Below are positions 1-37,728 of a DNA stretch of 37,728 nucleotides, piece by piece. Every line of letters starts with the position of its first letter. Positions within the stretch are counted from its first letter, which is position 1. The position numbers and the translations under genes were made by a program. This DNA is from a virus: IMG/VR virus record IMGVR_UViG_3300029319_000162, positions 1 to 37,728 of that record; one strand, 5' to 3'. The notes beneath the pieces are model-generated. The model saw nothing but the letters and a program-made list of their open reading frames with translations. It searched no databases and was not told the origin of the DNA.

Positions 1-754
1 TAAGTTCATTTTCTGACATTTTTATCACATGTGTGACTCTTTCAGCTGTGCGTAAATCAACAGCTGTGTATGGCACGATAATTTCTTCAGCTGGTACAAA
101 CTTACTTACTGGGCGATTTAAAATATCATCCCTATAAACTTTTTTAAATGCACTACCTGCTAATCCTAAGTAATACAACATCTGGTCAAACTCAGGCTCA
201 TACTCCTCCATCTCATACATTATTTGATAATTCATATAATTTTGGACTCGTTTTGCCTGTTGTTCTACCTCACGGCTTGTTTCTCCCACAATATTCGCTC
301 GCACTGGTCCTGCACTTGGTAACATTTCCTTATACGCACCAGCCTGAAACTGTGTTACAGCCTCATTTAATATTGGATGTATTACACCTGTAGCCCCATC
401 AAAAGGTTCAGTACGTGTTTCATACTTTAACCCTAGTAAATCTAACCCTGATGTATACGTATCTAAATATTCTTCGCGACTCGCTTTATCTTCTTCAACA
501 GATTCCGTTATCATACTACTAATTTCATCTAATGTTTCATCAGATAGTGAGTCAACTAAATTATCAAAAAAATCTGCTGGTTCCTCTGCCGTAGTAGGTT
601 CATCACCAATAATTACCTCTGCACCACCTTCATCAACAGCTTCTATCTCAATACTAACTTCTTGTTGTGGTGTTTCAGCTTGTTCTTCAAATAAATCAGG
701 TAATTCATCTGGGGCTTGAAATAATGAACGATCGACATTTGTAGGTTTAGCCAT
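1..754 (-). CDS. Portal protein, P22-type, N-terminal part (runs off window)
   Basis: The first 251 codons of a leftward gene that continues beyond the left edge; I translated it by hand from the ATG at 754-752. The N-terminal 90 residues are acidic and low in complexity. The rest reads like P22-type portals, the dodecameric ring through which DNA enters the head: EYEPEFDQMLYYLGLAGSAF at 184-203, followed by KKVY and FVPAEEIIVPY at 219-229, then TAERVTH at 236-242. The start overlaps the TerL stop codon as TAATG, so the two are translationally coupled in the classical terminase-portal order. The C-terminal half and any capsid genes behind it are outside the window. The family call rests on remembered portal sequences and gene order. 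Confidence 0.85.
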   Translation of the reverse strand, partial: MAKPTNVDRSLFQAPDELPDLFEEQAETPQQEVSIEIEAVDEGGAEVIIGDEPTTAEEPADFFDNLVDSLSDETLDEISSMITESVEEDKASREEYLDTYTSGLDLLGLKYETRTEPFDGATGVIHPILNEAVTQFQAGAYKEMLPSAGPVRANIVGETSREVEQQAKRVQNYMNYQIMYEMEEYEPEFDQMLYYLGLAGSAFKKVYRDDILNRPVSKFVPAEEIIVPYTAVDLRTAERVTHVIKMSENEL

Positions 755-2217
755 TAATAATATATCCTTTGTGTCGGTGGTAAATCATCGGGTTCATAAT
801 CTTCTGGGTGCTGGATAAACCCACCTTCTCTAAAACGACGCAAAGCTTGTGTAACAGTATCAACGTAATCATCGTGTTCTCCAGCTGGGAAAGCAGCACA
901 TTCCTCAATCACTTCTTCTCCCCATCTCGTATCTGGACACCATACTAACCCACTTTCTAATAAAGGTGCAATAGAATTTACGCGAGTAAATTTATCATTA
1001 CCTCTACTTGGGCTATAATTAGTGACTGGTATCCCCATATTTCTTAGTTCTTGCGTCAATGGCATACCTGATGCTTTTGCCTCAATTAATATACATTCCG
1101 GATCCCAATACTTAAATTCCTCTAATGCCTTACGTCGCAAATCAGGAAAATCCCATCTCCCTCGCTTCGCATCAACTAGAATAATATTTGGTGGTCCACC
1201 TTCCTCTGGGTAAAAAACACCCCACGTTGTTATCGCACTAAAATCAGCATTACTCTTTTTACTGTACGCAGTATCATAGGACTGCATTACATATTCCAAA
1301 GGTGGTATCTCATCGCCTTCCCATGTTTTCCACCACTCTCTTTTTAATATCGCCGATTGCTCACTTGTCGGGTTTTGTTGCCATTGGGCTTCCCACTTAC
1401 CTATACTCAAACTACCTTTTACTGCTAATAAATCCTCTTTTTTCCAAAACTCCTTCCACAACGGCTCATCAGTTTCTGGCATTAAAGCAGGGAACTCTAC
1501 TACTTCCCACTTATCGGCTAATATATCTCTCGCTTGCTGCCGAATTAATTTACCTGTTAAATCATTCTCAGCCCAGCGTGTCATTATTATTACGATACTC
1601 CCTCCTGGTTGTAAACGCTGTCGCGGTCCACTTGTATACCATTCATACGCATTCTCCATTGCCGTCGGCGATAAAGCATCTTGTTCACTGTGGGGATCAT
1701 CAATAATTAATAAATCCGCACCACGTCCCGTTACTGCCCCTCCAACTCCAGCAGCAAAATATTCACCACCCTTTGATGTCTCCCATCGTCCTGCTGCTTG
1801 ACTATCGGCTCTTAATTCAACACCTTCAAAAATTTTTGAATATTCCTTACTATTCATAAGGTTCCTAACCTTACGACCAAATCTGAAAGCTAATTCTGCC
1901 GTGTGCGTTGTCTGCATAATTTTTAATCTAGGGTTCCTTCCCATCAACCACGCTGGCAATAAATATGAACCAAACTCACTCTTCGTATGTCTGGGTGGCA
2001 TATTAACAATCAACCTTTTTAAATCACCAGTAGCTATACGGTTAAACTTCTCAGCCATAATTCTATGGTGGCGTCCGTTTATAAACTCCTCCCAAACCGT
2101 TTTTGTAAAATCCATAAAATTATTTTTAGCTTTTTCACTATCCGTTAAATCCTTTGCTCGGCTCATCAGCAAAGCGTATTTACGTAAGCTATCCTCAGGC
2201 ACAATATCAAGTGTCAT
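754..2217 (-). CDS. terL: Terminase large subunit (ATPase and nuclease)
   Basis: This is the packaging motor that pumps DNA through the portal and cuts concatemers. The 487 residues match the usual length. An atypical Walker A, MPPRHTKSEF, lies at 73-82 and Walker B, LLIIDDPH, at 169-176. The C-terminal RNase H-like nuclease shows its acidic residues at D315 (SYDTAY), E379 (LIEAKA) and D449/D450/D453 (HDDYVD). The organisation fits the Terminase_6/Terminase_6C architecture. The portal gene follows with a TAATG overlap. The ATG has only a weak purine-rich ribosome site (AGAAAAATT before it), unlike most genes here. TerS lies upstream but is separated by a nuclease gene, two paralogues and a plus-strand gene. 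Confidence 0.95.
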   Translation of the reverse strand: MTLDIVPEDSLRKYALLMSRAKDLTDSEKAKNNFMDFTKTVWEEFINGRHHRIMAEKFNRIATGDLKRLIVNMPPRHTKSEFGSYLLPAWLMGRNPRLKIMQTTHTAELAFRFGRKVRNLMNSKEYSKIFEGVELRADSQAAGRWETSKGGEYFAAGVGGAVTGRGADLLIIDDPHSEQDALSPTAMENAYEWYTSGPRQRLQPGGSIVIIMTRWAENDLTGKLIRQQARDILADKWEVVEFPALMPETDEPLWKEFWKKEDLLAVKGSLSIGKWEAQWQQNPTSEQSAILKREWWKTWEGDEIPPLEYVMQSYDTAYSKKSNADFSAITTWGVFYPEEGGPPNIILVDAKRGRWDFPDLRRKALEEFKYWDPECILIEAKASGMPLTQELRNMGIPVTNYSPSRGNDKFTRVNSIAPLLESGLVWCPDTRWGEEVIEECAAFPAGEHDDYVDTVTQALRRFREGGFIQHPEDYEPDDLPPTQRIYY

Positions 2218-2312
2218 AATTTTTCTATATATCGAAAATTTTCAAAGGGCAATGAACCTATGACTTTTAGCACAAAAAAAGAGGTAAAAGGAAACTCATT
2301 GATGCTTGGGGC

Positions 2313-2321
2313 TGCTATTAT
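2313..2321 (+). promoter_or_regulatory. Possible extended -10 promoter for the lone plus-strand gene
   Basis: TGCTATTAT fits the extended -10 form TGnTATnnT and lies 36 bp before the plus-strand start at 2357. No good -35 is seen 17 bp upstream. Low confidence. Confidence 0.25.
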
Positions 2322-2356
2322 TAGTACAACATAAATAACTTAACAGGAGAAACATT

Positions 2357-2653
2357 ATGTACTTTGACGAAATAAAACAGTGGGTATTACACCGTTGGGT
2401 TGACTACCATGCAATACAACCAGTAAAGCTTGAGGAGCATATACCCAATAGGCTTAACAATGTTTACATAAAGTTAGACGACAACCGTTATATAACAATA
2501 ATTGGTTATATTGACGAAACACATGTTTACATAACTGAGCAGCCTTACACTAGTCCAGGAGGTAGAGAACGGCAAAACCCTACCAACCATAATTTTATTA
2601 TTAATAGTGACGAGGTGTACAACAGCTTTATTGAGTGGTTAAAACAATATTAA
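2357..2653 (+). CDS. Hypothetical protein, 98 aa, lone plus-strand gene
   Basis: I do not recognise the family. The ORF has a clear ribosome site, AGGAG eight bases before the ATG, and ends before a hairpin-rich gap, so I take it as real. The protein is rich in Tyr, Ile and Asn; the N-terminus has a possible amphipathic helix (DEIKQWVLHRWVDYHAI), the centre (residues 30-60) alternates like beta strands (VYIKLDD, YITIIGYID, HVYITEQP), and the end is helical (FIEWLKQY). There is no signal peptide or membrane segment. It is inserted between two minus-strand packaging genes on the opposite strand with its own expression signals, which is typical of a moron-type cargo gene. Function unknown. Confidence 0.7.
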   Translation: MYFDEIKQWVLHRWVDYHAIQPVKLEEHIPNRLNNVYIKLDDNRYITIIGYIDETHVYITEQPYTSPGGRERQNPTNHNFIINSDEVYNSFIEWLKQY

Positions 2654-2689
2654 TAATTTTTTACCACCCACATAAACTGTGCAAAACAT

Positions 2690-2720
2690 GGTTTTACAAC
2701 GAGTAACATGCTGTAAAACC
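2690..2720 (+). terminator. Hairpin downstream of the plus-strand gene
   Basis: GGTTTTACA (2690-2698) and TGTAAAACC (2712-2720) form a perfect 9-bp stem about 37 bp after the stop codon at 2653. No T-run follows on the plus strand; instead a CCCC/GGGG hairpin follows at 2719-2730. It could terminate or protect the plus-strand transcript. Confidence 0.35.
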
Positions 2721-2736
2721 CCTCTCGGGGGGGCAT

Positions 2737-2763
2737 AAAAAAAGCCCAGCAAAAACTGGGCTT
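2737..2763 (-). terminator. Rho-independent terminator behind the 142-aa paralogue
   Basis: Read leftward, AAGCCCAG/CTGGGCTT form an 8-bp stem with a 6-base loop, followed by seven T (A-run at 2737-2743 on the plus strand). It lies about 50 bp after the stop codon at 2813. A second stem, GTGGGGG/CCCCCAC (2772-2796), sits between it and the gene. Confidence 0.75.
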
Positions 2764-2812
2764 AAATTGTTGTGGGGGACCCATTAAGCCCCCCACGCTG
2801 GGCAGTATGTAT

Positions 2813-3241
2813 TTACTTAACTGCTGGCTGTACTACTAGTTTAACGTAACCAGTACCCCATGTTGCACTGCTGGGGCTATAGCCACCATTAAGTAAGGCA
2901 TGTAAACAGTTAGGCTTTTTTGCACTATGCCCTAACTTACTGGCTTGGGTTAATATTGCTTGCAAGCTGGTATTACCCTCAAAACCTTTTAACAACCAAT
3001 TTTGTATAGTTGCCCTAACGCCAGTACCAGCCCCACCATAACCAAACGGTACAGGCTTGGCGTCGTCAAGCTTAACATTACTTAACGGTACTACGTGTAC
3101 ATTGTGTAAGCTACCAGCAGCTTGCGTATTAATAAACTGCCATAGCTGGGCATAGGTTACTTCCTCACCGTTAGCTATTTGTAACGTGGGCTGTTTAACG
3201 GTTGCTGTTTTATTAGCTGTTTTTGTTTTAGTATTTTGCAT
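2813..3241 (-). CDS. Hypothetical protein, 142 aa; paralogue of the neighbour at 3538-4017
   Basis: Unrecognised family. The first 25 residues are a Lys/Thr-rich, probably disordered basic tail. Residues about 25-140 form a compact domain ending in GHSAKKPNCLHALLNGGYSP and WGTGYVKLVV. Over that domain it is clearly homologous to the 159-aa product next door: both share VVPLSNV/IVPLSNV, PVPFGYGG, GVR-TIQ-W, LGHS-KKP-CLHAL-NGGYSPSS and YWGT/TWGT-Y-KLVVQ. AGGAG lies six bases before the ATG, and an extended -10 promoter is visible upstream, so it is expressed on its own. A rho-independent terminator follows. The basic tail and packaging-region location would suit a DNA-binding or capsid-associated role, but this is a guess. 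Confidence 0.8.
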   Translation of the reverse strand: MQNTKTKTANKTATVKQPTLQIANGEEVTYAQLWQFINTQAAGSLHNVHVVPLSNVKLDDAKPVPFGYGGAGTGVRATIQNWLLKGFEGNTSLQAILTQASKLGHSAKKPNCLHALLNGGYSPSSATWGTGYVKLVVQPAVK

Positions 3242-3275
3242 TTTTAACTCCTATATGTTTGTTTGCAATAACCTA

Positions 3276-3303
3276 AATATAGCACGTAAAAACTCAATTG
3301 CAA
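3276..3303 (-). promoter_or_regulatory. Sigma70-like extended -10 promoter for the 142-aa paralogue
   Basis: Read leftward: TTGCAA (3303-3298), 16 bp spacer ending in TGC, then TATATT (3281-3276). The TGn before the -10 makes it an extended -10 type. The start codon is 35 bp downstream. Confidence 0.6.
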
Positions 3304-3307
3304 TAGT

Positions 3308-3421
3308 TAATTTAACTTTTTTTAACTTTTTTTAACTTTTTATTTTTTACGAGGATGATTGACGACGACACGACGATTGAGGAAGATTGACGATGATTGA
3401 GTGAGAAGTGAAGAGGATTGA
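3308..3421. repeat. T-tract repeats and phased GANGATTGA repeats
   Basis: Between the two paralogues lie repeated T7-AAC tracts (3308-3350) and five copies of GANGATTGA, at 3354, 3372, 3382, 3392 and 3413. The spacings of 18, 10, 10 and 21 bp are close to whole helical turns, so a protein would meet them on nearly one face. The rest of the gap, 3422-3500, has no gene. Confidence 0.6.
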
Positions 3422-3501
3422 TGATTATATACATATACGCATAGACATCATTGATCATCTAGGATGGGAGCGTCCTCTTCTTTCCTCGGTGATGGGATGG
3501 T

Positions 3502-3531
3502 AAAAAAAGGGAGCACCTTGCGATGCTCCCT
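3502..3531 (-). terminator. Rho-independent terminator behind the 159-aa paralogue
   Basis: Read leftward: AGGGAGCA stem, 8-base loop, TGCTCCCT, then seven T. It starts 7 bp after the stop codon at 3538. It isolates this gene from the 142-aa gene, in line with the latter having its own promoter. Confidence 0.8.
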
Positions 3532-3537
3532 AATTGA

Positions 3538-4017
3538 TTAAGCTTGAACAACTAGCTTGATGTAAGGTGTCCCCCAATACTTAGAGGAAGGAGAATAACC
3601 ACCGTTCATCAAAGCATGTAAGCATGTCGGCTTTTTACGGCTGTGTCCAAGAGGAGCAGCTTTATTGAGAACAGCTTTAAGGGACATATCCCCATTAACA
3701 CCTCGCAACATCCAGTCCTGAATGGTTTGACGAACACCACCTTTTTGACCACCGTATCCAAACGGCACTGGCTGGTCACTGGCGAGATCAACATTTGACA
3801 ACGGTACAATTTTGACGTTGCCCTCATTACCACCAGCATGTTCCTGGACAAAGTTCCAGACCTCTTGGTGAGAAATCTCCTGATCGGTGACTATTAACTC
3901 AGGCGACTTAGTAGTCTTGACTTTGGTTGAAGTCTTGACCTTTGGCTTAATCCCGAGAGGGGACATACCAGCTAGAGGTGCGACTTGTGGTGTTTTGATT
4001 TTTTTAGTGCTTGTCAT
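3538..4017 (-). CDS. Hypothetical protein, 159 aa; paralogue of the neighbour at 2813-3241
   Basis: Unrecognised family; second member of the tandem pair. The N-terminal 45 residues are basic and probably disordered (many Lys, Thr and Pro). The conserved domain runs from about 45 to 158 with PVPFGYGG, GVRQTIQDWMLRG, LGHSRKKPTCLHALMNGGYS and WGTPYIKLVVQ. AAAGGAG lies seven bases before the ATG. Unlike the 142-aa copy, the gene looks richer in G+C by eye and uses different codons for the same residues, so the two either diverged long ago or were acquired separately. It has its own terminator and a possible extended -10 promoter, so each paralogue appears to be an independent cassette. No catalytic pattern is evident. 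Confidence 0.8.
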   Translation of the reverse strand: MTSTKKIKTPQVAPLAGMSPLGIKPKVKTSTKVKTTKSPELIVTDQEISHQEVWNFVQEHAGGNEGNVKIVPLSNVDLASDQPVPFGYGGQKGGVRQTIQDWMLRGVNGDMSLKAVLNKAAPLGHSRKKPTCLHALMNGGYSPSSKYWGTPYIKLVVQA

Positions 4018-4064
4018 GATTGACTCCTTTCTACGAGTTTATTAATTAACACTAAATAAAGAGT

Positions 4065-4073
4065 AACATACCA
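4065..4073 (-). promoter_or_regulatory. Possible extended -10 promoter for the 159-aa paralogue
   Basis: Leftward TGGTATGTT fits TGnTATnnT, 48 bp before the start at 4017. It resembles TGGTATATT at 8074-8082 and TGGTATAAT at 8777-8785. Confidence 0.35.
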
Positions 4074-4091
4074 AAGCAGCTGACGCAAGTC

Positions 4092-4189
4092 CTATTTAAT
4101 CTTTTTTAATCTTTTTTAACTTTGTCAATCATCATCTTTCATCATCAATAAATATCTTTCATCATCTATCGTAGGCATGTGCCTATGAT
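4092..4189. repeat. T-tracts, TCATCATC repeats and a near-palindrome beside terminase genes
   Basis: Two TTTTTTAA-type tracts (4096-4120) are followed by TCAATCATC (4125-4133, the exact inverse of GATGATTGA), then ATCTTTCATCATC twice, at 4134-4146 and 4154-4166, exactly 20 bp apart. A 22-bp near-palindrome, ATCGTAGGCA-TG-TGCCTATGAT (4168-4189), spans the stop codon of the nuclease gene. It mirrors the repeat region at 3308-3421, so the 159-aa gene is bracketed by related repeats. Confidence 0.6.
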
Positions 4190-4671
4190 CTTTTTTGATC
4201 TTTTATGATTCGTTCCTCATTGTGATGGGACGTTGACGATGATAGAATATGATTGAGGAGACCATGCCAATCGTAAGGAGATCGGGAACTCCAGTCAGGG
4301 GTCAGTTCTCCTTTTGTGATGGGACATTCCCTGAGATTCATAGCCCTTTTACCACAAAATATATTTATAGTGGCAGATGAAGGATGCTCAACCAAGTTCT
4401 TTACAATACCATTTTTTCCGATATATCTTATCTGCCAAGCAATTTGATGAGGGCTAAGTTTAATATTCTTAAGCGACTTTAACCTATGCACCTTGAGTTC
4501 TAGCCAAAAACTCACTCCATCTTTTATGCCATGCACATCAGGTACTCCTGGAGAAGCCCATGACTCTAACCGTGTCCAAAACACACCGAGGTCTTTAGTT
4601 CCCTCCTTGAGTTTAGCCCATAATTTAGACTCAGGTTTTGCTGTCATCTTTGGTATTGTCTTGATGTTCAA
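4183..4671 (-). CDS. VRR-NUC-like nuclease (PD-(D/E)xK fold)
   Basis: Residues about 14-110 match small phage VRR-NUC/PD-(D/E)xK nucleases: a basic helix (ESKLWAKLKEGTKDLG), then GVPDVHG at 42-48 carrying the Asp, and FWLELKVH at 55-62 carrying the E-x-K pair, then SPHQIAWQIRY. Such enzymes can cut branched or damaged DNA, and in phages may resolve junctions before packaging. The gene overlaps TerS by 41 bp out of frame and its start is ATG at 4671; an internal Met at residue 9 lacks a ribosome site. The C-terminal 25 residues are low in complexity and fall in the GATGAT-rich repeat zone. The substrate cannot be told from sequence. Confidence 0.75.
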   Translation of the reverse strand: MNIKTIPKMTAKPESKLWAKLKEGTKDLGVFWTRLESWASPGVPDVHGIKDGVSFWLELKVHRLKSLKNIKLSPHQIAWQIRYIGKNGIVKNLVEHPSSATINIFCGKRAMNLRECPITKGELTPDWSSRSPYDWHGLLNHILSSSTSHHNEERIIKDQKRS

Positions 4672-5182
4672 TAACTAAGTTGTCCTCAGCTAACACACCA
4701 AGAGCTGGAAACTCTTCCTGAAGTTTCTTAATTTCTTTCATGACCTCTTCTCTACTCATTTGGTCAATATTGCCATGCAGTATTTCTTTCCTATCAATGT
4801 ACAAGCCAGCAGCTTGACCTCTAGATTTTTCAGCTGCGACAGCTGCGGGATAATTATTATTTTGCATAGCTAGGTCTCGTATTTCAGCCAGCTTTTTTAC
4901 GTGTCCCTCAAATGTGACCTCATACTTTTTAGATAGCTCTTGCTTTAATTCTTTGATGCGTTCAACAACATGAGGGTAACGCTGTCCATTTAATAACTGT
5001 GAGGCTATAGCATGTGCTGACTTCTCAGAATATCCAGCACGTAATGCAGCCTCAGTTTGCGATACGTCTTCACAAACGTAAATCCTACAAAACTCTTCTT
5101 GTTTTGGTGTGATCTTTTTTTCTGTTCTAGGATTACCCACCACTGACAGAGTATGCTTATGAGTTGCTTTAGCGATTACCAT
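4631..5182 (-). CDS. terS: Terminase small subunit
   Basis: This subunit recognises phage DNA and regulates TerL. Residues about 22-75 show the Terminase_2-type pattern: TPKQEEFCRIYV, then SQTEAALRAGYSEKSAHAIA as the helix-turn-helix, then LLN-YPHVVERIKELKQ. A helical oligomerisation region follows (80-150), then an acidic tail. Length 183 aa is typical. No Shine-Dalgarno sequence is evident before the ATG at 5182, which is unusual here; the first repeated composite promoter (5241-5347) lies just upstream and gives a 5' leader of about 90 nt. It is first in the packaging operon. Confidence 0.85.
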   Translation of the reverse strand: MVIAKATHKHTLSVVGNPRTEKKITPKQEEFCRIYVCEDVSQTEAALRAGYSEKSAHAIASQLLNGQRYPHVVERIKELKQELSKKYEVTFEGHVKKLAEIRDLAMQNNNYPAAVAAEKSRGQAAGLYIDRKEILHGNIDQMSREEVMKEIKKLQEEFPALGVLAEDNLVIEHQDNTKDDSKT

Positions 5183-5240
5183 ACTTTTTATAATAGGAGC
5201 TTTACAGAATTTGTTAATATTTATTTTATCACTTAAAAAT

Positions 5241-5347
5241 TTTCGCGTAGACCCGAAAGTGATATTAATATAGCGAGATATTGTATATTATCAATTGTTA
5301 AAATTCAAATTTACACTTATCCCTATTTCACTCCTATATAGCAAAGT
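5241..5347 (-). promoter_or_regulatory. Composite promoter/leader, copy 1 (before terS)
   Basis: Read leftward: box ACTTTGCTATATA (5347-5335), 26 bp, -35 TTGAAT (5308-5303), 17 bp, -10 TACAAT (5285-5280), then a palindromic leader TTTCG-N8-CGAAA (5258-5241). The same parts recur in the same order at 21569-21665. This should drive terS and the packaging genes. It begins directly after the T-run of the preceding terminator. Confidence 0.75.
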
Positions 5348-5380
5348 AAAAAAATCCCCCCAGAGTTGCCAGTGGGGGGA
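5348..5380 (-). terminator. Rho-independent terminator of the replication/small-gene operon
   Basis: Read leftward: TCCCCCC (5380-5374), 12-base loop, GGGGGGA (5361-5355), then seven T. It lies 33 bp after the stop of the 92-aa gene at 5414. Confidence 0.8.
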
Positions 5381-5413
5381 GGGAGGATTGAAGGTTTCTT
5401 ATGAAAAAATGTA

Positions 5414-5692
5414 CTACGACTGTAAGCCTAGCATGGATTTGATTTTCTGCCAAATATTTTTGGGCTTTTTGATTTTATGCTCATGCCAGTCTTTACTATA
5501 TCCATCAGTATAATCTTCAACATGGTCAATACGACTGGTATGGTCTTTATGAGCCAGTGAATAAATGACATAGGTCAGTTGATTATGGCTTAATTTATAT
5601 CGCTCTGCCATAATTTTGAGTGGGACACCTGACTCATGACTGTGCATTAATTGACCAATTAGGTCGCGTGAGTATTTAGATCTTTTCACCAT
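5414..5692 (-). CDS. Small protein with possible helix-turn-helix, 92 aa
   Basis: Unrecognised phage protein. Residues 8-45 (RDLIGQLMHSHESGVPLKIM then AERYKLSHNQLTYVI) have the spacing of a Trp-repressor/homeodomain-like helix-turn-helix, as in small transposase-type or phage regulators. The C-terminal half is basic (HEHKIKKPKNIWQKIKSMLG). AGGAG sits eight bases before the ATG, and the start overlaps the stop of the 76-aa gene. It is last in the replication operon, with a strong terminator after it. A DNA-binding regulator is plausible but not shown. Confidence 0.7.
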   Translation of the reverse strand: MVKRSKYSRDLIGQLMHSHESGVPLKIMAERYKLSHNQLTYVIYSLAHKDHTSRIDHVEDYTDGYSKDWHEHKIKKPKNIWQKIKSMLGLQS

Positions 5693-5922
5693 TATGATAG
5701 CTCCTTTGGTTTAGGTAGTGGGATACGAACTTCAATCTCATAGTTATCAACTTTAACACAATTAGGTTTACCGACTACTGGATCTTTGAGTTGGTAGAGT
5801 TGTTGTGCCATCTCAATGCAATCTTCTTTATAACTAAATACCAGCCGATGGATAGCATGTTGACTAGCTTCTATATCGGGTAAGGTAATAAGATATAAGA
5901 CAAAGTAGGAAACAGGACTCAT
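5692..5922 (-). CDS. Hypothetical protein, 76 aa
   Basis: Unrecognised. The N-terminus is hydrophobic (SYFVLYLITLPDIE) and the rest reads as a small alpha/beta domain: helix KEDCIEMAQQLYQLK, then NCVKVDNYEIEVRIP. It is coupled to both neighbours: ATGA overlap with the upstream gene at 5919-5922 and shared bases with the downstream start at 5692. The arrangement supports a real gene; the product may be a small cytoplasmic or weakly membrane-associated phage factor. Confidence 0.65.
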   Translation of the reverse strand: MSPVSYFVLYLITLPDIEASQHAIHRLVFSYKEDCIEMAQQLYQLKDPVVGKPNCVKVDNYEIEVRIPLPKPKELS

Positions 5923-6188
5923 CGTTTTACCCTTTCCATGAGAGCTACACTACGAGATTTTTCCTGAATGTATTTATCAAGTTGCTCTCTTGCTTTTTTA
6001 TTGTGAGTGCAGATGGAAGAAAGTATAAAAACGAGAGCACCAGTTTGAAAACGTGTAATGTCCCACTGTTGTCTGTCATGGTTTACAAACTCACTAGTCA
6101 CTTCTTTTTCAAGCCTGTACTCTTTTTCGGCAAGGTTGAGGAGTTGTTGAACAACCCCCCGAACCTGATTATATGACCCAGCCATCAT
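5919..6188 (-). CDS. Hypothetical protein, about 89 aa
   Basis: Unrecognised and mostly helical: VRGVVQQLLNLAEKEYRLEK, then a hydrophobic helix TGALVFILSSICTHNKKARE and a basic C-terminus. I place the start at the ATG at 6188 because it overlaps the preceding stop as TAATG; a second ATG follows directly at 6185, and a longer upstream start would lie inside the preceding gene without a ribosome site. It is one of a run of small coupled genes of the kind that often encode host-takeover proteins in phages, but no function can be assigned. Confidence 0.6.
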   Translation of the reverse strand: MMAGSYNQVRGVVQQLLNLAEKEYRLEKEVTSEFVNHDRQQWDITRFQTGALVFILSSICTHNKKAREQLDKYIQEKSRSVALMERVKR

Positions 6189-6571
6189 TACCACCAGCAA
6201 CTATAGATAACAGTTTTGCCTTGGAGCAGACTACGTATACCATCAATAACAAAATCTATATCTTGCTCAAAGTTATTAGCAACGGCTTCGGACTGATATT
6301 CATGTCCCCAGAAGTAGTGACCGTTTGAGGTGAAATCTTTGTATTTGTTGTTGATAGCCTCAGCTAATTGAAACATATCATGAAGATTTAGCTCAAGGTC
6401 TTCACAATTAAATTTATGCTCATACCCTCTATCTTCCCATTTACTTTGCATGAACTCATGTAAACGAGAATGCTTTCTCCAATAATACTCTTTACTACCA
6501 GTGGTGACGGGATCCCCATCTTGATTGGTAACTTTTTTAGCATCTATATATGCGTATTGATCTAGTCCCAT
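6188..6571 (-). CDS. Conserved phage protein of the MGLDQYAY / WRKHSRLH type, 127 aa
   Basis: The opening MGLDQYAYID and the central YYWRKHSRLHEFMQSKW are the hallmarks of a small protein seen in many unrelated phages (variants begin MGLDMYL and carry YWRK-N-LH-W). Its biochemical role is unknown to me. The remainder is acidic and helical (LELNLHDMFQLAEAINNKYK, YQSEAVANNFEQDIDFVIDG) and the end is CWW. Two conserved aromatic/basic patches suggest a binding pocket. AGGAG is nine bases before the ATG; the next gene starts within the stop codon. Confidence 0.7.
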   Translation of the reverse strand: MGLDQYAYIDAKKVTNQDGDPVTTGSKEYYWRKHSRLHEFMQSKWEDRGYEHKFNCEDLELNLHDMFQLAEAINNKYKDFTSNGHYFWGHEYQSEAVANNFEQDIDFVIDGIRSLLQGKTVIYSCWW

Positions 6572-6577
6572 AATACA

Positions 6578-6949
6578 TCACTCCTTTCTCAAATGTTTAG
6601 TGTTTATGGCTCTACTCTTCGCAATATCGTAACGACTAACCCTGCCATGCTGGGCAGGTATTAGTTCTTCCCTTACAATCTCACGTAAGTGTTCTTTCCA
6701 AGTGGTTCTACCATCGGCTAAGTAATCACCGATAGGCACATTTAGAAACGATTGCTTTATATTTTCATTGAGCATACCCCTGTCAGGGTCAACTTTGTGT
6801 TTAGTACAAAGCTCATTATAATGTGTCCACCAGTCTTCAAAGCGACCAGTAACAAATCTAGTTAAACTTACTTTAGGACTATCATTAGTATTGACAGCCC
6901 GATCAGATACAGTATTATGTACATTATCATTTTGGTTCTTTCTAGTCAT
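6578..6949 (-). CDS. Hypothetical protein, 123 aa
   Basis: Unrecognised. The first 25 residues are Asn/Asp/Thr-rich and probably disordered. The body is helical and rich in Trp and charged residues: RFVTGRFEDWWTHYNELCTK, DYLADGRTTWKEHLREIVRE, then a basic end. The gene has a strong ribosome site (AAAGGAG, seven bases before ATG) and is the first gene after a multi-stem structured leader at 6989-7123, so its expression, and that of the small genes behind it, may be controlled at the RNA level. Confidence 0.65.
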   Translation of the reverse strand: MTRKNQNDNVHNTVSDRAVNTNDSPKVSLTRFVTGRFEDWWTHYNELCTKHKVDPDRGMLNENIKQSFLNVPIGDYLADGRTTWKEHLREIVREELIPAQHGRVSRYDIAKSRAINTKHLRKE

Positions 6950-6988
6950 ACTACACTCCTTTCTTTGAGCATAAGGTTAAAATAAAGC

Positions 6989-7123
6989 AGGGTGAGGAAA
7001 TGGTCTATATTGCAAACAGAACGAAAACTCCCCACCCTATCATATAGGAACTCTGGTTGACTTCCAGAGTAGAGTAAGTGTTTTGGAAAAATAAATCGAA
7101 TCAGCTAACACTTACCTCACCCT
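6989..7123 (-). ncRNA. Structured leader RNA or small RNA (multi-stem junction)
   Basis: An outer stem AGGGTGAG/CTCACCCT (6989-6996 with 7116-7123) encloses three hairpins: GTAAGTGTT/AACACTTAC (7074-7082 with 7107-7115), ACTCTGG/CCAGAGT (7050-7056 with 7064-7070) and CCTAT/ATAGG (7036-7040 with 7044-7048). All are perfect pairs and together would form a four-way-type junction. It lies 40 nt before the start of the gene at 6949 on the transcribed strand. No ORF fits the segment. It does not match a tRNA. It may be a regulatory leader, a processed small RNA or an RNA-processing site. Confidence 0.5.
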
Positions 7124-7166
7124 ATAACTATACAGTAGCCTATTGTCAATGATAAATCTTTTTTGG

Positions 7167-7286
7167 TCACTGCTTAAAGCCACCCGATAACCAATAACAA
7201 TAAGCTACGACTGCCCACACTGAACACAGTGTGAGCAATCCGTAAATAAACTCTGGCGAGTATATAATATTTAGGAACCCACTCAT
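7167..7286 (-). CDS. Small membrane protein, 39 aa
   Basis: Found by reading the gap. The ATG at 7286 overlaps the stop of the upstream gene as ATGA, and translation gives 39 residues ending in TGA at 7169-7167. Residues about 12-33 form one hydrophobic segment rich in aromatics (EFIYGLLTLCSVWAVVAYCY), followed by WLSGGFKQ. This is a single-pass membrane protein, too short for usual gene callers. Possible roles are a membrane-targeted host-takeover factor or a small lysis protein. There is no independent ribosome site, so translation would be coupled. It is followed by about 40 nt and then the structured RNA. Confidence 0.6.
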   Translation of the reverse strand: MSGFLNIIYSPEFIYGLLTLCSVWAVVAYCYWLSGGFKQ

Positions 7287-7585
7287 CGTGAGAACCCAAA
7301 ATTAAGGTCTTCATTTATTTGCTCAAGCCCGATAGTGCCTTTATCTCGCACTAACTTACCATCAACAAGTTTATAAAAACCATGTATACGAGGGCGACCC
7401 CTAGCACTTCTATCACCACGACGAGGTGGTCTGCATATAACAACTTCGTGGATAGCTGGTTTAGATTGCTCAGCAAACTTCTTTGCCTTAATAACCACGA
7501 GACCAGTTATATCTTTAATAGTGCGTAAGAGGGGAGTCTGGTATGACTCCCCATTTACTAAATTTATATGAGCATAATATTTCAT
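7283..7585 (-). CDS. Hypothetical protein, 100 aa
   Basis: Unrecognised. I choose the ATG at 7585 (MKYYAHINLVNGESYQTPLL) because GGAG lies seven bases upstream and the preceding gene ends at 7587; a longer frame reaching 7678 would overlap that gene with no ribosome site. The N-terminal half resembles a small beta-rich module (YYAHINLVNGESY, DITGLVVIKAKKF, PAIHEVVICRPP) and a strongly basic stretch follows (RRGDRSARGRPRIHGFYKL), which could contact nucleic acid. The next gene (39 aa) begins in its stop codon. Confidence 0.65.
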   Translation of the reverse strand: MKYYAHINLVNGESYQTPLLRTIKDITGLVVIKAKKFAEQSKPAIHEVVICRPPRRGDRSARGRPRIHGFYKLVDGKLVRDKGTIGLEQINEDLNFGFSR

Positions 7586-7586
7586 A

Positions 7587-8033
7587 TCAGTACTCCGTTG
7601 GTAATAAGATACAAGGTACACGCTGTCCCTGAATATGTGTGGGTTGAATATAAAACTTATACTCTCCAGGAAACGCATCGGTATACTCTATTGTGTTACG
7701 ATATAATACCTTATGATTACCATTAGTCACCTTGAGTTTAGCTTTACTATCTTTAACAGTAAGCATGAGCACTAAGAAATCTTCTTGGTGCTTAATCATA
7801 AGGGGACATACCTCATAACATATTTTATCAAGCAGCCAATAAGCCCCTCCACCACATTTATCCCAAAAAAACTTACAGCCATCAGTATAGACAACTGTGT
7901 GAGTTGGTTTGGCATCGCGGAAATTTAAACCATAATGAGCTAAAAAGGTATGATACCGATAATATTGTGTCGTACCTGTAAACCCCTTGAGGTCAGTAGC
8001 AAATGTATTTTGCTGAACTTGCAATGTATCCAT
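7587..8033 (-). CDS. DUF6876-like protein, 148 aa
   Basis: LKGFTGTTQYYRY at 14-26 and VVYTDGCKFFWDKCGGGAYW at about 46-65, followed by LLDKI, match the pattern of the DUF6876 family (FTGT-QYY, YTDG, AYWLLD) found in phages and conjugative elements; its function is not known to me. I choose the ATG at 8033 because AAAGGAG lies seven bases upstream; the longer frame back to 8087 has no such site and would add a tail that spans the promoter-like region. The C-terminal part is beta-rich. Confidence 0.65.
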   Translation of the reverse strand: MDTLQVQQNTFATDLKGFTGTTQYYRYHTFLAHYGLNFRDAKPTHTVVYTDGCKFFWDKCGGGAYWLLDKICYEVCPLMIKHQEDFLVLMLTVKDSKAKLKVTNGNHKVLYRNTIEYTDAFPGEYKFYIQPTHIQGQRVPCILLPTEY

Positions 8034-8073
8034 AAGATTCTCCTTTCTGTGAGATTGCAATAAATGTAAATAT

Positions 8074-8082
8074 AATATACCA
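8074..8082 (-). promoter_or_regulatory. Possible extended -10 promoter before the DUF6876-like gene
   Basis: Leftward TGGTATATT followed by ATATTTA, about 40 bp before the start at 8033. Nearly identical to the motif at 8777-8785 (TGGTATAAT then ATATTTA), supporting a shared promoter class. Confidence 0.45.
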
Positions 8083-8109
8083 AGCATTATATCTACTGAT
8101 AATTCTTAT

Positions 8110-8322
8110 TTAGTCTTTTTTTGTTTTCCACTCTGCTCCAACTAGATTCTCACATTCGGTGCAGCAGATCCCTCCGTTTGATAATAAGATAAATAAATCG
8201 TTTTGACATAAAGTGCAGACAGTTACATGATGCTGTTCTTCTCTAATGATGGGCTTGCTTCGTCGTTTAAATGGGAGAACATTGCTCCCATCATAAAGGG
8301 GGGGATTGGTCGGTTTTTCCAT
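8110..8322 (-). CDS. Zinc-ribbon protein, 70 aa
   Basis: Residues 34-60 carry two CxxC knuckles, CTLC and CTEC (with an extra Cys just before the second), separated by FILLSNGGIC-type residues, which is the spacing of a small zinc ribbon. The N-terminal 30 residues are basic and Pro-rich. AAGGA lies seven bases before the ATG at 8322. The gene begins 100 nt inside the 3' end of the upstream gene (8223-8747) in another frame. Small phage zinc ribbons often bind nucleic acid or host transcription proteins; which one applies here is unknown. Confidence 0.7.
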   Translation of the reverse strand: MEKPTNPPLYDGSNVLPFKRRSKPIIREEQHHVTVCTLCQNDLFILLSNGGICCTECENLVGAEWKTKKD

Positions 8323-8747
8323 CTACATATCCTTGCTTTATCATTTATATAATACTGTCTATAAGCCAAGATGGGGTCTTCGTTTTTATATTCATCTGGC
8401 ATAGCCTGTGGAAATTTACTGAACCCTCTTGTTTGTAATGGGATTGGGGGATATTTTATGCCATATAAAACATTTTCACAAGCATGAACCCTACCATATC
8501 GGTATGTATATTCTTCACACAGAGCTATACCTAGCTTCCATAACCAAAAATAATTATCACGAGTTTCGCCAGCCCATAGAGTACAAGGGTGTTTAGCATG
8601 GACAGGTAGATATGGTCCATCGTTAGTGTATCGCCAGTGAACTGTGCTGAGCATTTGGGTTGTTTCTAGTGGCATCTTTACAACATGTTTATCACAGTGC
8701 CACTCTGCACATTGCTGAATATCCCAATCTAATAAAAATATATTCAT
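8223..8747 (-). CDS. Conserved phage protein of the CDKHVVKM type, 174 aa
   Basis: The N-terminus MNIFLLDWDIQQCAEWHCDK followed by HVVKMPLETTQMLSTVHWRY belongs to a protein seen in many large and marine phages, usually unannotated; I recall no proven function. Conserved features are the DxD-type Asp pair near residue 7, Cys18-Asp-Lys-His-Val, and a second half with HPCTLWAGETRDNYFWLWKL and YRQYYINDKARICRWKNRPIP. Acidic, His and Lys residues in the conserved blocks suggest an enzyme, possibly nucleic-acid-related. AAGGAG precedes the ATG by six bases; an extended -10 promoter is just upstream. The last 33 codons overlap the zinc-ribbon gene. Confidence 0.7.
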   Translation of the reverse strand: MNIFLLDWDIQQCAEWHCDKHVVKMPLETTQMLSTVHWRYTNDGPYLPVHAKHPCTLWAGETRDNYFWLWKLGIALCEEYTYRYGRVHACENVLYGIKYPPIPLQTRGFSKFPQAMPDEYKNEDPILAYRQYYINDKARICRWKNRPIPPFMMGAMFSHLNDEASPSLEKNSIM

Positions 8748-8776
8748 ATCAACTCCTTCTATAGTTAATTAAATAT

Positions 8777-8785
8777 ATTATACCA
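8777..8785 (-). promoter_or_regulatory. Extended -10 promoter before the CDKHVVKM-type gene
   Basis: Leftward TGGTATAAT is a perfect extended -10, about 30 bp before the start at 8747 and within the only gap between this gene and the HD gene. Confidence 0.6.
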
Positions 8786-8820
8786 GCCCCCACAATCAGG
8801 GACATTAGCTTTTTACTCCT

Positions 8821-9432
8821 CTAAAATAACTTTTCTAGCTTGATTTTGCGTGTGCCTTGTAAATCTTTGATTATTTCTATCACATGTGCGTAATAATCTT
8901 GTTTTTCATACCGATCTTGTATATAATTGCAACCTTTGATAAATACATCTTCTGCCCGACTGTTGCCCTGTTGCATCAACCTGTAGCAATGAAACACCAG
9001 TTCTAACTTATCGGCGATATCACACATTTCTTGTTCTTGTTGGCTCACATTTATCATAGTCGGTCCAATGCCTATTTTTTGTTCATATTCTGTTTCTATT
9101 TGTAACATTAAGTGACTTAGGTCATCATACTTCCATTTAGTGGTCGCTGGTATATCACCTGTTTCTGCTTCTGCCACATCATGATACATCATATGCAGTA
9201 AACCATTCTTACTAATATCAGGAAAAAGTGTTTGTAAAATAACCATAGCCCTCCATGTATGAGCAGCAACATTTTGTCCATCAGCTATTTCTGGGCGAGT
9301 ATGATACCGTAATACATGTCCACCACGTAATCTATCATATAATCTGCGTAGATTCGTAGTTTTCTTAACTTTTGTTGCAATAGATTTTATACTAACATTT
9401 GACTGTGCTTGCTTTTTAATCCTCTTGTCCAT
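8821..9432 (-). CDS. HD-domain phosphohydrolase, YfbR-like nucleotidase
   Basis: This probably hydrolyses deoxynucleotides, removing phosphate from (d)NMP or dNTP. The metal-binding residues are visible: H58 in NVAAHTWRAMVI, H84-D85 in MMYHDVAEAETGDIPATTKW, and Asp in CDIADKLE at about 137-143. The HDVAEAETGDIP block is the signature of YfbR-like 5'-deoxynucleotidases and of the related phage dNTPases (DatZ type). Length 203 aa fits. It overlaps the end of polA by 46 bp, so it is made with the polymerase; the likely job is shaping the dNTP pool during replication. The substrate cannot be read from sequence; dTMP or dTTP would make sense beside the thymine-modification genes, but this is inference. 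Confidence 0.85.
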   Translation of the reverse strand: MDKRIKKQAQSNVSIKSIATKVKKTTNLRRLYDRLRGGHVLRYHTRPEIADGQNVAAHTWRAMVILQTLFPDISKNGLLHMMYHDVAEAETGDIPATTKWKYDDLSHLMLQIETEYEQKIGIGPTMINVSQQEQEMCDIADKLELVFHCYRLMQQGNSRAEDVFIKGCNYIQDRYEKQDYYAHVIEIIKDLQGTRKIKLEKLF

Positions 9433-11306
9433 GGTTTCTCCGTAAATGATTGTTTAGCTTCCCCCCAATTTGGTCCGAACTCTGCATCAACTATAGAGGG
9501 AACTTTTAGTTGTACGCAGTCTTGCATTATTTCAGTAATCTTTTTAGCTTGAGCTTCACTATCCACCGATATATCTAATTCATCATGCACTTGAATCATC
9601 GGTAATATTCCTTCCTCAGCTAATGCTACCATCGCAGCTTTTGTTTGATCAGCAGCTGACCCCTGAATTAATTTATTTAGAGCTTTATATGTAAACGCTC
9701 TTTTGATAGCAGGTCCATGTTCTGCAAAAGCATCTTTATAAGACATTGGTTTCCATGTTCCATACTTATTAGGCTCCCACTTATCAAATCTACATCTTCT
9801 ACCAAGTAAGGTACGGATTACTCCTTTACTACTTGCTCTGTTAGTGCAGTACTCACTTAACTCACGAACAAAAGGTACTTTATCATGGTAGATAGAAAAT
9901 AATTCTTGAGCATCTTCATACTCTAACCCTAAACTTGCAGCGAGCTTTTTTGCTCCCATACCATAAAACAAACCTAAATTAATATCTTTAGCTTGTTTTC
10001 TTGGCACTCCTACTATATCAGCTGCCATTTGGTGGAAGTCCGTTCTAGCATCTTCATTGTATTGCTGAGCAAACTCTTGTGCTCCTCTAAAGCCCATTAG
10101 ATTAGCATAATGAACAACAATACGTGGTTCTTGGCTAGAATAATCAAATGCCCCCCACAAGGCTCCTTCTTCTGGTATAAATAAACTACGTATCATCGGA
10201 CCTATTTCACCATGTCTTGCTGGGATTTGTTGTAGATTAGGGTTACTGTAACTAAATCTACCTGTAACTGTACCTCCTTCATCACTACGTAAAGGATGTA
10301 GCTCAGCATGAATACGACCGTTGACTTGGTGTTTTAGTATTGTATCAACAAAAGCTGACCGAGCTTTTTGGTACTCACGTGCTTCTACAATCATTTGTGG
10401 TACTCTGTGTGGGTGGTTTGCTAAGAACCCTTTCGTGAAGCTTGGAGCACCAGTCTTTTCTGTTTTACTATAATCTAATTTTAATTTATCAAACACTTTG
10501 GCAACACTCTCAGCAGCCCATACCTCAACTGTCACACCAGTAATCTCAAAAATTTTATCTAGTAATCTTTTTTCTTTAGCGAGTAAATCTTCTTTTATTT
10601 TCTCTGCTTTTTCTAAATCAACCCTGACACCTTTTTCTCTCATAGGTATGATTGTTCTCAATACTTTATGCTCAAGGTTTATTATATCACCAATATCTTC
10701 TTTAATTATTAATGACTTAAAGTGGTTCCACAATCGTAAGGTGAGTGAAGCATCTTGTTCTGCATACTTACCGACATGAGCAGCAGGTAATTTATACATC
10801 TCACTTTTAGCGTCAACTCCAAAAGCTTCTGCTGCCTCACGTAACTCAGCCTCACTTTTACGTTCCTGTAAGTAATCTCTACCAAGTGCATTCAAAGCAT
10901 AGCTAAACCTATTTTCATCAAGTAATGGAGCAACCACCATAGTATCTACTATATTACCATGTATCTTTACTCCTTCAGCTAATAACCAACCAACATCATA
11001 CGGAGCATTGTGGAACACATAATCACGTTCTTTTTTGCATACTTCTTGTAACCAGTTGAGTGTCATACGTTTATCAAAGTTTGGACCTATCTCATGCTCT
11101 ATAGGGAAATACCATTTACCTCCCTCAGTAGCTACGGCTACACCGATAATACAGCCATCTTTTCTAGCCCAACCACTTCCCATGACGGAAAGGTTTGGGT
11201 CTTTAGTTTCAAGGTCTATTGATACTTCTTTAGCTTGTGATAAGTCAGGATAGCCATCTGGCATTATCCATTCAGTCGGTGGTTGGAACAGTGGGTATTG
11301 TGTCAC
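9387..11306 (-). CDS. polA: DNA polymerase, family A with 3'-5' exonuclease
   Basis: The replicative polymerase, 639 aa. Exonuclease motifs: DLET with D31/E33, NAPYD with N100/D104, and YAEQD with Y181/D185. Polymerase motif A is FDYSSQE with D388; motif B is RKQAKDINLGLFYG with R436, K440 and Y448; motif C is VHDE at 573-576. No 5'-nuclease domain is present, as usual in phages. The position equal to E. coli Phe762 is Leu444, a variant reported more often in slower or temperate phages. The start is GTG at 11306 with GAGGAT upstream; the zinc-ribbon gene overlaps its 5' end and the HD gene its 3' end. Confidence 0.95.
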   Translation of the reverse strand: MTQYPLFQPPTEWIMPDGYPDLSQAKEVSIDLETKDPNLSVMGSGWARKDGCIIGVAVATEGGKWYFPIEHEIGPNFDKRMTLNWLQEVCKKERDYVFHNAPYDVGWLLAEGVKIHGNIVDTMVVAPLLDENRFSYALNALGRDYLQERKSEAELREAAEAFGVDAKSEMYKLPAAHVGKYAEQDASLTLRLWNHFKSLIIKEDIGDIINLEHKVLRTIIPMREKGVRVDLEKAEKIKEDLLAKEKRLLDKIFEITGVTVEVWAAESVAKVFDKLKLDYSKTEKTGAPSFTKGFLANHPHRVPQMIVEAREYQKARSAFVDTILKHQVNGRIHAELHPLRSDEGGTVTGRFSYSNPNLQQIPARHGEIGPMIRSLFIPEEGALWGAFDYSSQEPRIVVHYANLMGFRGAQEFAQQYNEDARTDFHQMAADIVGVPRKQAKDINLGLFYGMGAKKLAASLGLEYEDAQELFSIYHDKVPFVRELSEYCTNRASSKGVIRTLLGRRCRFDKWEPNKYGTWKPMSYKDAFAEHGPAIKRAFTYKALNKLIQGSAADQTKAAMVALAEEGILPMIQVHDELDISVDSEAQAKKITEIMQDCVQLKVPSIVDAEFGPNWGEAKQSFTEKPWTRGLKSKHSQMLV

Positions 11307-11451
11307 GTTTGATCCTCATTGGTTGTTTGCATCTTTTACAGATGGGAAATTTATTTTTTATTGCTCGAAAAGTAACTAATCTACTTGTACCACAATCATC
11401 ACACACAGCTAATACAGTATTATTTAGTTTTCCATTCGCACCTGTCTTCAC
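11272..11451 (-). CDS. Zinc-ribbon protein, 59 aa, GTG start
   Basis: Found by reading the gap between polA and the upstream gene. The GTG at 11451-11449 has AGGAGG nine bases upstream, and the frame stays open to TGA at 11274-11272. The product carries CDDC at 17-20 and CKRC at 38-41, a short zinc ribbon, with a basic C-terminus (KQPMRIKRD). It overlaps the upstream gene by 32 bp and polA by 35 bp in other frames, so it tightly links the two. It might assist the polymerase or bind DNA or RNA polymerase; this is unproven. It also explains the otherwise empty 113-bp gap. Confidence 0.7.
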   Translation of the reverse strand: MKTGANGKLNNTVLAVCDDCGTSRLVTFRAIKNKFPICKRCKQPMRIKRDTIPTVPTTD

Positions 11452-11791
11452 GAAACATATCCTCCTGCATGTCTGCTATATTATCTTCTGGGCTGTTATA
11501 CTTTCTAGTAACTTCTGCTTCAACTAAAGCTAAATACCTACGTAAGTCACCTATATCATCTAGTATACCTTCTTCCCTACGGTCGATATGCACTGCATTA
11601 AAGATATCATAATTACATTCTTTTACTTGCTTTTCTAACCTATCCCACTTACGAGCTAACATCATAAAAGCACCCACTCCCCCACGCTGTTTCCAACTAT
11701 TACCATAACTCTTTTCAGCTTCATGTAATTTATGAACATCACTGGTGGTTACTTCCTCTACCATTTTAATCATATCGCTATACTTTTCCAT
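11420..11791 (-). CDS. Nmad1/DUF1599-like (MazG-like) small protein, 123 aa
   Basis: All-helical. YGNSWKQRGGVGAFMMLARK, followed by WDRLEKQV, at about 32-60, and EGILDDIGDLRRYLALVEAE at about 80-99 resemble DUF1599, called nucleotide modification associated domain 1, whose fold is related to MazG-type pyrophosphatases (KYG-SW, LARK--RI, DTL-DLA-Y-L). I choose the ATG at 11791: AAGGAG is six bases upstream and it overlaps the thymidylate-synthase stop as TAATG, whereas the first Met of the longer frame (11815) has no ribosome site. A role in handling modified nucleotides or clearing dNTPs is inferred from family and neighbours. Confidence 0.6.
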   Translation of the reverse strand: MEKYSDMIKMVEEVTTSDVHKLHEAEKSYGNSWKQRGGVGAFMMLARKWDRLEKQVKECNYDIFNAVHIDRREEGILDDIGDLRRYLALVEAEVTRKYNSPEDNIADMQEDMFREDRCEWKTK

Positions 11792-12786
11792 TACTTTCTC
11801 CTTCTTTTTAGCCATTCAACACAAGCTTTTCGCCATGCTCTATCTTCAATTATATTAGCCCATTCTATCGCTTCTTGGATATTACCTTGTTTCCAAGACT
11901 GCCAACTCTTTCTAACCATATTTGCTGTAGTTAGTAGATATAAATTGTTGTAATCTGTTTTAGTTTCATCAGCAAACCATTCTAAAAGTTCTACATTAAA
12001 AGTATCTTTATCTGTAATCATATATGGGGGGCTGTAACTTAATCCATCATCAGCTATGGTAAGATAATTATCTCGCTCACCGTTTTGTATTATCCCTTTT
12101 ACCTTGTCAAATACCTCAGTGTATACATGCAGATTATTACTAAACTGATAATATTTTCCCACTACGCAGTCAGTCATCGCAGCCATGTATTCAAGTAAGA
12201 TTGACATATGCACAGCATTTGCTCCGTATGCTCCCCATATCATATCATTACTACGGTTACACACTGTCATATCCAAAGTATCTTTACCTACTACATTTCT
12301 TTTAGAAAAATAGATATGTGTATTGCAAGGATAATCTTTACCATCATTAGTAGAAACTAAATCATGCTTTGGATCCCACATACCCAACACTGCTCGTCTA
12401 TCATTTTCATACGTATTTAATCTAAAAATAACTTGGTGTATTTGATCCTTTTCAAACCAATGTCTCCACCTGTGACCATATGCACCATGAAACCTAATAC
12501 CATCATCAGAGTATGTATTAATTCTTCCATTAAACTGGCTTATCCATTCAACATCATTCCTACCTGCTAGCATCCAAAAAGATTCCATCAAATGGAAAAA
12601 AGGGTTAGCATCTCGCTGCTCATAAAACAGCACTCGTTCCCTACTGTTTGTATAAGTGGTCATGACTGGACTAGGGAACTCTAATACTTCGCCATTGCGA
12701 GTATTTATTTTTCTACCAAAGTTCTGAATACTTTGTAACCCTTGAAATAGGGCATCACTTACGTTACGTGCGTATATCTCGTGCAT
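11791..12786 (-). CDS. Thymidylate synthase homologue; candidate dUMP hydroxymethylase
   Basis: A 331-residue member of the ThyA fold. Seen: MESFWMLAGRNDVEWI at 67-82 (catalytic Glu68), RRAVLGMWDP at 130-139, nucleophile Cys154 in DYPCNTHIYF, RSND at 178-181, GAYGAN with Asn190 (the residue that prefers uracil over cytosine), and NNLHVYTE with His220/Tyr222. So it should act on dUMP. The canonical LGLPFN block is replaced by WGAYGAN, and the C-terminus is a basic extension rather than the usual hydrophobic AV end. Phage homologues of this kind can make 5-hydroxymethyl-dUMP instead of dTMP; sequence alone does not decide. GAGGAGG precedes the ATG, and a 13-bp hairpin covers its upstream gap. 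Confidence 0.85.
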   Translation of the reverse strand: MHEIYARNVSDALFQGLQSIQNFGRKINTRNGEVLEFPSPVMTTYTNSRERVLFYEQRDANPFFHLMESFWMLAGRNDVEWISQFNGRINTYSDDGIRFHGAYGHRWRHWFEKDQIHQVIFRLNTYENDRRAVLGMWDPKHDLVSTNDGKDYPCNTHIYFSKRNVVGKDTLDMTVCNRSNDMIWGAYGANAVHMSILLEYMAAMTDCVVGKYYQFSNNLHVYTEVFDKVKGIIQNGERDNYLTIADDGLSYSPPYMITDKDTFNVELLEWFADETKTDYNNLYLLTTANMVRKSWQSWKQGNIQEAIEWANIIEDRAWRKACVEWLKRRRK

Positions 12787-12796
12787 TTAAACACCT

Positions 12797-12859
12797 CCTC
12801 GACGGCTCTTACTGTTAAAAATGTATAAACATACCCAAAAGCACCTAGAGCCATCGAGG
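12797..12859 (-). other. 13-bp intercistronic hairpin between glycosyltransferase and thymidylate synthase
   Basis: CCTCGACGGCTCT (12797-12809) pairs with AGAGCCATCGAGG (12847-12859), 12 Watson-Crick pairs and one G-U as leftward RNA. It covers the last codons of the glycosyltransferase and sits just before the ribosome site of the next gene. It has no T-run, so RNA processing or translational control is likelier than termination. Confidence 0.6.
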
Positions 12860-14143
12860 GGCTTCTATTGGGCTTATTCCGAAAAAAGCTAAGTTTTTAT
12901 TACATTTTTCGAATGTTTGCTTATCTGGCTTACCTGTTACTAATTCTTCTTGGTCAATACCCAATACTAAATCTACATATTGTTGTGCGACATATGCTTT
13001 ATCAAACTGTTTTATAATTTCACGATTATTTTCAACTATATGTAACCAAGTTGTTTTATCATTTAAAGAATGATCAATTAGTTCTGCAAACTCTTGTGGA
13101 GAACACCCTGCTTTTATCTCTATATAGTTTGTATTAGGTAGAAAAATCTTACTATCTTTCATACCCCAATCGGTAGCCATAGGGACAGCCCCTGCAATAA
13201 TAGCTTCTACTGTTGTTCTATTAAAGTGAGCTCCGAACTTTGCATACTTACCACTGAAGCTTGGGTCTATCTGTAACTTTACTTGTTTAAGAACTTTCAT
13301 AACCTCACTGTTAGGAACTGTACCTAAGTGTGTCATTCCATGTTTTAAAGCCATTTCCCAAATACGATTACCAGAGTCATCAAAATATTTAGGCTTACAC
13401 TTTTCTTTACTAGTCATATATCTGTACTCAATACCTTCTCCACCCACCAACTTTGATTCTTTTGATAATAAATGTGGGATAGCTCTGACTAAAGTATCTA
13501 CTCTTTTCCATGCCTTAAATACTTGAATCGCTGCAAACCCAGACCGTTGTTCAAATGAAAAAGGATTCGGTGTAACTTTTTCTACATCAAAAGGATTGAG
13601 AATAAGCTTTCTGGGTAAAGGTAATATTTTTGCAGAATGATACGCTGACTCGTGAACACAAACGCAAGCATGAAACTTATCAACTACGTTTAGTAAATGG
13701 GGATAAAGCTCAGGTAAATTACCATCATGTATAATAGCTATGTTTTTACTAGAATTATCATACAAGTCTATCCAGTCACTTACTTGTTTATGGTCTTTAT
13801 TAAGAGTAGGTACAGGAATATGCCATAGTATCGCATCATATTTCCCACATCTTTCTTTAAATTGTTCTTTGTAAAAAGAATTAAGATAAGCAACTTTTGG
13901 TAATTTGTACCAGCCCCTAGCTTGATGATGCCAATATCCTGTTCCTTCATCTATTTTTTTATAGCCCTCCTCCTGAAGCTGAGTAAGTGTTTTGTTTTTA
14001 GTTATAGGTTGTTTTGATCTTGGAGTAAGAACAACAAAATCTACCTCATGTCCTAACCTTTTTAATCCCTTTGCTAAGTACTCAGCGTGGTTTATGATTC
14101 CTCCATAATCTTGTATTTGAAACAGTGTCATGAGAAACTTCAT
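12845..14143 (-). CDS. GT-B glycosyltransferase, family 4-like
   Basis: It starts MKFLMTLFQIQDYGGIINHA with EYLAKGLKRLGHEVDFVVL, the Rossmann opening of GT4 enzymes with the acceptor-side GG loop. The C-terminal donor domain shows FAAIQVFKAWKRVDTLVRAI and, near 315, FNRTTVEAIIAGAVPMATDW, equivalent to the GT4 E-x7-E region that binds the nucleotide sugar. Length 432 aa is normal. ATGA overlap with the upstream hypermodification-type gene and position directly before the thymidylate-synthase homologue suggest it transfers a sugar to modified phage DNA. Alternatives are decoration of virion or host-surface glycans; sequence cannot decide. AGGAG lies eight bases before the ATG. Confidence 0.8.
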   Translation of the reverse strand: MKFLMTLFQIQDYGGIINHAEYLAKGLKRLGHEVDFVVLTPRSKQPITKNKTLTQLQEEGYKKIDEGTGYWHHQARGWYKLPKVAYLNSFYKEQFKERCGKYDAILWHIPVPTLNKDHKQVSDWIDLYDNSSKNIAIIHDGNLPELYPHLLNVVDKFHACVCVHESAYHSAKILPLPRKLILNPFDVEKVTPNPFSFEQRSGFAAIQVFKAWKRVDTLVRAIPHLLSKESKLVGGEGIEYRYMTSKEKCKPKYFDDSGNRIWEMALKHGMTHLGTVPNSEVMKVLKQVKLQIDPSFSGKYAKFGAHFNRTTVEAIIAGAVPMATDWGMKDSKIFLPNTNYIEIKAGCSPQEFAELIDHSLNDKTTWLHIVENNREIIKQFDKAYVAQQYVDLVLGIDQEELVTGKPDKQTFEKCNKNLAFFGISPIEAPRWL

Positions 14144-15054
14144 TGTATCGCTCCTGAAGGTAATCTACTTGAAGATTGCTTAAATAAACTGCGAGGTCTA
14201 CCCTCACCCAGCCTAACTCTTTCGTACTTATCCCACTCACATAAGCTATGTTCAATAGTACGCATGTCTACTTCTGAGGAGGGAACATTATAACCAAATG
14301 ATTGTTTAACTCCCTTACCATAGCTAAGTAAGAATTGCATCTCCTTGTTAGCTTGTTCTTGGCTTATCGCTTTGTTGAGTGGTCTTTCCCCAATCCTGTT
14401 AAGACCACGAATTGCTCCAGGTCCTGCGTTTGCCCAAGTAAAACGGTCTTTTGGGCGTGGTAACACAGATGTGTAGTTGAGGTCGGAAACGACTTCATAA
14501 GACATAAAACCTCCCCCTCCCCATCCTTTATAGGAAGCCATCGCCTCGTGCAGCTTTTGGAGCGAATTTGTTTGGGACGCAACATCAGCAAGTTTTTCCT
14601 TATCTTGCCAGATGGGGGATAAGAAGTGGTCAACTACTACCTCCGACTTTCTAAGTTTTAAACCTTGATTTGTTATTATATACGCTCCAGTAAATGTACG
14701 TAACCCTGCGTATAATCTTTTTTCTATAATTGCTTTAGCACGAGTAGGATCCCATTCTGTTACCCAGCCATGCTCTTCAGCAAACTCAGTCGTACCAACC
14801 ATTCTAAACAAACAACAATTAAATATTATTTCACCATGACTTCGGTTGTGGTTTGGGAATGTCCAGTTCTCACGCATCCAAATTGTAACCTTATCATTCT
14901 CCCTAAATGGATTAGTAAACTTATACTTCTGTAATATAGGATCATTAGTCCAAGGAGGAGGGAGACCTTTTAATCTTAGCTGGTAAATACGATGCCGTTC
15001 TGTTATCCAATCATACAGATTCCCAGCATTTAATTTAGCATTTTTTTCAAACAT
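14140..15054 (-). CDS. DNA base hypermodification protein (aGPT-PPlase clade 3 type)
   Basis: Matches the family called alpha-glutamyl/putrescinyl thymine pyrophosphorylase clade 3, or 5-hmdU DNA kinase helical domain. Seen: FRMVGTTEFAEEHGW at 83-97, LYAGLRTFTGAYII at 114-127, a helix-hairpin-helix-like GWGGGGFMSYEVVSDLNY at 177-194, and FTWANAGPGAIRGLNR at 205-220. These proteins are predicted, from phages with hypermodified thymine, to act on 5-hydroxymethyluracil in DNA through a DNA-glycosylase-like fold. No P-loop kinase domain is present in this 304-aa version. Its stop overlaps the glycosyltransferase start (ATGA), so the two are co-translated. The exact reaction is unknown. Confidence 0.8.
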   Translation of the reverse strand: MFEKNAKLNAGNLYDWITERHRIYQLRLKGLPPPWTNDPILQKYKFTNPFRENDKVTIWMRENWTFPNHNRSHGEIIFNCCLFRMVGTTEFAEEHGWVTEWDPTRAKAIIEKRLYAGLRTFTGAYIITNQGLKLRKSEVVVDHFLSPIWQDKEKLADVASQTNSLQKLHEAMASYKGWGGGGFMSYEVVSDLNYTSVLPRPKDRFTWANAGPGAIRGLNRIGERPLNKAISQEQANKEMQFLLSYGKGVKQSFGYNVPSSEVDMRTIEHSLCEWDKYERVRLGEGRPRSLFKQSSSRLPSGAIQ

Positions 15055-15074
15055 CTTCTTCCTTTCTGTGAAGT

Positions 15075-15106
15075 GGTATGGCTAATTCTAATAAACCAGC
15101 CATACC
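15075..15106 (-). other. 9-bp hairpin between DUF932 gene and hypermodification gene
   Basis: GGTATGGCT (15075-15083) pairs perfectly with AGCCATACC (15098-15106), 14-base loop. It lies in the 70-bp gap just upstream of the ribosome site for 15054, with no T-run. Confidence 0.6.
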
Positions 15107-15124
15107 GTGACAACCGTTACTTTA

Positions 15125-16159
15125 TCATGCAGCTTCTGCGTAGGACAGTGCTTTTGTAAGAGCTGTATTTTTAGTCTTAGCTCCTGAGCCAAACCATGCT
15201 GAGTGTAAAGCGTTACCCTCTGCGTGTGAGCGTTTTTGGTGATCCATTACATAAGTAACACCATTCAATGCTCCCCACCACGTACCTTTTGCTGAACGCA
15301 TATCTGATCCAGGAGAAGTTTCAATAGCCTCGTAAACTAACTCAGCTGTATTTTTAAACTCATCACGGAGAGATAGTGGCTCTAAACCTAAAGCTCGTTC
15401 TGCTTTACCTCGGTCAATTAAAAGCTGTGGCTGGAATAACTCAGCAACATAGTTCTCAACATCAACTTGTTTATAAGACTTGCTAGCTAAGAACTCAGCT
15501 TGCTCCTTAAAGTAGTTCATTTGTTTACCACTTATACCGAGTGCTTCCTCGGCAGCTTTAATAATCTCTTCATCAAACATTTGTAAATGTAAGACTCTGA
15601 ATCTATTACCTTCCATATTAAGTGCCTGAGTCAAAGTGTTGTTACAGACAACACGGATTGGTGTAAACATTATAGTCATAGCCTTACCGACTTGGTGACT
15701 ATTATTTAATAATAAATAGCCTTTGACCTCATCATCACCAGCTAACCTAAACTGGTCAGTAAGTTTTGCTAATCCCCAGATATTTCTACCCTCTTTTAAA
15801 CTACCTGCTGTCTCCATTGTCATATCGCCAGCATCAGTAAAGCGTTTAAAGAAGTCCATAACTTCGTGGTTTTGGAAAGGAACATAGCCCTCACCACATT
15901 TGGAAAGTATCTTGTTATCTGAATCACGCACTAGGAAGTAATCTTCAGGTGCTCGTATAAAGCTAGCTTCACCAGTTGGGTCGATTATATTCCAAGTATT
16001 TGGTTTATCAACAGTATAAGCTGGTCGTTTACTTACTGACCAATCTAATCCAGCAGCTTCTAACATTTGTGCTGGTGTCATATTACTATCTACTGCTTTA
16101 CCTAACCCATGCCAAGGAACCTCCCCAGCATAAGCCATAGTTTCAATATTATGTGCCAT
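15125..16159 (-). CDS. DUF932 phage/plasmid-like protein (TIGR03299)
   Basis: The opening MAHNIETMAYAGEVPWHGLG with KAVDSNMTPAQMLEAAGLDW is the signature of the phage/plasmid-like TIGR03299/DUF932 family. Further matches are FIRAPEDYFLVRDSDNKILS, FKRFTDAGDMTMETAGSLKE, GYLLLNNSH and the late ALNGVTYVMDHQKRS. Its 344 residues are the family's usual length. The role is not established; such genes occur beside replication and recombination modules of phages and plasmids, as here. AAAGGAG precedes the ATG. It sits between a small unknown gene and the hypermodification cassette. Confidence 0.85.
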   Translation of the reverse strand: MAHNIETMAYAGEVPWHGLGKAVDSNMTPAQMLEAAGLDWSVSKRPAYTVDKPNTWNIIDPTGEASFIRAPEDYFLVRDSDNKILSKCGEGYVPFQNHEVMDFFKRFTDAGDMTMETAGSLKEGRNIWGLAKLTDQFRLAGDDEVKGYLLLNNSHQVGKAMTIMFTPIRVVCNNTLTQALNMEGNRFRVLHLQMFDEEIIKAAEEALGISGKQMNYFKEQAEFLASKSYKQVDVENYVAELFQPQLLIDRGKAERALGLEPLSLRDEFKNTAELVYEAIETSPGSDMRSAKGTWWGALNGVTYVMDHQKRSHAEGNALHSAWFGSGAKTKNTALTKALSYAEAA

Positions 16160-16172
16160 TTGTTACTCCTTT

Positions 16173-16436
16173 CTATGATGAACGTGGCATATCGACAGAT
16201 GGTAAACTGTCGTAAGTTTTAAACTTTACATCTAATAGTGCAAAGTTCTTATCATCGAGCAATACCTGACAACGCATCTCTTGGTCATTGTGTGGCATAC
16301 TCCATGCTATTGGAAACCTAAGTGTATCAGATAATTTTTCAACAACAGAGGTTCTCAATGATTGATTACGCTTACTGCGTATAGCTTCGTCGTTAGCTTT
16401 TTTAAGGCTATCTTTCGTAAAAAATTTCACTTGCAT
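16173..16436 (-). CDS. Hypothetical protein, 87 aa
   Basis: Unrecognised. A basic helical N-terminus (MQVKFFTKDSLKKANDEAIR, SKRNQSLRTS) is followed by a beta-type segment (MRCQVLLDDKNFALLDVKFK). AAAGGAG lies six bases before the ATG. It is the first gene after a 134-bp gap holding promoter-like sequences and a 13-bp hairpin, so it probably leads a sub-operon with the DUF932 gene, which follows 13 bp later. Confidence 0.65.
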   Translation of the reverse strand: MQVKFFTKDSLKKANDEAIRSKRNQSLRTSVVEKLSDTLRFPIAWSMPHNDQEMRCQVLLDDKNFALLDVKFKTYDSLPSVDMPRSS

Positions 16437-16460
16437 ATCTTTCTCCTTTGCTAGTGTGGG

Positions 16461-16525
16461 TATGCAAGAGTAGACTTCCGATTTTGGACACCATTTAGTC
16501 CCCTCAGATTTGCTACCCTTGCATA
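16461..16525 (-). other. 13-bp leader hairpin before the 87-aa gene
   Basis: TATGCAAGAGTAG (16461-16473) pairs with CTACCCTTGCATA (16513-16525), 12 Watson-Crick pairs and one G-U as leftward RNA; a small GGAC/GTCC stem lies inside the loop. Two overlapping TATACT motifs directly upstream (16524-16536) could be -10 elements placing the transcript start near the foot of the hairpin. Confidence 0.55.
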
Positions 16526-16570
16526 GTATAAGTATAAAAAATACTGTTACAGAAGATAACTCTTTTTTGT

Positions 16571-18088
16571 TCAGGTAGGGATAGCATACCCACGACTAAA
16601 CATAGGGTGTACTAGATGTAACTTTTCTGTTGCTCTTGTCAACCCTACATAAAAAACTCTCGCCTCATCTTCTTCATAATTATTAATCTTCCTCCACATA
16701 CTATACGGTCTTTTCATAGTATCTGTCAATAACATCACGTTAGTGGCTTGTGATCCTTTCGCTGAGTGAATGGTAGATATTCGTATCCGAGGAGTTCTTT
16801 CTAGCTTTTCTCCCTTACGCAAACATGCTTTTATATATATCTTATCTCTTTGGCTTATTTTTCCTAATCCCTCATCCCATGGGAGATTATGTAATAATCC
16901 ATGCTTTTCTTTTAAATCTTCTATACTATAAAAAACACCTGATTCACCATCGGGCATGGTCTTATATCCATATTTTATTTGAGTGTTCAATAGCATATGT
17001 TTATATACTAAACGCACCTCTTCCATACTTAATCTGCCACCGTATCTTAATGTCTCCCACAATCTTACAGCTTCTAAAACATTAGCATCTATACTTTTAG
17101 ATCCATTGTAAGTATATAGGTGTCCTCTTCTTCTTACTTCTTCCTCTATCTGTTGAGCACCTCTAGTTGTTCTGCTTAATAACAGCCACTCACCATCACT
17201 TAGGTTTACCTCCTCCGAGTGTCTATGCCAGTGGACAGATCCTTCACTTTCTCTTGGCTCAAATACTTTTACTCTTCTTCCAACTATACTCTGTATTACT
17301 TTTGTACTCAATGTATGATGGGAAGAAGGTATTCTATAAGACCTATCTAATAAGGTTACATCACCTTTTAAATTAACAAAGTAATCAACATCAGCACCAG
17401 CATACCTAAATATAGCTTGGTCATCATCACCAGCTACGTAACATACCTTACTATTTTGTTCTAACATCTTAACCATCTCCCACTGGATAGGAGATAAATC
17501 TTGGGCTTCATCTATAAAGACAACCTCTAGCTTAGGACAGAGTTTATTTTCTATAAATGTTTCTAACATTCCAGCATAATCTTGTAAGTCAAATGCTTTT
17601 TTCCACTCATCCAACCCTCTGGCTACATAATCTACTCTTGACCAATCAGTTTTTAATGGGACAATACTTTCATTATAAACCTTACGTAAAGGCTGCCTCA
17701 GTATCCTAGATATATTTATTATTTCTAAAAACTTATCGCCATAACCCACATCTTTATATGGTCCTTGTTCAACTGTTGTGCCTGTGTAGAAGTTCCCTAT
17801 TTTTAACCAGCCAGCTACTTCTTGATATTTTTCAGGTGTCAGTATTTGTGAATGGTTTAAGCCAGACATCATAAACGCAAGACTATGAAGTGTTCTAAAG
17901 TAAGGTAAGTCCCTCCTTTTTAAACTAAACTTTGTACATGCTCTATCAATAGCTTCACTTGCTGCTCTTCTTGTAAAAGCAAAATACCCTATCCTATCAG
18001 GTGGTGTACCTGAGTTTAAATAACTCTCAACAAGGTTAAGTAATTTTGTGGTCTTACCAGTTCCAGGAGGTCCTAATACGATATGCAC
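16571..18088 (-). CDS. UvrD/Rep-like superfamily 1 helicase
   Basis: An ATP-driven DNA helicase, 505 aa. Walker A GPPGTGKTT at 6-14, TLHSLAF (motif Ib region) at 66-72, DEAQD at 193-197 (motif II), GDDDQAIFRYAGAD near 222 (motif III), STIHSAKGSQ near 440 (motif V) and FYVGLTRATEKLHLV near 480 (motif VI). It is shorter than cellular UvrD, as in other phage SF1 enzymes. The start is GTG at 18088, which overlaps the primase stop as TAGTG with GGGAG seven bases upstream. Coupling to the primase and absence of a DnaB-type helicase in the window make it a candidate replicative helicase. Confidence 0.9.
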   Translation of the reverse strand: MHIVLGPPGTGKTTKLLNLVESYLNSGTPPDRIGYFAFTRRAASEAIDRACTKFSLKRRDLPYFRTLHSLAFMMSGLNHSQILTPEKYQEVAGWLKIGNFYTGTTVEQGPYKDVGYGDKFLEIINISRILRQPLRKVYNESIVPLKTDWSRVDYVARGLDEWKKAFDLQDYAGMLETFIENKLCPKLEVVFIDEAQDLSPIQWEMVKMLEQNSKVCYVAGDDDQAIFRYAGADVDYFVNLKGDVTLLDRSYRIPSSHHTLSTKVIQSIVGRRVKVFEPRESEGSVHWHRHSEEVNLSDGEWLLLSRTTRGAQQIEEEVRRRGHLYTYNGSKSIDANVLEAVRLWETLRYGGRLSMEEVRLVYKHMLLNTQIKYGYKTMPDGESGVFYSIEDLKEKHGLLHNLPWDEGLGKISQRDKIYIKACLRKGEKLERTPRIRISTIHSAKGSQATNVMLLTDTMKRPYSMWRKINNYEEDEARVFYVGLTRATEKLHLVHPMFSRGYAIPT

Positions 18089-19608
18089 TAAATCACTCCC
18101 TTATCCACTGGTAGGCTTGGTAAGGGAATTTGTTCATCTTCTGTTTGGAAATATTTCTGAGGTAATGACCATACATGGATACCTTTACCTTTTACTCTCC
18201 AAAACATTTTTTCTGCCTCTAAATCCTGTAATCGTAGCGTTATCTTATTAGAAGTGTAATGATTGAAGTCATTTACAGAGAGATGCTTTTTAACATCTTT
18301 TATTTGGAAATACACTCTTTGGTCTACCCAAACAGCTGTTCCCTGTAGTATATCTTCTCTTTCCTCACCCCTAGCTCTTTCACAACAAAAGGCATGTAAT
18401 AAATCTTCAAACTCACCTTTTAATGTGGCATCAGGTGGGACTTCAACTATTGTTACATTATCTAATAGTAACTGTATTCTAGTTTGCCATGCTCTTTGGT
18501 TGACTGCAATAGGAAACTTGTTGATTTGTGAAACACACTCCTTTTGAAACTGCCCTTGACTAGTTAATCCGTTAGTTGTTAATTCAACACGCTCTCCATC
18601 AACATTTAATATCCATATGGGTGGATCGCCATCTATTTTAGTAAGACTAGACATGTCATTACCAACACCTGTTGGTCCGACTCCATACTTTCTTGTCTTA
18701 CATATTTCTTTATCGCAAAAAGGTTTTATAGGCTGGTCTTCACATTTATAGAAATAATCTTTTTTCTTTAGCTGTCGTATAACAATACCGACTTCCATGT
18801 GAGACAAAGGTGGCTTTAAGTAATCCATATTATAACGCTGGACTAATACTTCCCAATTATCTTGCTCACACATACGTGCATAAACACCTAAATTAAATAG
18901 AGCATTGTTACGAGAACCCTCATTAAATCCTTTACTACATAAGTGCTGTAGACAAGGAGGTCCTTCTTCAAGAACACCTTCTTTTGTACCAAAGCCCATA
19001 ACTAACTTATGAAACTTAGCAGGAGTGATTATAAAATCTTTTACATAATTTAAAAATTCCTCAAGAGATAAAGCTTTACCCTCATCATCAAAAGCATATC
19101 GAGTAGTATTATCTTTACCATGATAAGGCATATTTAAGAAGTTACCTGTATCCCCTCTATCTAATAATATTTTAGTTTGTTTAGGAAATATCTCACTGCC
19201 TGAAAAACCCAGAGCAGCACTAAGTTCTGTCATTTTTCTTTGCATATCTTCAGCTTCTATAGGTTCGTTTAGGAAGATCCATATATGTGCTCCCCCTGAT
19301 TTAGTTCTACCTACAATCGCTGGTATATTATTTGTTCTTAAGGTTGTGACTATTTGTTTATGGTTGATATCATATTTATCGATATCTATTGCACCCCATT
19401 GACATGTATTATCACTTCTTATAGGGATAATACCTAGTCCTGTCCCCCCTTTTAAATGTTCTTCCCACATAGCTACTGTTGTACTTTCTCTGATAACTTT
19501 AGCCATGCCCTGCTTTTTACCATCTTGTCTATTAGAGTTTACTACATACGTTCCGTGTGCAATATCACTCCCTTTAAACAATTTAAATAATTGTTCTGCT
19601 ACTGACAT
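18088..19608 (-). CDS. Archaeo-eukaryotic-type primase (AEP, TOTE-like) with PriCT-like region
   Basis: This would make primers for the polymerase. Catalytic residues of an AEP fold are visible: WGAIDIDKYD at 71-80 with the D75-x-D77 pair, then SGGAHIWIFL at 104-113 with the His, and KILLDRGDTGNFLNMPYHG further on. Residues about 225-290 (KGFNEGSRNNALFNLGVYAR) resemble a PriCT helical domain. The C-terminal third is unassigned and may be a winged-helix region. This replaces the Toprim/DnaG primase seen in T7-like phages. The GTG-started helicase follows in its stop codon. AAGGAGG lies five bases before the ATG. Confidence 0.8.
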   Translation of the reverse strand: MSVAEQLFKLFKGSDIAHGTYVVNSNRQDGKKQGMAKVIRESTTVAMWEEHLKGGTGLGIIPIRSDNTCQWGAIDIDKYDINHKQIVTTLRTNNIPAIVGRTKSGGAHIWIFLNEPIEAEDMQRKMTELSAALGFSGSEIFPKQTKILLDRGDTGNFLNMPYHGKDNTTRYAFDDEGKALSLEEFLNYVKDFIITPAKFHKLVMGFGTKEGVLEEGPPCLQHLCSKGFNEGSRNNALFNLGVYARMCEQDNWEVLVQRYNMDYLKPPLSHMEVGIVIRQLKKKDYFYKCEDQPIKPFCDKEICKTRKYGVGPTGVGNDMSSLTKIDGDPPIWILNVDGERVELTTNGLTSQGQFQKECVSQINKFPIAVNQRAWQTRIQLLLDNVTIVEVPPDATLKGEFEDLLHAFCCERARGEEREDILQGTAVWVDQRVYFQIKDVKKHLSVNDFNHYTSNKITLRLQDLEAEKMFWRVKGKGIHVWSLPQKYFQTEDEQIPLPSLPVDKGVI

Positions 19609-19622
19609 CGTTCCTCCTTATG

Positions 19623-19695
19623 AGAGAAAAGAGGCACTTAACAGGAAATTAATACCTCTTTTCTCTGGCAGAATGTAGGCGAATCACTCCTACAT
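19623..19695 (-). other. Two hairpins in the gap before the primase gene
   Basis: AGAGAAAAGAGG (19623-19634) and CCTCTTTTCTCT (19655-19666) form a perfect 12-bp stem; ATGTAGG (19673-19679) and CCTACAT (19689-19695) form a 7-bp stem directly after the stop of the upstream gene. The gap is 93 bp and holds no ORF. Confidence 0.65.
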
Positions 19696-19701
19696 CTGTT
19701 C

Positions 19702-20535
19702 CTACATTACATCTTTTTTTGCATCTAACTCAGGTGTGGGTATGACTCCTCCTGTAGTTTCATACTGTGCTGTAGTATCAGCTTTTACCTGCACTTCACC
19801 AGCCTGTATAGATTCACAAAAGTTTTCAGCCATATCAAACAAAGCATCATCTTGCTTATCCTCTAAATCAAGGGTACGTACTCTGTTTATTTCCCAGCCA
19901 AACCAACTACCTTTGTCACTTTTTTCTGGTACAGTCGTTAATTTATATATAGTAGAAAAGAAAGGTAAGATAAACGCATCACCGTTGGCATCTTTACCTG
20001 TAAGGGATTGTGCTTGTGAAAGCCACTGCTTAGACTTCTTTAACTGGCTAGAAGTCATAGTAATTAGACCTTTCTGTGCTCCCATTGTTTCATGTAAAAA
20101 CACAACAAAAAACTGGCTGGTATTAGAAAGATAATTACCATTTGGTAATACATCATTACCTTTATCATCAGGTTGCGTTGTATTGACAATAGGGTCATCA
20201 GGTAAATAACTATTTATATACCCTCCACCTTGTTCACGTGGTTGCCACTCAACAAACCTTCTGTTGTAGTGACATGGTATAACATTAATACCTTTTTCAC
20301 CATCATAAGCTTGCTTTAGCACTGTATTAAATATCATTCCAGCACTAGCTCCCTCTAAATACTGTGGCTCCCTAGTTTGCACTTGTGGACTCAATGCTTG
20401 TAAGATTCTAATAAAAGGTATCGCTAAATCTTCAGTAGTAACTTCACTAAATCCACCAGATTTAACCTTACTGAATTTAGTATGCTTTACCAAAGCTGTA
20501 TTATCATCTTTCACAGATACTTCATTTTTTGCCAT
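19702..20535 (-). CDS. Conserved phage replication-module protein, possible ssDNA-binding protein
   Basis: 277 aa. The pattern DLAIPFIRILQALSPQVQ at about 36-53, GMIFNTVLKQAYDGEKGINV, followed by IPCHYNRRFVEWQPREQGGG (about 100-119) is common in a protein encoded near primase and polymerase in many marine and podovirus-like phages. I believe a single-stranded DNA-binding role has been suggested, but I cannot confirm it. The C-terminus is not strongly acidic, unlike gp2.5-type proteins, although it ends near DAKKDVM. AAGGAG precedes the ATG. It is followed by the primase after two hairpins. Confidence 0.65.
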   Translation of the reverse strand: MAKNEVSVKDDNTALVKHTKFSKVKSGGFSEVTTEDLAIPFIRILQALSPQVQTREPQYLEGASAGMIFNTVLKQAYDGEKGINVIPCHYNRRFVEWQPREQGGGYINSYLPDDPIVNTTQPDDKGNDVLPNGNYLSNTSQFFVVFLHETMGAQKGLITMTSSQLKKSKQWLSQAQSLTGKDANGDAFILPFFSTIYKLTTVPEKSDKGSWFGWEINRVRTLDLEDKQDDALFDMAENFCESIQAGEVQVKADTTAQYETTGGVIPTPELDAKKDVM

Positions 20536-20538
20536 TAT

Positions 20539-21093
20539 TTACTCCTTCGGCTTAGTTATTGTTGCTTTTTGTCCAATATGCAAACCAAACAAATCAGGTG
20601 GTATACTTACACCTTTTTCAGTTTGCTCTTTGCAAAAGTATTTTAAAGACATAGGCTCTATCCACTTACGTGTACTAACAGCGAACTGCCTTTCCTCTAA
20701 CTCTTTTACAAAAGCTTGTGCTTGTGACTCTTGACCTCGGACAAAGCTGGTAGATACTTGGTTTTTAATTAAATCACCTTTTTCATTTTTTACCAGCCAA
20801 TCAAAAGCCTCCTCCATCCTATCTTTAGGTATGGAAGCACTTACGAACGTTTTAATTTTCAGTTCTGAACCATCACTCATTGGTAATCCAGTAATACCAT
20901 ATTCATTACATACCTCAGGTAAATCCAACTCTGATACTTTTCTTAAATCTTTTTTTGCCTCCTTTAGTTCTTTTTCCAATTGTTCAATCTTATCCATATG
21001 GGCTAATTGTATTTCAACTAACTTACTTACTCTACTAAGCCCTTCTTCACTAAGGCTCCCTAGCTTTCCAGCTGCTTTATGAAACTTATCCAT
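20539..21093 (-). CDS. Conserved phage protein with N-terminal coiled coil, 184 aa
   Basis: Residues about 10-55 are a heptad-rich coiled coil (VEIQLAHMDKIEQLEKELKE and following). The rest is a globular domain: YGITGLPMSDGSELKIKTFV, EAFDWLVKNEKGDLIKNQVS, IEPMSLKYFCKEQTEKGVSI and DLFGLHIGQKATI. The pattern occurs next to the putative ssDNA-binding gene in other phages but has no function known to me. It overlaps the end of the first gene by 8 bp and ends 4 bp before the next start codon, so all three are co-translated. AGGAG lies seven bases before the ATG. Confidence 0.65.
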   Translation of the reverse strand: MDKFHKAAGKLGSLSEEGLSRVSKLVEIQLAHMDKIEQLEKELKEAKKDLRKVSELDLPEVCNEYGITGLPMSDGSELKIKTFVSASIPKDRMEEAFDWLVKNEKGDLIKNQVSTSFVRGQESQAQAFVKELEERQFAVSTRKWIEPMSLKYFCKEQTEKGVSIPPDLFGLHIGQKATITKPKE

Positions 21094-21415
21094 TATATGC
21101 TCCTAACTTTAAATTAAGGTCAGCTTCTAAAGGGTAATACTTACCTTCTTGCCTATCCCATTTTAACATTTTAAATTTACCCCTATTATATTGTGAAGCT
21201 AAAGCTGCTGCGAGAGCGATAGCAGCTGGATCACCAGCTAATAATAGGTAATCTTCATCTGTAAACTTACTTAACTTACGTATCATACGCTTGATAGTAG
21301 GTTGTGTAGAATAACTTGCTTGTTCTTTTGCTGGGAGTAATATTTCAACATCACCAAAACTGGTGGCATCTGTAATATCCCTACCTCGCATCTCTTGTGT
21401 TATGTATACTGTCAT
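21086..21415 (-). CDS. First gene of the leftward replication operon, unknown, 109 aa
   Basis: I start it at the ATG at 21415 because GGAG lies six bases upstream; a GTG four codons earlier would overlap that ribosome site. The body, PTIKRMIRKLSKFTDEDYLL, then LAGDPAAIALAAALASQYNR and GKFKMLKWDRQEGKYYPLEA, matches a small protein often found at the head of replication operons in marine phages; the GDP-AI-LA-A-A and LKWDRQE-YYP blocks are its hallmarks. Function is not known to me. It is the first gene behind composite promoter copy 2. Confidence 0.7.
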   Translation of the reverse strand: MTVYITQEMRGRDITDATSFGDVEILLPAKEQASYSTQPTIKRMIRKLSKFTDEDYLLLAGDPAAIALAAALASQYNRGKFKMLKWDRQEGKYYPLEADLNLKLGAYNG

Positions 21416-21725
21416 GTCTTTCTCCACATGTTTTTTATTGTTATAACATATTGTAATCCGATATATGGTCTTGTTTACTCAAATTGTATCCGCTATATCC
21501 ACTATATGCCTAGTTTGCTTATTAAACACTAACAGCCTTTGAAAGAAAACATTTTTTTAATCCGAAAATTTCGCGTAGACCCCGAAAGTCGGTCAGATAT
21601 TGTATATCGGAATATTTTAAAATTCTATTTTTATGTTTTTTATATTTTTGTATATATAGCAAAGTGGTGATAACAAAAGAGTAGTCCAGTATGGTGGGCT
21701 ATGCTACGCTGATGTTAGAAAGAAT
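21416..21725. promoter_or_regulatory. Divergent control region between replication operon and SNF2 island
   Basis: This 310-bp AT-rich gap holds no ORF I can support. Besides composite promoter copy 2 it has an inverted repeat: TAATCCGATATA (21454-21465) against TATATCGGAATA (21603-21614), 11 of 12 matching when inverted, and further ATCCGCTATATCCACTATAT-type repeats at 21488-21507. They bracket both start regions and may be operator sites. The plus-strand promoter is not clear. Confidence 0.6.
21569..21665 (-). promoter_or_regulatory. Composite promoter/leader, copy 2 (before replication operon)
   Basis: Read leftward: box ACTTTGCTATATA (21665-21653), 25 bp, -35 TAGAAT (21627-21622), 17 bp, -10 TACAAT (21604-21599), then palindromic leader TTTCG-N9-CGAAA (21587-21569). 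Same order and nearly the same spacing as 5241-5347, except the leader sits one helical turn closer to the -10. Confidence 0.75.
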
Positions 21726-23180
21726 ATGCGATATAAATTTAAATATAAACCATATAAGCATCAACTTGATGCTTTGGAAAAATCTTGGGAACAAGAATAC
21801 TTTGCGTACTTCATGGATATGGGTACAGGTAAATCTAAAGTTCTCATAGATAATATTTCTATGCTTTATGATAAAGGGTACATCACTGCTGCATTAATAG
21901 TCGCACCAAAAGGTGTATATAAAAATTGGGAGCGTAAAGAAATACCAACACATTTACCAAACCACATACAACATCTTTATGGATATAATCTTGTAGCGTG
22001 GTCTCCTGAACAAACAATAAAAAAGAAAAAGCAAATAGATTCTTTGTTTCAACCAAAAGATGATAGGTTACAAATTTTTCTTATGAATGTAGAAGCTTTC
22101 AGCACAAAAAAAGGTATAGATGTAGCTCAAAGGTTTTTGTTTGGTCACCGAGCGTTATTTGCAATAGATGAAAGCACTACTATAAAAAGTAAATCAGCTA
22201 GTAGAACTAAAAATATAATTAAGTTAGGTAAAAAAGCTAGTTATCGTAGGATACTTACAGGCTCACCTATAACTAAATCACCGTTAGACTTATTTACACA
22301 GTGTCAGTTTTTAGATGGCTATATACTTAGGCAAGATAGCTTTTTCACATTCCAAAACAGATATGCTAAAATGGTACGCAGGACTATGGGTACACATAGT
22401 TTTAATCAGATAGTAGGGTATCAAAACTTAGGAGAACTGAATGGATTACTTGAGCCAGTAAGCTTTCGTGTGCGTAAAGAAGATTGCTTAGATCTACCTA
22501 GCAAAGTGTATATTAAAAGAGTAGTAGAACTTACTCAAGAACAAAAAGGGTTATATGAACAAATACGTCGTGCTGCTTTAGCTGTAGTACAAGGGGAGGG
22601 TATAATTACAGCCCCTACTGTATTGACACAAATACTTAGATTGCAACAGGTTTGTTCTGGTTTTGCTAAATTAGAAGACGATAGAATTATCACAGTAAAA
22701 ACAAATAAGATAAAAGAGCTTACAGATATCTTACAAGAAGTTGATGGTAAGGTAATTATTTGGGCTAATTTTACTAATGATTTGATTAATATAAAATCTG
22801 TATTAGACCCTATATATGGTGATAATGCAACTAAATTATTTTATGGGGCTACACCCAGTGAGGAACGTCAAACTATTGTTGAAGAGTTCCAAGACCCAGC
22901 TAATCCGTTACGGTTTTTTGTTGGACAACCACGCACAGGGGGATATGGTCTTACTCTAACTGAAGCTCATACTGTTATATATTATAGTAATGGTTATGAC
23001 CTTGAGGTGCGTTTACAAAGTGAAGATAGAGCACATAGGATAGGACAAGAAAATAAAGTTACATATATAGATATCGTGGCTGAAAACACAGTAGATGAAA
23101 AAATCATAAAAGCATTACGTAATAAAATAGATATTGCTAGCCAAATATTATCTGAAGATGTCAGAGAGTGGATAGCATGA
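21726..23180 (+). CDS. SNF2-type superfamily 2 helicase/translocase
   Basis: A DNA-dependent ATPase of 484 aa with both RecA-like lobes. YKPYKHQLDAL at 7-17 is the Q-motif region, DMGTGKSKV at 31-39 Walker A, APKGVYKNWERKEI motif Ia, FAIDESTTIKS at 145-155 motif II (DEST), LTGSPITKSPLDL motif III. The second lobe shows VIIWANFTNDL, GQPRTGGYGLTLTEAHTVIY (motif V) and QSEDRAHRIGQENKVTYIDI (motif VI with the SNF2-type RAHRIGQ). It occurs in marine phages and may help remodel or restart replication forks. It is encoded opposite to all its neighbours. The ribosome site is weak (AGAAAG). Confidence 0.92.
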   Translation: MRYKFKYKPYKHQLDALEKSWEQEYFAYFMDMGTGKSKVLIDNISMLYDKGYITAALIVAPKGVYKNWERKEIPTHLPNHIQHLYGYNLVAWSPEQTIKKKKQIDSLFQPKDDRLQIFLMNVEAFSTKKGIDVAQRFLFGHRALFAIDESTTIKSKSASRTKNIIKLGKKASYRRILTGSPITKSPLDLFTQCQFLDGYILRQDSFFTFQNRYAKMVRRTMGTHSFNQIVGYQNLGELNGLLEPVSFRVRKEDCLDLPSKVYIKRVVELTQEQKGLYEQIRRAALAVVQGEGIITAPTVLTQILRLQQVCSGFAKLEDDRIITVKTNKIKELTDILQEVDGKVIIWANFTNDLINIKSVLDPIYGDNATKLFYGATPSEERQTIVEEFQDPANPLRFFVGQPRTGGYGLTLTEAHTVIYYSNGYDLEVRLQSEDRAHRIGQENKVTYIDIVAENTVDEKIIKALRNKIDIASQILSEDVREWIA

Positions 23181-23455
23181 GCAAGCAGCTATCATTTGAT
23201 TTTGATGTAGATGATTATCAAGGTCCAGATGATCTGTGGTTATTATATTTATGGGAGAAAGCTATGGCTAAAGATGATGAAGAATTTGCAAATCGGTTTA
23301 AATTAAAACCTATTGAAAAAGATAAATCACAACATCAAAACAGATATGTAAGACGTGAAGTATATGAAAAGTGGAAACAAATAACTAAAGACCAAAAAAA
23401 GGGTTTTATTTCTGCTGATAGTTTCAATAATAAGAAACAAAAAAAGACTACTTAA
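23177..23455 (+). CDS. Hypothetical SNF2 partner protein, 92 aa
   Basis: Unrecognised. The ATG at 23177 overlaps the SNF2 stop (ATGA), so it is translationally coupled; a GTG three codons upstream is possible. The N-terminus is acidic (LSFDFDVDDYQGPDDLW) with an LWEKAMAKDDEEFANRF helix, and the C-terminus is strongly basic (KWKQITKDQKKGF, NNKKQKKTT). The acidic-then-basic layout would suit a protein that bridges the helicase and DNA. It ends convergent with and 8 bp into the last structural-block gene. Confidence 0.65.
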   Translation: MSKQLSFDFDVDDYQGPDDLWLLYLWEKAMAKDDEEFANRFKLKPIEKDKSQHQNRYVRREVYEKWKQITKDQKKGFISADSFNNKKQKKTT

Positions 23456-23963
23456 AACTTTCGTTTAACGAATCTACCACACTATCAATATTTGGTTCTT
23501 TACCATTGGGATCATATTTACACTGGAACTCTATAGGACATTGTCCCTCAACCACTAGAGTATATGTGTTGTTCGCTCCTTTATATAAACAAACTTCTTG
23601 ACCATTCTTAGCTCGCTTGCGTTTATATCTTCGGCACGTGACATGTTTAGGTTCTTCACGAACTCCTTTACGTACCTCTTGTTCATACGTCCAATCACTA
23701 AACTTTTTTAGAAAACAACTAAAACATTGGATAATATTATCTGATTGAGCTAACCGTATTACTTTGCCATCAACACATAACCATTCAAAAGTTTCTTGTC
23801 CACCTTGTTTACGGACGCATTTATCTCTAGTCTGATAGCCACCACCCTCTGTCCAAGCCCATGAGGGAGTAAACGAAAAGACCAAGAAGAGCCAAGCCAA
23901 TAGCAAGAACAATAATAAGCACAATGACTCCAATAACTTTTTCTCTAAATATTTTTTTATCAT
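23448..23963 (-). CDS. Secreted or membrane-anchored Cys-rich protein, 171 aa
   Basis: I choose the ATG at 23963 since AGGAG lies four bases upstream; a longer frame to 24035 has no ribosome site. Residues 2-10 are basic, 11-31 strongly hydrophobic (LESLCLLLFLLLAWLFLVF), with a possible signal-peptidase site near SWA-W at 34-37. The exported part has eight Cys (49, 63, 80, 83, 110, 125, 142, 148), an even number that suits disulfides in the periplasm or outside. No known fold. Its 5' end overlaps the preceding gene by 137 nt. A lysis, superinfection-exclusion or virion-surface role is possible. Confidence 0.7.
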   Translation of the reverse strand: MIKKYLEKKLLESLCLLLFLLLAWLFLVFSFTPSWAWTEGGGYQTRDKCVRKQGGQETFEWLCVDGKVIRLAQSDNIIQCFSCFLKKFSDWTYEQEVRKGVREEPKHVTCRRYKRKRAKNGQEVCLYKGANNTYTLVVEGQCPIEFQCKYDPNGKEPNIDSVVDSLNESFK

Positions 23964-24330
23964 AAATCTCCTGTTGCCTACGTTTACGTATTTGACCTTC
24001 CATACGTAATAATTCATCCCATGCAGCAGTCCCATGTGTAAATTTTATGAACTGTTGTAACTCGTATCTTTGTTCTTCAAGTCTCTTTTTAGCTGTAAAT
24101 GCTTCAATTGCCTCTTGCTCTATTGTCCCCCCATTAAATACTTTACGAAACATTGTGGGGTTTTTAGCTGACTTGTGTGCAGCATCAACATCACTTACAG
24201 CTCCCATCCATCTTGATAAATCTTGAGACATTGATTCAAGATCTCTCCCTGCTTGGAATGCTCGCTTAATTCCATTAAAAGCTGTACTCGCTGTAGCAAC
24301 AGCAGCTGATATAGTTACTGGATCAAACAT
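23827..24330 (-). CDS. Virion or lysis-associated protein with C-terminal membrane segment, 167 aa
   Basis: Residues 1-30 are small and hydrophobic (VTISAAVATASTAFNGIKRA), 70-130 strongly helical and charged with coiled-coil character (KKRLEEQRYELQQFIKF), and 132-157 a clear membrane helix (VIGVIVLIIVLAIGLALLGL), then RGWWLSD. The same layout is known from marine phages next to internal virion genes, with no proven role. It starts in the stop of the 1034-aa gene (TAATG). Its membrane helix is encoded by the same DNA as the signal segment of the next gene in another frame. Confidence 0.65.
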   Translation of the reverse strand: MFDPVTISAAVATASTAFNGIKRAFQAGRDLESMSQDLSRWMGAVSDVDAAHKSAKNPTMFRKVFNGGTIEQEAIEAFTAKKRLEEQRYELQQFIKFTHGTAAWDELLRMEGQIRKRRQQEIYDKKIFREKVIGVIVLIIVLAIGLALLGLFVYSLMGLDRGWWLSD

Positions 24331-27300
24331 TAGACTACCAGATTACCGATACCACCAGCAGCAGGTCTTCTACTTAATATTGCCTGAGTTGTAGGATCAT
24401 TTGGAAATAAATTAGCCACTGTCATTGGATTATTAGCAGGGTCTACATTACTGCTTTGTGGAAAAACAGGTATTTGGATAGGCTTTCTTTGTTGTCGTTG
24501 ATCTTGTGGTTGTGGCTTTGGTGGTGTGTCAATTATAGGATCATCAGGAACATTTGGCTCAAACACAACAGTATCTGATCCAGCCTCACCAGAAATATCT
24601 TCACTGAGTCCTTCGCCATAATCAATACCAAGTGTAAATAAATAATTATTTAATCTTCTTTTATTCGTTTGGCTTATACCGAAAGGAGCTACTCCTGTAG
24701 ATTCATTCGTTAAAAATTTTGCTAAATCAGGGTCAAATATCATCTCTCTAAATATTGCATCTACAGCAGCACTTTGGCGAGCTTGAACAGCTCTTTGTAA
24801 AAAGTAAGCAGCAACACCACGACTTCCTAATCTTCCTTCTTGTAGAGCGATAAATCTGTTAGAAGCCATAGAGGGTGTGATGCCAAACAGATTAGCAAAT
24901 TTTGCTATGGTTGTTTGGATATTTATACCCTCACCTGGATTCAACTTTCCAGCTGCAAAGACTCTTTCTGTAGCATCTGCTATGAGGTATAAATTATCAA
25001 CATGGCTTTTATCGAACGCAATGTCTAATACTCTTTCATTTCTTGCCAGTAATTCTTTGAACTTTTGTGGGTCTACTAATCCTTCTGACCCTTTAAAATC
25101 TTCTGAATCTCTGAATAACCGTCCTGCTACAGACGCTCTAAATGCTTTGAGAGCATCTTCGCTAGATACTTCATCACTACCCTTACTGACTACACTTTTT
25201 AAATCTCTCATCAAAGCAGGGTTACGCATTGCTTCATCAATTAACTTTTCTGGGTTTTGTGCATCATTTGCTCTGCTAATCGCTTTAAGCATTAAGTTAG
25301 AATCTATAACTTTTTTCCTTCTTACAAGCTGTGCTTGACGCTGCACTAATTGATTTACTAAATTAGCACTATTTGAAACAGTATCGAATAACCCAAGTTC
25401 ACGTAAAACTTCTTCTTTATCATTTATATATTTTTGTATTTTTGTGGGATCAAATGTACCCTTATTAGGGCTGTATACACCTGATGTAAAACGAATATCA
25501 TCTAACACTGCGTTTTTAATATCAACCATAGCTGTTTCATCATCACCAAATGCACCTTTAAATTGTCGTGCAGATGCAGAATCTTTAATAAAAGCCTGTG
25601 CTACATTCTCACCAGCTAATGTATAATAAACATCTCCTTCTTTGGGAGAAGGTGACTTAGCAATTACCTTATTAACTGTGCCATTTTGAAAAGGCACGAC
25701 CACGTTATCATTGTAATAATTTCTAAATAAATCAAAATCTTCATTAGTTTTGCCAAAGTTTTCAGCTAAATCATCAAGTTTTTTAGCAAAAATTGTAAGT
25801 AACCTAGTATCTACACTTGTTTTTGCTCTGCCTATTGCTCCTGATACTTGATCTCTATAAAGCTTCCAATCTTGAAAGCTAATAGTCGTATCATCAAAAT
25901 TACGTTCCATAAAATCTTTTAAAATGGGTGGTAAGTTTTGGTAACTTATGCTATCTTCCCCTACCTTTATCTCACTCTTAATAGCGTTTTGTATAGCCAC
26001 TGTAGCATTAGGGTCTGCTATCGGATCAGCATCATTTATGCCAAGTTTATTAGCTAATCTGTTAGCAGCATCCATAGCATCTGTTTTTGCTGCATCTAAT
26101 CTTTTTTGTAAATTTGTTCCAATACTTCTTTTTTCTGACATCTTAGGAAATACACCAGTATCTGCATTTGTTACAGCTTCCCATCTATCAACTAATCTAT
26201 CATCTTGTTTACTTAATTTGCTGACTAAGCTTGTTCGTTTACCTGTAGCTTGGTTTAATATAAATAGAGGTCCATCTTCAAGAGGGCTATTTACTACTTC
26301 ATTGCGAGCAAAGTTTTGTATAGCACTTAAGATGTTATATTTGCGTTCAAAATTTTTACGAGTAAAATCTGTATCACCAGTGGATTCTGCTGACTTTTGG
26401 GTGGTAATAAGTGGAGCATCTAATGTTTGCTCAGCAGGACTAAATTTTATTGGTCCCTTTGCATAAGGTTGTAATCGCATCTCAATATCAAGCGACTTTT
26501 CTATATTATCTACTGCCTCTGGTTTAGATACAGCTTTTTCTATCTCTCCTGCTACTTGTTTCCCAGCAGTAGTATTTAAGTTTTGATTTACTCCAGCACC
26601 TTTTAACCCCTTTATTTCATCTTTAAAATTGCCTACATTTCTGGCTACCCAACCAATCGGACTATATTCTTTAGCTTTATTAACAATGGTGCTACCTCCA
26701 TAATACAGAGCAAACGGAGCAACAGCCACTAATCCACCGATACCTGTTTCTGTACCAACTAACTCTTTTTCTGCTGTAATACCACCAGCAGCGAGTGATC
26801 CTCCTATTGTTTCAGCACCTGCTGTTACAGCTGGAGCAGTTTTAGAAGGTCGTAATAATGCTTCCTTAATATTTTGTCCCAATTTTTGTCCAACTTGTGG
26901 CACAGTGTCTAATACTTGATCGGCTAATTTTGTTTGTGCAGCTGTAAAAGGCACTGCAAGAGCTGTTCCTTGACCCATACTCCTGAATAATTTTTGTAGA
27001 AAAGTATCTGATGACATACCACCTTTTTCACCAACACCAATTTCTAAAATGTAAGGGATAAGTGGCTTAACTTTTTCATAATCACCAGCGTTAAATATTC
27101 TGTTGAGATAATTTCTATCAGCAATATCTTTATCAGGTACAACACCAAGTCTTTCACCAATCTCAGCTATGGCATTGATTGCAGTGTCTGGTAGGGCTAA
27201 AATAAGTTCATTAAAGCCTTTTACAAAATCCCCTGCTAAACCTGCATCAGCTCTTGTTGGTTCTTTACGGGACACACCTAATTTCTCAGCTTCAGCCACA

Positions 27301-27434
27301 AAGCTTCCCATTTTTGGTGTAGTGCCTTGTTGATCTACTTCTTGATTTAAATCTGTGGGAAACAGTTGATCTGTTTTAGTTCCCTCATATAAATCTATTT
27401 CGTTTTGGGTCGGTGGACTTAATTTAATTACCAT
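24330..27434 (-). CDS. Large internal virion protein, 1034 aa
   Basis: Probably ejected with the DNA to form the conduit across the envelope, as the large internal proteins of podoviruses do. It is mostly helical, with several small-residue hydrophobic stretches (GGSLAAGGITAEKEL, GIGGLVAVAPFALYYGG near 230-245) that could insert in membrane, long charged helices through 300-900, and a Pro/Gln-rich tail (PPKPQPQDQRQQRKPIQIPV) near the end. No lysozyme or transglycosylase motif is seen. It starts in the stop codon of the 818-aa gene. The role is inferred from size, composition and place. Confidence 0.65.
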   Translation of the reverse strand: MVIKLSPPTQNEIDLYEGTKTDQLFPTDLNQEVDQQGTTPKMGSFVAEAEKLGVSRKEPTRADAGLAGDFVKGFNELILALPDTAINAIAEIGERLGVVPDKDIADRNYLNRIFNAGDYEKVKPLIPYILEIGVGEKGGMSSDTFLQKLFRSMGQGTALAVPFTAAQTKLADQVLDTVPQVGQKLGQNIKEALLRPSKTAPAVTAGAETIGGSLAAGGITAEKELVGTETGIGGLVAVAPFALYYGGSTIVNKAKEYSPIGWVARNVGNFKDEIKGLKGAGVNQNLNTTAGKQVAGEIEKAVSKPEAVDNIEKSLDIEMRLQPYAKGPIKFSPAEQTLDAPLITTQKSAESTGDTDFTRKNFERKYNILSAIQNFARNEVVNSPLEDGPLFILNQATGKRTSLVSKLSKQDDRLVDRWEAVTNADTGVFPKMSEKRSIGTNLQKRLDAAKTDAMDAANRLANKLGINDADPIADPNATVAIQNAIKSEIKVGEDSISYQNLPPILKDFMERNFDDTTISFQDWKLYRDQVSGAIGRAKTSVDTRLLTIFAKKLDDLAENFGKTNEDFDLFRNYYNDNVVVPFQNGTVNKVIAKSPSPKEGDVYYTLAGENVAQAFIKDSASARQFKGAFGDDETAMVDIKNAVLDDIRFTSGVYSPNKGTFDPTKIQKYINDKEEVLRELGLFDTVSNSANLVNQLVQRQAQLVRRKKVIDSNLMLKAISRANDAQNPEKLIDEAMRNPALMRDLKSVVSKGSDEVSSEDALKAFRASVAGRLFRDSEDFKGSEGLVDPQKFKELLARNERVLDIAFDKSHVDNLYLIADATERVFAAGKLNPGEGINIQTTIAKFANLFGITPSMASNRFIALQEGRLGSRGVAAYFLQRAVQARQSAAVDAIFREMIFDPDLAKFLTNESTGVAPFGISQTNKRRLNNYLFTLGIDYGEGLSEDISGEAGSDTVVFEPNVPDDPIIDTPPKPQPQDQRQQRKPIQIPVFPQSSNVDPANNPMTVANLFPNDPTTQAILSRRPAAGGIGNLVV

Positions 27435-29890
27435 TATCTGCCTATTGTAAAGTTTCCTTCTTGATCAACTCCAGTAATCTGTAGCTTAACTCCCTCTGGT
27501 GGACTATCAAAACCATTTCTATTAGCCTCAGCTTGAGTAAAATAAATGTATGTCCCTTTGAGTTTTTCTGCCCCACCAGCTGTCGCAGCTGTAATAGCTA
27601 ACGCATCATATTGTCCAGGAGCAGAATAAATTATTGGGTCATTTTCACTTCCTAATGGTAAAGCTTGTAATTCTCCATATGTGCCACCATCATTTATTGT
27701 TGCTTTAGCAAAGTTTACTTCATTTTGTAGAGTACGCATCATCTCTGCAAATTTCATAGTGCTAAGTTCTGGGTCTTGCCAAAACTTACTTGGATCTAGT
27801 GCTAACTTTTCATAAATAATTTTTTGTTCAGCTGTGGCATATCTATCTGATAAAGCAAGTGCCTTAACGAGTGATCTTGCAAATCTATCCATTTGATCTC
27901 TGCCTCTCACTGTTCTGGCATATTTAACCATTTTATCCCACGCATCTGGGGAAATTGGTCCGATAACATTAGAAGACCATGCTTTAACACTATTAAGAGG
28001 TCCGACAGCTTCTTTTATTTCAGGTAATATTTCATTTGCTACATTTAATGCTTCAACGGAGGTATTGAGTCTTCTGTATAATTCTTTTATTCTTCCAGCA
28101 TCTAGTTGTGCAAAAGGAACCATCGCAGTTTCTTTCTGCTTAACCATTGGATTACCACTTTTCAGCACTCTATTACCGTTTTGTATTTCATATTGAGGTA
28201 TTTGATTATCATACACGCTTCCAATAACAGAAAACTGACTTCCATCTTTATTAACAAGCTTGCTCAAATAAGTTTGACCAGTTTTCTTATTGGTCACGTA
28301 AACTCTTCCTACACCATCAACTTTACTCGCTTGTATTAAATCTTCTTCCTTACCACGTAAAAATCCTGGAGGAGCTTTTACAGCTGTTGAAGCATCACCA
28401 CCTTCAGGAAGGATAAAAAAGCTTCCGTTAAGTTCAAATCCTGTAACCTGTGCATAGCCAGAATCTGTCATTTGTGTGCCAGCATCTAACATGGCTTGTG
28501 TTATTGGCACGAGTAAATCTTGTGGGCTTGCTTTACTTAAATCTAATTTAGCTGAAGGAAACTTTGCTGCGAACGCATCTTTATCATAAGGCATATAGCC
28601 CTCAGGTACAGGAACCCATTTACCATCTTTTAAGTACCTCACTCCATTCTGGAATCTTCTTACTGCCATGAGGTCTATTTTTTCTTTACCATCATCACCT
28701 TTTTTAACAATACCCCATGTTTCAGTTGAAAGTGTTCCATAAGCATTGTTAGCATTCCACTCAGTAAGAGCGATATCATTTAATATTTTTTTGGTGTTTT
28801 GATCTATATCGATACCACTATTTATTGCAGATTGTAGTATACTTAGTTTTGTTTTTTCAATATCTCTGGCTGCCTCTGCTTGATCTGTCAAAGCTTTATT
28901 TGCAATATCCAGTTTTGTTGATTGTAATTGATTATCGAGTTGTTTCTTTTCTTGCAATGCTGCGAGTTTTAGTTGTCTATCTTTACCTGCATCAGCTGCT
29001 ATTAATTTTTGTAATCCTGGAGCAATGTCACCAAGACCCTCTGTAACTGCTGAAAGTAATGGTTTTGTAGAGCCAGCGATAGTTTTTCCTGCTTTCATAA
29101 GTTCTAAGAAAGCTTGTGCTTTTGTGGCTTGTGAATCACTTTCGCCAAGAACTTGTTGATATTCATCTAGTAGTTCTTGTGTAGTTTTAGCTTTTGGCAT
29201 GTATTGTTCTAAAGCAGCTATCCTAGCCTCTGGGTTCAACCCTGCACCACCTGTCATGCCTTCTAAAAGAGGAGCATATTGAGCTAATATTAAATCTTTA
29301 TTCGCAAATGCTTGGGTCAGATCTACTGGCTTTAAATCTACTGATGTAGATAAGTATGGCATAGCTAATGTGTTTGTTGGTCCGATATTTGGTTGTCCAG
29401 CGTTTAATATCGGATTATCAAAAGGAGTTCCTGTTAAGTTAGCATATAACCCTTGACTCGCTTTAACTGGTGTCTCACCAGCTGCGATACGCATTTGAGC
29501 TTCTTCTGTGCGTGGTGCTTGAATAATATCACCAATGCCCCCCTTAGGAGCTTGACCTGCCATCTCAAGAATAGCAAAAGTAGGCTGTACGAGCGTTAAA
29601 ACGGTCTCTGGAGTGCTGTTAGCATCTTTTGTGCCTACTACACCAGCTAATTCTGTACGACGCTCCTCGACAGATTTATTATCGCCCCTTATTGCATTCA
29701 TAGCTTCTTGAGGGTTCTCAGCTTTATCTAACTCAGCAAACATATCCTCTATACCACCAGCTACCGAAGTTAATCCAGTTTCAGTCAACATTTGTTCTTG
29801 TGCTGGGTCTGTCAATCCAGAGGTAATACCAACTCCTTCTGGATTCTGCATAGGAGCTTGAAACATTGGTCTGTTTAAAACATTTCTCAT
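27434..29890 (-). CDS. Virion-associated protein, 818 aa
   Basis: Unrecognised family. The N-terminus is Met/Gln/Pro-rich (NRPMFQAPMQNPEGVG), then long helical and coiled regions (about 230-370, KLAALQEKKQLDNQLQSTKL), a beta-rich middle (380-570), and a helical region near 590-720, ending in a small beta domain (GTYIYFTQAEANR, LQITGVDQEGNFTIGR). ATGA overlap upstream and TAATG downstream tie it to the two adjacent large genes, so it is likely a second component of the ejected internal core. No enzyme motif is visible. Confidence 0.6.
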   Translation of the reverse strand: MRNVLNRPMFQAPMQNPEGVGITSGLTDPAQEQMLTETGLTSVAGGIEDMFAELDKAENPQEAMNAIRGDNKSVEERRTELAGVVGTKDANSTPETVLTLVQPTFAILEMAGQAPKGGIGDIIQAPRTEEAQMRIAAGETPVKASQGLYANLTGTPFDNPILNAGQPNIGPTNTLAMPYLSTSVDLKPVDLTQAFANKDLILAQYAPLLEGMTGGAGLNPEARIAALEQYMPKAKTTQELLDEYQQVLGESDSQATKAQAFLELMKAGKTIAGSTKPLLSAVTEGLGDIAPGLQKLIAADAGKDRQLKLAALQEKKQLDNQLQSTKLDIANKALTDQAEAARDIEKTKLSILQSAINSGIDIDQNTKKILNDIALTEWNANNAYGTLSTETWGIVKKGDDGKEKIDLMAVRRFQNGVRYLKDGKWVPVPEGYMPYDKDAFAAKFPSAKLDLSKASPQDLLVPITQAMLDAGTQMTDSGYAQVTGFELNGSFFILPEGGDASTAVKAPPGFLRGKEEDLIQASKVDGVGRVYVTNKKTGQTYLSKLVNKDGSQFSVIGSVYDNQIPQYEIQNGNRVLKSGNPMVKQKETAMVPFAQLDAGRIKELYRRLNTSVEALNVANEILPEIKEAVGPLNSVKAWSSNVIGPISPDAWDKMVKYARTVRGRDQMDRFARSLVKALALSDRYATAEQKIIYEKLALDPSKFWQDPELSTMKFAEMMRTLQNEVNFAKATINDGGTYGELQALPLGSENDPIIYSAPGQYDALAITAATAGGAEKLKGTYIYFTQAEANRNGFDSPPEGVKLQITGVDQEGNFTIGR

Positions 29891-30855
29891 ATTATATTAA
29901 GTGTCTTTCCTGCACCATATGCTCCAACTAAACTTGTCCCTGCTCCGATTAATTGATTTAAGGTGCTAGGGCTTGGTGTACTTTGTGTTTGTACTACAGA
30001 TTGTCCACTCGGTACTCCCTGTAAAATATCACTGTAGAAGCCTAATCGTTTATATGGTTCAAATATATTTGCCATTTGTGTTTGATAATCAGCTGTTAAT
30101 TGTGCTTGGTCTGTTTTTTGCTCACCTGCCCCGAGTCCTGCTAATTGTCCTATCTGTCCACTTGTTAAACCAGATAATAATTGTCCTATACCAGCTTGCT
30201 GTACTCCTAATCCACCGATACCTTGTGCTAATGCACCTTGTGTAGCTCCTAATCTACCTAATCCTTGTGCTGCTATCAAAGACCTCTGTAATTCATTTTG
30301 AGCAGCTTTTTGTGCCTGTGCAAAATTAGCTGCTTGACTTCTTGCTAATGCTGAAGCTCTATTACGGTCAATTTCAGTTTGTTGTATAGCTGCTCGGCTA
30401 CCACCAAAAGCAGATGGTCCTCCTGGACGACCTGCTGCTGCACTTCCAGCCTGTGCTTGCTGTATATCAAATGTTCTATTTATTTCATCTTGTACTGCTT
30501 GTTGGTATGGATTCATGTATTGGTCAAGCATAGCTTGTGTCGGTGCTCCTGTGCCAGCTTCATATTGAGCAGCCCCTTGTCCTACTAGAGATAAACCACC
30601 TTGAAAAGCAGGTATTGCAGAACCCATAGTAGTTGACCCTGCTTGTAAATAAGGTAGAAAATTACCAATACCTGATTTTGCTAAATTTATTGCTTGTTGT
30701 TGTGTATCTGTTAGACCAGCTGCCTTTATATCAGGTAATCCACCTGTAGGTGGTTGACCTGTCAGACTTTTTACTTGATCTAATAAACCTAGATAGTATG
30801 CTTGTTTTTCTGGATCAGGTAAAACTTGTTGTATTGTTTTTGTGACTTCTGCCAT
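29887..30855 (-). CDS. Ala/Gln/Gly-rich virion protein, 322 aa
   Basis: Low-complexity helical protein: residues 60-260 are dominated by Ala, Gln, Gly and Leu (QQAQAGSAAAGRPGGPSAFG, ASALARSQAANFAQAQKAAQ, GQIGQLAGLGAGEQK). Such proteins sit beside internal virion genes in many marine phages and may be minor internal or DNA-transfer proteins. The C-terminus (TLNQLIGAGTSLVGAYGAGK) is a short hydrophobic glycine-rich tail. It begins in the stop of the 420-aa gene and ends in the start of the 818-aa gene. Confidence 0.6.
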   Translation of the reverse strand: MAEVTKTIQQVLPDPEKQAYYLGLLDQVKSLTGQPPTGGLPDIKAAGLTDTQQQAINLAKSGIGNFLPYLQAGSTTMGSAIPAFQGGLSLVGQGAAQYEAGTGAPTQAMLDQYMNPYQQAVQDEINRTFDIQQAQAGSAAAGRPGGPSAFGGSRAAIQQTEIDRNRASALARSQAANFAQAQKAAQNELQRSLIAAQGLGRLGATQGALAQGIGGLGVQQAGIGQLLSGLTSGQIGQLAGLGAGEQKTDQAQLTADYQTQMANIFEPYKRLGFYSDILQGVPSGQSVVQTQSTPSPSTLNQLIGAGTSLVGAYGAGKTLNII

Positions 30856-32117
30856 TATGCTACCATCTTTCTTGCCTGTTTTGCTTTTCTACCTTTTTTC
30901 TCTAAATCTTTCATTAGTGCATACATTTTCTTTGCACCTTTTTCACGGTCTCCATTACCAGCTCCATATACAGCATCATTGGTAAATACAAACTCACCAT
31001 GACTTAACATAGCTGGTATTGAATCGCTAGTGCCTGTTCCTGGACCAATTATTTCACCACCATCATTCATCATTACTGGTGAAGTTCTACCGAATAATTG
31101 TGGGTTTTGTGCCACCATCATCGGATTTATTCCAGCTGCTTGGTTTTGCATAGCCTGTGCATTAGCTAATCGTGCTAAAAAGGCTGGATCTTGATAAAAG
31201 GGATTATCACCATAAAAGTTTGTGCCGAAACCATATTTTTGTGGATCTGCTTCATATAATTCTCTGCCAGTCGGACCCATATCAATATCTGCTGGTTTAT
31301 CACCTTCATCTAATAAAGCTAATGCACCTACCCCTGTTGCTGTAAGAGGACCATATTTACGTAAAAAACTAGCATCTGCTGGTAGTCCTGGACGGTTTGG
31401 GCTGAGATATGTGCCGTAAATATCCTTAGCTCCTTGTGTTACTTTATCTAATATTGTTGGTGGGGTAAACGCACCAGAAGACCCAGCTGTTACTGATTGT
31501 ACTGGAACATTACCAGCACCTGATACTCCAAGTGTTTGTGGCATTTCTGCTACTGGTGCTTTAATTCCAGGAATACCTTGCTCATACCCTTTACCTAAAA
31601 ACTTACCACTTTTGAGGTAACTTCCTGCTCCAGCTGTTGCACCTGTTAAGAGTGCTGATTTTAACGCTTCTTCTGGTGAAGCACCTGCAACTAGATTCCC
31701 AGCAAAACTACCAATACCAGCAGAAAAAGCTAGTGGCATAGCTGGTAATAAATAAGGAGCAGCAATAGCGAGTGCTATTGGAGCAACTTTCTTAACGACA
31801 TCTTTTAACCCATCAAACACCTTTTTTAAAAAGAACTCTGGTTGACCTGTCTCTGGGTTAATACTATTTAGCTTATTACCAACAATATATCGTTCTGGTT
31901 CTAAGCCCATCTCACGCATTTGTTTATAAATCATATTTTTCATACGTGGGTTAGCCTCTAGAACTTCTAAAGGTATTACTGTTTCACCCTCAGCTGCATG
32001 AACAATATACGTATCTTCATTTCTACCGTGAGCAGAAATAATATCAGCTGCTTTTTTTAAGGCAAAAATGCCCTCAAATTTTTCTGGTTGTTGTAAAAGT
32101 GTTGCTATACCAGTCAT
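30855..32117 (-). CDS. Phage structural protein with GPGTGTSDSIPAMLS motif, 420 aa
   Basis: Two blocks are widespread in phage tail and internal proteins: HAAEGETVIPLEVLEANPRM near 40-59, and near the end GGEIIGPGTGTSDSIPAMLS followed by HGEFVFTNDAVYGAGNGDRE. Similar blocks often flank assembly or self-association sites, but the molecular role is unknown to me. A glycine/alanine hydrophobic stretch at about 115-165 (IALAIAAPYLLPAMPLAFSA) may contact membrane. It is preceded by the only sizeable gap in the structural block, which holds a sigma70-like promoter. AGGA precedes the ATG. Confidence 0.65.
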   Translation of the reverse strand: MTGIATLLQQPEKFEGIFALKKAADIISAHGRNEDTYIVHAAEGETVIPLEVLEANPRMKNMIYKQMREMGLEPERYIVGNKLNSINPETGQPEFFLKKVFDGLKDVVKKVAPIALAIAAPYLLPAMPLAFSAGIGSFAGNLVAGASPEEALKSALLTGATAGAGSYLKSGKFLGKGYEQGIPGIKAPVAEMPQTLGVSGAGNVPVQSVTAGSSGAFTPPTILDKVTQGAKDIYGTYLSPNRPGLPADASFLRKYGPLTATGVGALALLDEGDKPADIDMGPTGRELYEADPQKYGFGTNFYGDNPFYQDPAFLARLANAQAMQNQAAGINPMMVAQNPQLFGRTSPVMMNDGGEIIGPGTGTSDSIPAMLSHGEFVFTNDAVYGAGNGDREKGAKKMYALMKDLEKKGRKAKQARKMVA

Positions 32118-32177
32118 CTTACTTTCCTGTTGTGTTTATGCAGGGGAAGCTAATTCCTGATATTTGCTTAACTGTGC

Positions 32178-32206
32178 ATTTTAATATGTATCTTTTCATA
32201 TTGCAA
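32178..32206 (-). promoter_or_regulatory. Sigma70-like promoter inside the structural block
   Basis: Leftward TTGCAA (32206-32201), 17 bp, TAAAAT (32183-32178), about 61 bp before the start at 32117 in a 90-bp gap. It could boost the internal-protein genes. Confidence 0.5.
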
Positions 32207-32207
32207 C

Positions 32208-32510
32208 CTAAGATATCGTAACAGATACAGAACCTAATGTAGTCGTACTCCCATTACCCTGTGGGTGAGGAGCATTTACTTTACTAATTTTAATAAAACC
32301 ATCAACTTCGAACAAAGCACCTGTTTCTAATGTAACATCAAAATCACTGGGTAAAGCTGTCATAGTCATTTTTGTAGCTCGGGCTTCTCCTGGATTACGT
32401 TGTTGTTCTACAAAAATCCCAAAAGCACGAACAATATCAGCAAAATATTGTTGTTGATACTCAGTAGGTGGATAAGCAAATAAAGGGGCTGGTACTTGTC
32501 GTGTAGACAT
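32208..32510 (-). CDS. Small structural-block protein, 100 aa
   Basis: Unrecognised. N-terminus TRQVPAPLFAYPPTEYQQQY, a helix FADIVRAFGIFVEQQRN, then beta-type segments (FDVTLETGALFEVDGFIKIS). The size and location after the beta-propeller protein suggest a head-tail or tail accessory component. The start overlaps the stop of the 698-aa gene (TAATG). Confidence 0.6.
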   Translation of the reverse strand: MSTRQVPAPLFAYPPTEYQQQYFADIVRAFGIFVEQQRNPGEARATKMTMTALPSDFDVTLETGALFEVDGFIKISKVNAPHPQGNGSTTTLGSVSVTIS

Positions 32511-34606
32511 TAGCGTCTCCCATCTGGTCTTACATCAATACGTGGCACTCCTAATCGCCATTGTGTTCCTGTAGCTGTGCTTTCTATACGGAATACAAAT
32601 TGTCTTCCACGTAAGCGTACACGTAATTGATTTGTGTATTGTTCAATAGGTGTAGTAGCTGACCGTGTAACATTACCACTAGAAGTTTCATTAAAATTTA
32701 CTCCAGGAAAATTTGTTGTTTTTACTGTCAAACTTGCCACTGGATCTGTGTTCGTACTATCCCTAAAAGTAAGATCAGGGATTATTTTTTGTATTAAGGC
32801 AAACTTATCCCCTTGATCTAAATCTATTTGGGCTGATTCTATATTTGCACTAATAGCTGATACAGGGTTTGTGCTACCATCATCTTGTCCAAACTCATGA
32901 TAGTATAATTTTTTATCAGTGCTAGCTGCGATTGGATATTGATTAATACCTCTATCAACCCATGCTGTGCGAGCTAATGTACCGTAATACCATACTTTTT
33001 CTTGATAATTGTATATAACATATCTATCATTTGTTGTGCTACTGCCACTAGGGTAAAACCACCATACCTCACCATATGAACTATTATGTCCTCCAGTAAC
33101 CTTACCTATTTGATCCCTATTAAAATCACCAAATACATAATCTAAAACAGTGCAAGGTAATCTTTGCACTGTACCACCGTAAGCGTAAAACTCTTTTGAT
33201 CCCATCCAAAACACAAAATCATTTACAGCAACAGCTGCATCAGGACTAGCTATTGTAATATTACGTGATATTTCAGATAACCCAAATGTAAACGGAGGTC
33301 CGAGAAACTGTAGTCCATGTAAAGATACATCTGTGAACACAAGTATTTGTTGTTTAGTTTGTATTGCTACTATAATTTCACTACCAGAAGATATACGCAA
33401 TTCTCCAGCTGTATTAGTAGCTAATGTCTGCCAAGCTGTTAAACTCTCTTGGTCGCTGAATCGTATTAGTAGAGGGTCTTGTGTACCTATACTTCCTTCC
33501 CCATCACAACCAAAAGCGATTACGTGACGTGATTGGTCACTTACCATAATTTGTTTTGCAATAGTAGGAGCTAGATTACTGCCACTTAAACTGCTTAGAG
33601 CTACTGCTCGTGTAGAAGTACCTGTGGTGCGATCCCAATAAAATATACCACCATTACGAGAGTTCATAAGTAAATCTTCACCAAAATTATCGTGTGTCCA
33701 GTTAGATATATTTGCCCCAGCTACTGTGGTTGTAGCTGGCATACCCCAACCAAAAGTCGCCTCTATAACTGTAGCATTATCATTGTGGCTCGCAGCTGTT
33801 GTACTATAGCGACCACGTATTAATCCTGCAAATGTAGTTGAGGTTTTACTTGTATATTCTATTATTTCATCATTTATTTTAATTAACCCTGAATCAGAAA
33901 AGTTAGTAGTCGCATCTACTGTAACAGTTGTTGCAACAGCTGTTAGTCCACTGCCATCATTTATAGCTGTAGAAGGTAATGAATCAGTTGTACCACTAAA
34001 AACACCTGCTCCCCAACCTGTGCCAAAAAAGTTTGTATCTAATCCAGTATTTATTTGATACTGAGCAACAGTGCTACCTCCACCGTTACCAGTATCACTG
34101 CCAGAAGCTGTTGCTGATACAGTAATTTTGTAAGAATTATTATTGACTTTTTCTATAATTTGATGTTCGCCATCTAATACGGTTGCTGTAATCTGGTCTC
34201 CTAAAGAAGCTGTGCTTGAAAAAGTAACAAAATCATTTAAATTAGCCCCATGAGCAGCATCAGTAACAGTAATTGTAGCACTGCCATTAGTCGCTGCAAA
34301 TGTCGCTGCCCCTGTGGTTGTTTTGCGTAATGGAGTAATATCATAATATTGACCACCATCAGCAATGTAATATTTTAAATTTGTGCCAATACCTAAAAAT
34401 TTAGTACCATCTAATGCCACCCAACTAAATAAGGCTCTACATGTTCCTAAAAAAGTATTTGTACTATAAGCAGACCACCCCCCTATTTTTTCAGGGTAGC
34501 CTAATCTAAACCGTATTTTATCACCATCAAACCATCCACCTTCGTTAGAATATGAAGTACCCTCGCGATTGATTCCAGGTTTAAATTTAAGTGCAGTTAA
34601 AGGCAT
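32510..34606 (-). CDS. Head-tail/DNA stabilisation-type protein (P22 gp10-like), 698 aa
   Basis: The opening MPLTALKFKPGINREGTSYS with NEGGWFDGDKIRFRLGYPEK is typical of a marine-phage protein related to packaged-DNA stabilisation proteins such as P22 gp10. The rest is beta-rich with WD/propeller-like repeats: NFGEDLLMNSRNGGIFYWD, LLIRFSDQESLTAWQTLATN, VNDFVFWMGSKEFYAYGG, EVWWFYPSGSS. An inserted Ig-like or Thr/Ser-rich segment lies at about 95-190. It would plug the portal and join head to tail. The assignment rests on recall of the family and context and is only moderately certain. Confidence 0.6.
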   Translation of the reverse strand: MPLTALKFKPGINREGTSYSNEGGWFDGDKIRFRLGYPEKIGGWSAYSTNTFLGTCRALFSWVALDGTKFLGIGTNLKYYIADGGQYYDITPLRKTTTGAATFAATNGSATITVTDAAHGANLNDFVTFSSTASLGDQITATVLDGEHQIIEKVNNNSYKITVSATASGSDTGNGGGSTVAQYQINTGLDTNFFGTGWGAGVFSGTTDSLPSTAINDGSGLTAVATTVTVDATTNFSDSGLIKINDEIIEYTSKTSTTFAGLIRGRYSTTAASHNDNATVIEATFGWGMPATTTVAGANISNWTHDNFGEDLLMNSRNGGIFYWDRTTGTSTRAVALSSLSGSNLAPTIAKQIMVSDQSRHVIAFGCDGEGSIGTQDPLLIRFSDQESLTAWQTLATNTAGELRISSGSEIIVAIQTKQQILVFTDVSLHGLQFLGPPFTFGLSEISRNITIASPDAAVAVNDFVFWMGSKEFYAYGGTVQRLPCTVLDYVFGDFNRDQIGKVTGGHNSSYGEVWWFYPSGSSTTNDRYVIYNYQEKVWYYGTLARTAWVDRGINQYPIAASTDKKLYYHEFGQDDGSTNPVSAISANIESAQIDLDQGDKFALIQKIIPDLTFRDSTNTDPVASLTVKTTNFPGVNFNETSSGNVTRSATTPIEQYTNQLRVRLRGRQFVFRIESTATGTQWRLGVPRIDVRPDGRR

Positions 34607-35973
34607 TATCCAGGTCTCAATTGAATAGCCACATAAGTGAAGGAGTTACCAGAAATAGTCGCACCTGCCGGAAGCAATGTAGCAAATACATCAAATGTAC
34701 CACCATCTCCATCTCTCATACTTAAAGTGTGTGATGAGCCACCGACCGTAACAGTAAAATCGCCCCCACCAGTACTAACCGTTCTACCTGAAATAAACGT
34801 AGGATAGGTGCTTGCCGTAAAACTTGTTGCCGTGCTTGAAGATATTGCTGAAGATGTGTTGTCCAAAAAACTATTCGCCAAAGACAACGTGCCAGAGCTT
34901 GTTATCGTACCACCAGTTAATCCACTGCCTGTTGCTACACTTGTTACTGTGCCATCTCTAGCTGAGTTTATTTGTGCAGCTGTTCGTGTTACTAAAGTAC
35001 CTCCTAGTTTTAATCCATTTGAGCCATCATGTGAAGCTAAATCCACATCTGTAGATCCATCAGCAAAAGTCACATTACCTGTAACTAAAAGACTGTTCGT
35101 GCCATCTTCATCGTACTCAAGACTGACATCTTTATCTGTACCAAATATTATTTTCTTATCATCAGCAATAGTTATTAGTTCTGCTCCAGAGCTTCTATCT
35201 ATTAACACTGTATCTGTGCCATTTTCATCATATTCGAGACTGACATCTTTATCTGTGCCAAAGAATAACTTTTTATCATCTACTATACTAACATCACCAT
35301 TAGATATTTGTAATGTGCTGCTTGTTGTATCAAATTTTGCCAATACATCTTGGTCTGAACCAAATTGTATAGCTTTATCATCAGCTATAAATACATCTCC
35401 AAATTCTGCAGAAGTAGAGCCTATATCTGCACCTCCAGAAGCATCTGGTAATATTGAAGTAGTAGCAGTGACTGTCGTGCCAGTTATTGCAGCTGGAGTA
35501 GTCCCCCCTATAACAGAATTATCTATAGTTTGACCAGAGAGTGCTTGGGCATTTACAAATAAAGAACTTAAATCTGTTACAGCTGCTCCTGATCCTGCAC
35601 CATCGGCAAAAATTATAGCTCCTTTCCCTGCTGTAATTGTTGCATCAGCACCCGAACCTTGTGAAAAAACCACCGATTGTGATGTGCCATTTTTCACGAA
35701 ATATAATTTATCAGCATCATTTGGTGCTATTGTTATAGTGTGTGTACCAGAGGGTGATCCACCCAATACTAATACTTTAAACATTCCATTAGATAAACTA
35801 CCATCACTTGTTGTAAGTGTACTAGATGTGCCTGATAGAGTTAACTCGCCTACACCATTTATTAATCTATCAATAATATCAAAGTTTGTATTTGTTGTAG
35901 TTCCCCATGAACCTGCTTGTTCACCAAGCCCTATTTTTTCTATACCACCGTTTGCTGTAAATGTTGATCCCAT
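34606..35973 (-). CDS. Tail fibre/spike protein with internal repeats, 455 aa
   Basis: The N-terminus (GGIEKIGLGEQAGSWGTTTN, FDIIDRLINGVGELTL) is the attachment-type domain common in marine-phage fibres. Three repeats follow, at about 197-224, 230-258 and 268-297, each with a DDK-I/L-FG(S/T)D-DV--(K/E)-D core. The end is Ser/Thr/Gly-rich beta (GSGLTGGTITSSGTLSLANS) with a terminal RPG. It probably binds the host surface. GAGGT precedes the ATG. The two later repeats are similar at DNA level (35104-35170 and 35221-35287). Confidence 0.7.
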   Translation of the reverse strand: MGSTFTANGGIEKIGLGEQAGSWGTTTNTNFDIIDRLINGVGELTLSGTSSTLTTSDGSLSNGMFKVLVLGGSPSGTHTITIAPNDADKLYFVKNGTSQSVVFSQGSGADATITAGKGAIIFADGAGSGAAVTDLSSLFVNAQALSGQTIDNSVIGGTTPAAITGTTVTATTSILPDASGGADIGSTSAEFGDVFIADDKAIQFGSDQDVLAKFDTTSSTLQISNGDVSIVDDKKLFFGTDKDVSLEYDENGTDTVLIDRSSGAELITIADDKKIIFGTDKDVSLEYDEDGTNSLLVTGNVTFADGSTDVDLASHDGSNGLKLGGTLVTRTAAQINSARDGTVTSVATGSGLTGGTITSSGTLSLANSFLDNTSSAISSSTATSFTASTYPTFISGRTVSTGGGDFTVTVGGSSHTLSMRDGDGGTFDVFATLLPAGATISGNSFTYVAIQLRPG

Positions 35974-35980
35974 TTTTACC

Positions 35981-36343
35981 TCATAAATCTATATTTGTCC
36001 ATGTTGGCGTGGATCCTGTTGTTATAGGAGTCCACGTTGGGCTGCTTGAAGGTGTAATCGTTGTATACGATGTTCCTGGAGCAGGTATAATATTTCCCCA
36101 TACTAATACACTTCCTAGAGAAAGTGTAGCTGAAAATCCCTCTATAGTGATATTAGCTTCACCAACTATGGAAACATCACCCAAACTTATAGTTGCTGTT
36201 ACGGCTGTAACATCGGCAGCTCCTTGAGCTTCAATACCTACACTACCTTGTGCGAGTGTAGCTGTAAGCCCTGTATTTATTGGTACAAAGGTTCCTGGAA
36301 GTTCAGCAATCGCTGTTTCTGATATGGCATTAAAGCCAAGCAT
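35981..36343 (-). CDS. Beta-repeat structural protein, 120 aa
   Basis: Two or three copies of a short beta repeat: ATLAQGSVGIEAQGAADVTA, ATISLGDVSIVGEANITIEG, ATLSLGSVLVWG. The start MLGFNAISETAIAELPG is found in many phage tail genes. The tail is Thr/Pro/Ser-rich with TPTWTNIDL-type aromatic steps. It is likely a fibre or fibre-tip component of the extended beta type. Start is 2 nt after the preceding stop. Confidence 0.65.
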   Translation of the reverse strand: MLGFNAISETAIAELPGTFVPINTGLTATLAQGSVGIEAQGAADVTAVTATISLGDVSIVGEANITIEGFSATLSLGSVLVWGNIIPAPGTSYTTITPSSSPTWTPITTGSTPTWTNIDL

Positions 36344-36344
36344 A

Positions 36345-36932
36345 TTAGGTGTTTCCTATTCTTACGCAAGTAAAATGCGTTGAATTAGTACCTGTGCCAC
36401 CCAAAATTGAGCCATTAGCCACACCAGACTCATAAAGCATTTTAAATTTATGCGTAGACGTATTTGTAACATCAAAGGTAAAACTTGTGTTAGTTTGATG
36501 GTAAGCATTAGTGCCACCGTGCATATTATTTGTCCAACTATAAGCAGCAGTGGAATAAGTACCATCATCTGTAGTTGTTTGAAAATGTATTCCTAAATAC
36601 ACATTGTTACTGGCTCCCACTTGACCATTCACCACTCCCTGTATCAAATACACACCTGTTTTTCCAAATGAAAAAATACCAGAACTTTCCGACAACCCAG
36701 TTCCTACTGGTACGCCATCCGAACCACCACCACCTGCACCATCAACTCTTTCCCAATTAGCTGTTAGTGCATGAGTGCCACTGGATGCTGTAACATTGGC
36801 TGTTATTCTCCATGAGTCCGATTCAAGGTTAATACCTACAGAGCTTGTGCCATCAGAATGTTTAATATCTGTAACGTCTGACCCTAACGTGCCATCTGCT
36901 ATAAATTTTGCTAATTCTGCTGCTTTGCTCAT
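36345..36932 (-). CDS. C1q/TNF-like fibre-tip protein, 195 aa
   Basis: Residues about 50-195 have the pattern of the C1q/TNF-like jelly roll used as trimeric receptor-binding tip: GIFSFGKTGVYLIQGVVNGQ, NNVYLGIHFQTTTDDGTYS, NTSFTFDVTNTSTHKFKMLY and the closing THFTCVRIGNT. The N-terminus (MSKAAELAKFIADGTLGSD) is a fibre-attachment sequence shared with other marine-phage fibres. It resembles the next two upstream genes, so the block carries several related tip proteins. Confidence 0.65.
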   Translation of the reverse strand: MSKAAELAKFIADGTLGSDVTDIKHSDGTSSVGINLESDSWRITANVTASSGTHALTANWERVDGAGGGGSDGVPVGTGLSESSGIFSFGKTGVYLIQGVVNGQVGASNNVYLGIHFQTTTDDGTYSTAAYSWTNNMHGGTNAYHQTNTSFTFDVTNTSTHKFKMLYESGVANGSILGGTGTNSTHFTCVRIGNT

Positions 36933-36941
36933 GGTGTTATC

Positions 36942-37493
36942 CTATGCTACCTTATACCCACCAAACTCTGTTCTATTAAAACCTGCGTTATAATTAATAT
37001 TAAGAGCTTCCCCACTTTGTTGGTCACAGTCAACTCTTACTTCAACATAATCTCCTGCTGTATCAAGATTTATTAATCCATGAACTTGAAGCATATAGGC
37101 ATAATTTCCAGTCGTTGCTGTAGGATATGACGTTTGCATTTGTGTAGAACCATTTTTTCTAAAGAAAACAAATGTATCTGTAGCATCGGCAGAGGATTGT
37201 GCAAACAAGTTGGTATAAAAGAAATATATCCCAGTAGTTGTTGAAGTTACTGTAAATTTATTGCTTGCAAATAGACCACCTTTATTAATAACACGACCAC
37301 TATCACCTCCATCAGTTATTGATTCAAAAGTTATGGTTGATACTGTGCCATCAGAAAGTGACTGATCTGATGTTTTTCCTACATGAAAACATGGTCTGTT
37401 TGGCTCACTGATAACACCACCTGAACTAATACTCATAGCCGTATTAGAGTTCGTTGCGTCTTGTATGGTATTTACTTTAAGTATTGATGCCAT
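36942..37493 (-). CDS. C1q/TNF-like fibre-tip protein, 183 aa
   Basis: The start MASILKVNTIQDATNSNTAM is the common attachment motif (KVNTIQD) of phage fibres. Residues 45-183 follow the C1q-like pattern: INKGGLFASNKFTVTSTTTG with IYFFYTNLF, QTSYPTATTGNYAYMLQVHG, DYVEVRVDCDQQSGEALNIN and a final FGGYKVA. It is similar in layout to the genes on both sides. AGGAT lies before the ATG. Confidence 0.65.
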   Translation of the reverse strand: MASILKVNTIQDATNSNTAMSISSGGVISEPNRPCFHVGKTSDQSLSDGTVSTITFESITDGGDSGRVINKGGLFASNKFTVTSTTTGIYFFYTNLFAQSSADATDTFVFFRKNGSTQMQTSYPTATTGNYAYMLQVHGLINLDTAGDYVEVRVDCDQQSGEALNINYNAGFNRTEFGGYKVA

Positions 37494-37496
37494 TGT

Positions 37497-37727
37497 TTAT
37501 CCTATTAAACACCCTGTCCAAAAACTTGCTTTGGTATCACCACTTCCATCATAGATTGTTCCAGTATCACTTGCATATGTATATACCTCGACATAATCAT
37601 TAGCAGTTAATAAAGGAGTAATTGAACCTTGCCCACCATTTGGATTTACAGCATTTCCTGCGTTTGAATTAACTGCGAATCTGTAAATAGAAGACCCATT
37701 AATATAAAATTGAATTTCTGCTACTTG
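37497..37727 (-). CDS. C-terminal part of a third C1q-like fibre protein (runs off window)
   Basis: The open frame enters from the right edge and ends at TAA (37499-37497), leaving 76 codons. It includes QVAEIQFYINGSSIYRF, LLTANDYVEVYTYASDTGTI and the end SFWTGCLIG, matching the C-terminal strands of the two downstream fibre proteins (DYVEV step). The N-terminus is outside the window. Confidence 0.65.
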   Translation of the reverse strand, partial: QVAEIQFYINGSSIYRFAVNSNAGNAVNPNGGQGSITPLLTANDYVEVYTYASDTGTIYDGSGDTKASFWTGCLIG

Positions 37728-37728
37728 T

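Follow-up and report, generated by a model that had tools for sequence, protein, structure and literature searches.

A predicted cassette for sugar-bearing 5-hydroxymethyluracil in the DNA of a SAR11-type ocean phage

RESULTS

We analyzed a window of 37,728 nucleotides (positions 1 to 37,728 of IMG/VR record IMGVR_UViG_3300029319_000162) from an HTVC023P/HTVC027P-like phage, a SAR11-type ocean phage (terminase, 62% to HTVC027P; polA, 51 to 55%). An initial annotation had described a compact run of open reading frames here that might build a sugar-bearing modified thymine, and all of them were present where it had placed them, on the minus strand. The cassette spans positions 15054 to 11272 and encodes, in order, a 304-aa protein (HEL), a glycosyltransferase (GT), a thymidylate synthase (TS) homologue, a 131-aa protein (P131), and a zinc-ribbon-like open reading frame (ZNR). 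As had also been claimed, polA and an HD nucleotidase gene follow.

14140..15054, minus strand: HEL, 304 aa, matching PF18723 (HMUDK_hel)
12845..14143, minus strand: GT, 432 aa, GT-B fold, distantly GT4-like (PF00534 just below the cut-off, plus predicted fold)
11791..12786, minus strand: TS-family pyrimidine hydroxymethylase, predicted dUMP 5-hydroxymethylase (PF00303, phrog_5131, trees, residues)
11420..11815, minus strand: P131, conserved 131-aa protein (conservation among relatives)
11272..11451, minus strand: ZNR, 59-aa zinc-ribbon-like open reading frame with CxxC...CxxC (sequence)
9387..11306, minus strand: DNA polymerase A with a 3'-5' exonuclease domain (PF00476, 4e-63; PF01612, 2e-10)
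8821..9432, minus strand: HD-domain YfbR-like 5'-deoxynucleotidase (PF12917, 1.5e-8)

The HEL and GT genes share an ATGA overlap at 14140 to 14143, just as had been described for an aGPT-PPlase-type gene and a glycosyltransferase gene. The polA gene has a GTG start and overlaps the ZNR gene, and the HD nucleotidase gene overlaps polA in turn. Since the identical gene order recurs in dozens of independent IMG/VR contigs, the arrangement is not due to chance. Among sequenced phages, we found no megablast match to window DNA 9000 to 19000 and no tblastn match to the GT. Therefore, no isolate carrying this GT is at hand.

The 304-aa protein had been called an aGPT-PPlase of clade 3. Instead, it matched PF18723, the helical domain of the 5-hmdU DNA kinase (E 2.7e-49; 168.5 bits against a cut-off of 25; profile positions 7 to 277 of 281), and phrog_2396 (6e-54), without any kinase domain. 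A failed profile search for this protein would have counted against the proposed cassette, and the match was clear. We rejected the clade 3 assignment because the gene order of M6-like cassettes equates this protein with their "aGPT-Pplase1" (PMC9476957). An AF2 model of HEL (pLDDT 89.5) gave VIA Z scores of 10.8 to the PaMx11 gp46 glycinyltransferase (8z2n, PUGT; 223 residues), 10.7 to MjOgg, and 10.9 to QNG1. Across many DNA glycosylases and QNG1, Z was 9 to 11 over up to 230 residues, and Foldseek E values were 0.26 or worse. Helical proteins can reach a Z of about 10 to 11 through a common arrangement alone, and a PDB profile search with HEL returned no meaningful relative. The predicted fold thus resembles those of HhH-GPD DNA glycosylases and the PaMx11 enzyme, with weak support. 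We propose that HEL is a recognition or base-presentation protein for hmdU DNA, with binding and flipping inferred from fold and co-conservation.

We then compared the TS homologue, which matched PF00303 (6e-22) and phrog_5131 (3e-103), with characterized enzymes, and found it to be 42% identical to the phage M6 enzyme and 34% identical to SPO1 gp29. The previously noted Cys154, Asn190, and changed loop WGAYGAN were exactly as described; Cys154 is the catalytic cysteine, Asp151 lies three residues before it, and Asn190 lies in WGAYGAN. Aspartate three residues before the catalytic cysteine is the signature of hydroxymethylases, with leucine there in dTMP synthases (PMC6400193). The residues at this site are KDYPC in the window enzyme, KDRPC in SPO1, KDMIC in ViI, and ALAPC in E. 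coli. Relative to E. coli ThyA, Leu143 is replaced by Asp, Trp80 is lost, His147 is replaced by Asn, and Asn177 is kept; this last position, Asn190 in the window enzyme, thus carries Asn (uracil) and not Asp (cytosine). The phylogeny that had been suggested as a check placed the homologue with the dUMP hydroxymethylases SPO1 gp29, ViI, and M6/YuA, apart from dTMP synthases. In a careful 16-row tree, E. coli ThyA and phage TS lay on one side of a 100/100 branch and the enzymes of the window, SPO1, ViI, and YuA on the other, and a 59-row tree supported the division between hydroxymethylases and dTMP synthases at 95/99. An AU test did not quite reject a tree in which the window row was held with the dTMP synthases (p 0.0545); this value is compatible with the window enzyme having branched off first among the hydroxymethylases, before all the others. 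An ordinary dTMP synthase was ruled out by tree position and residues. Conversion of dUMP to 5-hydroxymethyl-dUMP by this enzyme is well supported by sequence and has not been assayed.

The GT matched PF00534 at 6e-6, just under the cut-off. Its AF2 model (pLDDT 89.7) has two Rossmann-like domains, matches PimA in Foldseek (1.5e-13), and reaches VIA Z scores of 25 to 26 with GT4 enzymes and T4 AGT, which bears out the earlier GT4-like call as a GT-B fold with a distant GT4 relationship. Complexes of the T4 alpha-glucosyltransferase with DNA, including HMU-DNA, tie with GT4 enzymes among the best fold matches (Z 25.4). The GT resembles ordinary GT4 enzymes equally well; therefore, the fold alone is no proof of a DNA substrate. 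A PDB profile search with the GT gave no significant match to T4 AGT, and the GT had no match to PF20691 (TAGT) at E 0.01, matching GT4-type models. We propose that the GT transfers a sugar to 5-hmdU in DNA, the transfer itself being inferred.

P131 carries a strongly conserved motif (YGxSWKxRGGxGAFMMLARKWDR...DDIxDLRRYL) and is present in 98 of 104 GT-type loci. It had been described as an Nmad1/MazG-like protein joined to the TS gene by a TAATG overlap. The overlap exists if P131 starts at 11791 (ATG, MEKYSDM...); the longest open reading frame begins at 11815. The identity had no profile support and was dropped: 17 family members searched against Pfam (E up to 1) had no Nmad1/MazG match, nor was there one in NCBIfam, and P131 has no family match in either collection. 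ZNR matched no Pfam family, and its position is conserved among relatives. The HD nucleotidase, whose gene is also found in the YuA cassette (gp18), could clear competing dTMP.

The initial annotation had seen no kinase and had suggested that a glycosyltransferase sits in its place. The profile for the P-loop 5-hmdU kinase, PF18748, matched all four positive controls but had no match in the window or in any of 21 whole related contigs of 50 to 69 kb. The lack of a match in these larger contigs led us to reject the possibility that a kinase is encoded elsewhere in the phage. The amino-acid:DNA transferase profile, PF18724, was likewise absent from the window. A search with PF18747 had no match anywhere, controls included, and is therefore uninformative.

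Comparison with about 170 relatives yielded 131 distinct loci with both HEL and the hydroxymethylase. A slot GT alone was found in 104 of these and a kinase or ADDT alone in 27; no locus had both and none had neither. Conversely, the PF00534, PF20691, and A3 profiles had no match in 20 whole kinase-type records, while the controls matched. The replacement of the kinase by a glycosyltransferase is thus a general rule. Of 59 distinct loci with a member of the window GT family, 58 have it next to HEL and/or TS, and none has a kinase or ADDT. These data suggest that a sugar-adding enzyme occupies a swappable slot and never coexists with the kinase/amino-acid route of the known hypermodified-thymine phages.

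An alternative is that HEL is itself the catalyst, a structural relative of ADDT/PUGT that performs a transfer on the modified base, with the GT acting before or after, so that the product is not simply glycosyl-hmdU. We consider this unlikely, though it deserves to be kept in mind. HEL has its fold in common with PUGT, the PF18724 profile has weak matches (E 6e-5 to 2e-4) where the HEL gene lies in three related contigs, and many invariant polar residues are kept in HEL of both kinase- and GT-type loci. However, the substrate of PUGT is 5-phosphomethyl-dU, and no kinase is present to make it. Moreover, direct HEL-ADDT profile-profile comparison gave no significant homology, and the gene order around HEL is unchanged while the chemistry of its partner switches, which suits a recognition module.

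TAGT (PF20691) is one of at least three types of enzyme found in the slot, and the HEL tree shows a minimum of 22 slot exchanges. The sampled TAGT family adjoins HEL and TS in 30 of 34 full-context loci. Two loci (L018 and L049) show a clean replacement: their DNA is about 84% identical up to the HEL stop and similar again from just before TS, and the slot genes between cannot be aligned by BLASTP. By hhalign, another slot family, GTC, is remotely homologous to the window GT (probability 95%, E 3e-8), and the CL5 slot proteins (5 loci) are not; for CL5, the name glycosyltransferase rests solely on position and motif. Neither GTC nor CL5 had a meaningful relative in PDB profile searches. Exchange of the slot, together with the tailoring genes that it often contains (radical SAM/SPASM, FkbM methyltransferase), makes it probable that the sugar differs between relatives. 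In two loci (L190 and L429), TAGT lies next to the hydroxymethylase with no HEL detected. Thus, HEL is not always required.

It could be argued that the phage makes 5-hmdU, or a different TS-family product such as 5-hydroxy-dU, and leaves it as it is, and that the GT is unrelated, modifying for example a cell-surface polysaccharide or a virion protein. Some phages (SPO1 type) do keep unmodified 5-hmdU, surface glycans are the usual targets of GT-B GT4-like enzymes, and in Mosigvirus 5-hydroxy-dCMP can be the product of a TS-family enzyme (PMC13390438). However, this does not fit well with a GT that is translationally coupled to HEL, lies beside HEL/TS almost without exception, alternates with TAGT in one slot, and is never found together with the kinase route. 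We regard it as improbable.

DISCUSSION

We think it probable that this cassette builds sugar-bearing 5-hydroxymethyl-2'-deoxyuridine in phage DNA: 5-hmdU would replace T and be O-glycosylated in DNA, with HEL presenting the base. No chemistry has been measured, and the product is inferred. The TS homologue would convert dUMP to 5-hydroxymethyl-dUMP. The HD nucleotidase would limit dTMP, and PolA would incorporate 5-hmdUTP for some or all T. After replication, HEL, with its predicted HhH-GPD fold, would recognize or flip 5-hmdU in the duplex without cleavage, and the ATGA-coupled GT-B enzyme would move a sugar from an NDP-sugar onto the 5-hydroxymethyl oxygen. T4 beta-GT glucosylates 5hmU in duplex DNA only if it is mispaired (PMC4111573); therefore, a base-presenting helper is chemically sensible. 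Comparison with relatives strengthens the case for glycosylation beyond what the initial annotation could see.

Glycosylation might instead occur on the nucleotide (hm-dUMP or hm-dUTP) before incorporation. The whole cassette immediately precedes the phage polA, and no experiment separates the two orders. However, the closest functional analogues (T4 AGT/BGT and the base J pathway) work on DNA, the modeled HEL fold resembles those of enzymes that bind DNA and flip bases, and the hmdU pathways known so far act on the polymer (PMC6449724). We consider this order very unlikely and favor modification in DNA.

HEL would then be a shared module whose partners are the P-loop kinase and amino-acid:DNA transferase in phages of the M6/YuA type and interchangeable glycosyltransferases in the present lineage. 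A broader proposal, which we offer tentatively and would not yet favor outright, is that PF18723 is a general module for presenting 5-hydroxymethyluracil in DNA to either the kinase/amino-acid-transferase route or hot-swappable glycosyltransferases, by which ocean phages rapidly diversify sugar-bearing thymine replacements under pressure from modification-sensing defenses. Since the GT and kinase routes strictly exclude each other, the function of PF18723, which has until now taken its name from the kinase, can be tested directly. As of 2019, no phage genome with glycosylated 5-hydroxymethyluracil had been reported (PMC6449724), and we found no demonstration of a sugar-bearing thymine replacement in phage in the literature. 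If our reading is true, base-J-like DNA occurs in a widespread lineage of phages that infect a dominant ocean bacterium, which would matter for defense by restriction, CRISPR, and type IV systems and for sequencing or cloning bias against such phages. The exchangeable slot would also be a ready source of distinct glycosyltransferases with predicted activity on DNA.

The cassette resembles the M6/YuA type (5-NedU; Mesyanzhinovviridae) in the presence and related arrangement of the genes for HEL, the hydroxymethylase, the HD nucleotidase, and PolA. Unlike that type, the window lacks the P-loop 5-hmdU kinase, amino-acid:DNA transferase, PLP enzyme, radical SAM, and Nmad5, and has a glycosyltransferase beside HEL. 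With base J of kinetoplastids (beta-glucosyl-5-hydroxymethyluracil), it shares the predicted product class, a sugar O-linked to 5-hydroxymethyluracil in DNA. However, for base J, T is hydroxylated in DNA by JBP1/2 before JGT acts, whereas the hydroxymethyl group here is predicted to arise at the nucleotide level. T4 AGT and T-even hmC glucosylation share the GT-B fold, a TS-family hydroxymethylase, and the logic of a hydroxymethyl-pyrimidine in DNA, but the T4 target is cytosine and the predicted target here is uracil; we know of no HEL-like partner in T4. TAGT occupies the identical slot in relatives and differs in protein family from the window GT. TAGT beside TS and aG/PT-PPlase1 genes was reported in 2022 in HTVC023P-type pelagiphages, the lineage of the window phage, as one GT family in a subset of phages (PMC9599517). 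The window GT belongs to a non-homologous GT-B family, and neither kinase exclusivity nor slot exchange is described in the portions of that report available to us. TAGT beside these genes was already known; the GT-B enzyme, the exclusivity between kinase and GT, and the swapping of the slot appear to be new.

Cassette layout and phage kinship

The 37.7-kb IMG/VR record (G+C 37.6%) encodes a terminase 62% identical to that of Pelagibacter phage HTVC027P and a polA 51 to 55% identical to those of HTVC023P-type phages, which places the phage near the HTVC023P/HTVC027P pelagiphages. From 15054 down, the cassette reads:

14140..15054, minus strand: HEL, top of the cassette (PF18723, E 2.7e-49)
12845..14143, minus strand: GT, the GT-B glycosyltransferase
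11791..12786, minus strand: thymidylate synthase (TS)-family enzyme
11420..11815, minus strand: 131-aa protein (P131)
then, minus strand: 59-aa CxxC protein, polA, HD nucleotidase

The ATGA overlap described in the initial annotation is present and joins HEL and GT, and the TAATG overlap between the TS gene and the next holds if the latter begins at 11791. Upstream of the cassette (16571-19608, minus strand), an AEP-TOTE type primase (PF22548) is directly followed by a DNA helicase, a pair retained by almost every relative whose flanks are complete. Two adjacent paralogous small ORFs (2813-3241 and 3538-4017, minus strand; 142 and 159 aa) have the common core VPFGYGG...LGHSxKKPxCLHALxNGGYSPSS.

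The TS homologue is a predicted hydroxymethylase

The TS homologue shares 42% identity with its phage M6 counterpart and 34% with SPO1 gp29, annotated as a dUMP hydroxymethylase. In our trees, it groups with the SPO1, ViI, and M6/YuA-type enzymes, and a 100/100 branch divides this group from phage thymidylate synthases and E. coli ThyA; a larger tree again gave this placement. Grouping with dTMP-making enzymes, which would have refuted the initial annotation, was therefore not observed. Forcing the window enzyme onto the dTMP side gave p 0.0545 in the AU test; we read this value as reflecting that early branching among the hydroxymethylases also satisfies the constraint. Cys154 and Asn190 were located as originally given. 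Relative to E. coli ThyA, Trp80 is lost and Leu143 is replaced by Asp three residues before the catalytic Cys; published work gives an Asp at Cys-3 as the signature of hydroxymethylases (PMC6400193). His147 and Gln165 are each replaced by Asn and Asn177 is retained; the Asn/Asp position discriminates dUMP from dCMP (PMC6400193). The WGAYGAN loop is common to this protein, YuA gp17, and other HEL-linked enzymes (WGTFGAN in SPO1). Thus, by the sequence tests available, the TS homologue is a hydroxymethylase.

The slot between HEL and the hydroxymethylase is exchangeable

In about 80 marine contigs, the space between the HEL and hydroxymethylase genes (the slot) is occupied by one of four protein types: the window's own GT family; TAGT (PF20691, about 1e-15; phrog_842), accompanied by a radical SAM/SPASM protein and, in many cases, an NrdR-like zinc ribbon; GTC, a remote homologue of GT (hhalign 95%, E 3e-8), at times alongside an FkbM methyltransferase; and CL5, with no family assigned. 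On the HEL tree (66 rows), there are at least 22 slot-type changes and at least 4 kinase/GT label changes. Loci L018 and L049 are ~84% identical in DNA up to the last base of HEL, and likeness returns just before the hydroxymethylase, whereas their slot genes are unrelated by BLASTP. This pair shows one clean slot exchange. The closest HEL relative of the window (L004, 82%) carries GTC and a methyltransferase in place of the window's GT.

FkbM-type methyltransferases adjoin the slot glycosyltransferase at L004:10027-10767, L178:8894-9625, and L175:6486-7178, and radical SAM/SPASM proteins do so at L011:9905-10957 and 20 TAGT loci. These neighbors suggest added tailoring of the sugar.

We also scanned from the glycosyltransferase side. 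Among 59 distinct GT-family members, 48 had HEL as well as TS no more than 6 kb away, 10 had just one (on a truncated contig or at a flank edge), and 1, at a contig edge, had neither; no kinase or amino-acid:DNA transferase (ADDT, PF18724) was near any of the 59. HEL and TS were present at 30 of 34 full-context TAGT loci, none of which had a kinase or ADDT. The remaining four lacked HEL, so HEL is a usual but not obligatory partner. In a spring-water phage (L190, MW202897, 10001-12299), a TAGT-like "glucosyl transferase," a "pyrimidine hmase," and an HD gene lie in a row with no HEL annotated in that stretch, a possible natural test of the HEL requirement.

Glycosyltransferase and kinase routes exclude each other

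The initial annotation saw no kinase, and this was borne out: the window lacks the P-loop 5-hmdU kinase PF18748, which was also absent from 21 related contigs of 50 to 69 kb in a search that detected four positive controls. ADDT searches of the relatives gave only weak matches, located at HEL. With distant HEL relatives included, there were 139 distinct HEL loci with at least 2.5 kb on either side, 131 of them with a TS homologue. A slot glycosyltransferase without kinase/ADDT was found in 104 of the 131 (5 CL5 loci included) and kinase/ADDT without a glycosyltransferase in 27; none had both or neither (Fisher test, 1e-28, overstated because the loci are related). PF00534, PF20691, and the window-type GT were absent from all 20 whole kinase-type records searched, with positive controls detected. 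Thus, the exclusion extends beyond the gene neighborhood.

One marine HEL and hydroxymethylase locus (L160:7728-10682, IMGVR_UViG_3300006753_000108) has a kinase-like P-loop gene, just below the PF18748 cutoff, and a sulfotransferase (PF00685, 1e-10) flanked by the HD gene and P131; it may make another hmdU derivative. Nine HEL relatives (L153, L241, L248, L254, L259, L264, L265, L268, and L269) had no hydroxymethylase, kinase, or glycosyltransferase detected nearby; of those included in the tree, four make up a single clade.

Predicted structures and mechanism

The GT model (pLDDT 89.7) has a GT-B fold and matches structures of T4 alpha-glucosyltransferase, some of them bound to HMU-containing DNA, on a level with GT4 enzymes (Z about 25). 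The model firmly supports a glycosyltransferase and only weakly supports DNA as its substrate. The HEL model (pLDDT 89.5) is all-helical and best matches QNG1, the PaMx11 5-PmdU glycinyltransferase gp46 (by annotation probably of the ADDT family), and a series of HhH-GPD DNA glycosylases. These matches (Z 9 to 11) are far above unrelated rows (about 3.7); Foldseek by itself was not significant.

At the sequence level, we have demonstrated the hydroxymethylase and GT-B classes, the HEL family, the absence of kinase and ADDT, the exclusivity, and the exchange. By inference, 5-hmdU would be incorporated into phage DNA, HEL would be a recognition or flipping subunit, and a sugar of undetermined identity would be moved onto the hydroxymethyl group in the DNA. 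The HD nucleotidase may reduce dTMP, by analogy with SPO1-type phages. T4 beta-glucosyltransferase glucosylates 5hmU in duplex DNA only if it is mispaired (PMC4111573), so a base-presenting partner would be sensible.

Comparison with known systems

In 2019, glucosylated 5hmdU was stated to be unreported in phage genomes (PMC6449724). In our partial coverage of the literature, we found no published account of the GT-B slot family, of the strict either/or relation to the kinase route, or of the slot being exchanged repeatedly. The YuA cassette runs from ADDT through a PLP enzyme, radical SAM, P-loop kinase PF18748, HEL, Nmad5, hydroxymethylase, HD, and DUF3310 to polA. The genes of an M6-like phage are named HMase, Nmad5, aGPT-Pplase1, nucleotide kinase, rSAM, PLP, and aGPT-Pplase2 (PMC9476957); because the YuA order lines up with these names, HEL corresponds to aGPT-Pplase1. 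Compared with YuA, the window lacks the kinase and ADDT but retains HEL, the hydroxymethylase, HD, and polA.
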